64,000 nt of DNA from Parundibacterium terreum. GTDB lineage: Bacteria; Pseudomonadota; Gammaproteobacteria; Burkholderiales; Burkholderiaceae_D. The notes under the pieces were generated by a model that saw only the letters and a program-made list of their open reading frames with translations, had not been told where the DNA came from and searched no databases. A program made the translations under genes and the position numbers. This document shows, in pieces, positions 1 to 64,000 of the stretch (the first letter of the stretch is position 1; each line of letters opens with the position of its first letter). Location of the stretch: assembly GCF_014636315.1 (NCBI RefSeq), contig NZ_BMED01000008.1, positions 78,506-142,505 of the forward strand, read 5' to 3'.

Positions 1-560
1 GTGAGCGGACCGGCGAGCTGGCTGATCAGGTGCAGCGCGAGATCTATGCCTGCAGTAACACCTGCACTGGTGCTGACCATTCCCTGTTCGACAAAGATGC
101 GGTTTTCCTCGACGCGGATGGAGCTATCGATATTGGCCAGGTCCTTGCAATGGTCATGGTGCGTGGTTGCCGCATGATTGGACAGCAGGCCGGCATGGGC
201 CGCGAGCAAGGCGCCGGAACAAATGCAGATCAGCCGGTTGCTTGGTTTGACCTGTTGCCTGAGCCAGCGTATCGCGGCTTTTTCCTCGGGTGTATCGTAG
301 TGGAACTCCATGCCCACGAGGCCCGGCAGGATCAGGATTGCATCTGCTTCCAATTCGTCGGGCAAAGGCGCCAGCTCACCCAGCAGCAAACCGACTGACG
401 AGCGGATTTGCGGAAAAGGGCTGATGAATTTCAGGTCGAAATGGATATCCTTCTGGTAGCGGTTGGCAAACAGCAGTGCATCGGCGGGACCTGCCATGTC
501 GATCAATAGCGTATCCGGCAATAGCAGGAAATACACTGTATGGCGTTTGACATTCTGCAT
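1..560 (-). CDS. GlxA-type AraC-family transcriptional regulator (truncated by window edge)
   Basis: The reverse-strand frame opens with MQNVKRHTVYFLLLPDTLL and continues without a stop to the left edge, so only the N-terminal part is present. The visible part is a DJ-1/PfpI-like amidotransferase fold: a hydrophobic first strand, an ILPGLVGMEFHY segment, and a nucleophile-elbow-like CICSGALLAA around residue 115. In GlxA regulators this sensory domain precedes two AraC helix-turn-helix motifs, which would lie outside the window. I chose ATG 560 because GGAG sits about 8 nt upstream; an in-frame ATG at 584 lacks a ribosome site. It lies directly downstream of the EamA-like exporter on the same strand and may regulate or be co-transcribed with it. 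The family call is good; the effector is unknown. Confidence 0.75.
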   Translation of the reverse strand, partial: MQNVKRHTVYFLLLPDTLLIDMAGPADALLFANRYQKDIHFDLKFISPFPQIRSSVGLLLGELAPLPDELEADAILILPGLVGMEFHYDTPEEKAAIRWLRQQVKPSNRLICICSGALLAAHAGLLSNHAATTHHDHCKDLANIDSSIRVEENRIFVEQGMVSTSAGVTAGIDLALHLISQLAGPL

Positions 561-585
561 GGTCGAGGCTCCGGGCGCTGCCATG

Positions 586-1497
586 TCAGACTGGCGCGCG
601 CCGCCATTGCGCGAGCAGTTTGGCACCGAACACATTGATCACGAGGCCGCACATGACGATCGCCGCTCCTAGCAATTGCAAGGGATTCAGCGCTTCGCCC
701 AGCAGTATCCAGGCAGTGCTGAGGCCGATCACCGGCACCAATAGCGTCAATGGTGCGACCATGTGCGTAGGCAGGCTGGACAGCAGGCTGCCCCACAATG
801 TGTAGCCTGTCAGCGTCGCGGCAAAGGCCAGGTAGGCGATAGCGAGCACGGAGGACAGGCCTATATGGCTGAGGCTATAGCTGATCGTGTCTGCGCCTTC
901 AAAAATCAGCGACAGCAGCAGGAAGGGAATTACCGGTATCAATGCGCTCCACGCCACCAGGCTCAGCAGCGAAGTCGAGCCTATTTTTTTATTCACCACA
1001 TTGCCGCTGGCCCAGGATGCCGCGGCGAGCAGGGTCAGGATAAAACCGAGTAAGGTAACCTGGCTGGCCGAACTGCTGATGCTGGCGCTGCCCAGCAATA
1101 AAAGGCCTACGCTGGCGACCAGCATGCCGAGCAGATTGGATGCGCGGAGCTTGTCACCGAATACCATCGCCGAGAATCCCACCGTAAAAAATGCCTGTGC
1201 CTGCAGCACCAGCGACGCCAGCCCGGCAGGCATGCCGACCGCCATCGCCGAAAACAGGAAGGCGAATTGACCCAGGCTGATCGTCAATGCATAAGCCAGC
1301 AGCCACTTCAACTCTACCTTGGGGCGCGGCAAAAACAGGATGGCGGGAAATGCGACCAGGGCAAAGCGCAGTGCGCCAAGCAGAAAAGGGGGGACGCCTT
1401 TCAAGCCTATCTTGATGACAACGAAGTTGACGCCCCATAGCAAAATGACGGTCAGTGCAATGAGGAGTTGGCGTTTCGAAAGGACATTTTTGGACAT
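586..1497 (-). CDS. eamA: EamA/DMT-family exporter, similar to O-acetylserine/cysteine exporter EamA
   Basis: A 303-residue inner-membrane protein with about ten hydrophobic segments arranged as two EamA repeats, the usual drug/metabolite transporter layout. Stretches such as WGVNFVVIKIGLKGVPP, LRFALVAFPAI, GMPAGLASLVLQAQAFFT and SALIPVIPFLLLSLI closely recall E. coli EamA (YdeD), which exports O-acetylserine and cysteine. That similarity is from memory, so the substrate is inferred. The stop codon lies 2 nt from an alternative start of the downstream GlxA-type regulator, consistent with a two-gene operon. Length is normal for the family. Confidence 0.8.
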   Translation of the reverse strand: MSKNVLSKRQLLIALTVILLWGVNFVVIKIGLKGVPPFLLGALRFALVAFPAILFLPRPKVELKWLLAYALTISLGQFAFLFSAMAVGMPAGLASLVLQAQAFFTVGFSAMVFGDKLRASNLLGMLVASVGLLLLGSASISSSASQVTLLGFILTLLAAASWASGNVVNKKIGSTSLLSLVAWSALIPVIPFLLLSLIFEGADTISYSLSHIGLSSVLAIAYLAFAATLTGYTLWGSLLSSLPTHMVAPLTLLVPVIGLSTAWILLGEALNPLQLLGAAIVMCGLVINVFGAKLLAQWRRAPV

Positions 1498-1542
1498 GGC
1501 TGCTCGACTAGGGAAAATAGGTTTTATGCTTGCTTGATGCTT

Positions 1543-1794
1543 TTATTGAGTGCTCTTCAGTAAATCAGGATTAAAAACCCGCTTTTGCGAAGGAGTAAAC
1601 TTGCCCAGCTTGCCTGCCGGCCGGATAGGCCGTGCTGCAAAATTGCCCCCGCAGTTAGGGCAGGTATCATGCAAGACATTCTTTACGCAATCAGCGCAGA
1701 ACGTGCATTCGAAAGTACAAATCCGCGCCTCGGCCGAATCCGGCGGCAGGTCACGGTCACAGCATTCACAGCCAGGGCGAAGTTCCAGCATCAC
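1543..1794 (-). CDS. DUF1272 domain protein, small cysteine-rich zinc-binding type
   Basis: An 83-residue protein dominated by cysteine pairs: CECC near residue 9, then CTFECTFCADC and CPNCGGNF. The spacing suggests a treble-clef or double zinc-ribbon fold, as in DUF1272 proteins. The C-terminal third is basic and has no cysteine. No function is established for the family; a regulatory or nucleic-acid-binding role is only a guess. It sits alone between the exporter gene and the divergent PhzF-family gene. Confidence 0.75.
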   Translation of the reverse strand: MMLELRPGCECCDRDLPPDSAEARICTFECTFCADCVKNVLHDTCPNCGGNFAARPIRPAGKLGKFTPSQKRVFNPDLLKSTQ

Positions 1795-1966
1795 GTATCC
1801 TTAAAATATAATTCATAAAACCTGGATACGAGCGTAACAGTTTGATGCAAAACCGGTAGCTGGTTGTCAGACATTAAGCGGACATTTTAGGACATCATGA
1901 TAGGCTATAAAAAGTAAGCCTCGCTTTTCAGGCACTTATGATATCTCTATTATCAGGATCTTGCCC

Positions 1967-2842
1967 ATGAAGACTTATTCCTTCCGTTTGTTGAATGTCT
2001 TTGCCGAATCCATTTTTGGCGGCAACCCTTTGTGCGTGTTTGAAGATGCAGAGGGGCTGCGGGATGAGCAGATGCAGGCACTCGCGCTGCAGTTCAATCT
2101 GTCGGAGACGAGCTTTATTTTGCCTTCCGACAAGGCCAATGCCCGCATGCGCATTTTTACCACCGGCTATGAAATGCGATTTGCCGGCCATCCTACACTG
2201 GGCACAGCACACGTTGTACGCGACTTGATGGGAGGCAAAGACAGCTTGAGCCTGGAGTGCCTGGCCGGCGTGGTACAAGTAGAGGCCAGGCAGGATCACT
2301 GGGTCTTTACGGCGCCCAGCGACGGCAATCCGGTCATGACGGTACCCGGCTTGCCTGCGGAGGACATTGCCGCGATGCTGGGCCTGGAAGCTGATGACTT
2401 GTCAGCCAGTCCGGTCTGGGTCAATACCGGCACTGACCAGTTGCTGGTTCCGCTGAAAAGCGCTGCTGCCGTCAGGCGCGCGCAGCCGGACAGCTCGCGA
2501 CTGGAGCAATGGCCGCAGAGCAGCCTGGGGCGCAAGACCGCGTATGTGTTTGCTTTTGACGAAGAAAACAGCAGCGCGGGACAGGAGATCCAGGTTCTGT
2601 CCAGATATTTTTTTGTCCGCAAGGGCGGCGGTGTGGTCGAGGACCCAGGTACCGGTTCGGCGTGCGCCAATCTGGGCGGCTGGTGGATTGCATCAGATCA
2701 GGAGCTGCCGGCACGCCTCAGTGTTTCCCAGGGGGAGCAAGTGCAGCGCCCGAGCCGGCTTAGTCTGGAAGTAACGGCTGACAGGCAAATTCGGGTCGGC
2801 GGCCGGGTGCTGGAAATAGGGCGCGGCACCGTCACGGTATAA
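1967..2842 (+). CDS. PhzF-family isomerase/epimerase-like protein
   Basis: A 291-residue protein with the two-lobed diaminopimelate-epimerase-like fold of the PhzF family. Family hallmarks are visible: an N-terminal VFAESIFGGNPLCVF, LSETSFIL with the catalytic-type glutamate, FAGHPTLGTAHV, and GVVEDPGTGSACANLGGW near the C-terminus. PhzF itself isomerises DHHA in phenazine synthesis, but most homologues outside phenazine clusters have unknown substrates and no phenazine genes are visible here. I chose ATG 1967 (MKTYSFRLL), with AGGA 8 nt upstream, over the TTG at 1961. Confidence 0.85.
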   Translation: MKTYSFRLLNVFAESIFGGNPLCVFEDAEGLRDEQMQALALQFNLSETSFILPSDKANARMRIFTTGYEMRFAGHPTLGTAHVVRDLMGGKDSLSLECLAGVVQVEARQDHWVFTAPSDGNPVMTVPGLPAEDIAAMLGLEADDLSASPVWVNTGTDQLLVPLKSAAAVRRAQPDSSRLEQWPQSSLGRKTAYVFAFDEENSSAGQEIQVLSRYFFVRKGGGVVEDPGTGSACANLGGWWIASDQELPARLSVSQGEQVQRPSRLSLEVTADRQIRVGGRVLEIGRGTVTV

Positions 2843-2941
2843 AGCGAATATTAAGCGAATGGGCATTATCACCGCCCGCATCAGTGCAACTTATTGCTGC
2901 CGATATACAATAAGGCATGTATAGCAAAATAAGAGCCTGAG

Positions 2942-4177
2942 ATGAGTGAAAAAAAGAGCGAAAAGAAGCCCATGCTAAGTGTTGCCGAAGCGCTGGATAT
3001 CCTGCTGGCCGCAGTGCGCCCTGTGCTGGATGTTGAAACGATACCGACCATCTCCGCCTTTGGCCGTACCCTGGCGCAAGACCAGGTATCGCAATTACAT
3101 GTGCCGCCTATGGACAATACCCAGATGGACGGCTATGCCGTGCGCACGGCAGACTGTTCCAGCGGCCAGGCCCGGCTGCGCGTCACGCAGCGCATCCCGG
3201 CAGGCCATGTAGGCCAGGCTTTGGAAGCGGGTACGGCAGCGCGCATCTTTACCGGAGCGATGATACCGCGTGGGGCAGATGCGGTCGTGATGCAGGAGCA
3301 ATGCCTGCTGGAAAAATCGGAAGGCGCGGATGTTGTCACCATCAATCACGTACCGGTCTCCGGCGAATGGATACGCCGCCAGGGTGAGGATATACGCGCA
3401 GGGGCCATTATCCTGCCGGCCGGCACCCGCATGCGCGGGCAGGAGCTTGGCCTGGCGGCATCGGTGGGTCTGGCCAATCTGCCTGTCGTCCGCAAGCTGA
3501 AGGTTGCGGTATTTTTTACCGGCGACGAACTGGCAATGCCGGGCGAGCCTTTGAAACCGGGCGCCATCTATAATTCCAATCGTTTCACCCTGACCGGTTT
3601 GCTGCAAGGCATGGGCTGCGATATTACCGACTACGGCATCGTGCCGGATAGCCTGGAAGCTACCCGCGACACCCTGCGTCGCGCCGCGCAGCAGCATGAC
3701 CTGATCATCACTTCCGGCGGCGTATCCGTCGGTGAGGAAGACCACGTCAAGCCTGCAGTGGAAGCGGAGGGGCGTCTGAATATGTGGCAGATCGCGGTCA
3801 AGCCGGGCAAGCCTTTGGCATTCGGCGAAGTGGGATCTGCTTTCTTCCTGGGTTTGCCTGGCAATCCTGTCGCGAGTTTTGTTACCTTCCTACTGTTTGT
3901 GCAGCCGTTTATTTTACGCATGCAGGGAGTGCTTGATGTCGCTCCGCTGTCCTATCAGCTAAGAGCCGATTTTGACTGGAGCAAGCCGGACAGGCGTAAC
4001 GAATTCCTGCGCGCACGCATCAATCGTAGTGGCGGTCTGGACCTGTTCCCCAACCAGAGTTCCGGTGTGCTGACTTCTACGGTATGGGGGGATGGTTTGA
4101 TTGATCTGGCGCCAGGCAAGGCTATTGCCGCGGGGGATCTGGTACGCTTTATCCCGTTTGCAGAATTGCTGTCTTGA
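2942..4177 (+). CDS. moeA: Molybdopterin molybdenumtransferase MoeA
   Basis: A 411-residue protein that inserts molybdate into adenylylated molybdopterin, the last step of Mo-cofactor synthesis, in the cytoplasm. The N-terminal part shows PPMDNTQMDGYAVR (about residue 60), where the conserved Asp-Gly region lies. The MoCF domain shows TSGGVSVGEEDHVK (about 260) and KPGKPLAFG...GLPGNPVASFV. The C-terminal beta-barrel domain is complete. It starts the moeA-moaD-moaE-crcB gene string on the same strand, so it probably shares a transcript with the molybdopterin synthase genes. Length matches E. coli MoeA. Confidence 0.95.
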   Translation: MSEKKSEKKPMLSVAEALDILLAAVRPVLDVETIPTISAFGRTLAQDQVSQLHVPPMDNTQMDGYAVRTADCSSGQARLRVTQRIPAGHVGQALEAGTAARIFTGAMIPRGADAVVMQEQCLLEKSEGADVVTINHVPVSGEWIRRQGEDIRAGAIILPAGTRMRGQELGLAASVGLANLPVVRKLKVAVFFTGDELAMPGEPLKPGAIYNSNRFTLTGLLQGMGCDITDYGIVPDSLEATRDTLRRAAQQHDLIITSGGVSVGEEDHVKPAVEAEGRLNMWQIAVKPGKPLAFGEVGSAFFLGLPGNPVASFVTFLLFVQPFILRMQGVLDVAPLSYQLRADFDWSKPDRRNEFLRARINRSGGLDLFPNQSSGVLTSTVWGDGLIDLAPGKAIAAGDLVRFIPFAELLS

Positions 4178-4220
4178 AGAAACTCAGCTTTGAAAACAGA
4201 TTTGAATGGTGGGATTGACT

Positions 4221-4478
4221 GTGAATATAGAATTACGTTTTTTTGCCAGCATTCGTGAAAAGCTGGGTACCTCGGCAGAGCAAGCCAGCTTGCCTGTAGA
4301 AGTAAAAACTGTCGGCGATGTACGGGCCTGGCTGATGACGCGCGGTGGTCCATGGGCCGAAGCGCTGGCGGAAGGCCGCGCTTTACGCATGGCTTATAAC
4401 CAGCAGATGTGCGGCGCGGATACCGCTATTGCGGATGGCGGCGAACTGGCATTTTTCCCGCCGGTGACAGGCGGCTGA
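4221..4478 (+). CDS. moaD: Molybdopterin synthase small subunit MoaD
   Basis: A ubiquitin-like sulfur carrier of about 85 residues ending in the required Gly-Gly (FFPPVTGG, then stop). Its C-terminal thiocarboxylate donates sulfur to precursor Z within the MoaD2-MoaE2 synthase. The start is uncertain: an ATG at 4206 adds five residues but has no ribosome site, whereas GTG 4221 (giving NIELRFFASIREKLG) has a GGTGGGA-like sequence just upstream, so I prefer GTG. It lies between moeA and moaE, matching its partner. Confidence 0.9.
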   Translation: MNIELRFFASIREKLGTSAEQASLPVEVKTVGDVRAWLMTRGGPWAEALAEGRALRMAYNQQMCGADTAIADGGELAFFPPVTGG

Positions 4479-4542
4479 ATTATTGACAGTACCCCGGTAG
4501 ATGCGCCGGAAGTTCCACTATTTTTAACGAAGCAAATTCCTT

Positions 4543-5034
4543 ATGTCGATTTACGTACAAACCGAAGATTTTGACTTGAGCACCGAGCTGGCGAAGCTGC
4601 GTGCCGACAAGCCTGCGATAGGAGCTGTTGTCAGCTTCGTCGGTGTGGTACGCGACATGAACGAGGGTATGGATGTACATGCGATGGAACTTGAGCACTA
4701 TCCAGGCATGACGGAAAAGGCGCTGGAAGATATCGTGCAGCAGGCGCATCAGCGCTGGACCTTGCAGGATTGCCTGGTCATCCACAGGGTAGGGCCGCTG
4801 CAGCCGCTGGACCAGATTGTATTGGTCGCAGTGGCGTCCGCTCATCGCGGAGAGGCATTTTCCGCCTGCGAATTCATCATGGATTACCTGAAAACCCAGG
4901 CGCCTTTCTGGAAGAAAGAACAGACGCCCGAGGGTGCGCGCTGGGTGGATGCCAGAGAGCACGATGACAAGGCCCTGAGTAAGTGGGGTGTCGCTTCCAG
5001 CAATTCCGCCGGCAAGGATGAGGACGTTTCATGA
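4543..5034 (+). CDS. moaE: Molybdopterin synthase catalytic subunit MoaE
   Basis: A 163-residue large subunit of molybdopterin synthase, which converts precursor Z to molybdopterin using MoaD thiocarboxylate. Family motifs are present: [47 protein letters not shown] and a TQAPFWKKE loop carrying the active-site lysines. No good Shine-Dalgarno is visible before ATG 4543, so translation may depend on coupling with moaD 64 nt upstream. Its last four bases overlap the crcB start (ATGA). Confidence 0.95.
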
Positions 5035-5405
5035 GCTGGCTGGCGATCGGCCTGGGAGCTGCCATAGGCGCCTGGCTGCGCTGGGGACTGGGCCTGTGGC
5101 TCAATCCTGTGCACGGCGAGCTGCCGCTTGGTACGTTGGCCGCGAACCTGGGCGGCGGCTATCTGATAGGGCTGCTGGTGGCCTTGTTTTCCTCCTATCC
5201 TGAGATTGCCCCGGAGTGGCGGCTGTTTGCCATTACGGGCTTTCTGGGAGGCTTGACGACCTTCTCGACATTTTCTGCAGAATCCATGCTGTTGTTGCAG
5301 CGCGGTGAGTATATGTGGGCGGCCGGGCATTCACTGTTGCATTTGATCGGTTCGGTACTGTGCTGCATCGCCGGATTCGCATCCTGGCGGGCGTTGGCAA
5401 ATTAA
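5031..5405 (+). CDS. crcB: Fluoride channel CrcB/Fluc
   Basis: A 124-residue small membrane protein with four hydrophobic helices. It has the family signatures [10 protein letters not shown] near the N-terminus, [14 protein letters not shown], and [15 protein letters not shown] with the conserved Phe/Thr box of the fluoride pathway. Fluc channels are dual-topology dimers that export fluoride down its gradient. The start overlaps the moaE stop by four bases, so it is translationally coupled to the Mo-cofactor genes. I saw no fluoride riboswitch in front of it; expression probably follows the moa transcript. Confidence 0.92.
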
Positions 5406-5540
5406 GCATTGCCTGCAAAGCGTTATGATCATGCCTGCTGCCACACTGGAGTAACATCGGAGTAGCCTGATTCGGGCTATGCAAGAACAATCAGGTGCAA
5501 TGCGGTGATCCCGCGCTGCGCCATCATTTGGAAAATTCTC

Positions 5541-6506
5541 ATGACGACTATCGATAATCTTTTGTTTCCGGCGATAGAGCCTTACCGCACCGGCACTTTG
5601 CAGGTTGATGAGTTGCATACCCTGTACTGGGAAGAGTGCGGCAATCCCGACGGCACGCCGGTCCTGTTCCTGCATGGCGGGCCGGGCGGTGGTTTGTCGC
5701 CGAATCACCGGCGTTTTTTCGATCCTCGCCATTACCGTATCGTCTTGTTCGATCAGCGCGGCGCGGGCAAATCGACGCCGTTGGGCGAGTACCGCAACAA
5801 CACCACCGGCCTGCTGATTTCCGATATAGAGAAAATCCGCGAAATGCTGGGCATTTCGCAATGGCTGGTATTTGGCGGCTCCTGGGGTTCCACACTGGCC
5901 TTGGCGTATGGCGAAGCACATGCCCATCGTTGCCTGGGCTTTGTGCTGCGTGGCATTTTCCTGTGCACCCAGGCCGAGGTGGACTGGTTCGTCAACGGTA
6001 TGGGCTGGTTTTATCCGGAAGTGCATCAACGTTTCGCCAACGCTATTCCTGAAGATGAACGCGGCGACCTGCTGCAAGCCTATGTGAAGCGCCTGTTCTG
6101 CGACGACCCCGCCATTTATACCGAGGCCGCCAGGAACTGGAGCCGCTATGAAGGCAGTTGTCTATTCCTGAAGCCACAGGCAGAGGCGATAGAAGATTTT
6201 GAGTCGGATGCGGTCAGCCTGGGCATAGGCCGGCTGGAAGCGCATTACATGCTGAACACGGCCTTTATGGAAGACGACCAATTGATCAGGAATATAAGCA
6301 AGATCAGGCATTTACCGGCGGTAATCGTGCAGGGCCGCTATGACGTGATTTGTCCTCCGGCGACTGCTTATCGTCTGCATCAGGCATGGCCTGAGGCACG
6401 CTTTCATTTGATCGGCGACGCCGGCCATGCTGCCATGGAGCCCGGGATTGCGGCCGCGCTGGTGGCGGCTACCGAACAATTTAAGAAAAAAATGGCGTTC
6501 GACTAG
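5541..6506 (+). CDS. pip: Proline iminopeptidase
   Basis: A 321-residue cytoplasmic alpha/beta hydrolase that removes N-terminal proline from peptides. Visible signatures are HGGPGGGLSPNHRRFFDP (oxyanion loop), FDQRGAGKSTP, the nucleophile elbow GGSWGSTLALAYG with catalytic Ser, and a C-terminal GDAGHAAMEPG with the catalytic His; an Asp precedes it in GRYDVICP. ATG 5541 is preferred over an upstream GTG at 5505 because GGA lies about 8 nt ahead and the protein then begins as family members do (MTTIDNLLFPAIEPYRTG). It is monocistronic, with a terminator hairpin downstream. Confidence 0.93.
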   Translation: MTTIDNLLFPAIEPYRTGTLQVDELHTLYWEECGNPDGTPVLFLHGGPGGGLSPNHRRFFDPRHYRIVLFDQRGAGKSTPLGEYRNNTTGLLISDIEKIREMLGISQWLVFGGSWGSTLALAYGEAHAHRCLGFVLRGIFLCTQAEVDWFVNGMGWFYPEVHQRFANAIPEDERGDLLQAYVKRLFCDDPAIYTEAARNWSRYEGSCLFLKPQAEAIEDFESDAVSLGIGRLEAHYMLNTAFMEDDQLIRNISKIRHLPAVIVQGRYDVICPPATAYRLHQAWPEARFHLIGDAGHAAMEPGIAAALVAATEQFKKKMAFD

Positions 6507-6560
6507 ATATCATCCGCAGCGCGCTGGCAAGCGCTTGCTGCGGACATCCAAGCTGGAATG

Positions 6561-6590
6561 AAAAGCCTGCATGAAAATGGCAGGCTTTTT
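6561..6590 (+). terminator. Rho-independent terminator after pip
   Basis: AAAAGCCTGC and GCAGGCTTTTT form a stem around a short A-rich loop, followed by T residues. It lies 55 nt after the pip stop and just beyond the stop of the convergent unknown gene, so it may serve both strands. Confidence 0.8.
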
Positions 6591-6595
6591 GCATT

Positions 6596-7141
6596 TTAGT
6601 TCAGCACGCGCGGCGCTGCTGAGGCATGTTCGCTGCCTGGTATGAGCAGCTCCAAGCCCCACTCTGCTTCTTTGGTCGCGGCCTGCAACAGGCTGCAGAA
6701 ACCGTGCAGCAGGGTTTCCGGCATGGTGATTTCAAACGCTTCCTGGCCTACAGGGAAGAATTGCAGGCAAATGGATGCGCCGGCGACTATATTGAAGTTG
6801 ATGCTATGGATCAGCAATGCGGCTTCTCCACGCGGGAAAATCTCTGCACAGGCCTGATAAGGGTTGCTGAAGCCGCCTTCTTCATGCATTTTTTGTAGTG
6901 AGGATTGATGTTCCATCTGGACAATGTCTGCGCTGGCGTGCGCGGCTTCCGGCTTGTTCAATACTACCTGGGTTGCAAGCGCTTGCAGTGTGGTGGGCCA
7001 TAGGCGTAACAAAAGCCTCCTTGTCAGATGGGCCCGGATTTCTTGCCTTTCTCCTTCAGCAGCACTTTCGCCGAAAGAGAATTTGACCAGGATGCGGTCT
7101 TCCTCTGCCTGGTAGATTACTTGTATTTGTAATAATTCCAT
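6596..7141 (-). CDS. Unknown protein, 181 residues
   Basis: I do not recognise a family. The frame is well supported by backbone-like codon use, a sensible start (MELLQIQVIYQAEEDRILVKFSF) and by fitting exactly between the pip terminator and the divergent clpB promoter. The N-terminal 30 residues read as a strand-rich segment, residues 40-60 as a helix (LTRRLLLRLWPTTLQAL). The rest contains alternating hydrophobic strands (AALLIHSINFNIV, ASICLQFFPV). There is no signal peptide or membrane segment. It is transcribed divergently from clpB across a palindrome; a link to the heat-shock response is possible but unsupported. Confidence 0.7.
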   Translation of the reverse strand: MELLQIQVIYQAEEDRILVKFSFGESAAEGERQEIRAHLTRRLLLRLWPTTLQALATQVVLNKPEAAHASADIVQMEHQSSLQKMHEEGGFSNPYQACAEIFPRGEAALLIHSINFNIVAGASICLQFFPVGQEAFEITMPETLLHGFCSLLQAATKEAEWGLELLIPGSEHASAAPRVLN

Positions 7142-7155
7142 TGCGATTTTGGACG

Positions 7156-7177
7156 AAGCTTGATGCAGATCAAGCTT
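7156..7177. promoter_or_regulatory. 9-bp perfect inverted repeat in the clpB divergent region
   Basis: AAGCTTGAT (7156-7164) and ATCAAGCTT (7169-7177) are a perfect inverted repeat around a 4-nt centre. It lies 16 nt from the clpB -35 box and 15 nt upstream of the start of the divergent unknown gene. The position suggests an operator or a 5'-UTR stem for the leftward gene; no known factor site is recognised. Confidence 0.5.
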
Positions 7178-7192
7178 GTCGCATATTCCATT

Positions 7193-7220
7193 CTTGAAAA
7201 AAGGGTGATTGCCCCAATTT
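7193..7220 (+). promoter_or_regulatory. Sigma-32 heat-shock promoter of clpB
   Basis: CTTGAAA (7193-7199), 12 nt spacer, CCCCAATTT (7212-7220). This fits the RpoH consensus CTTGAAA-N11-16-CCCCATNT almost exactly. It is about 34 nt upstream of the clpB start codon, as expected for a major chaperone. Confidence 0.85.
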
Positions 7221-7253
7221 TTTGACGTAATAAACCATTTTCAGGAGCATTTA

Positions 7254-9836
<2,583 letters not shown>

Positions 9837-9856
9837 GCCAGCCTCGTCTCCCAGTG

Positions 9857-9882
9857 AAAAGCCGACTTAGGTCGGCTTTTTT
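9857..9882 (+). terminator. Rho-independent terminator of clpB
   Basis: AAAAGCCGAC, loop TTAG, GTCGGCTTTTTT: a strong GC stem followed by six T residues, 20 nt after the clpB stop codon. Confidence 0.9.
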
Positions 9883-9890
9883 ATGCCTAT

Positions 9891-10757
9891 TTGCACTTTG
9901 CACGAAGTTTGCTTGAGACTGAGGCTGGAATGCTGGTAAGCTAGTGTCTAAGTCGACCCTGTGATAGGGCGAAATGGAGCAAAGTACTACGGAATTTTTC
10001 CTCGTGGAAACATCCGAAAACTGCAAACGTGTTTAGCCTATGGACAGCAGATTTTATTACCGGTAGCGTTGCAGTTGCGCCGGACCGGCGGGAAATTGGA
10101 TGCTGTGTGCAAGCAGGCAGCACGCTACCGTAATCGAAAGTAAAATAAGAAACAGCAGGCGGAGAAAACAATCTGCAGCACCAGAAAAACGCTGATTGAT
10201 TTGTGCCCAGAACGTGTCTATATGCTTGCCGCTGATTGATGGTGAGCAGTTCATGTTCTCATATTCACTACCAGCCCGTAGATGCATGTGTTGATGAGCG
10301 CCAATCTGAATCCGCAAAATCGCGATCTTGTTATAATTCTTTGACCATATTGAAATCGCCAACCTTTGCCGGCAAGGTTGTAGTGTAGCGATGCTCAAAT
10401 CCGGCATTTAGTTCAACATGAGATGAGGTGATACGTGGCAGGTACCCATATCGCTTTGCAAAGCACTCCGTCCGCGAGCGCAGCCAGTTGGCCGGAATCT
10501 TCTTTTCCCATAAGTTCACGAATATTTTTTTCTCTGCGGCCTAAGACTGTAGCTGAAATGGATCCTAATTATTTATCCCATTATTTCTCAGGAGGAAACC
10601 TCCATCGTGACCGGGGTGATGAGCCCGTACGAATGCCGAAAGCGTTATTGCATTAGTTGAACCATGCCGTGAGCGGCAAGCCAGATGGTATTTCAGAAGA
10701 GCGGCACGTTGGATGTAATTCAGGCGTGCCATGTAGTTGGTGTGAACGATTCGACCA
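9891..10757. other. Gene-free stretch between clpB and shc
   Basis: About 870 bp without a gene I can support. Short open frames on both strands (for example on the reverse strand at 10057-10407) lack ribosome sites, family resemblance and backbone codon use. A TATAAT-like box lies at 10332-10337, and a short GGAGG-AAA-CCTCC hairpin near 10590. The 5' leader of shc may start here. It could also be a decayed gene region. Confidence 0.4.
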
Positions 10758-12758
10758 ATGAGCCCTATGACTACGTCCCAATTACGACAAGCCCACATTG
10801 CGCCGGAACCGCAGGATGCCGATGCCGCACTCGAACAGGCGTTGGAGGCATTACTGGCGCACCAGCGCGAAGATGGCCACTGGCTCTACGAACTGGAGGC
10901 AGATGCAACGATTTCTGCCGAGTATGTGTTGCTGGTTCATTACCTTGGTGAAACCCCGGACAGTTTACTGGAGGCCCGCATTGCCCGCTATTTGCGGCGT
11001 ATCCAGAATGAGGACGGCAGCTGGCCCTTGTTTGCGCATGGCAAGGCGGATGTCAGCGCCAGTGTAAAAGCCTATTTTGCGCTGAAAATGATAGGGGACC
11101 CGGTGGATGCCGAGCACATGGTGCGTGCGCGCAAGTCCATACTGGCGCAGGGAGGGGCTGAGGCATCTAATGTGTTCACGCGCACGCTGCTTGCGCTGTT
11201 TGGTGTGATGCCGTGGAAGACCGTGCCGATGATGCCGGTGGAGTTGATGCTGCTGCCGATCTGGTTCCCTATTCATGTTTCCAAGGTCTCTTATTGGTCA
11301 CGCACCGTTCTTGTTCCTCTTCTGGTATTGAACAGCCTGCGGCCGCAGGCGCGCAATCCGCGCGGCGTAGGCATAGACGAATTGTTCGGGCGTCCACGCG
11401 GCTTGATGCGGTTGCCACGCAAAGCGCCTCATCAGCAAGCATCCTGGTTTTATTTTTTTTCCGGCGTGGATTTCATGCTGAGGGTGTGCGAGCCTTTGAT
11501 ACCGAACGCCCTGCGTAAGCGTGCCGTCGCGCGTGCCGAAGAATTTGTGCGGGAGAGACTGAATGGCGAGTCCGGCCTGGGCGCCATCTTTCCAGCCATG
11601 GTTAATGCCGTGCTGATGCTGGATGTATTGGGTGTGCCTCGCGATGATCCTGCGATGCTCAGTGCGCGCAAGTCCATCGATCACCTGCTGGTGGTGCGCG
11701 ATGATGAGGCGTATTGCCAGCCTTGCCATTCCCCGGTGTGGGATACCGCACTCGCATGCCATGCGTTGCTGGAAGTCGGCGGCACGCGGGCAACAAGTGC
11801 GGCGGCGCGCGGCCTGGCCTGGCTGCGTCCGTTGCAGGTGTTGGATCTGTATGGCGACTGGGCGGTGCGGCGACCTCAGTTAAGGCCGGGCGGCTGGGCT
11901 TTCCAATATGCAAATGCGCATTACCCGGACGTGGACGATACTGCCGTGGTGGTGATGGCGCTGCATCGCGCTGCAGAAACCCTGGACGGCAAGCTGCGGG
12001 TGGCCGGAGAGGCCATTCCTGTGGATGAAGGCTTGGCGCGTGCGGTTGAGTGGGTAGAGGGCATGCAGAGCAGTAATGGCGGATGGGGGGCGTTTGAACC
12101 CGATAGCACGCATTTCCATTTGAACCACATACCTTTCGCCGATCATGGCGCGCTGCTGGATCCCCCAACGGTTGACGTGTCGGCACGCTGCCTGTCGATG
12201 CTGGCGCAACTGGAAGGCGGCGTAAAGGGCGCCAAGGCGCAGGCGGCGCTGGATTACATCCTGGCGGAGCAGGAGGCCAATGGCAGCTGGTTTGGCCGCT
12301 GGGGCACCAATTATATTTATGGCACCTGGAGCGCGCTATGTGGGTTGAATGCCGCCGGCCTGCCTGCACAGGCGCCTGCCATGCGAAGTGCTGCCGCTTG
12401 GCTCATCAGCATCCAGAACGAAGATGGAGGCTGGGGTGAGAGCGGTGACAGCTATCGCCTGGATTATTCCGGCCACATGGCGGCGCCCAGTACGCCGTCG
12501 CAGACCGCTTGGGCCTTGCTCGGATTGATGGCAGCCGGAGAGACCGGGCACGAGGCGGTGGCGCGCGGCATCGACTATCTGATCCGCACCCAGCAGGCTG
12601 ACGGCAACTGGGAAGAGGAATACTTCACGGCGGTGGGCTTTCCGCGCGTTTTCTATCTGAAGTATCACGGTTATTCCCGGTATTTTCCTTTATGGGCGCT
12701 GGCCCGTTATTGTAATTTGCGTCAGGATGCCTCAGACGTGACAGCCTGGGGCATGTAG
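10758..12758 (+). CDS. shc: Squalene-hopene cyclase
   Basis: A 666-residue class II triterpene cyclase that folds squalene into hopene/hopanol at the inner membrane. The catalytic acid motif is DVDDTA at residues 391-396 and there are several QW repeats (for example QNEDGSWP near 80, QNEDGGWG near 555, QADGNWEE near 615). The membrane-anchoring hydrophobic region is around residues 155-200. A second in-frame ATG at 10767 could be the true start, removing three residues. It is followed 2 nt later by hpnG, so the two form an operon. It is the committed enzyme of the hopanoid locus that fills the next 14 kb. Confidence 0.96.
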   Translation: MSPMTTSQLRQAHIAPEPQDADAALEQALEALLAHQREDGHWLYELEADATISAEYVLLVHYLGETPDSLLEARIARYLRRIQNEDGSWPLFAHGKADVSASVKAYFALKMIGDPVDAEHMVRARKSILAQGGAEASNVFTRTLLALFGVMPWKTVPMMPVELMLLPIWFPIHVSKVSYWSRTVLVPLLVLNSLRPQARNPRGVGIDELFGRPRGLMRLPRKAPHQQASWFYFFSGVDFMLRVCEPLIPNALRKRAVARAEEFVRERLNGESGLGAIFPAMVNAVLMLDVLGVPRDDPAMLSARKSIDHLLVVRDDEAYCQPCHSPVWDTALACHALLEVGGTRATSAAARGLAWLRPLQVLDLYGDWAVRRPQLRPGGWAFQYANAHYPDVDDTAVVVMALHRAAETLDGKLRVAGEAIPVDEGLARAVEWVEGMQSSNGGWGAFEPDSTHFHLNHIPFADHGALLDPPTVDVSARCLSMLAQLEGGVKGAKAQAALDYILAEQEANGSWFGRWGTNYIYGTWSALCGLNAAGLPAQAPAMRSAAAWLISIQNEDGGWGESGDSYRLDYSGHMAAPSTPSQTAWALLGLMAAGETGHEAVARGIDYLIRTQQADGNWEEEYFTAVGFPRVFYLKYHGYSRYFPLWALARYCNLRQDASDVTAWGM

Positions 12759-12760
12759 CC

Positions 12761-13447
12761 GTGGCCGGGATTGTGGTAGTGACAGGCATGGCATTCGAGG
12801 CCCGTATCGCCGCCGGTACAGATGTCGAAGTGCTGTATGGCGGGCACGACGGCAAGCTGGAGCGTGAGTTAGCTGAACGCTTGCGCCACCCATGCGATGG
12901 CGTCATCAGCTTTGGTGTGGCGGGTGGACTGGATCCGCTATTAATGCCGGGCAGTATCGTGGTCCCCGAGCGTATTGCCAGCGGCGAGCAGAGTTTTGAT
13001 ACGAACAGTGCCTGGTCCGCAATACTGCGTAATGCACTTCCGGCAGCGGTGGGAGGCATATTGGCGAGCGGGGATGCCGCTGTCGCCAGCGTGGCCGACA
13101 AGCAAGCCTTGCAGCGTGCCAGCGGTGCGCTGGCTATCGATATGGAGTCCCACCTGGTTGCCCGGCTGGCGTTTGCGGCGCGGGTCCCATATGTGGCCTG
13201 CCGCATCATACTCGATCCGGCACAGCGGGCATTGCCATCGGCCGCATTGGCGGCTTTTGGCCGCGATGGCCATACCGATATGAAGGCCCTGCTGTCCAGC
13301 CTTGCCAGCCACCCTGGTCAGCTCAGCGATCTGCTGCAATTGGCACGTGATGCGAAGACCGCCAAGACGGCATTGCGGAAGGCTCGCACGACTCTGGGGC
13401 TGCGCTATGCGCTGCCGGAAGCTCCTGTTTATTTGGCCTCGGCCTGA
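12761..13447 (+). CDS. hpnG: Hopanoid-associated phosphorylase/nucleosidase HpnG
   Basis: A 228-residue nucleoside-phosphorylase-fold protein. In hopanoid producers HpnG removes adenine from adenosylhopane to give a ribosylhopane intermediate. The sequence shows an MTAN/PNP-like core: a GVAGGLDPLLMPGSIVVP segment (about 49-66), DMESHLVARLA near residue 127 with the ribose-binding Glu type, and PYVACRIILDPA. The GTG start at 12761 follows the shc stop after 2 nt, so it is probably coupled to shc. Its 3' end overlaps the convergent mlaA gene by 19 bp. Confidence 0.88.
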   Translation: MAGIVVVTGMAFEARIAAGTDVEVLYGGHDGKLERELAERLRHPCDGVISFGVAGGLDPLLMPGSIVVPERIASGEQSFDTNSAWSAILRNALPAAVGGILASGDAAVASVADKQALQRASGALAIDMESHLVARLAFAARVPYVACRIILDPAQRALPSAALAAFGRDGHTDMKALLSSLASHPGQLSDLLQLARDAKTAKTALRKARTTLGLRYALPEAPVYLASA

Positions 13448-14274
13448 ACCGCATCCTTTACTGCTGCGCCTGCTGGTTTGGATGGCTCGGGCGGCGTAGA
13501 TGGCGGCGAAACAGGTGCTTCCTCCTTGTCTTCTGGATCTTCATATTCAGGTAGCTTCTGCTTGCCCTGTCCTTTTTCTATCAAGGATTCACGCTGCTGC
13601 AGGTAGGCGTCGCGGACAAAGGTATATGGATCCAGTGCCGCCTGCGACAGCAGGTCCGTCGCACCTAAAAAATTGGCGCGCGTGTTGATGATATTGACTG
13701 CATACAGTTGATTGCGCAGCGGCGGCTCGGTGTAATTGACCGGATCCAGCTTTACGTTCACCACCTGGCCGGCACCATCGCGAAAGGAACTGGGTCCGAA
13801 TAACGGAAGGACCAGATAAGGACCGGATGCAATATTCCAGCTCCCCAGCGTCAAACCGAAATCCTGCGAGTGCCTGGGTATTCCCGCTTGAGTGGCGATA
13901 TCGATCAAGCCACCGAGGCCGAAGACCGTATTCACCCCCAGCCGCATAAAGCTGTCCATTGCATCCTGTCCCTTGCCTTGCAGCAGGCTATTGATGGTAT
14001 TGCCTATGTCGCCCAGGTTGGAAAAGAAATTGGTGATCGCCGTACGTACCGGCGCCGGTGCGACCTTCTGGTAACCCTTGGCCAGGGGTGCAGCTACATA
14101 CTGGTCGAGCTTGTCATTGGTGCGAAAGACTACCCGGTTGAATGGCTCCAGTGGGTCCTTCGGGTTGGCATTGGGGCCGGTGGCGCAGCCGCTTAGCAAG
14201 ACAGATAAGAGCAGCAGTGCAGAAAAATTCTTGCGCTTGCGTACGGTAATGCTGAATAAAGTCAGGAGCGTCAT
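13429..14274 (-). CDS. mlaA: MlaA/VacJ-family outer-membrane lipoprotein
   Basis: A 281-residue lipoprotein with a signal peptide ending in the lipobox LLSGC (about residues 26-30). MlaA sits in the inner leaflet of the outer membrane and passes phospholipid to periplasmic MlaC. Family signatures are DPLEPFNRVVF, a NFFSNLGDIGNTINSLLQGK helix-rich ring segment, GLGGLIDIATQAGIP, and a QDFGLTLGSW-GPYLVLPLFGPSS stretch. The C-terminal 45 residues are Pro/Glu/Lys-rich and probably disordered. It follows hpnN by 6 nt. Here it is embedded among hopanoid genes with an MlaC-like protein (hpnM), suggesting hopanoid or lipid transport. Confidence 0.9.
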   Translation of the reverse strand: MTLLTLFSITVRKRKNFSALLLLSVLLSGCATGPNANPKDPLEPFNRVVFRTNDKLDQYVAAPLAKGYQKVAPAPVRTAITNFFSNLGDIGNTINSLLQGKGQDAMDSFMRLGVNTVFGLGGLIDIATQAGIPRHSQDFGLTLGSWNIASGPYLVLPLFGPSSFRDGAGQVVNVKLDPVNYTEPPLRNQLYAVNIINTRANFLGATDLLSQAALDPYTFVRDAYLQQRESLIEKGQGKQKLPEYEDPEDKEEAPVSPPSTPPEPSKPAGAAVKDAVQAEAK

Positions 14275-14280
14275 AGAAAG

Positions 14281-16926
14281 TCACTCTTTCGTTGAGATGG
14301 GATCACGTGGCCGCCCCAGCAGGATGGGCTGGAAGAAGACCGCTCCGATCAGCGTGCACACCAGTGCCAGCGCCAGCAGCTTGCCCATGCTGGCGGTGCC
14401 GGGGTGATGCGAAAAACTCAGGCTGCCGAAAGCCGCAGCGGTAGTCGCGGCGCTATACAGCACCGCATGGGTCAGGCTGGATTGCAGCAAATGGGTCTGG
14501 CCCGCGCGCCAGGCCATCACATAGTAGATCTTGAAGGCTACGCCTACGCCCAGTAGCAGCGGCAAGGCAATGACATTGGCGAAGTTCAGCGCAATGCCGA
14601 ACACAACACATAGTTCCAGCGTCACCAGCGTCGATACCAGCAGCGGGACAAGGGTGCGCAATACATCTCCGAAGCTACGCAAAGTAATCCACAATAATAT
14701 CGTGATCGACAATACAGCCCAGGCGGCTGCCTGGGCGAAGGCGGACATGATGGTATCCGCCGAACCTTTTATCGATATCGGTCCTCCTGCCGCAGCGGGT
14801 TCGGCTTTGAGTACCGCGTCAAGAAAGTGCTGCAAGACTGCCGCCCGCTCTGGGCTATTGGCGCGGGGCAGTTTGGGGCTGATGCTGACCAGCGCTTTGC
14901 CGTCGGGCGTGAGCCAATCTCGTACCATGGCCGGTGGCAAGTCCTGTATGCCTACCGGTTTTGCCTGCAATGCCAGCTTCAGTTTGGTCAAGGTCAATTG
15001 CAAGGGCAGAGCCAATGCGGCCTCAGCGCGATCGCGCACAGATGCATCGCTGGCAGCAAGATTTTTCAGTACTTTTGCCAGTCGTGTACTCTGTGCAGCC
15101 CCCGGGCCTGGATGATCTTCCGCTGCAAATTCCAGTTGCTCTGCAAGCCGCTTCAATGCATCTACACGCAAGGCATCACTGGCTGGTGTGGCTCGCACCT
15201 GGTTCAAGGCAGGCGAGAGGCTAGTCGCAGCGGCGGCAATATGGGGCAGCTTTGCTTCCTGCTGTTCCGGAATGAAGCTATTGAGCGTGACCACTCTTGC
15301 CACCTCCGGCAGCACAGCCACGCGTGCCGCTATGGCTTGCGCGGCCGGCAGCGAAGCGGCCAATACGCTGACATCTTCGGTGCCGGCCTGCGGAGAATCA
15401 GCCAATGCAAGCAGCGTAGACATGGATTCGGATTGTGGATCTTTTAAATGCAGGGGATCGAAGTCGAAGCGCAAATGCCACAGTAAGGGCAAGGCTGCCA
15501 GGATGGCGACGCAACTGAGCAGCAGCACTGGCCGGCGATGCCGCTCGAAGAAATCGTCAGCCGGCTTTAGCCACTGCATGGTCGGTGTGTGCGGTTCGCT
15601 GGCGGGGCGCAGCACGCAAATCAGCGCGGGCAACAGCGTGACGGTGGTGGCGAATGCCACCAGCATGCCTGCTCCGGCTATCTGCCCCAGTTCGGCCACG
15701 CCGCGATAGTCCGTCGGAAGAAAACTGAAGAAGGCGACCGCAGTTGCTGCCGCAGCCAAGGCCAGCGGCACGCTGACTCCTGCGGCGGTGCGCGCCAGCG
15801 CTTCCGGTAAATCATCAAGCTCGTGGCGCTCGGCCCGGTAACGTACGCCGAACTGTATGCCGAAGTCGCCGCCGAGTCCGACGAACAATACGGCAAAGGC
15901 CACCGAGATCATGTTCAATGCTCCCACCATTGCCAAACCCAGCGCTGCGGTGATGATGAGGCCGGCAAACAGGCTCAGCAATACGGCAATGATCAGGCGG
16001 GTAGAGCGCAGCGCCAACCATAGTATCAGCAGGACCATCAATATCGTCAGCACGCCATTGAGGGCAGCTCCTTCTGCAACAGAGGCAAACTCTTCATCGG
16101 CCAGCGGTTGCGGGCCGGTCAGGCGCACGCTAGCTCCAAAACGCTGCTGCAGATTCAATTGTTTGGCCGTAGCGCGGATTGCTTCTGCCGCATCTGAGCC
16201 GGCTTCCAGATTGCTGTAATCCAGTACCGGACTGACTGTAACGAAGCTGCTGGACATGGCAGGTTTACCCGATGCAGAGGGCGCGGCTTGAATATCCACT
16301 CCAGCTTCCGGCGCCGCCAGTGCAGTCCAGGACAGTGCAGCCGGCTGTGTCGCCAGTACTCTCTCCAGTGTCAAGGCGCTTTGATCCAGCAAGGGCGCCA
16401 TATCTCCCAGCTTGACCTGGCCCAGTTGCAGCGGCAAGGCAAGGGTGGTGGATAGCGTGTCTGCCAGACCGCGCAAGCTGGGGTCGTGTGCCAGCACATT
16501 CAGCAGCGGGCGGGCCTGTATCAGTTGCGTGCTTAGCTGGCCGACGGCTGGCGTCGGAAGGAAAAGCAGGCCGGAACGGGCGAAGAAATCGCCACCGCCA
16601 GGCTGATCCACCGCGCGAAAGCGCCGGCTTTGTTTGCGCAGTTCCTCGACCAAGGCATCGGCCGCAGCGTCAGCCAGCTCGCGTGCCGGAGCCTGGACTA
16701 CCGCCAGGATAAGCTGCTGGCGTTGCGGAAAAGCCTTGCTGACGGCCGCATCGCGTTGTGCCCACGGTGCATTGGATTCCAGCAAGCGGTCGATATCGGT
16801 ATCGATGGCGAAGTGTGCCACGACGTAAGCAGTGCAGCCGGCGGTGAGCAGCAGCGCGGCAATGATTACAGGCCAGGCGCGGCGAGCGGAGAAACGGACA
16901 AGGCGGGTGAGCAGGGATGACAGCAT
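14281..16926 (-). CDS. hpnN: Hopanoid transporter HpnN (RND/MMPL family)
   Basis: An 881-residue inner-membrane protein with the RND layout: TM1, a large periplasmic loop, about five TM helices (residues about 270-440, including [20 protein letters not shown] and [15 protein letters not shown]), then TM7, a second periplasmic loop and a second helix bundle to the C-terminus. In Rhodopseudomonas, HpnN is needed to move hopanoids to the outer membrane. The gene starts the leftward hpnN-mlaA operon and is divergent from hpnM. Length and topology fit the family. Confidence 0.9.
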
Positions 16927-17050
16927 GTGGCTATGTAAGTTGGCGCGTGGCCGGCTGCTGGTCTATACTGGTTTGGTGGCACGTGCTTGCGCGTTTGCGC
17001 TCCTCACGGTTCCGGATGTCCTTTTTATTCACTATTTGTTCGCCTTCCTT

Positions 17051-17683
17051 ATGAATAAACACGGCTTTGTTTGTTTTCTTCCCATCGCTGCAGTAACTGT
17101 CATGGCCTCGGTTCAAGCTCAGCCGGTCGCCAATGCGGCTCCTGAGGCCCAGGTGCAATCTGCTGTGGAGCGTGTGATCAGCAGCATACAGGCTGATCCG
17201 GCCACGCGCAGTGGCGACATCGCCAAGACGATAGCCGTGGTGCAGAAGCAGTTCTTGCCGTATACCGATTTTGAATACACGACTCGGCTGGCGGTAGGCA
17301 AGGCTTGGCGTGATGCGACGGTAGAACAGCGACAGCAACTGTTTGAGCAATTCCAACTCTTGCTGGTGCGCAGCTATGCCCTGTCCCTGTCGCAATTGCG
17401 CGAACAGAATGTCAAGTTCCGCTACAAGCCGGCACCGGTCGCTGCGACGGCGGCTGACGTAGTCGTGGAAACCCATGTGCTGAACAACGGTGACGAAATC
17501 CAGATCGACTACAGGATGAGGCGCACGCCCAGCGGATGGAAGATTTATGACATCAATATGCTGGGAGCCTGGCTGATCGAAGTTTATCGCCAGCAGTTTG
17601 CCGACATCCTCGCCAAAGACGGCATCAATGGTTTGCTCGCTTACCTGAACCGGCACAACGCCAGGCAAGCGGCCCGTCCTTAA
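17051..17683 (+). CDS. hpnM: MlaC/Ttg2D-like periplasmic lipid carrier, HpnM type
   Basis: A 210-residue protein with a signal peptide (MNKHGFVCFLPIAAVTVMASVQA). A mature MlaC-like domain follows: FLPYTDFEYTTRLAVGKAWRDAT (about 75-97), a LREQNVKFRYKPAP segment, YRMRRTPSGWKIYDINMLGAWLIEVYRQQF and a C-terminal amphipathic helix. MlaC-like proteins shuttle a lipid across the periplasm; HpnM is the hopanoid-locus member. ATG 17051 has no clear ribosome site but gives a perfect signal peptide. It is divergent from hpnN and convergent with hpnL. Confidence 0.88.
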   Translation: MNKHGFVCFLPIAAVTVMASVQAQPVANAAPEAQVQSAVERVISSIQADPATRSGDIAKTIAVVQKQFLPYTDFEYTTRLAVGKAWRDATVEQRQQLFEQFQLLLVRSYALSLSQLREQNVKFRYKPAPVAATAADVVVETHVLNNGDEIQIDYRMRRTPSGWKIYDINMLGAWLIEVYRQQFADILAKDGINGLLAYLNRHNARQAARP

Positions 17684-17709
17684 AGCCTTTGTTGCGCCTG
17701 GATGGGGCA

Positions 17710-18735
17710 TCATGGCAAACGCTCCTTGGGGTTCTTGCTGTCCACCGGAATCTTTCCGTTGCGCCTGTAGCGCTTGAATTCCACCCATTGCCAGCTCAAT
17801 AATGCAGGAACGCCGAACAGTACTTCACGTGCGCGTTTGACCAGAGCGAGAGACAAGGCAACTTGTGGATTGACGCCAAGCAACTGACCGAGCAGTAGCA
17901 CGACCGCTTCCTGTACACCCAGTCCTCCGGGTACAAAAAAAGCCATCTGGCGCGCCGCATGGGTCAGCGCCTCGATTGCCAGCGCCTCCCAGAAGGTAAC
18001 AGGATGGCCAAGCAGTATCAGCGCGAACCAGACTTCCACCGTGCCTGAGACCAGACCCGCGAACTGCCAGAGCAGGGCCGCAAATAAATCACGATGGCGG
18101 CGATTGAGCTCGCGGATTTGCGCATCCAGGCGGGCACCGTCGACCAGAATATCCTTGTTATCGCTGCTACTGAACCAGCGTCTTGCAAAGTGTTCCAGCC
18201 GCTCGAAGATGCCGCTGTAGCGCAGGGATAGCGCAAATAGTATCGGAACAGGCAAGGATAGCAGGAGTCCGGCCAGGATGATCCAGCCGTGGCCGCTGGC
18301 ATCGATGGAGATCACCAGCATCAGCACACCCAGCGCGGCAAACAGATATTGGGCAAATAGCGTCAGCATCACTTCTACTACTACGCTGGCCGCGATCGCG
18401 CTGGTGTCTGAAACACGCAGGCGCGCGAGCCGGATTCCAGCCAGCTCTCCGCCTACGCTCACCGTCGGCAGCAAGCGGTTGACGGCTTCACGCACCGTAG
18501 CCACCCACCACAAAAAGCCCAGCGATGCGCGCCCCTGCGGATCAGCCAATAGCAACAGGGTGCGCCAGCCTTGCGCATCCAGCAGCAGCGGCAAGGCATG
18601 CAACGGCACCAGCAGGAACAAGGCATAACCACCCTGCAGCAAGACAGCCGCCACATCGTCCACGCCCTGATGCAAGACCAGCAGCGTGAGCGCGAGCAGC
18701 CCGAGCAGGCCAGTCAGGTAGGCCAGGCGCTTCAT
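17710..18735 (-). CDS. hpnL: Hopanoid-associated integral membrane protein HpnL
   Basis: A 341-residue polytopic membrane protein of the lysylphosphatidylglycerol-synthase-TM (UPF0104) superfamily, with about eight helices. Characteristic segments are REAVNRLLPTVSVGGELAGIRLARL (about 85-109) and AFFVPGGLGVQEAVVLLLGQLLG (about 265-287). It has a soluble insertion near residues 180-220. HpnL is usual in hopanoid clusters; its role is not settled. It is last in the ispH-hpnH-hpnI-hpnJ-hpnK-hpnL operon and overlaps hpnK by four bases. Confidence 0.88.
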   Translation of the reverse strand: MKRLAYLTGLLGLLALTLLVLHQGVDDVAAVLLQGGYALFLLVPLHALPLLLDAQGWRTLLLLADPQGRASLGFLWWVATVREAVNRLLPTVSVGGELAGIRLARLRVSDTSAIAASVVVEVMLTLFAQYLFAALGVLMLVISIDASGHGWIILAGLLLSLPVPILFALSLRYSGIFERLEHFARRWFSSSDNKDILVDGARLDAQIRELNRRHRDLFAALLWQFAGLVSGTVEVWFALILLGHPVTFWEALAIEALTHAARQMAFFVPGGLGVQEAVVLLLGQLLGVNPQVALSLALVKRAREVLFGVPALLSWQWVEFKRYRRNGKIPVDSKNPKERLP

Positions 18736-19583
18736 GATGCCTGCAACAGTATGTCGGCAAAGCCGCCGCGCCGTGGAGCCAGCGTATCCAGCGCAGACCT
18801 GACTCTTGGCGACAGCAGTGCCGCCAGCTCATCGGCGTGACGGTAGCCGCTCATCGACGGTGCAACCTGGGCGCCGGATGCGACTCCGGGATGCAGGTAG
18901 ATCTCGATGATTCCGCGGGGCAGTCCATGCAGTGCCGCCAGCAAGGCCGCCTCATCCATTTTGCCGCTGCCGGCGATTCCCACGACATAATCATTGTGAA
19001 CGATGCCGGCTGCGCGCAAGCGGCGCCGCAACAAGGCCAGCCAGGGACGCAGCAGCAAGGGAGCCCCCACCTCCAGCGGCAGCCGCATTGCACGCAAACC
19101 GAATTCCCTGCCTATGCGCAAAATCAGTGACAGCACGGTCGGATGTAAATGGAAATGCTTATGGGTATTGACATGGTCCAGTGGCAGGCCTGTGGCGGCG
19201 TAAGCTTGGAACTGCGCGCGTATTTCTGCAGCCAACTGGCGGCGTATATGCGGAAAGAAAAAAAAGCGGAAGCCGTCGCGCACCATATTGGAACCGAAGC
19301 GGCTATTGGCATCCACCAGATCGGGAATGTCGGCGCGGGGCAGTGTGGCCTGTCCGTCGGCAAGGACCAGATGCAAGCCCACCCGCAACTGGGGCAGCCT
19401 GCGCGCGCGTTGCACTGCATCGGCGGCTGCGGGCGCGCTTACCATCAGGCTCGCTGCATTGAGAACGCCATCGCGATGCGCCAGTTCCACTGCCTCGTTG
19501 ACGCCAGTATGCAGACCGAAATCGTCGGCAGTGAGTATCAGGCGCCGCTCCGTGGCCGCTTCAGATGGAGAACTCAGGATCAA
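18732..19583 (-). CDS. hpnK: Hopanoid-associated deacetylase HpnK (YdjC/ChbG family)
   Basis: A 283-residue YdjC-fold protein with the metal site LTADDFGLHTGVN near residue 17 and the histidine pair in DHVNTHKHFHLHPTV near 136. HpnK is proposed to deacetylate the N-acetylglucosamine attached to bacteriohopanetetrol by HpnI. Start and stop both overlap neighbours by four bases (hpnJ upstream, hpnL downstream), indicating strong translational coupling. The N-terminal 10 residues are non-conserved-looking, so an internal start is possible. Confidence 0.9.
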   Translation of the reverse strand: MILSSPSEAATERRLILTADDFGLHTGVNEAVELAHRDGVLNAASLMVSAPAAADAVQRARRLPQLRVGLHLVLADGQATLPRADIPDLVDANSRFGSNMVRDGFRFFFFPHIRRQLAAEIRAQFQAYAATGLPLDHVNTHKHFHLHPTVLSLILRIGREFGLRAMRLPLEVGAPLLLRPWLALLRRRLRAAGIVHNDYVVGIAGSGKMDEAALLAALHGLPRGIIEIYLHPGVASGAQVAPSMSGYRHADELAALLSPRVRSALDTLAPRRGGFADILLQAS

Positions 19584-21001
19584 GCCTCGTGTGAGTGGAG
19601 GAAGCGGAAGAACTCCACGCCTTCACGCAGACGCCGCTTGGTCATATCCCAGCTACCCAGCATCTCACGCACGATTTCCCAGATTTTGCTGGGGCGGAAA
19701 TAGAAGCGTTTATAGAACACTTCCACGCTGTGGTAGATTTCTTCGCTGGACAGGTGTGGATAGCTGATGGCAGCAAGCTGCACGCCGCGGTCATTAACCA
19801 GGTTGATGACCTTGTTTTCCTTCAGCCAGCCATTATCCACAGATTGCTTGTACAAGGTAGTGCCGGGATAAGGCGCAGCCAGCGATACCTGTATCGTATG
19901 CGGGTTGATGTCCTTCGCATACTGTATGGTTTTCTCTATGGTTTCCTGGGTTTCGCCTGGCAGCCCGAGGATGAAGGTGCCGTGGATTGTGATGCCGAGT
20001 TCGCGGCAGTCGGCAGTGAAGCGCCTGGCGATATCGGTGCGCAAGCCTTTCTTGATATTCAGCAGGATCTGGTCGTCGCCGGATTCATAGCCCACCAGCA
20101 GCAGCCGCAGACCGTTGTCCCGCATGATCTTCAGCGTGCTATAGGGCACGTTGGCCTTGGCATTGCAGGACCAGGTGACGCCCAGTTCGCCCAATCCGCG
20201 CGCGATCTCTTCTGCGCGCGGCCGGAAATCGGTGAATGTATCATCGTCGAACATGATCTCCTTTACCTCGGGCATGTTCTCCTTGATCCATTTGACTTCG
20301 GCAATGACGCTTTCTGCCGAGCGGGTGCGGTAACGGTGTCCGCCTACGGTTTGCGGCCACAGGCAAAACGTGCAGCGGGACCGGCAGCCGCGGCCGGTAT
20401 AGATGGAGACGTAGGGATGCTTCAGGTAGCCGATAAAATAATTGTCGACCTTGAGGTCCCGTTTATAGATGGGTGCGACAAACGGCAGCTCATCCATATT
20501 CTCTATCATCTGGCGCGGCGGATTGTGGACGATGGAGCCGTCCGCCAGCTTGTAACTCAGTCCAGTGATGTCCTTCAGCGGTATGCCTTGCGAAACTTCC
20601 ACACAGGTGTAATCAAACTCTTCGCGGCAGACAAAATCGATGGCAGGGCTGGCGCCCAGGGTGCCGTCGGGTTCCACTGCCGGCTTGGCTCCGACCATGC
20701 CGATCAGCAGGGAAGGTTTGCGTATCTTGAGTTCTTCGGCGAACCTGGCGTCTGTTGGGAAGGAAGGGGTGCTGGTATGGATAATGATCAGATCGTAGCC
20801 GGCGGCAATATCCAGGGTTTCCTGTACGCTGATTCCATCTGCCGGGGCGTCAAGCAGGCGGCTGCCCGGCACCATTGCTGCCGGCTGGGCCAGCCAGGTG
20901 GGATACCAGAATGATTTGATCTCGCGCTTGGCCTGGTAGCGTGAACCGGCCCCGCCGTCAAAGCCGTCAAAAGAAGGAGCCTGGAGGAACAGAGTTTTCA
21001 T
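19580..21001 (-). CDS. hpnJ: Hopanoid radical SAM enzyme HpnJ (B12-binding type)
   Basis: A 473-residue B12-dependent radical SAM protein. The N-terminal cobalamin-binding-like domain runs to about residue 160. The radical SAM cluster motif CRSRCTFC (CxxxCxxC) lies near residue 203, followed by MFDDDTFTDF and GYESGDDQIL typical of this subclass. In hopanoid pathways HpnJ carries out the ring contraction leading to the cyclitol ether side chain. ATG 21001 was chosen because AGGAC precedes it and MKTLFLQAPSFDGFDGGAGS is the family N-terminus; the open frame extends further upstream without meaning. It lies 31 nt after hpnI. Confidence 0.93.
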   Translation of the reverse strand: MKTLFLQAPSFDGFDGGAGSRYQAKREIKSFWYPTWLAQPAAMVPGSRLLDAPADGISVQETLDIAAGYDLIIIHTSTPSFPTDARFAEELKIRKPSLLIGMVGAKPAVEPDGTLGASPAIDFVCREEFDYTCVEVSQGIPLKDITGLSYKLADGSIVHNPPRQMIENMDELPFVAPIYKRDLKVDNYFIGYLKHPYVSIYTGRGCRSRCTFCLWPQTVGGHRYRTRSAESVIAEVKWIKENMPEVKEIMFDDDTFTDFRPRAEEIARGLGELGVTWSCNAKANVPYSTLKIMRDNGLRLLLVGYESGDDQILLNIKKGLRTDIARRFTADCRELGITIHGTFILGLPGETQETIEKTIQYAKDINPHTIQVSLAAPYPGTTLYKQSVDNGWLKENKVINLVNDRGVQLAAISYPHLSSEEIYHSVEVFYKRFYFRPSKIWEIVREMLGSWDMTKRRLREGVEFFRFLHSHEA

Positions 21002-21032
21002 AATGTCCTTTAGAGCATGTGTCTGTGACTGA

Positions 21033-22241
21033 TTACATGGAAGGGGGAAGCCTGCCGGCAGTTTTTCCGCCCGTGTGGGCGGCGAAGGAATTGGCTGTGG
21101 TAGAGTCCGATGTCTGGCCGTCTTCAGCTCGCATACCGTCCCTGACAGACAGGGTTTGCCCGCGCCAGCTGACTTGGGACCCAAACAGCGCCGTTGCCCA
21201 TTCCAGCAGCAACAAGGTGTCCCGCAACGGCGCCCGCAACGCGGCATGCATGCTGCCCGCGAGTATGCTGCGCGCCATTACGCCCGCTATGGCTATGACG
21301 AAGACTTCAGGGCCTGGCGCCAGCATCAGGCCCAGTAGTAGCATGGGCCAGGTATAAGTAATAAATGTAAAGAAGAAACCTGCGGGGCTTAGGGAGCGTA
21401 TGGTACGTAGCCAGCGCAGCTCGTGCGTCCACAACTCGGCCAGGCTTGCCTCGGTGATGTCGGTAGTGACCACTACATCGGATAATACGGTAGCCAGCCC
21501 CTGGCGGCGCGTCAGTTCTCCCAGCCAGAAATCGTCGGCGAGACGGTCAGCCAGCGCAGAAAAGCCGCCAATCGCTGCCAATGCATCGCGCCGCAATGCA
21601 ATGCTTGCGCCAAAAGCGAAGCGGCGCGATCCTGCAGTGTGGGAAATGCGCACCGATGGAGCAAACCAGTCGTCGATGAATTGTGCCCCTAGCCGGGACC
21701 AAAAACCCGCCAGCGCACGGCCGCGGTACAGGCAAGTCACAATGCCGGTGGAGGTATCTGCCAGCGGGGCCGTTATCCGTGACAGGTAGTACGGAGGTGC
21801 GGCAATATCGCTGTCGGCGATCACCAGCCAGTCGTAGCGCGCCAGCGGCAGCATATTGATCAGATTGCTGACTTTCAGATTTTGCCCATGCAGATCGGGT
21901 GTGATTGCCACTGCGATGTCGCAATCCGGGAAGTCAGCCTGCAAGCGGCGCACCACCGCCAGTGCGCGGTCTTCTGCATCTCGTACGCCGAATACGATCT
22001 GGAACTGATCATATTTTTGACGGCAAAGGGTGGCAAGGTTGTGGTAAAGCCGCGGCTCGCCACCGCAAAGAGGCTTGAGCACCGTGACCGGCTGCGGCGT
22101 GGAAGCGAGCTTACTATTTAGCCCCAGATTCAAGTCGAGCGGACGCCGCCTGCTCAGCCAGGCAGCCACGGCCGCATAGCAGGTGGCCACGCCACACAGG
22201 GCAGCTCCCAGCAAGCTTGTCCATTCTGCCGTTGTCATCAT
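21033..22241 (-). CDS. hpnI: Hopanoid glycosyltransferase HpnI
   Basis: A 402-residue family-2-type glycosyltransferase with an N-terminal TM helix, a GT-A domain (VTVLKPLCGGEPRLYHNL, then VIADSDIAAPPYYL with the DxD motif near residue 145, and a DDFWLGELTRRQ acid/base region) and two or three TM helices after residue 305. HpnI transfers N-acetylglucosamine to bacteriohopanetetrol. The start ATG overlaps the hpnH stop (TAATG), showing coupling. The C-terminal 35 residues are Ser/Thr-rich and probably disordered. Confidence 0.92.
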   Translation of the reverse strand: MMTTAEWTSLLGAALCGVATCYAAVAAWLSRRRPLDLNLGLNSKLASTPQPVTVLKPLCGGEPRLYHNLATLCRQKYDQFQIVFGVRDAEDRALAVVRRLQADFPDCDIAVAITPDLHGQNLKVSNLINMLPLARYDWLVIADSDIAAPPYYLSRITAPLADTSTGIVTCLYRGRALAGFWSRLGAQFIDDWFAPSVRISHTAGSRRFAFGASIALRRDALAAIGGFSALADRLADDFWLGELTRRQGLATVLSDVVVTTDITEASLAELWTHELRWLRTIRSLSPAGFFFTFITYTWPMLLLGLMLAPGPEVFVIAIAGVMARSILAGSMHAALRAPLRDTLLLLEWATALFGSQVSWRGQTLSVRDGMRAEDGQTSDSTTANSFAAHTGGKTAGRLPPSM

Positions 22242-23401
22242 TAGCGCCCCTGGGCCGCCACTGCTTCGGCACGCTGCCTCGCATGCTTGGTGCCGCCTAT
22301 CTCGGATAGCTTGATTGCCACGTGCTCTGAAAACACATATTCGGCCGGCCTTTGCTTGTCCAGCAAAATATCCGGCGCCATCGCCCCTTTGGTACGGACA
22401 CCGCGTAGGCTGACGCCCATTGCCTTGAGTGGGTGCGCTATCGTATCCGCCACCGCAGAGGCCTCGTAGCCGCTGTGTACCATGCAGTCTGCGCATTTTT
22501 CATAATTGCCGGTGCCGTAGGCATCCCAGTCGGTTCCATCCATCAGTTCGCGAAAACTATTGACGTAGCCTTCGCCCAGCAGGTAGCAGGGCCGCTGCCA
22601 GCCAAATACCGTGCGGGTAGGATTGCCCCATGGAGTGCAATGATAGGTCTGGTTGCCAGCGAGAAAATCCAGGAATAGTGAAGACTGGCTGAAGGCCCAG
22701 TTCTTGCCGCCGCGGCCCAGCTCCAATATGTCGCGGAACAATTGCCGGGTCTTGTTACGTGCAAGGAAATGCTGCTGATCAGGAGCACGCTCATACGCAT
22801 AGCCTGGCGAAACGGTAATCCCGTCCACGCCTATTCCCTTCAGCGTGTCAAAGAAGCTCGCCACCTGCGCCGGTTGCGCGTTATTGAAAAGAGTGCAGTT
22901 GATGTTGACCCGAAATCCCCTGGCCTTCGCTGCGCGTATTGCCTGCACTGCGCGGTCATACACGCCCGGTTGGCATACCGATGCGTCATGCATATCGCGG
23001 TCGCCATCCAGATGCACTGACCAGACGAAATAAGGATTGGGCTGATACTGGTCGAGTTTCTTTTCCAGCAGCAGCGCATTGGTGCACAGGTAGACAAAGC
23101 GCTTCCTGGCGATGATGCCTTCCACGATAGCCGGCATGTCACGATGCAGCAGCGGTTCACCACCGGCGATGGACACGACCGGCGCACCGCATTCATCCAC
23201 TGCATCCAGGCATTGCTGGATGGACAGCCGCTGGTCCAGTATGGGATCGGGATAATCGATTTTTCCACAGCCGGAACAGGCCAGGTTGCAGCGGAACAGC
23301 GGCTCCAGCATCAAGGCCAGAGGATAACGCTTACGGCCCGCCAGATGCTGTTTTACAACATAGGCGCCCACACGTGCTACCTGCAGAAACGGTATAGCCA
23401 A
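22241..23401 (-). CDS. hpnH: Adenosylhopane synthase HpnH (radical SAM)
   Basis: A 386-residue radical SAM enzyme with the cluster motif CNLACSGC near residue 38, followed by the AGGEPLLH strand-2 motif and a C-terminal cysteine-containing region (CADCMVHSGYEA) as in SPASM-like proteins. HpnH adds the 5'-deoxyadenosyl group to diploptene, the first step of C35 hopanoid synthesis. It lies 21 nt downstream of ispH and overlaps hpnI, so it sits in the ispH-led operon. Confidence 0.95.
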   Translation of the reverse strand: MAIPFLQVARVGAYVVKQHLAGRKRYPLALMLEPLFRCNLACSGCGKIDYPDPILDQRLSIQQCLDAVDECGAPVVSIAGGEPLLHRDMPAIVEGIIARKRFVYLCTNALLLEKKLDQYQPNPYFVWSVHLDGDRDMHDASVCQPGVYDRAVQAIRAAKARGFRVNINCTLFNNAQPAQVASFFDTLKGIGVDGITVSPGYAYERAPDQQHFLARNKTRQLFRDILELGRGGKNWAFSQSSLFLDFLAGNQTYHCTPWGNPTRTVFGWQRPCYLLGEGYVNSFRELMDGTDWDAYGTGNYEKCADCMVHSGYEASAVADTIAHPLKAMGVSLRGVRTKGAMAPDILLDKQRPAEYVFSEHVAIKLSEIGGTKHARQRAEAVAAQGR

Positions 23402-23422
23402 GGGTTTCTCCTTGCTAAGAGG

Positions 23423-24364
23423 TTAGTCGACTGTAGAAACTGGATCTGCCAGTTCGGCCGGCAGGCGGAACTCGGCATGCTCTATCTCTCCGTCCATGGT
23501 GGAAATATCTACGGGACCGAAGCGGCGCAAGGCTGCCAGCACATCTTCCACCATGGCTTCCGGGGCAGAGGCGCCGGCGGTAATGCCCACCACCTGTGCA
23601 TCCCGCACCCATGCCGGGTCCAGCTCACTGCCGTCGGCAATCAAATAGCTGGGCACGCCGCTCTCGGCACCGATTTCGCGCAGGCGGTTGGAATTGGAAC
23701 TATTAGAGGCTCCCATGACCACGATCACGTCCACCAGCTTGGCGAGTTTGCGTACAGCAATTTGGCGGCTTTGCGTGGCGTAGCAGATATCACGCGTCTC
23801 AGGGCCTATCAGGTTGGAAAAGCGCTTGTTCAAGGCGGCAATCACGTTGCGGGTATCGTCCACGCTCAGTGTTGTCTGGGTCACATAGGCGACGGGAGCA
23901 TCATCAGGCAAGTCGAGCAGGGCGACCTCGGCTTCATTTTGTACCAGGATGACCTTGCCGGGAATCTGGCCCAGGGTACCTTCCACCTCGGGGTGGCCGG
24001 CATGGCCTATCAGGATGACGGTGCGGCCGCTTGCGGCATATTGGCGGCCTTGATGATGTATTTTTGCGACCATGGGACAGGTCGCGTCGAGGACATGCAA
24101 TTGACGGTCCCGCGCCTCTGCCTCTACTTCTCTGGATACGCCGTGCGCACTGAAGATGGTGACCGAGTGAGGGGGAATGCCGTCCAGGGATTCTGTAAAG
24201 TGAGCACCCTTGCGCCGCAGGCCATCCACCACATGCTTGTTATGTACGATTTCGTGGCGGATGAAAACGGGCGTTCCATACTTGAGCAGTGCGCGGTCGA
24301 CGATTTCGATCGCACGAACTACTCCGGCACAAAAGCCGCGTGGCTGGGCAAGAATCACCTGCAT
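23423..24364 (-). CDS. ispH: 4-hydroxy-3-methylbut-2-enyl diphosphate reductase IspH (LytB)
   Basis: A 313-residue iron-sulfur enzyme that makes IPP and DMAPP, the last step of the MEP pathway. The three cluster cysteines are in PRGFCAGV (Cys12), DATCPMV (about 96) and RDICYATQ (about 195). [10 protein letters not shown] carries the substrate-binding Thr/Ser-Asn box. I chose ATG 24364 because AGAGGGG lies just upstream and the protein then begins like all IspH; an in-frame upstream ATG at 24433 adds 23 unrelated residues. As first gene of the hpnH-L operon it ties precursor supply to hopanoid synthesis. Confidence 0.96.
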
Positions 24365-24511
24365 ACAAACCCCTCTTTCCGAAATCCGGTCGAATGTGTC
24401 TGATACAAAAGCAACACTTTTACAAAATAGCATTTAGTATATACCTGTGCCGTGTTCTTTGTTTCGCTGATTGTTGCGCAATATAGTGTATTTCAATAGG
24501 GAAATTTGGTG

Positions 24512-25510
24512 ATGCTTGAAGACGATATCCTGGTAACCGGAGCGGCAGGTTTTCTTGGCTCTGCTGTAGTTAGGCAGGCTTTGAGCCGTGGCTTGCGGGT
24601 GCGTGTGCTGACTCGTCCGTCCAGCCCCCAGCGCAATCTGGAGGGCTTGCCGGTGCGCGTCTTCATGGGAGATATGCGGGATGCTGCCATGATGTCGCAA
24701 GCCTTGTCGGGCGTGCGCTACCTGTTTCATGTGGCCGCCGACTACCGGCTTTGGGCGCGCGATCCTGAAGAGATAGTGCGTACCAATACTGCAGGCACAG
24801 AGACGGTGATGAAGGCTGCGCAGCAATGTGGCGTGGAGCGCATCGTGTATACCAGTACGGTCGCCACCTTGCGTGTGGCCGGAGCAACAGCGCCGGTATC
24901 GGAAGACGCCAGGCTGGAGGCAGGCGAGGCCATCGGCGCCTACAAGCGCAGCAAGGTCCTGGCAGAACGCTGGGTAGAGCGTCAGATTGCCGACACAGGC
25001 TTGCCTGCCGTGATTGTCAATCCTTCCACCCCCATAGGTCCACGCGATGTGCGGCCCACGCCCACGGGCCGCATCATCCTGGAGGCTGCAAGCGGCAAGA
25101 TGCCGGCTTTCGTCGATACAGGGCTGAACCTGGCGCATGTGGACGATATCGCCGAAGGACATTTTCTGGCGCTGCATCAGGGCAGGGTAGGCCAGAGCTA
25201 TATCCTGGGCGGGGAGGATGTCAGCCTGCAGCGTATGCTGGCCGACATTGCAGAGCTGAGCGGCCGCCGCGCTCCCACCGTGCAGTTGCCTCGCTGGCCG
25301 CTGTATCCGCTGGCCCACGCGGCCGAGGCTGTGGCCAGGGTCACCGGGCGCGAACCTTTTATCACGGTGGACGGGCTGGATATGTCCCGTTATAAGATGT
25401 ACTTCAGTTCCGGTAAGGCAAGGCAGGAACTGGGTTATCAGCCACGGGCCTATCGCGCAGGATTGCAAGATGCGCTGGCATGGTTCAAGGCCGAGGGTTA
25501 CCTGAACTGA
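24512..25510 (+). CDS. hpnA: Hopanoid-associated sugar epimerase HpnA
   Basis: A 332-residue short-chain dehydrogenase/epimerase-type NAD(P) enzyme. The Rossmann motif GAAGFLGSAVV is at the N-terminus. The expected Tyr-x3-Lys appears as YKRSK near residue 147 and Ser/Thr catalytic residues lie in VYTSTVATL. HpnA is a constant member of hopanoid clusters but its substrate is not established. ATG 24512 has TAGGGA about 10 nt upstream; the GTG and TTG codons just before it are less likely. It is divergent from the ispH operon, and convergent with the ferritin-like gene. Confidence 0.9.
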   Translation: MLEDDILVTGAAGFLGSAVVRQALSRGLRVRVLTRPSSPQRNLEGLPVRVFMGDMRDAAMMSQALSGVRYLFHVAADYRLWARDPEEIVRTNTAGTETVMKAAQQCGVERIVYTSTVATLRVAGATAPVSEDARLEAGEAIGAYKRSKVLAERWVERQIADTGLPAVIVNPSTPIGPRDVRPTPTGRIILEAASGKMPAFVDTGLNLAHVDDIAEGHFLALHQGRVGQSYILGGEDVSLQRMLADIAELSGRRAPTVQLPRWPLYPLAHAAEAVARVTGREPFITVDGLDMSRYKMYFSSGKARQELGYQPRAYRAGLQDALAWFKAEGYLN

Positions 25511-25573
25511 AAGCAGCTAGGAACATGTTCTTGCCATCAGGAATTGGTGCCGGGAAAATCCTCCGTTGGTCTG

Positions 25574-26548
25574 CTAAGCCAGCAGGCGTGACGCCAGCCG
25601 CGCCAGTCGTGGCACAGTCTCCGGCCGTAGCAGGCGTGCATCGTAACCTGCCATGCGCCGCGCATTTTCCGCAAGGCAAAGTTCGATCAGAGCGCGCGGC
25701 GATAAAGCCTCGCCCACTGAAGCCGAACCATTCATCGTAAAGTTTGCATCTTGTGCTGCACCGTCGGAATCGATGCCACGTGCTATGCCTATGCGCTCCC
25801 AGATCAGGAAGGCCCAGACGCGCATTACCTTAAGCGCGAACCACGGGCGTCGCCACCATGGAAGCTGGCGACGGTACCAGGCAGCCCAGTTGACGAAGAA
25901 CAAGATATGGCGGCCTTCTTCCTGTATGACGGGCTCAAAAGTTTCCACCAGTTCAGCAGGAAAGAAACCGGAGCGTTTTGCGGCGGCGAACAGGCCAAAG
26001 GCGAAGAAGCTGTCTATGCACTCGCTGTAACCGGTGACCAGCCATCCCCATTCCGGATCTGCCGGAGGCGGATAGGCAGGTTCCGGGGCCAATGGAATGC
26101 CATAGGCTTGCACCAGTTTGGATAGCACTACTTTGTGGCGGGCTTCCTCTGCGCCATCCATCTCCAGCGCGCGACGCAACAGGGGTTCCTGCACGGTATC
26201 GGCAAAAGTTTGTACCCGGATTGAGGCGCGGCCTTCGGTTTGTACTGCAATATCCCAGATCGGTAGTGACTTGACATGCTGCAGCGCGTCTGGCGATAGC
26301 GCGGGCCATGCAATGACGGCCGGCTTGTAGGGATTGTGTGTTTGCAGCAGCATCTCGCAAAACATCTGCAGGTGGCGGCGGGAGCCTATGCGGACCGGCT
26401 CGGGCGATGCATCTGCCCAGTGGCGCATCGCATGGTCTGCTTGTTCAACGGCGTTTCGGTCGAACGTGGTAAATATAGGTGCTGTCTTTGTTTCGCCGTC
26501 AGCATCGGCGCTGGTGTAGCGGCCCCTCGCCGCTAGCTGATCTGCCAT
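25574..26548 (-). CDS. Ferritin-like diiron protein adjoining the hopanoid locus
   Basis: A 324-residue protein with two EExxH-type motifs, EEARH (about residue 135) and EEGRH (about 211), each in a long helix. Glu residues in preceding helices (for example TEGRASI, YSECIDSF) could complete a four-helix dinuclear iron site like that of rubrerythrins and ferritin-like oxidases. There is no signal peptide; a Trp/Arg-rich segment (WRRPWFALKVMRVWAFLIW, about 225-243) could associate with membrane. It ends 64 bp from hpnA. A redox step on hopanoids or membrane lipids is possible but is inference from position alone. Confidence 0.75.
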   Translation of the reverse strand: MADQLAARGRYTSADADGETKTAPIFTTFDRNAVEQADHAMRHWADASPEPVRIGSRRHLQMFCEMLLQTHNPYKPAVIAWPALSPDALQHVKSLPIWDIAVQTEGRASIRVQTFADTVQEPLLRRALEMDGAEEARHKVVLSKLVQAYGIPLAPEPAYPPPADPEWGWLVTGYSECIDSFFAFGLFAAAKRSGFFPAELVETFEPVIQEEGRHILFFVNWAAWYRRQLPWWRRPWFALKVMRVWAFLIWERIGIARGIDSDGAAQDANFTMNGSASVGEALSPRALIELCLAENARRMAGYDARLLRPETVPRLARLASRLLA

Positions 26549-26718
26549 CCTGTCCCCCTGACTTTTTGCCTGGATTATTGGTGCAAATTAAATATTAACC
26601 CATATCGTTTTCAGGTGGCAGCCGGATGCCGGGGATGATTTTTTTTAATATCCGGATTTACAACAGTATTCGGCAAATTTTTACGTTGGGCAGACAGGGT
26701 TGATTAAATGTTCAATAT

Positions 26719-27504
26719 TTATTTACTCTGATAAAACGCCGACGGTGATTTGCCGAAAGTTTTTTTGAACATTGCGGAAAATGCCGACTGGCTGGTGTAG
26801 CCCAGCTTGCTGGCAACCTTGGACAGGGGTAATCCGTTGGCAATCAACGAGGTGGCACGGGTCAGGCGCATCTGTTGCCGCCATTGGCCAAAGGTCAGGC
26901 CCAGGTCCTGCTCAAACAGGCGGGACAAGGTGCGCGCAGAAGCGCCTACCTGCAACGCATAATCTTCCAGGGTCAGTGCCGATGCGGGATCGGCGATCAG
27001 GCTCTCGCATAGGGTTTTCAGCCTCTTGTCATGCGGCATCGCCAGATGCATGGGCAGGGTTTCTGCATGGACGATTTCATCCAGTATCACCTGCACCAGA
27101 TGATCTTCCCTAGGGCCTGCCTGGTTGACGTTCTCTATGCTAAGTATCAATTCACGCAATAGCGGCGACACTTCCAGCACGATGCAGTGGTCGGACGGAA
27201 AGGGGATGTAGCCGGCATAGCTGTAAAGCGCGCGCAGACGGGCGTCTTCCATCGTGCGTATCTCATGCACCATGTTCGGCGGTATCCAGATAGCGCGCAG
27301 GGGAGGCACAAACCAGGTGTTGTTATCGGCAATCACATGCAGCATGCCTTCGCGTGCATAAGTAAGCTGCCCCCACGGATGGCTATGCGGCCTCAGGATT
27401 TGTTGTGCGAGCAGATCGCGCGCCACCATCCTGATCTTGCGCTCCGCTGTCGGCGTGGTATCGCTGGGTGGCGCATTGGTATGTTTGATGGGGACGATGG
27501 GCAT
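26719..27504 (-). CDS. AraC-family transcriptional regulator with N-terminal cupin
   Basis: A 261-residue regulator. Residues 30-100 form a cupin-like sensor (HSHPWGQLTYAREGMLHVI, IPPNMVHEI). Residues about 160-258 hold two helix-turn-helix motifs ending in LGYTSQSAFSAMFKKTFGKSPSAFY, the AraC signature. The layout resembles NimR (YeaM)-type regulators that control adjacent efflux pumps, but no transporter gene is adjacent here, so its target is unknown. The neighbouring secreted-protein operon on the other strand is one candidate. Confidence 0.88.
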   Translation of the reverse strand: MPIVPIKHTNAPPSDTTPTAERKIRMVARDLLAQQILRPHSHPWGQLTYAREGMLHVIADNNTWFVPPLRAIWIPPNMVHEIRTMEDARLRALYSYAGYIPFPSDHCIVLEVSPLLRELILSIENVNQAGPREDHLVQVILDEIVHAETLPMHLAMPHDKRLKTLCESLIADPASALTLEDYALQVGASARTLSRLFEQDLGLTFGQWRQQMRLTRATSLIANGLPLSKVASKLGYTSQSAFSAMFKKTFGKSPSAFYQSK

Positions 27505-27877
27505 GGCGGATTTGCGATAAATGATATGGCTTTATCTTAAATCAGACAAGGAAATCCTGCTTGTTTCTTTGCAAAATACAAACAGGGCGGGGGTGCCCCA
27601 TTTTTTATCCGGGACTGACAAACACATAGAAAGAGCCAACAAAATGCCGGCCGCATTCAACAGGCCTTGTTCTGGTCGGGCGGCAGGGGACCCGGCCCAT
27701 CCAAAACAGCACGCAAATTCTAGTTTTATCAGGCGAGGCAGTCCAGAATTGATGGAGATGCTATTTGCCGGCTGGCCGTTTGCGAAGCGGCCACTCAAAT
27801 GGCTATTTATGAAATGAGTTCCAGTTCTCTCATCTCTCCTGGCCGCAAGGCCATGCATTTTTTCTAAGGGCACTTCT
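27505..27877. other. Intergenic stretch between AraC regulator and secreted-protein operon
   Basis: About 370 bp of divergent upstream sequence. A 98-codon open frame here has no family resemblance or ribosome site and I treat it as chance. TAAGGG just before 27878 is the ribosome site of the next gene. I see no convincing operator. Confidence 0.4.
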
Positions 27878-29101
27878 ATGAAAATGCGGGCATCTTTAGC
27901 GTTTATCGCCGCTGTATTGTCTCTCCAATCAGCACTATTGCATGCGGCTCCGGCTGCCGCGCCTCAATCTGCAACCAAGCTGACTTTTGGCGACGCCACC
28001 ACTCTGTTTATTGCTGACTGGAAAGGAGTCAGAATTTATGCGCTCCCGGTTGCGGTGAAAAGTCCGGCAGGCAAGCCGTTTAATCTCAAGGATATCCAGG
28101 CGGCGATAGCGGCAGCCTTACAGGTACCGCAGACCTCGCTGCGCTTCGAGGATCTGGCCGTGCAGCCAGGTAGCGAAGTAGCCTATGTGGCACTGACGGT
28201 AAAGCATGGGAAATCCAGTTCGCCGGCGATTGTTTCCGTTGACTCCCAGGGCAAGGTCAGTCGAGTCGATTTGCGTAAAACATCTTCCTCAGTGGCGATT
28301 ACCGATCAGCCATCTGCCAGTGAATCGTTCTGGCGCGATCTTCCTGCGCAAAGCCTTACGGTCACCGATATGAAGTTCTACCAGGGCAAGCTGTATGTCG
28401 CGGGTTTGTCCAATCGCAGTTTTGCATCGACCCTGCGGATCTATGATTTCCCCTTCCAGGGTAATGCACGCGCGTCGACCATAGAGATGTACCATCCGGT
28501 GCATAATCAAATTGAGACGCGCGCTCCTATACGATCAATGGTTGTGATGCAGGTGGGCGGCGAGGCCAGCCTGGTTGCGGCCTACACTTGCACTCCGCTG
28601 GTGACCATTCCGTTGAAGGATTTGCAGGATGGCGCGCACATCAAGGCAAAGACGGTGGGCGAGCTGGGTTGGGGCAATGCCCCGGTAGGCATGGTCACCT
28701 ATAAGCAAGGTGATATGGATTACGCATTGATTGCCAATTCCAGCCGTTCGGCTGATTTGCTGACGCTTTCTGATATCACGGATGGCGCATCCAAGCCAGG
28801 CCTGACGACACCGATTGAAGTGCCTGCCAAACCGTATGCCGGCGTAAAAGCCATCATGACGCCATTGTCTGCAGTCATGCGTATTGATAATTTGAATGAC
28901 AACCTGCTGCTTGCTTTGCGGCGTGATACGACTTCAGGAGACATGCAACTGGTATCCATTCCCAAGGGGGCATACCTGCGCTTGAGCGACTTTGTGAACG
29001 AATACGACTTCCCCGACTACCAGTATCCGGCCGGCGACAAGTTCCACGATTTCCATAAATTTGCGCGTGGCATAGAGGGCTATTCAGAATTGGCTCGATA
29101 A
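27878..29101 (+). CDS. Secreted protein of unknown function, possible beta-propeller
   Basis: A 407-residue protein with a clear signal peptide (MKMRASLAFIAAVLSLQSALLHA, cleavage near residue 23). The mature part is strand-rich with repeating blocks such as VTDMKFYQGKLYVAGLSNRSFASTLRIYDFPF, RSMVVMQVGGEASLVAAYTCTPLVTIPLKDL and YALIANSSRSADLLTLSDI. These read like propeller blades. The C-terminus is aromatic and acidic. I do not recognise a named family. It precedes another secreted protein by 14 nt, so the two form an operon, probably acting in the periplasm or outside the cell. Confidence 0.78.
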   Translation: MKMRASLAFIAAVLSLQSALLHAAPAAAPQSATKLTFGDATTLFIADWKGVRIYALPVAVKSPAGKPFNLKDIQAAIAAALQVPQTSLRFEDLAVQPGSEVAYVALTVKHGKSSSPAIVSVDSQGKVSRVDLRKTSSSVAITDQPSASESFWRDLPAQSLTVTDMKFYQGKLYVAGLSNRSFASTLRIYDFPFQGNARASTIEMYHPVHNQIETRAPIRSMVVMQVGGEASLVAAYTCTPLVTIPLKDLQDGAHIKAKTVGELGWGNAPVGMVTYKQGDMDYALIANSSRSADLLTLSDITDGASKPGLTTPIEVPAKPYAGVKAIMTPLSAVMRIDNLNDNLLLALRRDTTSGDMQLVSIPKGAYLRLSDFVNEYDFPDYQYPAGDKFHDFHKFARGIEGYSELAR

Positions 29102-29115
29102 CGGGCGAGGGAATA

Positions 29116-29898
29116 ATGAAAATGCGTCAGCGCTTGTTGTCCCCCATTACTTGCCTGCTAATCGCCATTTCATTACTCGCTGTCTGTGCATCGGCGGCTA
29201 CTTTTGCGGCGCCACGGCTTACACCGTCCGGCAATGAGATACCCGAAAACATATTGCGTATAGAGTTGTATCTGGATGCGCCGCTGGCGGCGCCTTTGGA
29301 CATGCGCCATGTAAAATTGCTTGATGCTGCAGGCTCACAGATAAACGATGCGTTTCTCGATGTGCCGCTATCCGGCAGGGATGGGATGAGCGTCTCCATC
29401 CTGATGCATCCGGGGCGCATCAAAACCGGTGTCGGCCCTAATTCCAGCATAGGTATGGCCTTGCGTCAGGGGCAGACGGTAAGTCTGGAAATCGATGATC
29501 CTCAGTTGCAAAGTCCGGTAAAGAAAACCTGGATGATTGGTCCGGCGCTTCGGCAACGGATAGACTCGCAGCAATGGATTATTCAGGCCCCCACTGCTGG
29601 CGGACGAAAGGCGCTGCATGTTGATTTCCGCACGGCGCTGGATGCAGGTGCTGCCCAATTGATCGCTGTTGCTGCACCGGACGGCCGCCGGATGGCTGGC
29701 AAATTTGCACTTGAAAATGGAGAAGCAGGATGGCGATTTACTCCGTCGTCTCCCTGGCGTGCCGGGATCTATGAATTGCGGATTCATCCGGATATGGAAG
29801 ACCCTGCCGGTAACCGCCTGTGTTCCGCCTTTGAGTCAGTGGAACAAAGCACCGTGGCTTGCGGATCGGAGGTCCGGCTGAAGTTTTCGGTACCTTAA
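29116..29898 (+). CDS. Secreted protein of unknown function, Ig-like fold suspected
   Basis: A 260-residue protein with a signal peptide (MKMRQRLLSPITCLLIAISLLAVCASA). Two strand-rich halves each run from an LxxxLDAPL/FRTALDAG-type strand to a GxxxSLEI/GIYELRI-type strand, which suggests two Ig-like or SbsA-like repeats. Two C-terminal cysteines (LCSAFES, TVACGSE) could pair. It is the second gene of a two-gene operon and shares the MKMR-x start with its partner. I do not know its function; a joint surface or periplasmic binding role is a guess. Confidence 0.75.
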   Translation: MKMRQRLLSPITCLLIAISLLAVCASAATFAAPRLTPSGNEIPENILRIELYLDAPLAAPLDMRHVKLLDAAGSQINDAFLDVPLSGRDGMSVSILMHPGRIKTGVGPNSSIGMALRQGQTVSLEIDDPQLQSPVKKTWMIGPALRQRIDSQQWIIQAPTAGGRKALHVDFRTALDAGAAQLIAVAAPDGRRMAGKFALENGEAGWRFTPSSPWRAGIYELRIHPDMEDPAGNRLCSAFESVEQSTVACGSEVRLKFSVP

Positions 29899-29938
29899 CA
29901 TTGCACGGAAAAAAACGGTGGCAAGATAGGATTTGCCG

Positions 29939-30856
29939 CTAATTTTCTTGATTGTTCCAGGCGTCCCAGTAAGGCGGAGTTCCTATCGCAGTTTGCAGGC
30001 AGGCAGCGAATTCTTTCAATTTTGCCGATGCCCTGCGGCCCTCGGGATGCGCTACATAGATCGACTCTTCCGGCGCTTCCATCCCTATGTCGATCACAGC
30101 CAGATCGCCTTTTTGAATTTCAGCACCGGTGATGAAGGTGGGAAGCAGGGCGATGCCCAGTCCTGCCAGGACCGAGTCTCGCATCACGTCGCCATTGTTG
30201 ACACGCAATGCGGCGGAGGTGCGTACAGTGATGGGGCCGTCATCGCTAATGAAACGCCAGTCTGATAGTCCACGGTTGGTATAGAAAACGCCACGGTGAT
30301 TCTTCAGGTCTTCGATACTGCCCGGTGTGCCATTCCGCGCAAGATATTCCGGTGATGCGACCAGCATGCGCCGGCTTGGCGCCAGGTGCCAGGCCACCAG
30401 GCGTGAATCTTCCAAGGGACCGTGCCTGACGACAGCGTCATAGCCGTCGGCCGCTGCATCAACGCGGCGGTCATTCAAATCCAGCGTTAGTTCAAGCTTG
30501 GGATATTTTTCTAAAAAGGAATAGATCGCCGGCCCCAGATGCATACGCCCGAAAGTCACCGGCGCGGATATGCGTAAAGGTCCGATCAGGCTGCCGCGAC
30601 GCTCCGCCATGTCCGCTTTGGCCTCTGCAACTTCACACATAATGCGCTTGGCCCTTTCCAGAAAAGCCCCTCCGTCTTCGGTGAGGCTAATTTTCCGGGT
30701 CGTGCGATGCAGCAGGGTTGCGTTCAGTGTTTTTTCCAGATCTGCAAGCCTTTCGCTGACCACTGATTTTGACAGTTGCAGGCGTCTTGCGGCTTCACTG
30801 ATGGATCCGGATTCGGCAACTGCGACAAAGCCGGCGATGCCTTCAAGTTTTAACAT
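29939..30856 (-). CDS. LysR-family transcriptional regulator
   Basis: A 305-residue regulator. The N-terminal winged helix is FVAVAESGSISEAARRLQLSKSVVSERLADLEKTL, and a periplasmic-binding-like effector domain follows (LRISAPVTFGRMHLGPAIYSFLEKYP, about 90-115). I chose ATG 30856 (MLKLEGIAGF), which gives the family N-terminus; the open frame runs upstream to 31033 with unlike sequence. It is divergent from the secreted alpha/beta hydrolase gene, the usual arrangement for a LysR regulator and its target. Confidence 0.88.
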   Translation of the reverse strand: MLKLEGIAGFVAVAESGSISEAARRLQLSKSVVSERLADLEKTLNATLLHRTTRKISLTEDGGAFLERAKRIMCEVAEAKADMAERRGSLIGPLRISAPVTFGRMHLGPAIYSFLEKYPKLELTLDLNDRRVDAAADGYDAVVRHGPLEDSRLVAWHLAPSRRMLVASPEYLARNGTPGSIEDLKNHRGVFYTNRGLSDWRFISDDGPITVRTSAALRVNNGDVMRDSVLAGLGIALLPTFITGAEIQKGDLAVIDIGMEAPEESIYVAHPEGRRASAKLKEFAACLQTAIGTPPYWDAWNNQEN

Positions 30857-31256
30857 TTTTTGGAGTTGGAAAAGTAAGAATCTATGTTTTGCACTAGCAT
30901 GTGCGGCAGCCACGAATCCATGCGCGCAAGCCTGTTGCGCCCATTTCAGCACTTGCATACCAGCTTTTCTGACAAGTGCGAAGTATAGATTCATGCACCC
31001 AGGATCTACTTGAAATTTTATGACTGACTGCATCAGTATTATTCAATATGAGCGGCAGCAATTGCAGGGAAAAGCCTTTGCATCCAGGCCAGTTTCCAGG
31101 CGGGCAGCATGCTGCAAAGCATGTCAAAATTTTTTGAACGGTGAACAGCACGTACATACTAGTCAACGGATGGTGCTGAAGACTACTATGCTGCGTAGGT
31201 ATGAAAAAAATTTGAGACCTGTCACACGAAGATTTTCTAGATAAAGAAAAGGGCTG
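30857..31256. other. Divergent intergenic region, LysR gene and hydrolase gene
   Basis: About 400 bp with no supported gene. It should hold both promoters and a LysR binding site. Several AT-rich T-N11-A matches are present but none is distinctive enough to report as a site. Confidence 0.4.
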
Positions 31257-32189
31257 ATGATGAAACGCAAGCTTTTGTTTGTAATGGCAATGCTTGGACT
31301 TGTGCTGACGGCGGGTATGGCGGGAGCGGCTGCTCCTTCCTTGCCTCCCGGTTTCAAGACACAGACCGTCACAACGGGTGACGGAGTGGGTATCTTTGTG
31401 CGCTCGGGTGGAACCGGGCCGGCGGTGATACTGATTCATGGTTTTGGCGACACCGGCGATATGTGGGGGCCCTTGGCGAAAGAACTGGCCAAGACGCATA
31501 CTGTGATCGTGCCGGATCTGCGGGGCATGGGGCGTTCATCCAAGCCTGCTTCAGGTTACGACAAGATGACGCAGGCCGGCGATATGCGGGCGGTGCTCGC
31601 CAAGCTGGGGCAGGATCGTTCGGCTGTGGTCGGGCATGATATCGGCACCATGGTGGCATATGCCTATGCAGCCCGATATCCGGACAAGGTGGACAAGCTG
31701 GTGGTGATGGACGCTCCCGTTCCCGGCGTGGCGCCGTGGGACCAGATCATCCTCAGCCCGCAATTGTGGCACTTCAATTTTGGCGGTAAGGATGCGGAGC
31801 GGCTGGTCGCCGGCCGCGAACGCATCTATCTCGACCGGTTCTGGAATGAATTTGCAGGCGATCCATCCAAGATAGACGAAGCGACTCGCGCTTACTATAC
31901 GAAGCAATATGCGCAAGCCGGTGCGATGCGGGCGGCATTTGCACAGTTCAATGCGATAGCTGCCAAGGATGTTGCCGACAACCGCGTCGCCGCGCAGACC
32001 AAGCTCCCCATGCCTGTGCTTGCCATCGGCGGTGAAAAATCCTTCGGCCCGAATATGGCCGGCGTCATGCGCAATGCCGCGGTGAATGTGCAGCAAGAAG
32101 TGGTTCCCGGAGCGGGGCACTGGCTGATGGAAGAGAGCCCTGAAACGACGATAGGGCTGATCAAGAAATTTCTGGATGGCGCTCCATAG
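31257..32189 (+). CDS. Secreted alpha/beta hydrolase, epoxide hydrolase/dehalogenase type
   Basis: A 310-residue protein with a signal peptide (residues 1-25, ending MAGAAA). The alpha/beta hydrolase core has HGFGDTGDMWG (oxyanion region), DLRGMGRSSKP, a nucleophile elbow GHDIGTMVAY in which the nucleophile is Asp rather than Ser, and a C-terminal GAGHWLMEESPE histidine. An Asp nucleophile is typical of epoxide hydrolases and haloalkane dehalogenases. The substrate is unknown. ATG 31257 or 31260 may be used. It is divergent from a LysR regulator and is followed by a terminator. Confidence 0.87.
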   Translation: MMKRKLLFVMAMLGLVLTAGMAGAAAPSLPPGFKTQTVTTGDGVGIFVRSGGTGPAVILIHGFGDTGDMWGPLAKELAKTHTVIVPDLRGMGRSSKPASGYDKMTQAGDMRAVLAKLGQDRSAVVGHDIGTMVAYAYAARYPDKVDKLVVMDAPVPGVAPWDQIILSPQLWHFNFGGKDAERLVAGRERIYLDRFWNEFAGDPSKIDEATRAYYTKQYAQAGAMRAAFAQFNAIAAKDVADNRVAAQTKLPMPVLAIGGEKSFGPNMAGVMRNAAVNVQQEVVPGAGHWLMEESPETTIGLIKKFLDGAP

Positions 32190-32232
32190 CGCGGATAGAC
32201 TCGATGTCTCCTGCATTGCGACAGCAATGCTT

Positions 32233-32265
32233 AAGCCTTGCCTGGGTGGACCGGCAAGGCTTTTT
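32233..32265 (+). terminator. Rho-independent terminator after the alpha/beta hydrolase
   Basis: AAGCCTTGCC and GGCAAGGCTT form a 10-bp stem around a 10-nt loop, followed by TTT. It lies 44 nt after the stop codon. Confidence 0.85.
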
Positions 32266-32270
32266 AACAT

Positions 32271-32305
32271 TCTGCATTCTGCATCCTGCGCTCTGCATGC
32301 TGAAG
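32271..32305. repeat. Short 7-bp tandem repeat
   Basis: TCTGCAT, TCTGCAT, CCTGCGC, TCTGCAT, GCTGAAG follow each other directly: three exact and two degenerate heptamers between a terminator and the next gene. Confidence 0.7.
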
Positions 32306-32400
32306 CAGCACCTGATATTAGCCATTGCAAACAGGCGGCGTTTGATTAATATGGAGGCAACAGGCATTCCAGATCAAACCCGACACTACAAGGCCCTATC

Positions 32401-32898
32401 ATGAGTTTTTTCACCTGCGATATTTGCGATGCCAATGAAGACAAGCTTGCCACCGGCGAGCTGAGAGTACTGCCGCCCTTGTTCATGAAATTCGGTCGCC
32501 AGGGCAAGTTCCTGGGGCAGGCAGTGACGCTGAAAGTGTTTGAGGAAAACTCCCTGGTCAGGACCAAGCTGGAGAGCCCGGGGAATGGGCAAGTGCTGGT
32601 GATAGATGGCGGCGGCAGTATCCGTTGCGCGCTGGTAGGCGGCAATCTTGCCAGTCTTGCGCAACAAAACGGCTGGGTCGGCATTATTGTCAACGGTTGT
32701 GTGCGCGATGTGGAGGAAATCAACGCCTGCAATATCGGCGTGAGAGCATTGGCGTCTTTCCCCGTGCGTAGCGCCAAGCGTTCCACAGGGGAGCAGGACG
32801 TGCGCATCAGCATCGCGGGTGTTGCCATCCAGCCCGGCGACTGGATCTATGCCGATGCGGACGGCGTCCTGGTGGCCTCGGAGAATCTGCTTAAATAA
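32401..32898 (+). CDS. RraA-like protein, putative 4-hydroxy-4-methyl-2-oxoglutarate aldolase
   Basis: A 165-residue RraA-fold protein. It carries the aldolase signature G-x20-R-D-x2-E, from the Gly of GNLASL to CVRDVEE, which separates true HMG/CHA aldolases from RraA proteins that only inhibit RNase [17 protein letters not shown] and [13 protein letters not shown] are typical family ends. Either role remains possible: metal-dependent aldol cleavage of HMG/oxaloacetate, or RNase E regulation. Its 3' end overlaps convergent metR by 8 bp. Confidence 0.85.
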
Positions 32899-33814
32899 GC
32901 TCTATGCTAGGCAAGTTCAGGTAGCTGCTTTCTCGTATCGTCGTGACGAAGTCGCTCAGATAGGATTTGCCTGACATTTCGGGCAGGCAGGCTGCATATA
33001 GCTTGCCGGTCAGCCCGTCTTTGGTAATGCGTTTTTGCATCACGTAATCGCGATTCACATAGTTTTGCGCTGCCCACACGGGCAGGGTGGCTATGCCACG
33101 GCGGCTGGCGACCAGTTGCAGCATTGCCACTGTCAATTCCGTCGTTCTTCTCGCTGCCGTATCCACGCCGGCAGGTTTCAACACCTGGCGTACCACGTCC
33201 AGCATATCATCCGGCACCGGATAGGTAATCAGCGTATCGGTGGCAAAGTCCTGGGCCACCAGATAGTCGCGGCTGGACAAAGGATGCTCCTTGGCCAGCA
33301 GCGCGACGATTTCAAAGCGGAACAGCGGGTGGTAATCAACTGTCTCCGCATGGTCAATCTCCGACACGATGGCGACATCGGCCCTATGCTCATACAGCAG
33401 GCCCACCGGGTCTGCCTGGAAACCCGAGACGATATCCAGCTCTACCTCAGGCCAGCGTTGGCGGAACACATCCATCGCCGGCATCAACCAGTCAAAGCAG
33501 GTGTGGCATTCCACCGCAATCCTGAGTTGCCCGGCAACGCCCTGCGCCATGCGGGCCAGATCCCGCTCCGCGTTGGCGATCTGCGGCAGCACGCTGTCGG
33601 CCAGTTGCAATAGTCGCTCTCCGGCCGGGGTAAAACGTATGGGCGTTGACTTTCGTTCAAAAAGTGCCGTGCCGTGATGATCTTCCAATAACTTTATCTG
33701 GTGCGAGAGCGCCGACTGGGTCACGTTAAGCAAGGTTGCCGCACGCAGCAGATTGCCTGCCTCGCGCAACGCGTGCAGGGTTTTCAGGTGGCGGAATTCG
33801 AGGATGGAATGCAT
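32891..33814 (-). CDS. metR: LysR-family regulator MetR
   Basis: A 307-residue LysR regulator whose sequence ([35 protein letters not shown], then [31 protein letters not shown]) matches MetR closely. MetR activates methionine genes, using homocysteine as co-effector. It is divergent from metE, and a MetR-type box lies between the two genes, so it most likely activates metE and represses itself. Confidence 0.92.
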
Positions 33815-33835
33815 GGCAGTGGGAAAAATTGATTA

Positions 33836-33848
33836 TGAATTAAATTCA
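33836..33848. promoter_or_regulatory. MetR-binding box between metR and metE
   Basis: TGAATTAAATTCA is an exact match to the MetR consensus TGAA-N5-TTCA. It lies 22 bp upstream of the metR start and 118 bp upstream of the metE start. A second partial repeat (GATTC ... GAATC) follows at about 33853-33879. Confidence 0.8.
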
Positions 33849-33924
33849 AGTTGATTCTTAATATTTATCGTTTGAATCATAATGGAGGATGTCCGATGAT
33901 GGCAAGCAATGAATCATCAATGGA

Positions 33925-33944
33925 TTTGCGGGTATGTCCGCAAA
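33925..33944 (+). promoter_or_regulatory. 7-bp hairpin in the metE leader
   Basis: TTTGCGG, 6-nt loop, CCGCAAA, a perfect short inverted repeat ending 22 nt before the metE start. It is too small and T-poor for a terminator; it may shape the leader or be a regulator site. Confidence 0.4.
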
Positions 33945-33965
33945 CCGTCAACATCGGAGAAAAGC

Positions 33966-36266
33966 ATGGCATCGGCACATATATTGGGGTTTCCGCGCAT
34001 AGGTGCTCAGCGTGAGTTGAAATTTGCACAAGAAGCTTTCTGGCGTGGAGAACTGTCTGAGGCCGCATTGCGCGATGTAGGTGCTGATCTGCGTGCACGC
34101 CATTGGAAGCTGCAAAAGCAAGCCGGCCTGGATGCGGTAAGCGTGGGCGATTTTGCCTGGTACGATCAGGTGCTCAATACCCTGGCTTTGCTGGGCGGAC
34201 TGCCTACCCGTTTTGGATTTGATGCAAAAAATCTGACTCTGTCCGAGTACTTCACCCTCGCGCGCGGCAATACACAGCATTTCGCGATGGAAATGACCAA
34301 ATGGTTCGATACCAATTATCACTATCTGGTGCCCGAGTGGACTGCCGACAGCAGCTTCGACCGCGGCGTCGATTGGCTGTTTGATGAACTGGCAGAAGCC
34401 CAGGCACAGGGACACCGGGCAAAACTGACCCTGATTGGCCCCGTCACCTTGCTGTATTTGGGCAAGATCAAGGGGGGGCTGGCGCATAAATTGGACTTGC
34501 TGCCAAAGCTGCTCCCTGCATATCAGCGCGTGCTGGCGCGTCTGCAGGCAGCGGGCGTTGAATGGGTACAGATAGACGAACCTGTGCTGGCGCTGGATCT
34601 GGACGCCACATGGAAATCGGCATTCACACCCGCCTATGCAGTGTTGAGCCCGCAAGCGCCTAAGCTCCTGCTCGCCACGTATTTTGAATCAGTGGCAAAC
34701 CATGCTGATTTACTGCACAGCCTTCCTGTAGCCGGCCTGCATGTGGACCTGATCCGCGCGCCGCTGCAAGCACAGTCCTTGCTGGCAAACTGGCCAGCGG
34801 GGCGTGTGCTGTCGGCGGGCGTGATAGACGGCCGCAATATCTGGCGCGCAGATTTGTCCGAGGTGCTGAAACGGCTGCAGCCGCTGAAGCAGGAGCTGGG
34901 TGAGCTGTTGTGGTTAGCGCCTAGCTGCTCCTTGTTGCATGTGCCGGTTGACCTGTCATCCGAAACATCGCTGGATGAAGAAGTGAAAAGCTGGCTGGCG
35001 TTTGCGACGCAAAAGCTGGACGAGATCGTTGCCCTCAAATGCGCGCTGAACGGACAGGCTGCGCAAGTGCTGCCGCACTTTACTGCTTCCCAGATTGCCA
35101 TCCATAGCCGTAATGTATCCAGCCGCATTCATAATCCGCTGGTCAAGAAGCGGGTAGAAGAGCTGGCGGAATCGGATGCGCAGCGCCGTAACATATTCGG
35201 TGAGCGCATAGTCAAACAGCAGGCACGATTCAAGCTGCCGCTGTTTCCGACTACGACAATAGGATCCTTTCCTCAAACCAAGGCCATACGCCAGGCGCGT
35301 GCTGCGCACAAGCGCGGCGACCTGGGGCATCTGGAGTATCTGGATGCGATGCGTGAAGAAATTCGTCTGGTGGTGGAAAAGCAGGAACAACTGGATATTG
35401 ACGTGCTGGTGCACGGCGAGCCGGAACGCAATGACATGGTGGAATACTTTGGCGAACAGCTATGGGGTTATGGTTTTACGCTGAACGGCTGGGTGCAGAG
35501 CTATGGCTCGCGCTGTGTCAAACCGCCTTTCATCTATGGCGATGTATATCGCCCCGAAGCGATGACAGTAGGCTGGAGTGAGTTTGCGCAAAGCCTGACC
35601 AGCAGGCCGATGAAAGGCATGTTGACCGGCCCGGTTACGATGCTGCAATGGTCCTTTGTGCGCGACGATCAGCCGCGTGAAACCACGGCGCTGCAGATTG
35701 CGCTGGCATTGCGAGACGAAGTCTGCGACCTGGAAAAAGCCGGTATAGGCATGATACAGATAGATGAGCCCGCTTTCCGTGAAGGTTTGCCGCTGAAATC
35801 CGGCGACTGGCCGCATTACCTGGATTGGGCAGTGCGCGCATTCAAAGTCAGCGCCTGCGGCGTCGCTGACGAGACTCAGATACACACGCATATGTGCTAT
35901 TCCGAGTTCAATGACATCCTGCCCTGGATCGCCGCGATGGATGCCGACGTGATTACGATAGAAACCTCGCGTTCCGATATGGAATTACTGGACGGTTTCG
36001 GCGAATTCGCCTATCCGAACGAGATCGGCCCTGGCGTGTATGATATCCACTCGCCGCGCGTGCCGCGCATGCTGGAAATGCAAAGGCTGTTGCAAAAGGC
36101 GAGGGAAGTGATACCTGACCGGCGTCTGTGGGTCAATCCGGATTGCGGCCTGAAAACGCGCGACTGGCCGGAAACGATCGCGGCGCTGGAAAACATGGTG
36201 CAGGCAGCCAAGCTGCTACGTGCCTCGCTGGCAGAGCATGAGGAGCATGAAGGTAATTGTTGCTGA
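33966..36266 (+). CDS. metE: Cobalamin-independent methionine synthase MetE
   Basis: A 766-residue enzyme that transfers the methyl group of 5-methyltetrahydrofolate-triglutamate to homocysteine. It has two (beta/alpha)8 barrels: the N-terminal one starts [20 protein letters not shown], the catalytic C-terminal one starts [14 protein letters not shown] (about 420). Zinc and substrate residues appear in [11 protein letters not shown] (His/Cys) and in [10 protein letters not shown] (Cys). ATG 33966 follows GGAG; an in-frame ATG at 33909 would add 19 residues. It is divergent from metR, its presumed activator. Confidence 0.96.
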
Positions 36267-36315
36267 GTGCTCCAGCACGCTTATGCGTGCTTTCAGTGCT
36301 GTGAAATGAAGAGTC

Positions 36316-36342
36316 CCTGTTTGCCGTAGCATGGCAAACAGG
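36316..36342. terminator. Perfect hairpin between metE and tRNA-Pro
   Basis: CCTGTTTGCC, 7-nt loop, GGCAAACAGG form a 10-bp perfect inverted repeat in a 90-bp gap between convergent metE and tRNA-Pro. No T-run follows, so this may be a processing or Rho-type end rather than a classic terminator. A smaller GCACGC-TTA-TGCGTGC hairpin lies at about 36272-36290. Confidence 0.5.
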
Positions 36343-36358
36343 ATGGAGCCATATAAGA

Positions 36359-36435
36359 TGGTCCGGGCAAGAGGATTTGAACCTCCGACCCCCTGCTCCC
36401 GAAGCAGGTGCGCTACCAGGCTGCGCTATGCCCGG
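36359..36435 (-). tRNA. tRNA-Pro(CGG)
   Basis: Read on the reverse strand, the 77 nt fold as a complete cloverleaf: acceptor CCGGGCA/TGCCCGG with the C1-G72 pair typical of bacterial proline tRNA, anticodon stem CCTGC/GCAGG around TTCGGGA (anticodon CGG), T-arm GGAGG-TTCAAAT-CCTCT, discriminator A and an encoded CCA end. It stands alone. Confidence 0.97.
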
Positions 36436-36700
36436 ACTGGCTCGTCCACTAGTGTTAGTCCATCACTACAGAAACAGCAGCGTATCCATGCCGCATCAGG
36501 CTGACATGCGGCATAGAAAATGGCTGTTGCGATCTAAATCATAATATAACTGGCTTCATCGCCGCCAGTTTATCAGTCAAAATTGTTGCAAGAAAATACA
36601 GGGACATGCCGGGCGCGCAGTATAATTATTGCATGCCTATTTTTCTCTCCCATTTTCTCTTTTACCTACGCCTGCGTTTTGCAGTGCAAAAGGCCGCGCA

Positions 36701-37516
36701 ATGTGGATAGATACGCATTGTCATCTCGATGCATCCGAATTTGGCGGCAATTCTGTTGCGGTTGCCGATGATGCGGCACGCAACCACGTATCTGCGATTG
36801 TCATTCCCGCCGTCCATCCCAGCAATTTTCAGACGGTGGCGGAGCTGGCGCGCCAGCGCAAGGATTGTTTTTACGCGCTGGGCATACATCCCATGTACGT
36901 ACCAAGCGCCAAAGAGCAGGATCTGGAAGCCTTGCGTACGCTGGTTGCAAAAACGCTGGAGCAGCAGACGGATCATCCGCGCTTCGTCGCCATAGGCGAG
37001 ATCGGTCTGGATTTTTTTGTGCCGGAACTGACTGTCAATCCGCTGAAAGAAAAGCAGGAATTCTTCTATACCGAACAGCTTAAAATCGCGCGGGACTTCG
37101 ATTTGCCGGTGCTGCTGCATGTGCGGCGCTCGCAGGACATCATTCTGAAATACCTGCGCCGCATCAAGGTCGTAGGCGGGATTGCGCACGCATTCAATGG
37201 CAGCGAGCAGCAGGCGCAGGCTTTCATCGATATGGGCTTCAAACTGGGTTTTGGCGGTGCAATGACATTCACCCGCGCTTTGCAAATCCGCCGCCTGGCA
37301 GCGCAATTGCCGCTGGAAGCGATCGTGCTGGAGACCGATGCGCCCGACATCTCCCCTAGCTGGCTGCATCCCGCTGCGAATAGCCCCGCGGAACTGCCGC
37401 GCATAGGTGCAGTACTGGCGGAATTGCGCGGCCTGCCGCTGGAGCAAGTGGCCAGGCAAACCACAGTCAACGCCCATCAGGTTTTGCCGCGCATGCTGCC
37501 GGCCCTGCCTGACTGA
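36701..37516 (+). CDS. TatD-family metal-dependent hydrolase
   Basis: A 271-residue TIM-barrel deoxyribonuclease/hydrolase. Metal ligands appear in DTHCHLD near the N-terminus, GEIGLDFF (Glu), VLLHVRRSQD (His), IAHAFNGS (His) and ETDAPDI (Asp). TatD proteins have 3'-5' exonuclease activity on DNA and RNA, and their exact role varies. ATG 36701 is preceded by AAGG and gives the standard N-terminus; the open frame extends upstream to 36629 without resemblance. It ends 11 nt before comEC, consistent with co-transcription. Confidence 0.92.
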   Translation: MWIDTHCHLDASEFGGNSVAVADDAARNHVSAIVIPAVHPSNFQTVAELARQRKDCFYALGIHPMYVPSAKEQDLEALRTLVAKTLEQQTDHPRFVAIGEIGLDFFVPELTVNPLKEKQEFFYTEQLKIARDFDLPVLLHVRRSQDIILKYLRRIKVVGGIAHAFNGSEQQAQAFIDMGFKLGFGGAMTFTRALQIRRLAAQLPLEAIVLETDAPDISPSWLHPAANSPAELPRIGAVLAELRGLPLEQVARQTTVNAHQVLPRMLPALPD

Positions 37517-37527
37517 TCCAGGACCGG

Positions 37528-38278
37528 ATGCGCAGCGCCATCATCGCTTTTGTGCTTGGCGCGGCCTTCCTGCAGCAGCAGGCCAGTCTCTTGCAATGGG
37601 AATATCTTGGCCTGTTGCTTGCCGCTGTGCTCCTTCTTTTCTTCTCCAGCCTTAAATTCGGCAAGCTCAATGCGTACGTCGGGCTGGCGCTGCGAGCGAT
37701 TTGCTTTGCGATTGCCGGCTTCGTCTGGGCCAGTGTCTATGCGCATGCCTATCTGGCGCAGGAATTGCCTGCAGAATGGGAGGGGCGCGATGTGGCCGTG
37801 ATCGGCACCATAGACAGCTTGCCGCATCAGTTTCCGCAAGGCGTGCGTTTCAATTTTGCGGTGGAGCAGATATTGGCCCAAGGGCGGACTGTGCCCGTAT
37901 TGCCCTTCAAGTTGTCGCTATCCTGGTATTCCAGTTTCGGCAGCCAGGAATTTGGCCCCATAGGGGATGTAAAACCCGGTGAGCGCTGGCAATTCACGGT
38001 ACGCTTGAAGCGGCCCCACGGCAACGCGAACGAATATGGGTTTGACTACGAAGCCTGGCTACTGGAGCAAAACCTGCGCGCCACCGGCACCGTCCGTTCT
38101 GACGAGAACAATGCATGGAAGAACCAGCGCCTGGCGAATTTTGTGTGGAGTTTTGGCAATGCCGTAGAGCTCAGCCGCGCGTGGCTGCGGCAACGTATCA
38201 ATGTGGCGCTGCCTGATAAGCCATTTGCAGGCGTGCTGGTCGCGCTGGTCGTAGGCGATCAGCGCGAAGTATCCCAAT
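37528..38278 (+). pseudogene. comEC: comEC 5' part, interrupted by island
   Basis: The first about 250 codons of a ComEC/Rec2 DNA-uptake channel: two or three N-terminal TM helices (residues 1-75), an OB-fold/DUF4131 domain (about 75-210), then the start of the competence domain (AGVLVALVVGDQREVSQ). At 38274-38278 (CCAAT) the sequence changes abruptly to foreign AT-rich DNA and the frame runs into an unrelated tail that stops at 38586. The matching continuation, SDWKVFNRTGIGHLISISGLHITM, resumes at 47768. Full-length ComEC cannot be made from this copy. The 5' fragment may still be transcribed with tatD. Confidence 0.93.
38274..38278. repeat. Left target-site duplication CCAAT
   Basis: CCAAT at the left junction between comEC and the island. 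The same five bases occur at 47763-47767 at the right junction, so removing the island plus one copy restores the comEC reading frame (GTATC-CCAAT-CCGAC). This is the expected footprint of a transposition event with 5-bp duplication. Confidence 0.8.
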
Positions 38279-38287
38279 GGTTATCGA

Positions 38288-38423
38288 CAATTAAAACCTG
38301 TGGTGGCGAATTTCTTAAGTCATTGATTTTAATGGCAGTAGCAATATCTGTATTTTATGCACTTACATTAAAATCTGTTTTGCACGGTAGCATTGCGTTT
38401 TGTCGATTTACAATTAAAACCTG
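38288..38423 (+). repeat. Left-end repeat array of the island
   Basis: CAATTAAAACCTG occurs exactly at 38288-38300 and 38411-38423, with a degenerate copy CATTAAAATCTG at 38366-38377. The exact copies are followed by related tails (GTGGCGAATTT and GTGACGGGTTC). The inverted copy lies at 47740-47752 at the other end. They look like transposase-binding sites. Confidence 0.7.
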
Positions 38424-38451
38424 TTGTGACGGGTTCGGCGATTGGCCTTCC

Positions 38452-38498
38452 TCGAATAGAAAAATCGATACTGGCAAGGTATCGGCTTTTCTATTCGA
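38452..38498. repeat. Long hairpin near the left end of the island
   Basis: TCGAATAGAAAA (38452-38463) pairs perfectly with TTTTCTATTCGA (38487-38498). Inside, CGATAC (38466-38471) pairs with GTATCG (38479-38484), leaving a 2x2 mismatch and a 7-nt loop. No gene ends here in a way that would need this as a terminator, except the chimeric comEC frame. Confidence 0.7.
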
Positions 38499-38620
38499 AT
38501 TCTCAAACGTTACTCGGATACGTGTTGCGCAAGGCTCAATATTGATTCAAATTTCGACCAGCGGCGTCTTTATAACACTCCGGTAAAAACCACGCGCGTT
38601 CTCCATTGTAGTGAATGTGA

Positions 38621-38878
38621 ATGCGAATTTTCTTCACGGAGTTCCCGACCCAAGTTTTCCTACAAGCACCCAGGCGGACCCCTTACTCAATGGGAAAACT
38701 TCAAATTTGGAACGACGTTATCCGCCAGCATCTCACACGTTGGTTTGCGATTGACAACGATGCCCTTGGGTGTCCCCTCCAGTGTAGAGATAACCTGGTC
38801 AAAACTGATGACCGGCTAGGCCTTAGTGCGTTAGATGTGCAAGACCAAATTCGTGAGAGACTGAATTCAATGAAGTGA
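38621..38878 (+). pseudogene. C-terminal fragment of a HAD-type (Swiss-army-knife) protein
   Basis: The last 45 residues (IRQHLTRWFAIDNDALGCP...NLVKTDDRLGLSALDVQDQIRERL) resemble the C-terminal half of HAD domains found in Swiss-Army-knife RNA-repair-type proteins, where W-x-A/V-I-D-D/N-D is the third HAD motif. The N-terminal half with the first catalytic Asp motif is missing; the upstream frame reads nothing related. So this is most likely a broken gene at the island edge. A second, longer HAD-type gene lies at the island's right side. Start position is uncertain. Confidence 0.5.
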
Positions 38879-39029
38879 TTCTATTACCAATGGCCTCGAA
38901 ATTATACCCGTTGAAAAACTTGGATTGGCCGGCCGCTTTCGCCCGAGGCAAGTAGCTGACCGCGAAAACATTGAATTATTTCTGTGATGGTGAGCGTCAG
39001 CTATATCTTGAGGCTGATTGTATTTATTC

Positions 39030-39572
39030 TTACGAAAGCACTTTCTTAGTATGGTCAATTTTCTGGTTACTGTCGATGACCGGTGCGGATGCCAACTCAA
39101 TCTTGTCTTTTGCGGTTGCGGCAACTTCTTTATCTACGTATAACTTCTTGATTCCGTACATTTCCTTACGGGCCCATGAAATATATTCGGCGAACTTAAC
39201 TTCAATGAACTCTGGTTTGACCTGCCGCTGGACCTCACTTCGCTTGGAATCCAATTCGGCACTCAGTTCCTCAAGCGCCATAGAAGTAAGTGAGGCATTC
39301 GCGTACCTGTCGCCATAACGCAGCACCGTGCGGATTGTTGCTGAAGCGCTTGCCAGTGCAGTGACGACAATCGCCATTAGCCTCCACCACATTTCGTAAT
39401 AATTGCCTGATGGGTTGTAAGTGACAAAAGCGGGAGCCGCAACGCCAAGCAAAATTGTCAGTACCGTGAAGAACTGATGCTTCATTTGCATATTTTCTGC
39501 TTTGCACTTTAATTCGAATGCCTCGTCGCGTATATCTTTGATGACGGAGACAATCGCATCTTCTTCTGTCAT
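39030..39572 (-). CDS. SLATT/DUF4231-like two-TM protein
   Basis: A 180-residue protein. An N-terminal acidic helix is followed by two TM helices (HQFFTVLTILLGVAAPAFVTY, about 31-51; WWRLMAIVVTALASASATI, about 62-80), then long charged helices (ASLTSMALEELSAELDSKRSEVQ, about 92-114). This pattern resembles SLATT and DUF4231 proteins. In those families a 2TM unit is often an effector, possibly membrane-disrupting, coupled to nucleotide-signalling partners such as SMODS cyclases. No such partner is next to it here. The start has a strong GGGGGA ribosome site. It is flanked by gene-poor island DNA. Confidence 0.6.
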   Translation of the reverse strand: MTEEDAIVSVIKDIRDEAFELKCKAENMQMKHQFFTVLTILLGVAAPAFVTYNPSGNYYEMWWRLMAIVVTALASASATIRTVLRYGDRYANASLTSMALEELSAELDSKRSEVQRQVKPEFIEVKFAEYISWARKEMYGIKKLYVDKEVAATAKDKIELASAPVIDSNQKIDHTKKVLS

Positions 39573-39897
39573 AAGTCCCCCAATTTTGTAGGGCAGCCTT
39601 TGTTCGATTAGCTACAATCACTATCCAGCACAATTTTTTTTGGCTATAGGAAATCCCCAAACTAGACAAACGCGGTCAGTCAGTTATCAACTCTCATCTA
39701 ATGGCTCGGCATGGTATGAAAGGAATCAACAGAAGGAATTAATGTTTTCTGTCGAGAGCGATTCCTTCATTTAGGAATATCGGCGTTGAAAGTTAAACCA
39801 CTAAAAGTAAAATCGGAAAAACCCCTCCCCACCCGAACCGCTGCCCTAATCTAGGGGCAAGCGATTTTGCTGGTTTAGGCCATTGCATGGCACAACG
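39573..39897. other. Island intergenic stretch, no gene seen
   Basis: About 325 bp of AT-rich DNA between two leftward genes. It probably holds the promoter of the SLATT-like gene. I see no supported coding frame. Confidence 0.4.
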
Positions 39898-40911
39898 TTA
39901 TTGGTCTACGGTATAGCATAAGCGGCCATATTGGCCTACCCCGTGACTGCTTCCTTCAACGGAATATACAGTGATACCTCCAGTATCTAAAAATCCCGCA
40001 GGACAGCCCGGTGGCGATGGTAAAGGAAATGGGGCTCGGTCAGTGTATTGAATATTGAAGCGAAACTTATCTAGGCGAGAATTTGTTCGACTAACATTAG
40101 AGCTAGTGGTTGTCAGTGACGACTCTAGGATGGCCAAACGTGTTGCTATATCGGCAGCGTCGTCGGTAGCGACTGTTGTCTGCTTCGGAATGTACACGGA
40201 ATAATTCCCATTGGGAACTATATTAGTAAATAGCGTCACGGTGGCAGTGTCGTAAATGGTGTTTCCCTTTGCATCTTTTGTGCCTGTTCGAGTACACCCT
40301 AAACTCACCGTATCATTGTTTGCTAAAGTTACTTTGGTATTTTTATCGAATTTGACAGCAGTAGCGCTTTTAGGCGTTTGCCCATAGCATTGCACGGCCC
40401 CTTCAACTTGGATTCCGTTAATGGTCACAGGTCGGTTAAAGCCGGGCGCAACTTGAAAGTTGAAGCTTTGGGCGCTGACCACCTGATGGCGTAATACCAC
40501 GTTTTGAGCGGCTAACGCCATGCATTGGTCGAAAGACTGATATGCCCGACTAACGGTAGTGACCTTTACAGCCGATTGGTCCGACAGCGCGACGGTGCTG
40601 GAATCATAATTCTTACAGAAATTCTTCATCGCTTCTTGAGAGGAACCGTAGGAGCCAGTGAATTTAATTGGAATTGCATCAACCACAGCGTCCAGACCGA
40701 GACCAAATTTGCTGCTCTTGGCGGAACCACTTGCCTCGCAATAATTGTCATGAACGGAATTAAGATACTCGGATGAGCTTGTTTGGATTGAATATTCCCT
40801 TAACCCATCAGTGATGATTGTTTTGCAAGCATCATATATAGTTTCTGTTTGACCTACTATCGGTGTAAGGGCGAAGGCTGGAAGCAAAAAACTTAGCGCT
40901 ACTTTTTTCAT
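39898..40911 (-). CDS. Large secreted protein of unknown function
   Basis: A 337-residue protein with a signal peptide (MKKVALSFLLPAFALTPIVG). Cysteines recur (YDACKT, NYCEAS, NFCKNY, FDQCMA, VQCYGQ, LGCTRT, PGCPAG, RLCYTV), suggesting periplasmic disulfides. A segment near residues 255-285 (AADIATRLAILESSLTTTSSNVSRTNSRLDKF) looks like a short coiled coil, perhaps trimeric. The C-terminus is Gly/Pro-rich. I do not recognise the family. It is monocistronic, with an AT-rich promoter region upstream. Confidence 0.65.
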   Translation of the reverse strand: MKKVALSFLLPAFALTPIVGQTETIYDACKTIITDGLREYSIQTSSSEYLNSVHDNYCEASGSAKSSKFGLGLDAVVDAIPIKFTGSYGSSQEAMKNFCKNYDSSTVALSDQSAVKVTTVSRAYQSFDQCMALAAQNVVLRHQVVSAQSFNFQVAPGFNRPVTINGIQVEGAVQCYGQTPKSATAVKFDKNTKVTLANNDTVSLGCTRTGTKDAKGNTIYDTATVTLFTNIVPNGNYSVYIPKQTTVATDDAADIATRLAILESSLTTTSSNVSRTNSRLDKFRFNIQYTDRAPFPLPSPPGCPAGFLDTGGITVYSVEGSSHGVGQYGRLCYTVDQ

Positions 40912-41406
40912 AAAACCTCCATGTTTTAATGAATACTGAGCTGTTAGCTATTAATTTTAAATTTGCACCAGTTCTGCTTAATCATGTGTTTCCGAACCTT
41001 AATAACAATAGTTTACTTTTTTGCAAAATTCAATATTGTTAATTATCTTCTAGGTTTTGTTGTTTTAGAGGACTCAAGTTAATCTAGTGTTAAAGGAAGG
41101 ACGAGCTCAACATCAAGATGGCAGTAGGGTAAATGATTGTATTTTTGATTTTAATAATTATTTAAAAGCAACATATAATTAAATGGACAGGTCACTACGG
41201 AAATCTTGCTTCATTGGATTAATCAAACAGTCACTTGGGGTTGCCACCATTACAATCGGAGGAGCCCAGAAATCGGTTGTGACAATTTCGGCTGTAAAAT
41301 CTGCAAATTAGATGACTAATAGCAATCAGTTTTGTCGCGTTCCGAACATTTTTTTTGATAGGTTGGACGGATTGTTCAAAGAACTCATAGGACATTGGGA
41401 ATTATT
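40912..41406. other. AT-rich divergent region of the island
   Basis: About 495 bp between the secreted protein gene and the heparin-lyase-like gene. It includes a 42-codon open frame at 41183-41311 (MDRSLRKSC...VKSAN) with a TATAAT just before it, but no ribosome site. I do not count it as a gene. Confidence 0.4.
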
Positions 41407-42168
41407 ATGGGTAAGCAGCCAGACAATGGTCAGAACGGTGTTTCGGACTGGGTATTTGAGTACGAAAGGTCACATTCAGCGAACCGTGAATATTCCTATC
41501 AGGAGATAACTTCTGACGCGAACATATTTCGACGGTGCCTGAAATCAGAGCGATTCGAAATACGGACGGGAGACGTCAGCGAACCTGACCGCATTCGAAC
41601 CGACGGAATTCGCGAGCGCTCGGAAATGGCTCAAATGGAACCGCGAAACTACGAAGAAGAAAAATTTTGGTATGGCTGGTCATTCTTTATTCCAGCTAAT
41701 TATGTAGAGTCGGGAAATGCGCCTGGTACATCGAAGACAGTTGCAATAGCCCAGTTTCATCAGGAACCGTGTGACCACGACGCACAATGGTATCCGGCAT
41801 TCATGTTCGGGAAGAAATATGATGGCCCTTTTGTATTGAGAGTCTTTCCGACGCATCCTACTTTAGCGCAAGCGGAAATTGAACTGCTTAGCCAAGCGGA
41901 TTTCGCGGGCAAGTGGCATGACGTCGTTGTCGAAGCAATGTGGAGCACTAGAGGGAATGGCTATTTTCATGTTTGGGTTGATGACGTGCTTAAGCACAAG
42001 CACATAGGTCCGACGATGTCAAAAGATAATGTAAGCGTCTATTTTAAATACGGCGTTTATCGTCCATCGACGCCGAAATTACCTGTCACTACAGTCGTTT
42101 ATTTCGACAAACCAAAACGGGCGAAAACACGCGCCGAGGTTGATATTCGAATGCTCGAAAAAAACTAA
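41407..42168 (+). CDS. Heparin-lyase-I-like polysaccharide lyase family protein
   Basis: A 253-residue protein resembling the heparin lyase I/PL20 beta-jelly-roll group: ERSEMAQMEPRNYEEEKFWYGWSFFIPANYV, then VAIAQFH, WHDVVVEAMWSTRGNGYFHVWVDDV and VYFKYGVYRPS, all in family order. Such enzymes cleave uronate-containing polysaccharides by beta-elimination. Unlike most relatives it has no signal peptide from ATG 41407 (GGGA 8 nt upstream). That is odd for an enzyme with an extracellular substrate; export by another route or a lost leader is possible. Confidence 0.72.
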   Translation: MGKQPDNGQNGVSDWVFEYERSHSANREYSYQEITSDANIFRRCLKSERFEIRTGDVSEPDRIRTDGIRERSEMAQMEPRNYEEEKFWYGWSFFIPANYVESGNAPGTSKTVAIAQFHQEPCDHDAQWYPAFMFGKKYDGPFVLRVFPTHPTLAQAEIELLSQADFAGKWHDVVVEAMWSTRGNGYFHVWVDDVLKHKHIGPTMSKDNVSVYFKYGVYRPSTPKLPVTTVVYFDKPKRAKTRAEVDIRMLEKN

Positions 42169-42718
42169 TTGGTCATTTCTTCTCCAGTACCAACACACCT
42201 CGTATAACTGGTTACCCATCGCGAGTTCAGCAGCGCGCTCAACCTGACGATAATTCTGGCGCCCGTGCTATCGCACGTGGAATTAACTGAGGTCAGAGGC
42301 GGCCGGCGGATAATGCCATCACGTTGCTGCTGCCGCACCAGTTCCTTCCCTGGCTCGCGCCTCTTGAAATCGCAAGCCTTGTCTGAGTCTAGGGCGAGAT
42401 GTAAAAGTTTGTCGTAGCTACCCGTTTGTTTGCCCTTGGAAATTTACCAATCATAGTCCACCATTCTAGGCATCATAAGGTCGAAGACTCGCTTGCCCGG
42501 TTCGTTGTATGTTGTCAGATAGTCGTGAACGTTGGTGCTCAGTACAGTATTCAGCGTTGAAAAGGCTTGGTCGTAGCCCTGTGGGGGAGGTGTGCCCACA
42601 TGACGTTGAGTAGACGAGGAACGTCATCATTTCATGGTTGCATGCTCTCGCTTCGCAGTTCCTTTCCATACATCAATACGGGTGATGAAAAGTTTTAAAA
42701 TAACAATATCGTGGTCCA
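42169..42718. other. Gene-poor island stretch with a possible decayed frame
   Basis: About 550 bp without an intact gene. On the reverse strand a frame with protein-like composition is noted separately. The rest, including 42180-42420, shows no supported frame and resembles degraded sequence. Confidence 0.4.
42444..42623 (-). pseudogene. Possible C-terminal gene remnant
   Basis: A 59-codon frame without a start codon reads ...GYDQAFSTLNTVLSTNVHD... and ends VDYDW-stop. Its composition is more protein-like than the alternative frames and it ends cleanly, suggesting the 3' end of a lost gene. No family is recognised; it could be chance. Confidence 0.25.
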
Positions 42719-42769
42719 CGAATCATTTGCACAACGGAGTGTTATACACTAAGATATGCAAATGATTCG
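42719..42769 (+). promoter_or_regulatory. abiE promoter with 13-bp inverted repeat
   Basis: CGAATCATTTGCA (42719-42731) and TGCAAATGATTCG (42757-42769) are a perfect inverted repeat. The left arm contains a -35-like TTGCAC (42727-42732), 17 nt before a -10-like TAAGAT (42750-42755). The right arm covers the abiEi start codons. AbiEi antitoxins are known to repress their own promoter by binding inverted repeats, so this is the likely operator. Confidence 0.8.
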
Positions 42770-43607
42770 CGACCAACTACCCCTTGCTAGGCCCTCGCAT
42801 CGGCACCGAATGGTCAGTGCTGCTAAACGTTTCATACAGGCCAGCCAGGCTATTGGCAAGATATCTTTTACTATCGCGGAACTCTGCAAGGACACGGGGC
42901 TGTCAGTGATAGCCGCTCGGGACCAATTAAAGCGCTTGGGAGAACAAGTTGTCAGAGTGTCGCCACGCCAAGATTTTTTTCTCATTGTAAGTCCAGAACA
43001 ATTTGCTATGGGCGCACCGCCTGCTTCTTGGTGGCTCCACGCTTATTTCCATCAGCAAAAAAGTCCTTACTACCTTGCCTTACTATCGGCTGCCGCTGAA
43101 TACGAATCATCTCACCAAGCAGTCCAAGTGGTCCAAGTTATTACGGACAAACCTCGCCGAGAGATAAGCGTCGGTCGAATTCGTATTCAGTTTTTTGTTA
43201 AAAAAAACATTACGACCGCACAGCAAACTCGACTTCCTAACGCTTTTGCACCTTTGAACGTTAGTACTCCGGAAACAACAGCATTGGACCTCCTAAGATA
43301 CGCTCATCGCATCGGCGGACTCGGCCGTGCTACCCAGGCCATTCAAGGCATGCTCTCCAAATTCACGAAAGCTGGTCTTCGAATTGCCCTTGATAATGAG
43401 AAAGAGGATTCCACTGTTCAGCGCCTAGGCTATGTTCTAGAAACTCTTGAACAACACAAGTTTTATCCTCTAGTAGACCGCCGATTACCACGAGAAGTTA
43501 AACGTATCCCGCTTGAACTTCACAAGCAAGATGAGCCAACTCAGACAATACCCTTTTCGAACAGGTGGTCTGTCTTTATCAACGCTGACATAACTGAACT
43601 TTCATGA
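42756..43607 (+). CDS. abiEi: Type IV toxin-antitoxin antitoxin AbiEi
   Basis: A 283-residue protein with the AbiEi layout: N-terminal winged helix (HRMVSAAKRFIQASQAIGKISFTIAEL...AARDQLKRLGEQVVRVSP, about 15-75) and a C-terminal antitoxin domain with TPETTALDLLRYAHRIGGLGRATQAIQGML (about 169-198). AbiEi represses the operon and neutralises AbiEii; together they cause phage-induced growth arrest. The start may be ATG 42756 or 42762; the latter would coincide with the predicted transcription start, giving a leaderless message. It overlaps abiEii by four bases. Confidence 0.85.
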   Translation: MQMIRDQLPLARPSHRHRMVSAAKRFIQASQAIGKISFTIAELCKDTGLSVIAARDQLKRLGEQVVRVSPRQDFFLIVSPEQFAMGAPPASWWLHAYFHQQKSPYYLALLSAAAEYESSHQAVQVVQVITDKPRREISVGRIRIQFFVKKNITTAQQTRLPNAFAPLNVSTPETTALDLLRYAHRIGGLGRATQAIQGMLSKFTKAGLRIALDNEKEDSTVQRLGYVLETLEQHKFYPLVDRRLPREVKRIPLELHKQDEPTQTIPFSNRWSVFINADITELS

Positions 43608-44452
43608 CTCCACTTACACGTCAAGACGTATTACTTCATCAAGCACAAGTTCCATGGCCTGTGCTTTATCAAGTGGAGCAAGACCTCCTTCTTTGCAGAG
43701 CAATGGTCGCAATCTTCAATGATGACTTTCTTTCGCAGCAAGTCGCGATGCGAGGCGGCACAGTTCTTCATAAGGTTCATTTGGCCCCTGCGTCACGCTA
43801 TTCTGAGGACATCGACCTCGTGGTAGTTGGAGACCGGCCCGAGGAACACATCCGAGCAGCAATAAAGCGAGTATTGAAGGACGTACTGGGTACCCATCAA
43901 ACTTGGGGCTGGGAATCGTTGAAACTTGCGGTACGCAACATTGCACAACCCTCGCGTATTCTCCGGGTCATATATCAGGTCCCTTCGGTTATCGACCCAG
44001 GGCGAACCTTGAAAATTGAGGTTGAGGCAAATGTCTCTGAGCGGACACCCTTTATGCCCGTCAAGCGATTTCCATTCTCCATCCAATTTCAGGGGGCGGA
44101 GTTGTCTACCGAGATACCCTCGTTTGACATTCATGAGATGCTAGGAACTAAAATGCGTGCGTTATTCCAGCGGAAAAAAGGGCGAGACCTCTTTGACCTA
44201 TACTGGGCTTTGGCGCAAAACACCACGGAACCGGTTAACGGAGTTGATGTCATTAAGTGTTTCCAACACTATATGAATGAGGAAAAAACCACTGTTCCTC
44301 GACAAGAGTTTCTAGAACACTTAGATATTCGCTTGAAGGATAGTGGATTTTGCTCAGATATGACTGCCTTGCTACGAGCAGGCTTGGAGTATGACGTGCA
44401 ATTAGCCGGCACTTACATTCGCGATAACCTTATTATGAGCTTGGATGAGTAA
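43604..44452 (+). CDS. abiEii: Type IV toxin AbiEii, nucleotidyltransferase
   Basis: A 282-residue DNA polymerase-beta-fold nucleotidyltransferase. Motif I is RGGTVLHKVH...RYSEDIDLVV (about 46-71), with the two catalytic acids in EDIDL. The later KMRALFQRKKGRDLFDLYWAL (about 183-203) carries the conserved Lys/Arg-Asp motif of AbiEii toxins. Related toxins (MenT type) add nucleotides to tRNA acceptor ends and stop translation. ATGA overlap with abiEi indicates coupled synthesis. No key residue appears lost, so the system should be functional. Confidence 0.87.
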   Translation: MTPLTRQDVLLHQAQVPWPVLYQVEQDLLLCRAMVAIFNDDFLSQQVAMRGGTVLHKVHLAPASRYSEDIDLVVVGDRPEEHIRAAIKRVLKDVLGTHQTWGWESLKLAVRNIAQPSRILRVIYQVPSVIDPGRTLKIEVEANVSERTPFMPVKRFPFSIQFQGAELSTEIPSFDIHEMLGTKMRALFQRKKGRDLFDLYWALAQNTTEPVNGVDVIKCFQHYMNEEKTTVPRQEFLEHLDIRLKDSGFCSDMTALLRAGLEYDVQLAGTYIRDNLIMSLDE

Positions 44453-44541
44453 TCGCAAGGCATTGCGCATGAACACATAGGTTATTTCAGAGCGCATTTC
44501 GATTGATGCACTGTTCACATAGATGCCCATCAGCACGGCCG

Positions 44542-45591
44542 TCATCTTACCTTGTTCAAGCAGTTCACAATTGCATCCCATCTTCCGTCTTTAAGCCACT
44601 TGCGATAGTAGAACCTAGCCAAATTTAATTTATTATCTGGAAAGCTTGTTTTTTGCCACGCTATCCCGCAACCTATTTTCCGAATAAGTGCATCAATCAT
44701 CGGTCGCAAGTCGAACTTACTACCTTCACGACAATGCGTTTTGCCAGATTCAATGATTGCCGAAACGTCCGACCATTCGTTGTCTGTGAGAGCCCAATCT
44801 CCGTTGTCGTGCAAATTGATGGTCGAACTGAGAGTGATACCACCGCACTCGGTACTACCGAGCCTGGGACCGACGTCATTCAAATCGAAGTTTGTCAAAC
44901 TGTTGGCGGCAAATTCAAAAGGACACTCATCCGTGGCCAACCGCCTTAAGCGGATTTCCGTTACTAAGAAATATTGTCTCGTGCGACGTCCACGGAATAT
45001 CGCCGACAAGGTTCCTAACGGCAAATCTGCTGATATCAGACCACATAAAGCGTGTCGAAATATGCTATTCCAGAATTTGTTTGCGGAAGGAAAAGACCAC
45101 ATCCATGCGAGGGTACGTCTGTGTCCTTCCGTATAGTAGGGAGATGCGCGCGTACGCCCGTCGGCAGTCGTGGGTGAATGAAGTCGCATGTCCAGAAATT
45201 CTACATCAGACGGAACTCCCTTCATGGGTATGCAAAGCCGCTCAAGGCCGGCCGGCGAGAATAAATCCGGAAACACCTTGTGCTTGGGTCGGAAAAACGC
45301 ATGCATTAGTACCAGGGCTGGTATTAGATACCTAATCCCATTGGATTCAATTTCAAAGACGGAATGACTTTCGTCTATGCCTTGGGGGAAGTCCGCCAGA
45401 GCCAAATAGATGGTGGGACGGCATTTCTTCCAGTCGGAAAAGTTGGTCGTAATTCTTATGGAGTCTGAATCGGTCTTAAGGGACAAGTCGGTCAACTCAT
45501 TAATAGAGCATTTTGCCCGCTCGCCGTCCAGGTCGACTGTCTGCACGCACAACTTCCCGTCTTCGTCCCTCATAAATTTTTCTGCCCACAT
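44542..45591 (-). CDS. Unknown protein with C-terminal IS5-type helix-turn-helix (DUF4096)
   Basis: About 349 residues from ATG 45591. The first about 270 residues match no family I know and include an aromatic, His-rich stretch (LVLMHAFFRPKHKVFPDL). The last about 80 (LTDNEWSDVSAIIESG...FDLRPMIDALIRKIGCGIAWQKTSFPDNK...FYYRKWLKDGRWDAIVNCL) match the N-terminal DUF4096 DNA-binding domain of IS5/IS1182-type transposases, but here it stands at the C-terminus and no DDE catalytic domain follows. So it is not an ordinary transposase. It could be a DNA-binding accessory protein of the island or a domesticated fusion. The open frame extends to 45750, but the upstream part overlaps another coding-like frame. 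Confidence 0.6.
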   Translation of the reverse strand: MWAEKFMRDEDGKLCVQTVDLDGERAKCSINELTDLSLKTDSDSIRITTNFSDWKKCRPTIYLALADFPQGIDESHSVFEIESNGIRYLIPALVLMHAFFRPKHKVFPDLFSPAGLERLCIPMKGVPSDVEFLDMRLHSPTTADGRTRASPYYTEGHRRTLAWMWSFPSANKFWNSIFRHALCGLISADLPLGTLSAIFRGRRTRQYFLVTEIRLRRLATDECPFEFAANSLTNFDLNDVGPRLGSTECGGITLSSTINLHDNGDWALTDNEWSDVSAIIESGKTHCREGSKFDLRPMIDALIRKIGCGIAWQKTSFPDNKLNLARFYYRKWLKDGRWDAIVNCLNKVR

Positions 45592-45595
45592 GATA

Positions 45596-45855
45596 TATCC
45601 CAACTTGAAAGGGACATAAGCAATGGCATTGCACTGGCGCGGTCTGTTGGAAGTTCTTTTGAACTCTCTGATGAAGAAAAACAAGTTCTTTCTGAGGATA
45701 TTAAATTTTGGGCGCAGCAACAGCTTGACGTGCCCAGGGGCGCGATGCAATTTTTTGGACCTTTCAGTAACGTAAAAACGGATATTGATTTTCTAGCTGA
45801 CTTAATAGAGCTAATGCCGCTCTTACTATTAGATAGAGATACCTGCGACGGATAA
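45596..45855 (+). pseudogene. Gene fragment without start
   Basis: A rightward frame reads QLERDISNGIALARSVGSS, then FELSDEEKQVLSEDIKFWA and ends LLLDRDTCDG-stop. It is amphipathic, acidic and clearly protein-like, but has no in-frame start codon with a ribosome site. It begins right where the leftward IS5-HTH gene starts (45591), suggesting an older gene whose 5' part was replaced. Family not recognised. Confidence 0.4.
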
Positions 45856-45907
45856 AGGTGCACTTGGGTCCACAGATTGCGAAATTTAATTTCAACAAGG
45901 ATAACTA

Positions 45908-46273
45908 ATGCACTCGGTGCTATTGAAAACGTTTGGTGGTCTGACAAAACAATATTATTTTCGCCAACTATTTTTCGCACTCCTTATTCCCGCACTCATC
46001 CTTTCCTTAATGAGTTTGGCCCACGATTCCCGTGGAACGCCATTCAGTTTTTATATTTTCGCCGTTGTAAATACTGGCCTATACCCATATTCGCGCTTCG
46101 TATATGAAAGCGTGATTAATTTCATCATTGGGGAAAATGTATTTTATGGAAACGCGATTTTTCTGATGGTCATAAAATTATTTACAATGATGCTGTGCTG
46201 GTTTTTTGCTGTATTTATCGCGCCAATCGGCCTGATATACCTCTACTTTTATCACAGTAAGACCGCGAACTAG
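45908..46273 (+). CDS. Small membrane protein of unknown function
   Basis: A 121-residue protein with three strongly hydrophobic helices: QLFFALLIPALILSLMSL (about 19-36), SFYIFAVVNTGLYPYSRFVY (about 47-66) and AIFLMVIKLFTMMLCWFFAVFIAPIGLIYLYFY (about 83-115). AAGGAT stands upstream of ATG 45908. No family is recognised. A small inner-membrane protein next to defence-type cargo could be an immunity or effector protein, but there is no direct support. Confidence 0.65.
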   Translation: MHSVLLKTFGGLTKQYYFRQLFFALLIPALILSLMSLAHDSRGTPFSFYIFAVVNTGLYPYSRFVYESVINFIIGENVFYGNAIFLMVIKLFTMMLCWFFAVFIAPIGLIYLYFYHSKTAN

Positions 46274-46339
46274 TCTACTTACTGGCTCTAGCGTTGAGTC
46301 TGCATTTGGTCCATGGGTATCCTGCCTAGGTTGCTGGCT

Positions 46340-46732
46340 TTAATTCTCCGGCTCAAGTAAGGAGTTCGGCGGTGCCTGCCAGCCGAGCAGTGATGCCGCA
46401 CGCTGAATGACCCAACGCATTTGGGCGGGCGTGCCCCAATTGGTTTCCAATAAGCGGAGGAGGTATAGGTCCAGGATATCGGCTTCTCTCATATGTGCTC
46501 GCTTGCCTGCCTTCGTGTCCAAGGAGGCTTCTTTGAACTGCTGGGCTAGGTCCTCGCAATAACACCAGTCGGCGTGCAGTTGGGGAGGAGTTCCTCCAGC
46601 CGGGTAAAATTTTCCTTCATATTGCTCAACGACGAACTTGGTTACCGAACCAGGCAGGGTCGAAATAGGACTCGGTCGCGGAAAGCTGTCAGGGACAGCG
46701 AATACGTCAGTCACAACGTGGCCCTTTGTCAT
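46340..46732 (-). CDS. Unknown protein downstream of HAD-type gene
   Basis: About 130 residues from ATG 46732 (MTKGHVVTDVFAVPDSF). The N-terminal half is Pro-rich with VEQYEGKFYPAGGTPPQLHADWCYCEDLAQQFKEA; the C-terminal half is helical (LDLYLLRLLETNWGTPAQMRWVIQRAASLLGW). No family is recognised. Its start overlaps the end of the upstream HAD frame by 26 bp, indicating a two-gene operon, perhaps a toxin/partner or repair pair. Confidence 0.55.
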   Translation of the reverse strand: MTKGHVVTDVFAVPDSFPRPSPISTLPGSVTKFVVEQYEGKFYPAGGTPPQLHADWCYCEDLAQQFKEASLDTKAGKRAHMREADILDLYLLRLLETNWGTPAQMRWVIQRAASLLGWQAPPNSLLEPEN

Positions 46733-47259
46733 TGGTGGCAAGCTGTGCACGCAAAATCTTTTGGGCCGTCCGTAGTTTTGGATATTTGAAGCCTTTCCAA
46801 GCATCACAAAGAACAGCATTCGCCTCCAGGGGCGAACCTTTTAGCGACTTACCTGAGAGCAGGTCGTCCAGAATGACGAAGGCGGCGGGGGGCAGCCGCG
46901 TTGTGGACATCCAACCAGCCAGCAATCTCCTCGGCCCGTTCGGTTTCGGCTGTGCGCGGTGTACGCCATTCCTGGTGCAGGTTGTCAGATACAAACTGGA
47001 GGCCGGTCCTTTTAAACAATTCGACGATTTGGTTTTGTTCGAGCAAAGAAGCCCACGACGATGAAATGACATACTGGGGTTTGAACTCGTCATGGAGTGC
47101 TCGCAAGTTCGCGCACAAAATGGAATCAAAAATTTGTACCCAAAGGTCGGTGTTGTAATCAAGGTCGTTTTGCCGGAACGCGAGGACGACGGCTGAACCT
47201 TTATAGTGGTTGGAAATGGATAACACGTCGTCGAAGTCGAGAAATACTATTGCATTCAC
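46707..47259 (-). pseudogene. HAD-type (Swiss-army-knife) phosphatase-like gene, frameshifted
   Basis: The first frame has NAIVFLDFDDVLSIS with the HAD motif I (DxDxV), then PQYVISSSWASLLE (motif II-like Ser) and EEIAGWLDVHN. It then runs into a short unrelated tail that stops at 46849. In the next frame the expected motif III continues: FVILDDLLSGKSLKGSPLEANAVLC. The shift occurs at a run of six G (46887-46892 on the + strand), so one base gained or lost separates the halves. It may be a true pseudogene, programmed slippage, or a sequencing error. GTG 47259 with GAGAGG upstream is the likely start; ATG 47283 is an alternative. Confidence 0.65.
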
Positions 47260-47289
47260 TTTGTGCCTCTCATCTTTCAGCAATCTTGA

Positions 47290-47303
47290 GTGCGAATTCG
47301 CAC
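47290..47303. promoter_or_regulatory. 14-bp perfect palindrome upstream of HAD-type gene
   Basis: GTGCGAATTCGCAC is a perfect 14-bp palindrome 31 bp upstream of the likely GTG start of the leftward HAD-type gene. It looks like a dimeric repressor site; no known consensus is recognised. Confidence 0.5.
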
Positions 47304-47402
47304 GCCCTTGTAATCAATGATAGTGACAGCAGGGCTTGTTCACAATCGAATTTATTTCCAAATTTCGCAGAAACACTAGAGCGCAAAGCGTAGGCTCAAC
47401 TC

Positions 47403-47752
47403 TTATTTGTCACCACTTTTTGGAGCTCAGGTTTATTTGTCACGCGTATCGGCACGCGGGACGTAAAGCATTGATTTCAATGGAATTCGGGTTTTTGAAC
47501 TTTTTATACGAAGTGGGAGGGAAGATTTGGAGGCAGGAGGAAGATAGGAGTATGGCGTGCTCGTATACTTCATCTCGAACATAGCTGGCAATTCGTTTGG
47601 TACGCAGCGAAATCTAGGCGCCATGCGGGTTTCGGAGGACTGGCTCACTTTTTGGAACAGCTTTTATTGAGCGCAAAAGTGTGGCGTGGCTCCATATTCT
47701 TTGGGATTTTTAGCGAGCGCCGGTTTATTTGTCACAGCTCAGGTTTTAATTG
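47403..47752. repeat. Right-end repeats of the island
   Basis: TTATTTGTCAC occurs at 47403-47413, 47433-47443 and 47725-47735, all in the same direction. AGCTCAGGTTT accompanies two of the sites. CAGGTTTTAATTG (47740-47752) is the inverted copy of the left-end 13-mer. Spacing is irregular, as in multi-site transposon ends bound by TnsB/TniA-type proteins. Confidence 0.72.
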
Positions 47753-47762
47753 GAATGCTATA

Positions 47763-47767
47763 CCAAT
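47763..47767. repeat. Right target-site duplication CCAAT
   Basis: CCAAT at the right island-comEC junction, matching 38274-38278. Confidence 0.8.
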
Positions 47768-49452
47768 CCGACTGGAAGGTGTTTAACCGCACCGGGATAG
47801 GTCATCTGATTTCAATCTCAGGTTTACACATCACCATGGTCGCCGGCCTTTTTGCCGGGCTGGTTTACTGGCTGTGGCGGCGTTCCTTTTTCACTCGCGC
47901 GCAATTGCCCTTGCTGCTGCCTGCGCAAAAGGCGGCAGCCGTTGCGGGTGCGCTGATGGCCTTCATCTATGTAGCGCTGGCCGGTTTCGGCGTTCCCGCC
48001 CAAAGAACCCTGTATATGCTGATGGTCATAGCAGCAGCGATGTGGCTGGGCCGCCTGACCAGTGTATCGCATGTGCTTTGCCTGGCGCTGGGTATCGTTA
48101 TTGTTCTGGATCCCTGGGCGGTATTGTGGCCCGGTTTCTGGCTGTCGTTCGGCGCGGTCGCCATCATCTTGTTTGCCGGCGTGGGGCGGGTGCAGTATGT
48201 TCAGCAGCATGGATTGAAGCGCCGGTGGAGTGAAGTGTGGCGTGAAGCATGGCGGGCCGCCAGCCATACGCAGTATGTGGTGACGGTGGGGCTGGTGCCG
48301 TTGACCTTGTTGCTGTTCGGGCAGATATCGTTGATCAGCCCGGTTGCGAATGCGATTGCGATCCCGCTGGTCAGCTTCGTTGTCACGCCGCTGGCACTGG
48401 CCGGCAGCCTGGCGCCTGCGCCGATTGCCGGCTGGCTGCTGCAACTGGCGCATGCCTGCATCGCCTCGCTGGCCACATGCCTGGAGTATTTAAGCAAGTT
48501 GTCTTACTCGGTATGGACTACGCCCATCCCGGCAGCATGGATGTTTGTGCTGGCAATGCTGGGCACCTTATGGCTGCTGGCGCCGCGCGGCTGGCCCTCC
48601 CGCTGGCTAGGCGCGCTGTGCTGGCTACCGCTGCTGTGCAATCTGCCCAGCCATCCGCAGGAAGGGGATATGACTATCACTGCATTCGATGTCGGGCAGG
48701 GCATGGCGCTGCTGGTGGAAACATCCGGCCATCGATTGCTATACGATACCGGTCCGTTCTATTCGCCGGAATCGGATGGCGGCAATCGCGTGATATTGCC
48801 CTATCTGGATGCGCGCGGCATAGGCAAGCTGGACGCGGTTGTTATTTCGCATAATGACAACGATCACTCCGGCGGGGCCCTGTCGGTATTCCAGCATGTG
48901 AAAGTCGGCTGGGTGACTTCGTCATTGGCTCCGGAGAGCGCCATCGTTGCCGCAGCGCCGAACCACCGGCGCTGCGAGGCGGGGCAGGCCTGGGACTGGG
49001 ACGGCATCCATTTTGAAATGCTGCAGCCGGCAGCGCCCAGCTACGATAGCCAGAAATGGAAGCCGAATGCCCGTAGCTGCATGCTGAAGATTACGCAGGA
49101 CCGGCACTCCATCCTGTTGCCTGGCGATATTGAAGCGATCCAGGAGCAGGAATTGTTGTATAGCTCGGCAGATAAACTGCCGGCGACTGTGCTGCTGGCA
49201 CCCCATCACGGCAGCGGTACGTCTTCGACAGCACCCTTCCTGCAGGCAGTGCACCCTCAGTTGGCCTTATTCCAGGTTGGGTACCGCAATCGCTTCCATC
49301 ATCCCAAGCTTGAAGTTTTTGAGCGCTATGCTGATTTTGGAATAAAACGTCTAAGAACCGACGAATCCGGTGCAATCACATTACAATTCGGGACTGACCT
49401 GGAATTTTCCGAATATCGCAGCGAGCATGCCCGCTATTGGTATCACCGTTGA
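47768..49452 (+). pseudogene. comEC: comEC 3' part, separated by island
   Basis: The remaining about 560 codons of ComEC: the competence domain starts SDWKVFNRTGIGHLISISGLHITMVAG, with about eight TM helices to residue about 300 of this part. A C-terminal metallo-beta-lactamase-like domain (TITAFDVGQGMALLVE, then HNDNDHSGG and LAPHHGSGTSS) follows. The frame stays open leftward into the island to an ATG at 47686, so a chimeric protein starting in the island's right end is conceivable, but it would lack the OB-fold domain. The sequence itself is not visibly decayed, so the insertion looks recent. Confidence 0.93.
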
Positions 49453-49551
49453 AAGAAGGTGTTTTTCATGCTCTGTCCCTTGTGTTGGACAGGATATGCA
49501 AGCGCATCGTAGCCAGATTTTTAAGAGCATCAACACTGAATTCCTTTATTT

Positions 49552-50355
49552 ATGTCCTCAGATTCTGCAAAACCCATCCTGCATTTTGTACACGCCAACA
49601 GCTTCCCGGCGGGCACCTACCGCGTATTTTTTGATCACCTGGCGCCGCATTATGATGTGCAGGCGCTCGACATGCATGCGCACAACCCTCAATATCCTGT
49701 CACGGACGGCTGGGGCAAGCTGGTGCAGGAGCTGATCGATACGCTGGCCGCGCGCTACCAGCAGCCGGTGATCCTGGTGGGGCATTCGCTGGGCGGCATC
49801 CTGTCATTGATCGCAGCCAAGGCCCGGCCCGATCTCGTGCGTTGCGTTGTGATGCTGGATTCGCCGGTGGTCAGTGGCTGGAAGGCGCTGGCACTGCGAT
49901 TTTTCAAAATACTGGGTGTCGATAAAAAATTCTCTCCTGCGCAATTTTCGGAAAAACGTCGGAATATGTGGAAAAGCGCAGAAGCGGCCTATCAGCACTT
50001 TGCGGCAAAAGAGATGTTTGCGATCTGGCCGACAGAAGTCCTGTGGGACTACATACACGCTGGGGTTGTGCCACATTCGGATGGTGTGACTTTGCGGTTT
50101 ACGCGCGAAATTGAGACTGCTATCTATATGAGCCTGCCGGACCGCCTGGGCTACATCCTGCGTAAGCCCTATCCCGTGCCCATCGGTTTTGTCGGCGGTA
50201 CCGAGTCAATAGAGTGCCGGCAGGCCGGTCTGGAAGCTACCAAAAAGTTGGTAGGCGATAAATTTGTACGGATTGCCGGCGGCCACCTGATACCGATGGA
50301 GGTGCCGGCACAGACTGCCGCCGCCACCCATGCCATGATACAGAACTTGATTTAA
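49552..50355 (+). CDS. Alpha/beta hydrolase
   Basis: A 267-residue alpha/beta-hydrolase-fold protein. It starts with HFVHANSFPAGTYRVFFDHL, has the nucleophile elbow VGHSLGGILSLIAA (Ser, about residue 89) and a C-terminal GGHLIPMEVPAQ histidine. Substrate is unknown; it resembles the 'alpha/beta hydrolase 6' esterase/lipase group. It is followed 11 nt later by the lpxR-like gene, so they may be co-transcribed. Confidence 0.87.
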   Translation: MSSDSAKPILHFVHANSFPAGTYRVFFDHLAPHYDVQALDMHAHNPQYPVTDGWGKLVQELIDTLAARYQQPVILVGHSLGGILSLIAAKARPDLVRCVVMLDSPVVSGWKALALRFFKILGVDKKFSPAQFSEKRRNMWKSAEAAYQHFAAKEMFAIWPTEVLWDYIHAGVVPHSDGVTLRFTREIETAIYMSLPDRLGYILRKPYPVPIGFVGGTESIECRQAGLEATKKLVGDKFVRIAGGHLIPMEVPAQTAAATHAMIQNLI

Positions 50356-50366
50356 GGAAATACAGC

Positions 50367-51305
50367 ATGCAAAAAAATAGCTTGAGCAAGCTCCTTGCGG
50401 CCAGCTTCGCCTTTGTCTCCATTTCATCTTTCGCCCAATCTGTGCTGCCATCCTGGCAGGAATATCAGGATGTGCGTGCCAAGGGTATATCGGTCTGGCA
50501 GCTGGATATAGAAAACGACAGCCTGCTATTCAATGACAAGGATGGTTTTTATACCAGCGGGGTGCGTCTTGGACAGCGCAATGTGTTCAATACACAGAGT
50601 ACGTCCACCATTTACGGCTGGCGCATAGGGCAGGAGTTGTATACCGCGTCGGATACCAAGCTGCTGCCTTCGCAATTGTCGCCGCGCGATCATCCTTATG
50701 CCGGCTGGCTGTTCGGCGGCATTTATAAAGAGTCCGCAGATGCCAATGGCCGCAGTTTCAGGCTGGGGCTGGATATTGGCTGCCTGGGCCCTTGTGCCGG
50801 CGGCGATTGGGCGCAGACGCATTTGCACCGCTTATTGCATCAGCCGCTGCCGCAAGGCTGGAGTACGCAACTGGGTAATGAATGGGGCGCGGTGTTTTCA
50901 GGCGAGTGGTCGCCGCTGCGCTGGACACCGGCTTCCTATATGGATGTTACCCCTGTCATCAAGGGCCGTTTCGGCAACATCTTTACCGATGCGGCAGCGG
51001 GAGTGACAGTCCGTGCAGGGGTGCTGAACGCATTGCCGGAGCAAAGGGCGAACTATGCATTCGCGAGGGTGGAAGCCAAGGCGGTAGCATATAACGCTAC
51101 CATCCAGGGTGGGTATTTCGCCAATGAGCACACGCTGGTCGATCCCAAAAGGGGCGTCGGCGAGCTGGAGCTGGGCTACGTGTGGCGGGGTGAACAATTT
51201 GGCGTGAATGTCTCCATCGTCCGCAGGAGCAATGAAATCCGCCAGTTGACGAATGGCGAGGGTGCACAGAATTTTGCCAAAATACTATTTTCCTATGCCC
51301 TATAG
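50367..51305 (+). CDS. lpxR: LpxR-like lipid A 3'-O-deacylase, outer membrane
   Basis: A 312-residue protein with a signal peptide (residues 1-23, ending SSFA). The mature part is a beta-barrel with the LpxR landmarks IENDSLLFNDKDGFYTSG near residue 48, RDHPYAGWLFGG near 110 and GCLGPCAGGDWAQTHLHRLL near 140, and a terminal aromatic strand (KILFSYAL). LpxR removes the 3'-acyloxyacyl chain of lipid A in a calcium-dependent manner. It follows an alpha/beta hydrolase gene. Catalytic histidine/asparagine positions look kept, but I have not aligned them. Confidence 0.85.
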   Translation: MQKNSLSKLLAASFAFVSISSFAQSVLPSWQEYQDVRAKGISVWQLDIENDSLLFNDKDGFYTSGVRLGQRNVFNTQSTSTIYGWRIGQELYTASDTKLLPSQLSPRDHPYAGWLFGGIYKESADANGRSFRLGLDIGCLGPCAGGDWAQTHLHRLLHQPLPQGWSTQLGNEWGAVFSGEWSPLRWTPASYMDVTPVIKGRFGNIFTDAAAGVTVRAGVLNALPEQRANYAFARVEAKAVAYNATIQGGYFANEHTLVDPKRGVGELELGYVWRGEQFGVNVSIVRRSNEIRQLTNGEGAQNFAKILFSYAL

Positions 51306-51324
51306 GCAAGCCCTGCCGGCATAA

Positions 51325-53049
<1,725 letters not shown>

Positions 53050-53488
53050 GAGTCAGGTTTTGTGGGTGTGAGCTTGGCTCGCTGGTTTGCCGACGGAAAA
53101 GTACCCGCATCCAAATCTGGCCAGGACCAAATCCTAAGCCCCAATGCTCAATCTTGGGGCTTAGGAAAAAATGAATGCCCACGCTGATCGAAGTTGATCG
53201 CGGTCGGGGAAACTGGCTTCCCGGAATCCGGTTTCGCATACGCAGTACATCAGTGAAGTAGCAAAGTAGAACAGATGGATGTCCCTTCTTCTTGGACTTT
53301 AAGAAAAGAAGGTGAGAGTAAAAAAGCTTTTGAGTTCGTCGAACCGGGGAAGATTGTCCGACAAGGAGCCCCGCCAGCATCAAAGATCAAATGCACCTTT
53401 ATCTCGCAGCCAGCCCGGACCAGGGCTAGAGACACGCAGACACAGATAGAAATAAGAATTTTATTATTGCATTGTTTAGGAGAATTGA
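53050..53488. other. pyrG-eno intergenic region with inverted repeat
   Basis: About 440 bp with no supported gene. CCTAAGCCCCAA (53133-53144) and TTGGGGCTTAGG (53154-53165) are a perfect 12-bp inverted repeat followed by A residues, so it is not a standard terminator for pyrG. Short open frames on both strands (for example 53275-53505) look like chance. In many Burkholderiales kdsA stands here; I see no remnant of it. Confidence 0.5.
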
Positions 53489-54772
<1,284 letters not shown>

Positions 54773-54783
54773 GTTTCAATGAG

Positions 54784-54811
54784 AAGGGGGAACGCAGTTC
54801 CCCCTTTTTTT
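54784..54811 (+). terminator. Rho-independent terminator of eno
   Basis: AAGGGGGAAC, loop GCA, GTTCCCCCTT followed by TTTTT: a strong stem and T-run 12 nt after the eno stop codon. Confidence 0.93.
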
Positions 54812-54862
54812 GAGTTTCCCTGTTTCTGGGATTTTCCTGTTTCTTGGATATGTGGTTGTTGA

Positions 54863-55189
54863 ATGCGTCTGATTGCGCTGGCACTTGCTACCCTGTTACT
54901 GCTGATTCAGTACCCGCTATGGCTGGGTAAGGGCGGCTGGCTGCGCGTTTGGGAATTGGACCGGCAAGTCACGCAAGTGCAAAGCCATAACGATGGCCTG
55001 AAAGAGCGCAACAGCAAGCTGGAATCTGAAGTGGAAGACTTGAAGACGGGTACTGGCGCAGTGGAAGAGCGGGCCCGTTTTGAACTGGGCATGATCAAGA
55101 AGGATGAGATCTTTGTGCAGATACTGGATGCCGGCACAGCATCGCTACCGTCTGCTCCACCCGCAGCATCTGCCACTCCCAAGCATTAA
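54863..55189 (+). CDS. ftsB: Cell division protein FtsB
   Basis: A 108-residue bitopic protein of the septum-formation complex with FtsL and FtsQ. A TM helix ([19 protein letters not shown], about 3-21) precedes [13 protein letters not shown], typical of FtsB, and a coiled coil (about 33-70, [16 protein letters not shown]). The C-terminal end is Ala/Pro/Ser-rich. It sits after eno, as FtsB does in many proteobacteria. The eno terminator in between suggests its own promoter. Confidence 0.93.
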
Positions 55190-55198
55190 AGAAGCATA

Positions 55199-55237
55199 AA
55201 AAATGCCGCAATGATTAAAAATCATTGCGGCATTTTT
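55199..55237. terminator. Bidirectional terminator between ftsB and hslO
   Basis: An 18-bp perfect stem (AAAAATGCCGCAATGATT and its complement) around a 3-nt loop, flanked by A and T runs on both sides. It ends both convergent genes. Confidence 0.93.
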
Positions 55238-55257
55238 ATTTGCGAGACGCTTCGTTG

Positions 55258-56184
55258 CTAGTGTTTGCTATCGCTGGCCGTTGTAGTGGCTTCTGCCAGC
55301 GTGGCTGCTACAAACAACTGTGCGCAATCTACCTTGTCAAAGCCGTAGTGCTTGCCGCAGAAGTCGCAGTTGATATCCAGCCTGCCGAGTTCATTGACGG
55401 CGGTATTCACTTCTTCCTGGCCCAGCATTTTCAGCATATTGCCGACTTTTTCGCGCGAGCAATTGCACTGGAAGCTGGGGTGCAGCGGATCGAAGACGCG
55501 TATGGTTTCTTCCCAAAACAGGCGATGCAACAGCGTGTTGATATCGGTATCCAGCAACTCTTGCTGCTTCAGCGTGCTACCCAAGGTGACCGCACGGTTC
55601 CAGGCTTCGGTCTCGTCTTCAACCGTCGCCTCGATACCGCCGGTCTTGGGCAGTTTTTGCAGCAGCATGCCGCGCGAAATCTGGTCGTTCGACGCCAGCC
55701 ACAGCTTGGTATCCAGCTGTTCCGAGCGCGCCATATAGTTTTCAATAATGACGGCCACCGTATCGCCGTCCAGCGGCACGATACCCTGGTAGGCTTGCTG
55801 GCCCGGCAGTTTATTGTTTGGATCCAGCGTGATGACGAAGCGGCCATTGCCGTGCGCATGCACCAGTTCTGCCAATCCCGCTCCGTCGGCGATTACCGCA
55901 TCGGGTGCCAGCTTGGCGGTTGCGCGTATATGCAGTTCTGCATCGCACTCCACCACCAGCAGCTTGACCGGGCCGTCACCATGAATTTGCATGACCATGG
56001 TGCCGTCAAACTTCAGGTTGGCACTCAGCAGCGCAGATGCGGCCACCAGCTCACCCAGGATGACCTTCACCGCCTGAGGGTATTGCTGATGCGACAAAAT
56101 CTGTTGCCAGGTGTCGGAAATTTCCACCAGTTCGCCGCGTACGCCTGCGTGCTCGAACATGAATTTTTGTAAAGTATCTATCAT
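55258..56184 (-). CDS. hslO: Redox-regulated chaperone Hsp33
   Basis: A 308-residue chaperone activated by disulfide formation under oxidative stress. The N-terminal domain includes TLQKFMFEHAGVRGELVEI and ILGELVAASALLSANLKFDG. The C-terminal zinc site has CNC (about 236) and CDFC (about 268), the usual CxC-x27-32-CxxC cysteines. The chain ends in a Thr/Ala/Ser-rich tail. It follows the gamma-carbonic anhydrase gene by 6 nt, forming an operon. Confidence 0.95.
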   Translation of the reverse strand: MIDTLQKFMFEHAGVRGELVEISDTWQQILSHQQYPQAVKVILGELVAASALLSANLKFDGTMVMQIHGDGPVKLLVVECDAELHIRATAKLAPDAVIADGAGLAELVHAHGNGRFVITLDPNNKLPGQQAYQGIVPLDGDTVAVIIENYMARSEQLDTKLWLASNDQISRGMLLQKLPKTGGIEATVEDETEAWNRAVTLGSTLKQQELLDTDINTLLHRLFWEETIRVFDPLHPSFQCNCSREKVGNMLKMLGQEEVNTAVNELGRLDINCDFCGKHYGFDKVDCAQLFVAATLAEATTTASDSKH

Positions 56185-56190
56185 TATTTT

Positions 56191-56715
56191 TTAGCCAATT
56201 CTTTTTAATTGGGTCTTGAAAGCCTGACCGCGACTTACGTAATTTTGGGTGTTTCCTTGAATACGCAAGATGTCTTCATCAGTTAAAGTTCTGATGGCCT
56301 TGGCGGGAGCGCCGACGATCAGCGAGTTATCTGGAAATTCCTTGCCCTCAGTAACCAGCGCACCGGCACCGACCAGGCAATTCTTACCTATTTTTGCGCC
56401 ATTCAGTATCACTGCTTGTATGCCTATCAGGGAGCCGTCGCCGATAGTGCAGCCATGCAACATTGCCTGATGCCCAACCGTGACATTTTTACCAACAAGC
56501 AGCGGATGTCCGGGGTCCGTATGCAGTACGCAGCCTTCCTGCACATTGCTGTTTTCACCTATGGTGATCAATTCATTGTCGCCCCGCAGCGTTACTCCAA
56601 ACCAGACACTGGCATTGGCCTCCACTTTGACCTTGCCTATCAGCGTTGCGCTGTCTGTAATATAGGCTGAGGGATCGATTTCTGGAGCAACATCACCTAA
56701 TTGGTATATGGCCAT
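56191..56715 (-). CDS. Gamma-carbonic anhydrase family protein (YrdA/PaaY type)
   Basis: A 174-residue left-handed beta-helix protein with hexapeptide repeats. Zinc-ligand histidines appear in CVLHTDPGHP, VGHQAMLHGCTIGDGS. The N-terminus DVAPEIDPSAYITDSATLIGKVK and the repeat GAKIGKNCLVGAGALVTEGKEFPDNSLIVGAPAKAIR fit the family. Many members are weak or inactive carbonic anhydrases, so enzymatic activity is uncertain. It precedes hslO and is divergent from the DUF455 gene. Confidence 0.92.
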   Translation of the reverse strand: MAIYQLGDVAPEIDPSAYITDSATLIGKVKVEANASVWFGVTLRGDNELITIGENSNVQEGCVLHTDPGHPLLVGKNVTVGHQAMLHGCTIGDGSLIGIQAVILNGAKIGKNCLVGAGALVTEGKEFPDNSLIVGAPAKAIRTLTDEDILRIQGNTQNYVSRGQAFKTQLKRIG

Positions 56716-56785
56716 GGGATTCTTCCGTAAAATAGAGGGGTATGGCGATCAATTTGCCTTAACCCTCTATTTTAACGCTCTTGGT

Positions 56786-57625
56786 ATGAACTCACAGTCT
56801 TCCGCAGTAAATTCGTCTTCCAGCACCCCTGGCACTGAGTTGCGCCAGGCAGCGCTGTTCTGGCTATCGCAGACGGATGCCCGGCAGAAGGCCGCAGGGG
56901 TGCGTGCGTTGCGGGACAGTTGGCTGCAGGGTGAATTGAGCCTGGACAGTAATGCCATTATCGCTGAAACGGATAATATCCCCGGCAGGCCGGCCAAGCC
57001 CGATCTGGTGGCGCCACTGGATGTGAAGCGGCGTGCAATGAATACGGTGGAAGGGCGCGCTGCACTGATCCATGCATTGGCCCACATAGAGTTCAATGCA
57101 ATCAACCTGGCGCTGGATGCGCTGTGGCGCTTCCCCGGTATGCCGGCCGGCTACTATAGCGACTGGCTGCAGGTGGCGCAGGAGGAGGCCTACCATTTCA
57201 GCCTGCTGGCAGATCACCTGATCGCGCTGGGTTTCCAGTATGGTGAATTCTCGGCGCACAATAGCCTGTGGGAATTGACAGAAAGAACCGCCGGCGACGT
57301 ACTGGCAAGGATGGCATTGGTACCCAGGACGATGGAGGCGCGCGGCCTGGATGCGACGCCGGCTGTGCGCGCCAAGCTGGCGCAAGCCGGTGACAAGGCG
57401 GCAGCAGAGATCCTGGATATCATCCTGCGCGATGAAATCGGCCATGTAGGCATAGGCAATCGCTGGTTTGCCTATTTATGCGAGCAGCGCGGCCTGGACC
57501 TGCTGGCTGCCTATGATCAGCTAGCCAAACAATACAGGGCGCCGCAAATGCGGCCTCCATTCAATATCGAGGCCAGGAGAGCTGCCGGGTTTAGCGAGGC
57601 GGAGCTAAAAATCCTGCAGGCCTGA
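56786..57625 (+). CDS. DUF455 ferritin-like protein
   Basis: A 279-residue protein of the DUF455 family. Helices with Glu/His motifs suggest a ferritin-like di-metal site: ALAHIEFNAINLALDALWRF (about 98-117), VAQEEAYHFSLLADHL (EExxH, about 130) and LRDEIGHVGIGNRWF (DExxH, about 219). Function is unknown. ATG 56786 was chosen because the 26 codons before it read as intergenic sequence overlapping the divergent gene start. Confidence 0.85.
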   Translation: MNSQSSAVNSSSSTPGTELRQAALFWLSQTDARQKAAGVRALRDSWLQGELSLDSNAIIAETDNIPGRPAKPDLVAPLDVKRRAMNTVEGRAALIHALAHIEFNAINLALDALWRFPGMPAGYYSDWLQVAQEEAYHFSLLADHLIALGFQYGEFSAHNSLWELTERTAGDVLARMALVPRTMEARGLDATPAVRAKLAQAGDKAAAEILDIILRDEIGHVGIGNRWFAYLCEQRGLDLLAAYDQLAKQYRAPQMRPPFNIEARRAAGFSEAELKILQA

Positions 57626-57723
57626 TGCAAAGCCTGGCGCAGCAGTTAAAGATGCGTTAAATATACGTTAAAGATGCCGTAGCGATGGCCGTTACCAGAA
57701 CAAGTTCTTGATCGGAGCAATGC

Positions 57724-58716
57724 ATGAGTCATAAAACGATGTGGATGGCCCTGGGCGCTGTGTTGGCAATGTCCGCGGCGCTTGGCGCACAAGCCCAGCA
57801 GCCCGTGGCCAAGCCTGCAACGACGCCCGCCACATCGGAAGTGGAGGTGATGCCGATAGCTCCGATGGAGCCCGAAGAGGCCAAGCCGCTTTTGCCGCTG
57901 TATAAGAAAAAACTGGTTACCAGCGCATTTAATATCGATGAGCCTGCACAGGTGGCGGATATCAACGATATTGCCAGGGGCTTTCCCAGAGAGCTGGCGG
58001 AGCGCTTGCAGCGGTCCGGTAAATTCCTGGTCAGGAAGGCGGATACTTTCCTTGGGTCCGGTATGCGTGGAGACACGCCGTCACTGAAGATGATACGGCA
58101 GATGGCCGATGCAAATGATAGCCAACTGGTTGTATCCGGCACGGTCAGGAGCGCAGAAGCTTCGGTTGAAAAGAAATACCTGGGCCTGTGGAATACCGAT
58201 CAGCGTGATATAGAGATCGATCTGGTGATTTACGATGGCGCGACCGGCAGCCAGATAGCAGAACATCGGGTGGAAAAACGCGTGAAGAAGGATGTCCTGG
58301 TCGGCCGGGAAAAGTCTTTCGGCAGCAAGAATTTCTTTTCCACCAGCCTGGGCAAGGCAATCGATACCATGCTGGATCAACTGGTGGAGGAAGTTGATGT
58401 TGACCTGACCGATGTTCCCCTGTCGGCAAAGGTGTTACGCGTTAATAACGGGCAAATCATCCTCGACGCAGGCGCCAGCTCGGCAATTGCTGCAGGTGAT
58501 GTGCTGGCGGTCTACAGGCTGAAAAATGAAATGCCGATAACGACTGCGCAGCAAGCGATATTTGGCACAACGGAAACGCGCGTAGGCACGGTTTCCATCG
58601 CGCAGGTGCAACCGCTGTTCTCCATTGGCGAACTGTCTGTGGAAGCGAGGGCAAGCGGGATACGCGCCGGGGATATCGTCCGCGCGGAACCCAAGGTAGA
58701 GGCGAGGGCGCAGTGA
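57724..58716 (+). CDS. FlgT-like secreted protein
   Basis: A 330-residue protein with a signal peptide (residues 1-24, ending ALGAQA). A Pro/Glu-rich linker (about 25-60) is followed by a CsgG/TolB-N-like domain (FNIDEPAQVADINDIARGFPRELAERL, QLVVSGTVRSAEASV). The C-terminal part (LSAKVLRVNNGQIILDAGASSAIAAGDVLAVYRL...VGTVSIAQVQPLFSIG) resembles the FlgT C-terminal domain. FlgT of Vibrio helps build the flagellar H-ring. No flagellar gene is nearby, so the flagellar role is uncertain. Confidence 0.75.
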   Translation: MSHKTMWMALGAVLAMSAALGAQAQQPVAKPATTPATSEVEVMPIAPMEPEEAKPLLPLYKKKLVTSAFNIDEPAQVADINDIARGFPRELAERLQRSGKFLVRKADTFLGSGMRGDTPSLKMIRQMADANDSQLVVSGTVRSAEASVEKKYLGLWNTDQRDIEIDLVIYDGATGSQIAEHRVEKRVKKDVLVGREKSFGSKNFFSTSLGKAIDTMLDQLVEEVDVDLTDVPLSAKVLRVNNGQIILDAGASSAIAAGDVLAVYRLKNEMPITTAQQAIFGTTETRVGTVSIAQVQPLFSIGELSVEARASGIRAGDIVRAEPKVEARAQ

Positions 58717-58765
58717 AAGGACAAGGAGCCTTGTACTCTTTGCCCCCTGGCTCCTACCGCACTCT

Positions 58766-60457
58766 TTAGTTTGTTTCTTTGCTACGCTCCTCTTCGCGCA
58801 AGCGCAATACCCGTCTTTGCACCTTGCCCGTGGTGGTCATCGGCAGCGCATCGATGAACTCAATTTCCTTCGGATATTCATACGGCGCCAGCTTGCCGCG
58901 CACATGGGCCTGCAATTCCGCCACCAGCTTGTCGTCGCCCCGGTAGCCTGCGCTCAGAACGATATACGCCTTGACCAGGTTGCCGCGTTCCTTGTCCGGC
59001 TTGGGCACCACGGCCACATTCACCACCGCCGGATGCTTGACCAGGCAGTTTTCGATTTCCGACGGGCCTATGCGATAACCCGCGGCCTTGAACATGTCAT
59101 CAGCGCGGCCCTGATACCACAGGTAGCCATCCGCATCGCGCAGCGCCAGGTCGCCGGTACGGCACCAGTCGCCGGTAAATTTATTACGAGTAGCTTCCGG
59201 GTTCTTCCAGTAGCCGAGGAAGAAAACCGGGTCCGGCGTACCGTGGATATCCAGCCTTTGCATTGCCACTTCTCCACTTTGATTAATGCCGACCTCATTG
59301 CCATCGTCGTCGATGACAGACACCCTGTGCCCAGGATAGGGGCGGCCCATACTGCCGGGCTTGGCCGGCCATTGCTGCACGCTATTGCCGACGATGTAAT
59401 TCATTTCTGTCTGGCCGAACATTTCATTCGGTGTGACGCCAAGTGCGGTCTGGCACCAGCCGAATACCGTGTCTCCCACTGCTTCGCCGGCACTCATGAT
59501 TGCGCGCAGGCTCAGCTTGTATTGCTCGCGCGGTTGCGGACAAGCCTTCATCATCATTTTCAAAGCGGTGGGAAACAGGAAGGTATTGGTGACCGCATAT
59601 TTCTGCATCAGGTAAAACGCAGTGTCGGCCGAAAAGCGGCCCTGGTAGCCGACTATAGGTTTGCCGAAGTAGAGCGTCGGCAGCAGCGCATCCATCAGGC
59701 CGCCGGTCCAGGCCCAGTCGGCGGGGGACCAGAATACATCACGCTCTTGCGGAAACCAGTTCTGCGAAGCGACAAAGCCGGTCAGGTTGCCGATGATGGC
59801 CGACTGCGGCAATAGCGCTCCTTTCGGCGCACCTGTGGTGCCGCTGGTATAGATCAGGATGGCAGGATCCGTGGCCTTGGTAATGGCAGCGCTAAATGTC
59901 TGCGGCATCGCATCCATGTGCTGATGCCAGTCCAGCGCATTCTCCAAGCTGCAATCCAGAGCAACGACAGTTTTTACGGTAGGGCAGGCTGGACGGATTT
60001 GCTGGAAAGCTTCCGCACCGCTTTGATCGACGATCAGCGCCACGGCCTCGCTATGCTGCAGCCGGTATTCGAGCGCTTCCGGCCCGAACAGAAAGGACAG
60101 CGGCATGGCGATTGCGCCCAGTTGCAGGCAAGCCATCATCGTCGCAGCAGTTTCCGGGCGTTGCGGCAAGATGCAGGCGACTACGTCGCCGCGTTGTACG
60201 CCTTGCCGGCTAAGCAACTGGGATAGCTGGTTTGCCTTTTGTTGCAGCTCCGTATAGCTCAGCGTTGCTGTATTTCCCTCTGCATCCTCGAAATACACTG
60301 CGATATTGTTCGCTGTGGCGGGGTCATTGGCCCAGCGATGGCAGCATGCTTGGGCAATATTGAAATCGGCGGGAACTTCCCATCGGAAATCCCGGTAAAG
60401 CTCCTCGTAATGATCCGGCTGTGCCTGATTGCTTGTAGGGGATATCTGCCTGGTCAT
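58766..60457 (-). CDS. AMP-binding acyl-CoA synthetase
   Basis: A 563-residue ANL-superfamily enzyme that activates a carboxylic acid as acyl-AMP and then acyl-CoA. Core motifs are YTSGTTGAPKGALL (about 205-218), GQTEMNYI, a GDWCRTGDLALRDADGYLWYQGRADDMFKAAGYRIGPSEIE block (about 460-500), and the C-terminal lysine region TTTGKVQRRVL. It resembles medium-chain/benzoate-like acyl-CoA synthetases rather than acetyl-CoA synthetase (which is longer). GGAGA precedes the start. It is divergent from an alpha/beta hydrolase gene. Confidence 0.9.
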   Translation of the reverse strand: MTRQISPTSNQAQPDHYEELYRDFRWEVPADFNIAQACCHRWANDPATANNIAVYFEDAEGNTATLSYTELQQKANQLSQLLSRQGVQRGDVVACILPQRPETAATMMACLQLGAIAMPLSFLFGPEALEYRLQHSEAVALIVDQSGAEAFQQIRPACPTVKTVVALDCSLENALDWHQHMDAMPQTFSAAITKATDPAILIYTSGTTGAPKGALLPQSAIIGNLTGFVASQNWFPQERDVFWSPADWAWTGGLMDALLPTLYFGKPIVGYQGRFSADTAFYLMQKYAVTNTFLFPTALKMMMKACPQPREQYKLSLRAIMSAGEAVGDTVFGWCQTALGVTPNEMFGQTEMNYIVGNSVQQWPAKPGSMGRPYPGHRVSVIDDDGNEVGINQSGEVAMQRLDIHGTPDPVFFLGYWKNPEATRNKFTGDWCRTGDLALRDADGYLWYQGRADDMFKAAGYRIGPSEIENCLVKHPAVVNVAVVPKPDKERGNLVKAYIVLSAGYRGDDKLVAELQAHVRGKLAPYEYPKEIEFIDALPMTTTGKVQRRVLRLREEERSKETN

Positions 60458-60579
60458 CGTGTCTCCGGTATAATTATCGAACGGTCGTTCTTTTGTCTGT
60501 GTTCCATCTGTATAAAAACTAAATCAAAGCGGCCTTTACCATTGCCACGGCCCTGGTTGCCTAACCTGCTTAACCTAAT

Positions 60580-61461
60580 ATGAAACCTTCTCGTTCAGAA
60601 TTTATCACGGTCCGCGGACTTCAATATCACATTCGTCACTGGGGTGAAGAAAATTCACCGAAAATCTTCATGATGCATGGCTGGATGGATGTCGCCGCCT
60701 CGTTCCAGTTTGTGGTGGATTGCCTGAAGCAAGATTGGCACGTAATCGCAGGCGACTGGCGTGGCTTCGGCTTGACCCAGACCCCGCCGGGCGACTGTTA
60801 TTGGGCCCCCGATTACCTTGGTGATCTGGACGCCATCTTGCAGCACTTTTCACCCGGGGAGCCGGTGAATTTGCTGGGGCATAGCATGGGCGGCAACGTG
60901 GTCAGCCTGTATGCAGGCATCCGGCCGGAACGCATACGCAAGCTGATCAACCTGGAGGGTTTCGGCATGCCCGCCAGCCATCCTAAGCAGGCGCCAAACC
61001 GCTATCGCAAGTGGCTGGACGAATTGCGCGAGCAACCTGCGTTGCGTACTTACCCTACGCAGGCGGCAGTGGCAGGGCGCTTGCAAAAGACCAATCCTCG
61101 CCTGTCCAACGAAAGGGCGGCTTTTCTGGCGGAACACTGGTCTGCGCAGAATGACGCCGGTGACTGGGAAATCCTGGGCGACCCCGCGCACAAGCTGTCC
61201 AGTCCCCTGCTTTATCAGGTGGAAGAGGTGATGGCCTGCTGGCAGAAAATTACCGCGCCGGTTCTGTGGGTGGAGGCCAATGACACCGATGTGTGGCGCT
61301 GGATGGGGCCGAAAGAGCAGGCCAGGATAGAAATAGACCGCCGGATTGCGCACATCGCCAATGTAAGGACGGCAATGATCATGGATGCCGGCCACATGTT
61401 GCATCATGATCAACCTGAAGTGCTGGCGCAATTGCTGGAAGAATTCCTGGCTGAAAATTAA
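60580..61461 (+). CDS. Alpha/beta hydrolase
   Basis: A 293-residue alpha/beta hydrolase. FMMHGWMDVAASFQ marks the oxyanion strand-loop, DWRGFGLTQTP the next loop, and LLGHSMGGNVVSLYAG the nucleophile elbow with Ser near residue 107. The C-terminal DAGHMLHHDQPE contains the His. Substrate unknown. No clear ribosome site precedes ATG 60580. It is divergent from an acyl-CoA synthetase and could act on related esters or thioesters. Confidence 0.87.
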   Translation: MKPSRSEFITVRGLQYHIRHWGEENSPKIFMMHGWMDVAASFQFVVDCLKQDWHVIAGDWRGFGLTQTPPGDCYWAPDYLGDLDAILQHFSPGEPVNLLGHSMGGNVVSLYAGIRPERIRKLINLEGFGMPASHPKQAPNRYRKWLDELREQPALRTYPTQAAVAGRLQKTNPRLSNERAAFLAEHWSAQNDAGDWEILGDPAHKLSSPLLYQVEEVMACWQKITAPVLWVEANDTDVWRWMGPKEQARIEIDRRIAHIANVRTAMIMDAGHMLHHDQPEVLAQLLEEFLAEN

Positions 61462-61555
61462 GCGCTGAAAGGGTGGGGCTGAGCTTGGCTTGCCCATAGG
61501 AGAAGGCCGTTTCTAGGGTACACTTGAGGGATTCGTTTTTTATTTCCCACAGATC

Positions 61556-62797
61556 ATGAGTGACAAACCTTCCTACGGCTTTACCACCACTATCCTGCAC
61601 GGCGATCGCCAGAAAAGCATAGAGCACGGCTCGCTGCACAAGCCTATCCATACCTCCGTTGCTTTCGGCTACAAGGATGCGCGCGACCTGGCTGCGGTAT
61701 TCCAGGGCAAGCAGCCCGGCTACCGCTATGGCCGCCAGGGCAATCCTACCGTGTCTGCTCTGGAAGACAAGATCACCAAGATGGAAGACGGCTACGCCAC
61801 CATCTGTTTTTCCACCGGCATGGCGGCGATAGGCGCCATCTGCCAATCCCTGTTGCGTGCGGGCGATCATGTGGTGTCATCCGCTTTCCTGTTCGGTAAT
61901 ACCAATAGCCTGTGGCAGACCATGGGTGGGCTGGGTGTCAATGTTGCGTTTGTCGATGCCACGGATGTAAGCAATGTGGAAGCGGCGATTACGCCTGCAA
62001 CCCGCATCGTGTTTGTGGAAACCATTGCCAATCCGCGCACTCAGGTCGCGGATTTGAAGCGCATAGGCGAGCTGTGCCGCGCGCGCGGCATTTTGTATGT
62101 GGTGGACAACACCATGACTTCGCCTTATCTGTTCCGCCCCAAGACTGTAGGGGCAGGGCTGGTAGTGAATGCTTTGACCAAGGCGATTGCAGGCCACGGC
62201 AATGTGCTCGGCGGCGCGCTGACAGATACCGGCCTGTACGACTGGAATGCGTATCCGCATATTGTGGAAAACTATAAAAAATTCCCTGTCATCCAGTGGG
62301 GCATGGCACAGATACGTGCCAAGGCCTTGCGCGATTTCGGCGGCACGCTGGGGCCGGAGGCCGCGCATCACGTCGCCATCGGTGCAGAAACCATGGCCTT
62401 GCGCCAGCAGCGCGAATGCGAGAATGCACAGGCAGTCGCGGAACTGCTGGCAGCAGACGAGCGTGTGGCTGCTGTCCACTATCCGGGTTTGCCGGGACAT
62501 CCGCAGCACCATATCGCCAAGGAGTTGTTCCGTTCCTACGGCGCCTTGCTCAGCTTTGAGCTGCGCGAGGATATAGACTGCTTTGACTTCCTGAACCGCA
62601 TGAAGCTGGCTATCCCCGCCAGCAATCTGGGTGATACACGCACCCTTGTTATTCCGGTTGCACACACCATTTTCTACGAGATGGGTGCAGAGCGCCGTGC
62701 CAGCATGGGCATCGCCGAATCGCTGATACGGGTATCGATAGGCCTGGAAGATACCGAAGACCTGCTGGAAGATTTCCGGCAGGCGTTGGCTGGCTAA
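61556..62797 (+). CDS. Cys/Met-metabolism PLP enzyme (cystathionine gamma-synthase family)
   Basis: A 413-residue PLP-dependent enzyme. Family landmarks are YRYGRQGNPTVSALEDKITKMEDG (about 57-80), FSTGMAAIGAICQSLL, FVETIANPRTQVADL, and the PLP lysine in NALTKAIAGHGN near residue 218, followed by GGALTDTG. It may act as methionine gamma-lyase, O-acetylhomoserine sulfhydrylase or cystathionine gamma-synthase; the sequence alone does not separate these with confidence. No clear ribosome site precedes ATG 61556. It is followed by the permease gene after about 40 nt. Confidence 0.9.
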   Translation: MSDKPSYGFTTTILHGDRQKSIEHGSLHKPIHTSVAFGYKDARDLAAVFQGKQPGYRYGRQGNPTVSALEDKITKMEDGYATICFSTGMAAIGAICQSLLRAGDHVVSSAFLFGNTNSLWQTMGGLGVNVAFVDATDVSNVEAAITPATRIVFVETIANPRTQVADLKRIGELCRARGILYVVDNTMTSPYLFRPKTVGAGLVVNALTKAIAGHGNVLGGALTDTGLYDWNAYPHIVENYKKFPVIQWGMAQIRAKALRDFGGTLGPEAAHHVAIGAETMALRQQRECENAQAVAELLAADERVAAVHYPGLPGHPQHHIAKELFRSYGALLSFELREDIDCFDFLNRMKLAIPASNLGDTRTLVIPVAHTIFYEMGAERRASMGIAESLIRVSIGLEDTEDLLEDFRQALAG

Positions 62798-62839
62798 ATA
62801 ATTAGAGTCAAACTGGGACTACGGTCTGGAAGGACAGGA

Positions 62840-64000
62840 ATGTTGCGGCTTTCTTTTAGTATGACAATGCGCGACTGGCGCGCAGGCGAATTACGCTTCC
62901 TGCTGGTAGCCCTGATGATTGCCGTGGCCTCCCTGTCTTCGGTCGGCTTTTTTGTCGACCGCATGCGCACCGGCCTGAACCGTGACGCTCATCAATTGCT
63001 GGGCGCTGACCTGGTAATCAGCGCAGATCAGCCGGTGAATCCGGCCTGGCGTAGTGAAGCGCAGAAGCGCGGCCTGTCGCTGGCGGAAACGGTGGTATTC
63101 CCCAGCATGGCGATTGCCGGTGTGGGTGACGGGGCCGCGACCAAGCTGGTTTCCATCAAGGCCGTCAGTTCCGGCTATCCCCTGCGCGGCAATTTAAAGC
63201 TGGTCCAGGGCAAGGCGGAAACGACCACGACGGAAACACCTGCCGCCGGCACCGTATGGGTGGACCCCGCGATGCTCCCCGGCCTTAACCTGAAAGTAGG
63301 CGACCAGCTCAAGCTGGGCGACAAGTCTTTTAATGTGGCGCAGATCATTGCCAACGAGCCTGATCGCGGCGCTTCTTTTATGAACTTCATGCCGCGCGTG
63401 ATGATTTCCAAGCAGGATCTGGCAGGCACCAATCTGATACAGGACGGCTCCCGCGTCACTTATCGCTTGCTGGTCGCCGGTCCTGCCAAAACCGCCCAGG
63501 CTTTCCAGAAATGGCTGCAGGATACGATAGAACAGAATGATGTCAAAGGCGTGCGGCTGGAATCGCTGGAAACCGGGCGGCCGGAAATGCGTGCCACGCT
63601 GGACAGGGCAGAGCAATTCCTGTCGCTGGTCAGCCTGCTGTCCGCAATGCTGGCAGCGGTGGCTGTGGCGATGGCGGCACGACGCTTCATGCTGCGCCAC
63701 CTGGACGCGTGCGCCATGCTGCGCTGCCTGGGATTGACGCAAAACCAGGCCACGTCCATGTACCTGGTTGAATTCCTGATGGTAGGTATTGCCGGCAGCC
63801 TGGCCGGCGTGATGCTGGGATTCGCCGGCCATTATGTGTTGCTGGAGTGGCTGGGGAAACTGGTTTCCAATGATTTGCCCGGCGCCAGTTGGTTGCCTGT
63901 ATGGCAGGGCCTTGCTACCGGTTTGCTGTTGCTGATCGGCTTTGCCTTGCCGCCGATACTGCAGTTGCGTAATGTACCGCATAACCGCGTGATACGCCGC
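62840..64000 (+). CDS. FtsX-type ABC permease (YbbP-like), truncated at window edge
   Basis: At least 387 residues are visible, open to the right edge. The start is ATG 62840 (MLRLSFSMTMRDWRAGELRF) with AGGA upstream. A first TM helix (LRFLLVALMIAVASLSSVGFF) is followed by a periplasmic MacB-PCD-like domain (about 40-245) with TVWVDPAMLPGLNLKVGDQLKLG. A cluster of three or four TM helices begins near 255 (LVSLLSAMLAAVAVAMAARRFML). YbbP-like permeases pair with YbbA-type ATPases in lipoprotein/lysophospholipid export; the partner is not in view. Confidence 0.88.
   Translation, partial: MLRLSFSMTMRDWRAGELRFLLVALMIAVASLSSVGFFVDRMRTGLNRDAHQLLGADLVISADQPVNPAWRSEAQKRGLSLAETVVFPSMAIAGVGDGAATKLVSIKAVSSGYPLRGNLKLVQGKAETTTTETPAAGTVWVDPAMLPGLNLKVGDQLKLGDKSFNVAQIIANEPDRGASFMNFMPRVMISKQDLAGTNLIQDGSRVTYRLLVAGPAKTAQAFQKWLQDTIEQNDVKGVRLESLETGRPEMRATLDRAEQFLSLVSLLSAMLAAVAVAMAARRFMLRHLDACAMLRCLGLTQNQATSMYLVEFLMVGIAGSLAGVMLGFAGHYVLLEWLGKLVSNDLPGASWLPVWQGLATGLLLLIGFALPPILQLRNVPHNRVIRR

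Follow-up and report, generated by a model that had tools for sequence, protein, structure and literature searches.

Tn7 and the Tn7-like transposons are the closest described counterparts of the element analyzed here. Tn7 itself usually generates a 5-bp target duplication, leaves 8 nt between its tip and the first site, and depends on TnsD to read glmS, next to its right end. Among the Tn7-like transposons, those of the Tn6022/AbaR type (PMC10293859, PMC11406308, PMC11472951) are described as elements that insert site-specifically in the transformation gene comM and disrupt it, that carry cargo, and that encode a short TniQ together with an accessory protein. Independent convergence on comM is likewise described for type I-B1 CAST and Tsy elements, which differ in relying on a guide RNA or a tyrosine recombinase. 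In Piscirickettsia salmonis (PMC12955456) it is comEC that is interrupted by transposable elements, these being multiple distinct elements at non-identical positions, and site-specific targeting is not described in the accessible portion of that report. In Acinetobacter, loss of comEC takes the cell below the transformable threshold, whereas loss of comM merely lowers transformation. Literature searches turned up no earlier description of elements of the Tn7 type using comEC for attachment. Here we describe a 9,485-bp island in comEC/rec2 that we regard, with a probability of about 0.9, as the transposase-less remnant of a Tn7-like transposon, one of a family for which comEC is the attachment site in the chromosome.

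In the 64-kb stretch of DNA under study (hereafter the window), the island spans positions 38278..47762 and interrupts comEC between codons 250 and 251. The 5' part of the gene (37528..38277, + strand; 250 codons) encodes the DUF4131 domain (Pfam PF13567, E 2.6e-35) and ends in GDQREVSQ, while the 3' part (47767..49452, + strand), which comprises the Competence domain and the C-terminal region, starts at SDWKVF and is matched by PF03772 from position 9. The first-pass annotation had read these two parts as a single split gene, and comparison with relatives bears this out: the rejoined flanks, ...GDQREVSQ/SDWKVFNRTG..., align over the junction in all 30 same-genus comEC loci (L002-L031), a subset of the 41 same-genus genomes with a comEC match. 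The 66 nt around the site are free of gaps in 29 of the 30, with a small gap in L021. The empty site that had been predicted is found with a single base difference in the nearest relative (L009), the sequence of which matches the joined flanks at 83% identity over 473 nt with no gaps. No same-genus relative was found to carry the same segment, since 40 of the 41 comEC matches begin at profile position 1 and are thus uncut here, and a check of the host genome for a second comEC yielded none, its Competence-domain match being single. The earlier description of both halves as undecayed is likewise in agreement with their open frames and with their low dN/dS relative to the nearest relative (0.05-0.10 by NG86; 0.11 for the 5' part by YN00).

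Several putative TnsB-type sites lie at the two ends of the island, in inverted orientation. The left tip, TGGTTATC (38278..38285, + strand), assigned by eye like all element tips in this work, directly follows the left copy of the target duplication (38274..38277) and places 8 nt ahead of the first site (L1, 38286..38307, + strand), as in the relatives. Sites L2 (38363..38384, + strand) and L3 (38409..38430, + strand) follow at conserved offsets, the left-end sites lying at 0/77/123 in the window and in genome G044 and at 0/77/122 in genome G199; L2 is weak (10.0 bits) and on its score alone does not exceed background. At the right end, the outermost site (R1, 47733..47754, - strand) is accompanied by R2 (47723..47735, - strand), which by hand count lies 20 nt inside R1, as in G044 and G199, and by R3 (47431..47443, - strand) and R4 (47401..47413, - strand), the latter with two mismatches to the motif of R2 and R3. 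The right tip, TATAGCAT (47755..47762, - strand), is degenerate, the tips of relatives starting with TGG, TGT or TGA, and it abuts the right copy of the duplication (47763..47766). Sites R1, L1 and L3 rank first to third in the 64 kb (22.8, 19.0 and 18.8 bits), against 18.1 bits for the best of 20 shuffles, in a ranking that is partly non-independent, as the scoring matrix was built from sites of other elements first located with a pattern near the motif of the window. One shuffle came close to the island-end scores.

The first-pass annotation had reported a 5-bp duplication, CCAAT. These letters do occur at both flanks, but the duplication itself is better read as 4 bp, CCAA, because tips in the element family are TGG-like and its duplications 4 bp long; the fifth base would be the T of the tip, in chance agreement with the T of TCC. 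A 4-bp duplication is the rule common to eight of the ten elements with both junctions read, that of the host included, with no duplication found in G447 and three of four bases matching in G590. In this respect the comEC family departs from the 5 bp usual for Tn7 and also from Tn6022.

The G+C content of the island is 46.2%, against 56.5% in the rest of the window. Its cargo comprises a SLATT-domain protein (39030..39572, - strand; NCBIfam NF033634, E 1.9e-13), a 337-aa protein of unassigned function without Pfam or NCBIfam match (39898..40911, - strand), for which a large database holds 19 proteins, itself included, and a polysaccharide lyase family protein (41395..42168, + strand; PF14099, E 3.8e-29). 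These are followed by a type IV toxin-antitoxin/abortive infection pair, made up of the antitoxin AbiEi (42756..43607, + strand; PADLOC AbiEi, E 6.2e-65) and its nucleotidyltransferase partner AbiEii (43604..44452, + strand; PADLOC AbiEii, E 2.2e-86), and, further right, by a 121-aa ORF without Pfam match (45908..46273, + strand), a 159-aa ORF (46340..46819, - strand) with 45% identity to an ORF in stretch L067 of G044, and a HAD_SAK_2 domain protein (46849..47283, - strand; PF18143, E 9.7e-12). Between them lies a gene for a 349-aa protein (44542..45591, - strand) with an OB-fold-like region and a C-terminal DUF4096 (IS5-type) domain, termed here the fifth protein because in relatives its gene lies downstream of tnsA-tnsB-tnsC-tniQ. 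Homology searches of the island itself revealed no gene or trace of tnsA, tnsB, tnsC or tniQ (best E 0.022). With these genes missing and one tip degenerate, the island is, judging from its sequence, a remnant or non-autonomous derivative, incomplete as a transposon but retaining both family ends, and it is probably now an immobile remnant that carries AbiEi/AbiEii. The host genome contains a single rve transposase, which looks IS30-like and was rejected as a partner of the island.

Relatives of the island were gathered through the fifth protein, a procedure that elements lacking this protein would escape. It identified ten of 392 family genomes and, in an order-level set of 349 genomes, four long matches and one half-length match, the host being included in both counts, for a total of 14 genomes, 13 besides the host. 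A DUF4096 match alone was obtained in 29 of the 34 genomes matched in the order search, and these were set aside as IS5-type transposases. The conjecture that comEC is the target of a mobile element proved right, and the targeting is recurrent and site-specific, as 11 genomes, the host among them, are cut at one place: comEC is interrupted there in 10 of the 13 others, which carry five family-level labels within one order, and is intact in the remaining three (G121, G082 and G383). A comEC match is present in 291 of 340 order genomes. Since the tblastn queries for the ComEC parts ended at the junction, so that matched ends alone prove nothing, the common break rests on DNA junctions and on PF03772 starts. 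The tips lie at the identical place in all nine left and all ten right junctions read in the DNA of other genomes, and the PF03772 match starts at position 9-13 in nine of the 14 genomes; its start is at 24-27 in G315 and G044, both of which have a second element next to the first. The insertion point precedes, by 7-10 bp, the codons for an Asp-Trp pair conserved in ComEC (Gln-Trp in G623), and element orientation is constant in the nine genomes with the N-terminal part and the operon on one stretch. All ten other cut genomes contain recognizable tnsA, tnsB, tnsC and tniQ genes, in an order confirmed by Pfam on G199, with TnsC and TniQ shortened in G623. The comEC halves are on separate contigs in G292, and in G651 the operon lies on a contig other than that of comEC, the N-terminal part of which was not found. 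Both G121 and G082 carry tns genes outside comEC, with one element end seen in the former and none in the latter. Elements appear to move between lineages, because their proteins can be closer than the ComEC of their hosts (82% identity for TnsC of G044 and G199, against 63% for the ComEC C-terminal part); this rests on identities, as the ComEC tree presents no well-supported branch.

The comEC family resembles Tn7 in having tnsA-tnsB-tnsC-tniQ/tnsD followed by a fifth gene, several TnsB-type sites per end and a distance of 8 nt between the tip and the outermost site, and differs from it in inserting within a gene instead of downstream of one, in its TGG-like tips and in a fifth protein for which no sequence match to TnsE was obtained. 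The parallel with comM drawn by the first-pass annotation holds in kind, because Tn6022 is also Tn7-like. The two depart from each other in their target, which is comEC in all 11 genomes, and in their accessory protein, OB-fold-like with DUF4096 in the comEC family and the tyrosine-recombinase-like TnsF in Tn6022.

Searches with the end motif located three exact copies in the host genome, all at the island ends, and seven one-mismatch matches elsewhere, and the long right-end pattern occurs in the host alone among 392 genomes. Plasmids gave weak matches only (E 0.2 or worse), and a loose end pattern was found in four viral contigs, a tighter one in none. A scan of the genome collection returned two contigs, one in Olivibacter and the other PKWO01000041 (L043, G126). 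The latter was dismissed as a further copy, given that about two chance matches are expected by our own estimate and that the match overlaps the end of a gene read as virB5; the exact match of a later pattern in this contig is circular, the pattern having been derived from it.

The DUF4096 match in the fifth protein was at first taken for an IS5 fragment, a reading ruled out by its full-length relatives. The island protein shares 22-33% identity with nine aligned relatives, and its fold matches are middling (Z 6.7 and below). Searches of Pfam and of PDB sequences, with E values allowed up to 10, matched it to no TnsE, nor does a TnsE structure appear among the fold matches listed; known TnsE proteins are highly divergent. 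TniQ has 381-422 aa in nine of ten comEC elements (214 in G623) and bears an HTH-like tail. We propose that the TnsA/TnsB/TnsC machine, its part judged from the genes, and TniQ would place the element in comEC in one orientation, with the TniQ tail binding conserved codons on the C-terminal side of the site, on the model of TnsD reading glmS. TniQ is the likely comEC reader, and the fifth protein may act as a co-selector or else serve a second pathway in the manner of TnsE. Insertion separates the N-terminal domain of ComEC from its membrane channel, and no other ComEC was found in the genome, so that transformation should be lost in the host and, with it, the route by which the cell could replace the island by recombination. 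In this host tnsABC-tniQ are missing and one tip has decayed, leaving an island that is probably fixed, with AbiE and other cargo kept.

Chance insertion of an unrelated element at this codon, with the fifth gene as cargo, would account for an island without transposase and with a deviating right tip, but the place, the fifth-gene orientation and the tip-to-site spacing are identical to those of tns-bearing members, and the site motif and left-end spacing are similar; this end architecture disfavors a chance insertion, to which we assign very little credence. It is less far-fetched, yet still rather unlikely, that the DUF4096/OB-fold-like protein reads comEC in place of TniQ, as a new selector acting via a short TniQ in the manner of TnsF in Tn6022. 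The protein accompanies all 11 cut comEC genes, even if the genomes were found through it, and is retained in the island of the window; nine of the ten members scanned have the IS5-type transposase domain, and TniQ of the comEC elements is near the size below which Faure et al. seek extra selectors (PMC10293859). On the other hand, it is also present in G121, G082 and G383, where comEC is intact, it is very divergent (19-38% identity between most pairs) and it is cut short in G315, where the DUF4096 end is missing, and in G623. Moreover, an OB-fold combined with DNA binding would equally suit a TnsE-like factor, and TniQ has an HTH-like tail of its own, which is missing in G121.

Two further alternatives concern the consequences of the insertion by a comEC-targeting element. 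The 3' part of comEC could be functional from a start within the island, with DNA uptake persisting, as its open frame from 47686, its low dN/dS and the lack of stops within the PF03772 match of cut relatives would allow. The N-terminal domain is nevertheless severed, the C-terminal part of comEC is frameshifted in G377, and a recent insertion would also result in low dN/dS, all of which makes persisting uptake improbable. A stronger contender, if still short of even odds, is that comEC is merely a safe, conserved and non-essential harbor, the transformation block being a side effect without gain for the element. In favor of this, the sequence is conserved on either side of the site, and Tn7-like elements frequently target conserved genes (PMC11406308). 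Against this, the transformation gene comM has been independently targeted by several elements, and a serine-recombinase element is present inside comEC in two genomes, the large serine recombinases sitting about 60 bp downstream of the Tn7-like position. Convergence on comM and comEC suggests a benefit, without proving it.

It has been argued elsewhere that transformation cures cells of mobile elements and that elements hence evolve to disable it, comM being the known Tn7-type case. Here the interrupted gene encodes the channel itself, ComEC, and elements found under five family-level labels of one order have entered it at a single position; such insertions make the idea of a conflict between elements and transformation testable with defined parts. 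We suggest tentatively, at somewhat under an even chance, that comEC is a general attachment site, on which at least two unrelated kinds of element converge because a block of uptake protects the resident from removal by transformation, and that the fifth protein is a new OB-fold/IS5-HTH protein of target choice. For Tn7 biology the family adds comEC to the attachment sites and brings a candidate for an accessory protein, and comEC fragments that look unremarkable in an annotated genome may flag such elements.

The comEC gene of Parundibacterium terreum (37528-49452, both parts and the insert included) carries, between its codons 250 and 251, an island of 9,485 bp (38278-47762), the G+C content of which is 46.2% as against 56.5% for the rest of the window. 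The split reported in the first-pass annotation was borne out: the joined flanks, which read GDQREVSQ|SDWKVFNRTG, align over the junction in all 30 same-genus loci compared, 29 of them gap-free near the site. A second comEC was also sought, and the own genome (6.37 Mb in 16 contigs, 99% complete) yielded a single Competence-domain match, starting at profile position 9. Within the genus, 41 of 43 genomes present such a match, which starts at position 1 in 40, and only the own genome is cut at this place. The dN/dS of both comEC parts (0.05-0.11) indicates a constrained look, suggesting either a recent insertion or retained constraint. Two genomes deserve separate mention: G016, a one-contig genome of the genus, 97% complete, in which no Competence-domain match was found, and the nearest relative (G023, a draft 56% complete), where the comEC 3' part on stretch L054 gives two overlapping tblastn matches and looks like a frameshift.

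The island ORF at 44542-45591 (- strand) was at first taken for an IS5 fragment, its last 75 residues matching DUF4096, but its relatives ruled that out. Relatives of this 349-residue product, here termed the fifth protein, were found in nine other genomes in a search of 392 family genomes; in the first stretches compared (20 kb each), it follows a tnsA-tnsB-tnsC-tniQ operon in seven of nine and lies near a truncated comEC 5' part in five of nine. The operon of G199 was identified by Pfam as TnsA, a Mu-type TnsB C-terminus, a TniB/AAA TnsC and TniQ/TnsD. Reading longer sequence placed tnsABC-tniQ elements inside comEC in G044, G199, G206, G292, G377 and G315. In G121 (L066) and G082 (L069) the operon and the fifth protein lie outside an intact comEC, the TniQ of G121 being shortened, without its C-terminal tail; in G383 comEC is likewise intact, and no tns genes were found in the 20 kb read. 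A profile of the fifth protein, run against 349 genomes of the order, also turned up G447, G590, G651 and, with a half-length protein, G623. All four carry tns genes (TnsC and TniQ shortened in G623; operon and comEC on different contigs in G651), and their comEC match starts at profile position 11-13. Overall, comEC is cut at the same place in 11 of the 14 genomes with the fifth protein, own included, spanning five family-level labels (f1, f9, f49, f4 and f5).

Both ComEC parts were searched for by tblastn with queries cut at the window junction, and the match ends hence show only that the parts reach it; the common insertion site is instead supported by the DNA junctions and by the PF03772 starts. 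In other genomes, the comEC reading passes into an element tip at the same place in 9/9 left and 10/10 right junctions read, the N-part of G651 not having been found and the halves of G292 lying on different contigs. The PF03772 match starts at 10-13 in eight of the ten other cut genomes; its start is further along the profile in G044 and G315, whose comEC C-part is interrupted by a second element after its first 57-66 bp. The tips were picked out by eye and read TGG, TGT or TGA, 8 nt ahead of the first TnsB-type site. The 5-bp target duplication initially proposed suits the window, G044 and G199 but not G206, so that agreement at the fifth base is due to chance and the duplication is of 4 bp: CCAA in the window, CCAG in G044 and G206, TCAG in G199, GTCA in G377, CCCG in G292, ACCA in G315 and GCAC in G623. 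The exceptions are G590, matching at three of four bases, and G447, where none was seen. By our reading of the junctions, the right tip lies 7-10 bp from the codon before a conserved Trp, that codon being Asp in 10 of 11 cases and Gln in G623. Since both flanks of the site are conserved, conservation alone does not tell which of the two is read. In all nine elements where it is visible, the TnsA side points toward the comEC 3' part, much as the right end of Tn7 faces glmS.

The ends of the island match those of the tns-bearing elements in site spacing and matrix score, in agreement with the earlier proposal of a mobile element with comEC as its target. Left-end sites lie at offsets 0/77/123 in the window and G044 and at 0/77/122 in G199, and right-end sites at 0/20, followed by a pair about 275-340 further inward (window offsets counted by hand). 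When the whole 64 kb was scanned with a matrix of 12 sites (taken from G044, G199 and G121), the top three scores (22.8, 19.0 and 18.8) fell at the island ends, the best of 20 shuffles reaching 18.1; the matrix sites were first gathered with a pattern close to the window motif, and it is therefore the positions and spacings, rather than wholly the scores, that are independent. The middle left-end site is weak (10.0, not above background), and the right tip reads TAT, not TGG. Judged by its sequence, the window island is a member of a comEC-targeting Tn7-like family.

As to how the elements came to this site, one genus, with a comEC match in 73 of 74 genomes, holds G292, G315 and G377, all three cut here; comEC fragments starting elsewhere occur in G745, G367 and G743 of the same genus. 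TnsC identity among the three cut genomes is 49-51%, which does not exceed the identity to elements of other families: the TnsC of G377, for instance, is 57% identical to that of G623. Conversely, G044 and G199 share 82% identity in TnsC versus 63% in the ComEC C-part. On such identities, vertical inheritance alone does not explain the distribution.

Nine chosen proteins in or beside the relative elements were scanned with PADLOC models, with a match in five and none in four: the G082 stretch gave GajB and an RtcR-like regulator and the G383 stretch GajA, and the matches inside the G199 element were to a reverse transcriptase and a HamB-like helicase. The Gabija-type GajA/GajB pairs lie near the fifth protein (L072:10971-14105 in G383 and L069:17387-19982 in G082), one gene of each having been scanned and its partner assigned by mutual similarity. 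At the start of the second comEC element of G044 and G315, at the ISISG codons about 60 bp downstream of where the Tn7-like elements insert, lie large serine recombinases (L076:6088-7974 in G044, Pfam Resolvase/Recombinase; L074:1-799 with L084 in G315, 67% identical to the former over 266 residues). Hence, with a serine recombinase at the next conserved comEC codons, two kinds of element meet in comEC.

Targeting of comM is described in the sections available of Faure et al. (PMC10293859) and of a review (PMC11406308), and by term count comEC is absent from both main texts. The available part of Benler et al. (PMC8649781) holds no passage naming comEC, a term count giving two words beginning 'come', and a literature search by title and abstract start, with supplementary files and most subscription papers outside it, returned no paper on Tn7 with comEC. 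In the excerpts seen, PMC11472951 names comM as the Tn7-like target and reports that Acinetobacter falls below the transformable threshold on comEC inactivation, and PMC12955456 describes various elements that break comEC at non-identical positions, whereas the Tn7-like elements analyzed here share one common place.

The island itself carries a SLATT protein, a polysaccharide-lyase family protein, an AbiEi/AbiEii pair, a HAD_SAK_2 protein, small unknowns and an unknown protein of 337 residues (39898-40911), which Pfam does not match and which has 18 further relatives in a large protein database (E up to 0.001). No recombinase gene was recognised with Pfam or NCBIfam in the ten island ORFs scanned, and no tns remnant is detectable in the island, the best interpretation of which is a derivative from which the tns operon has been lost.
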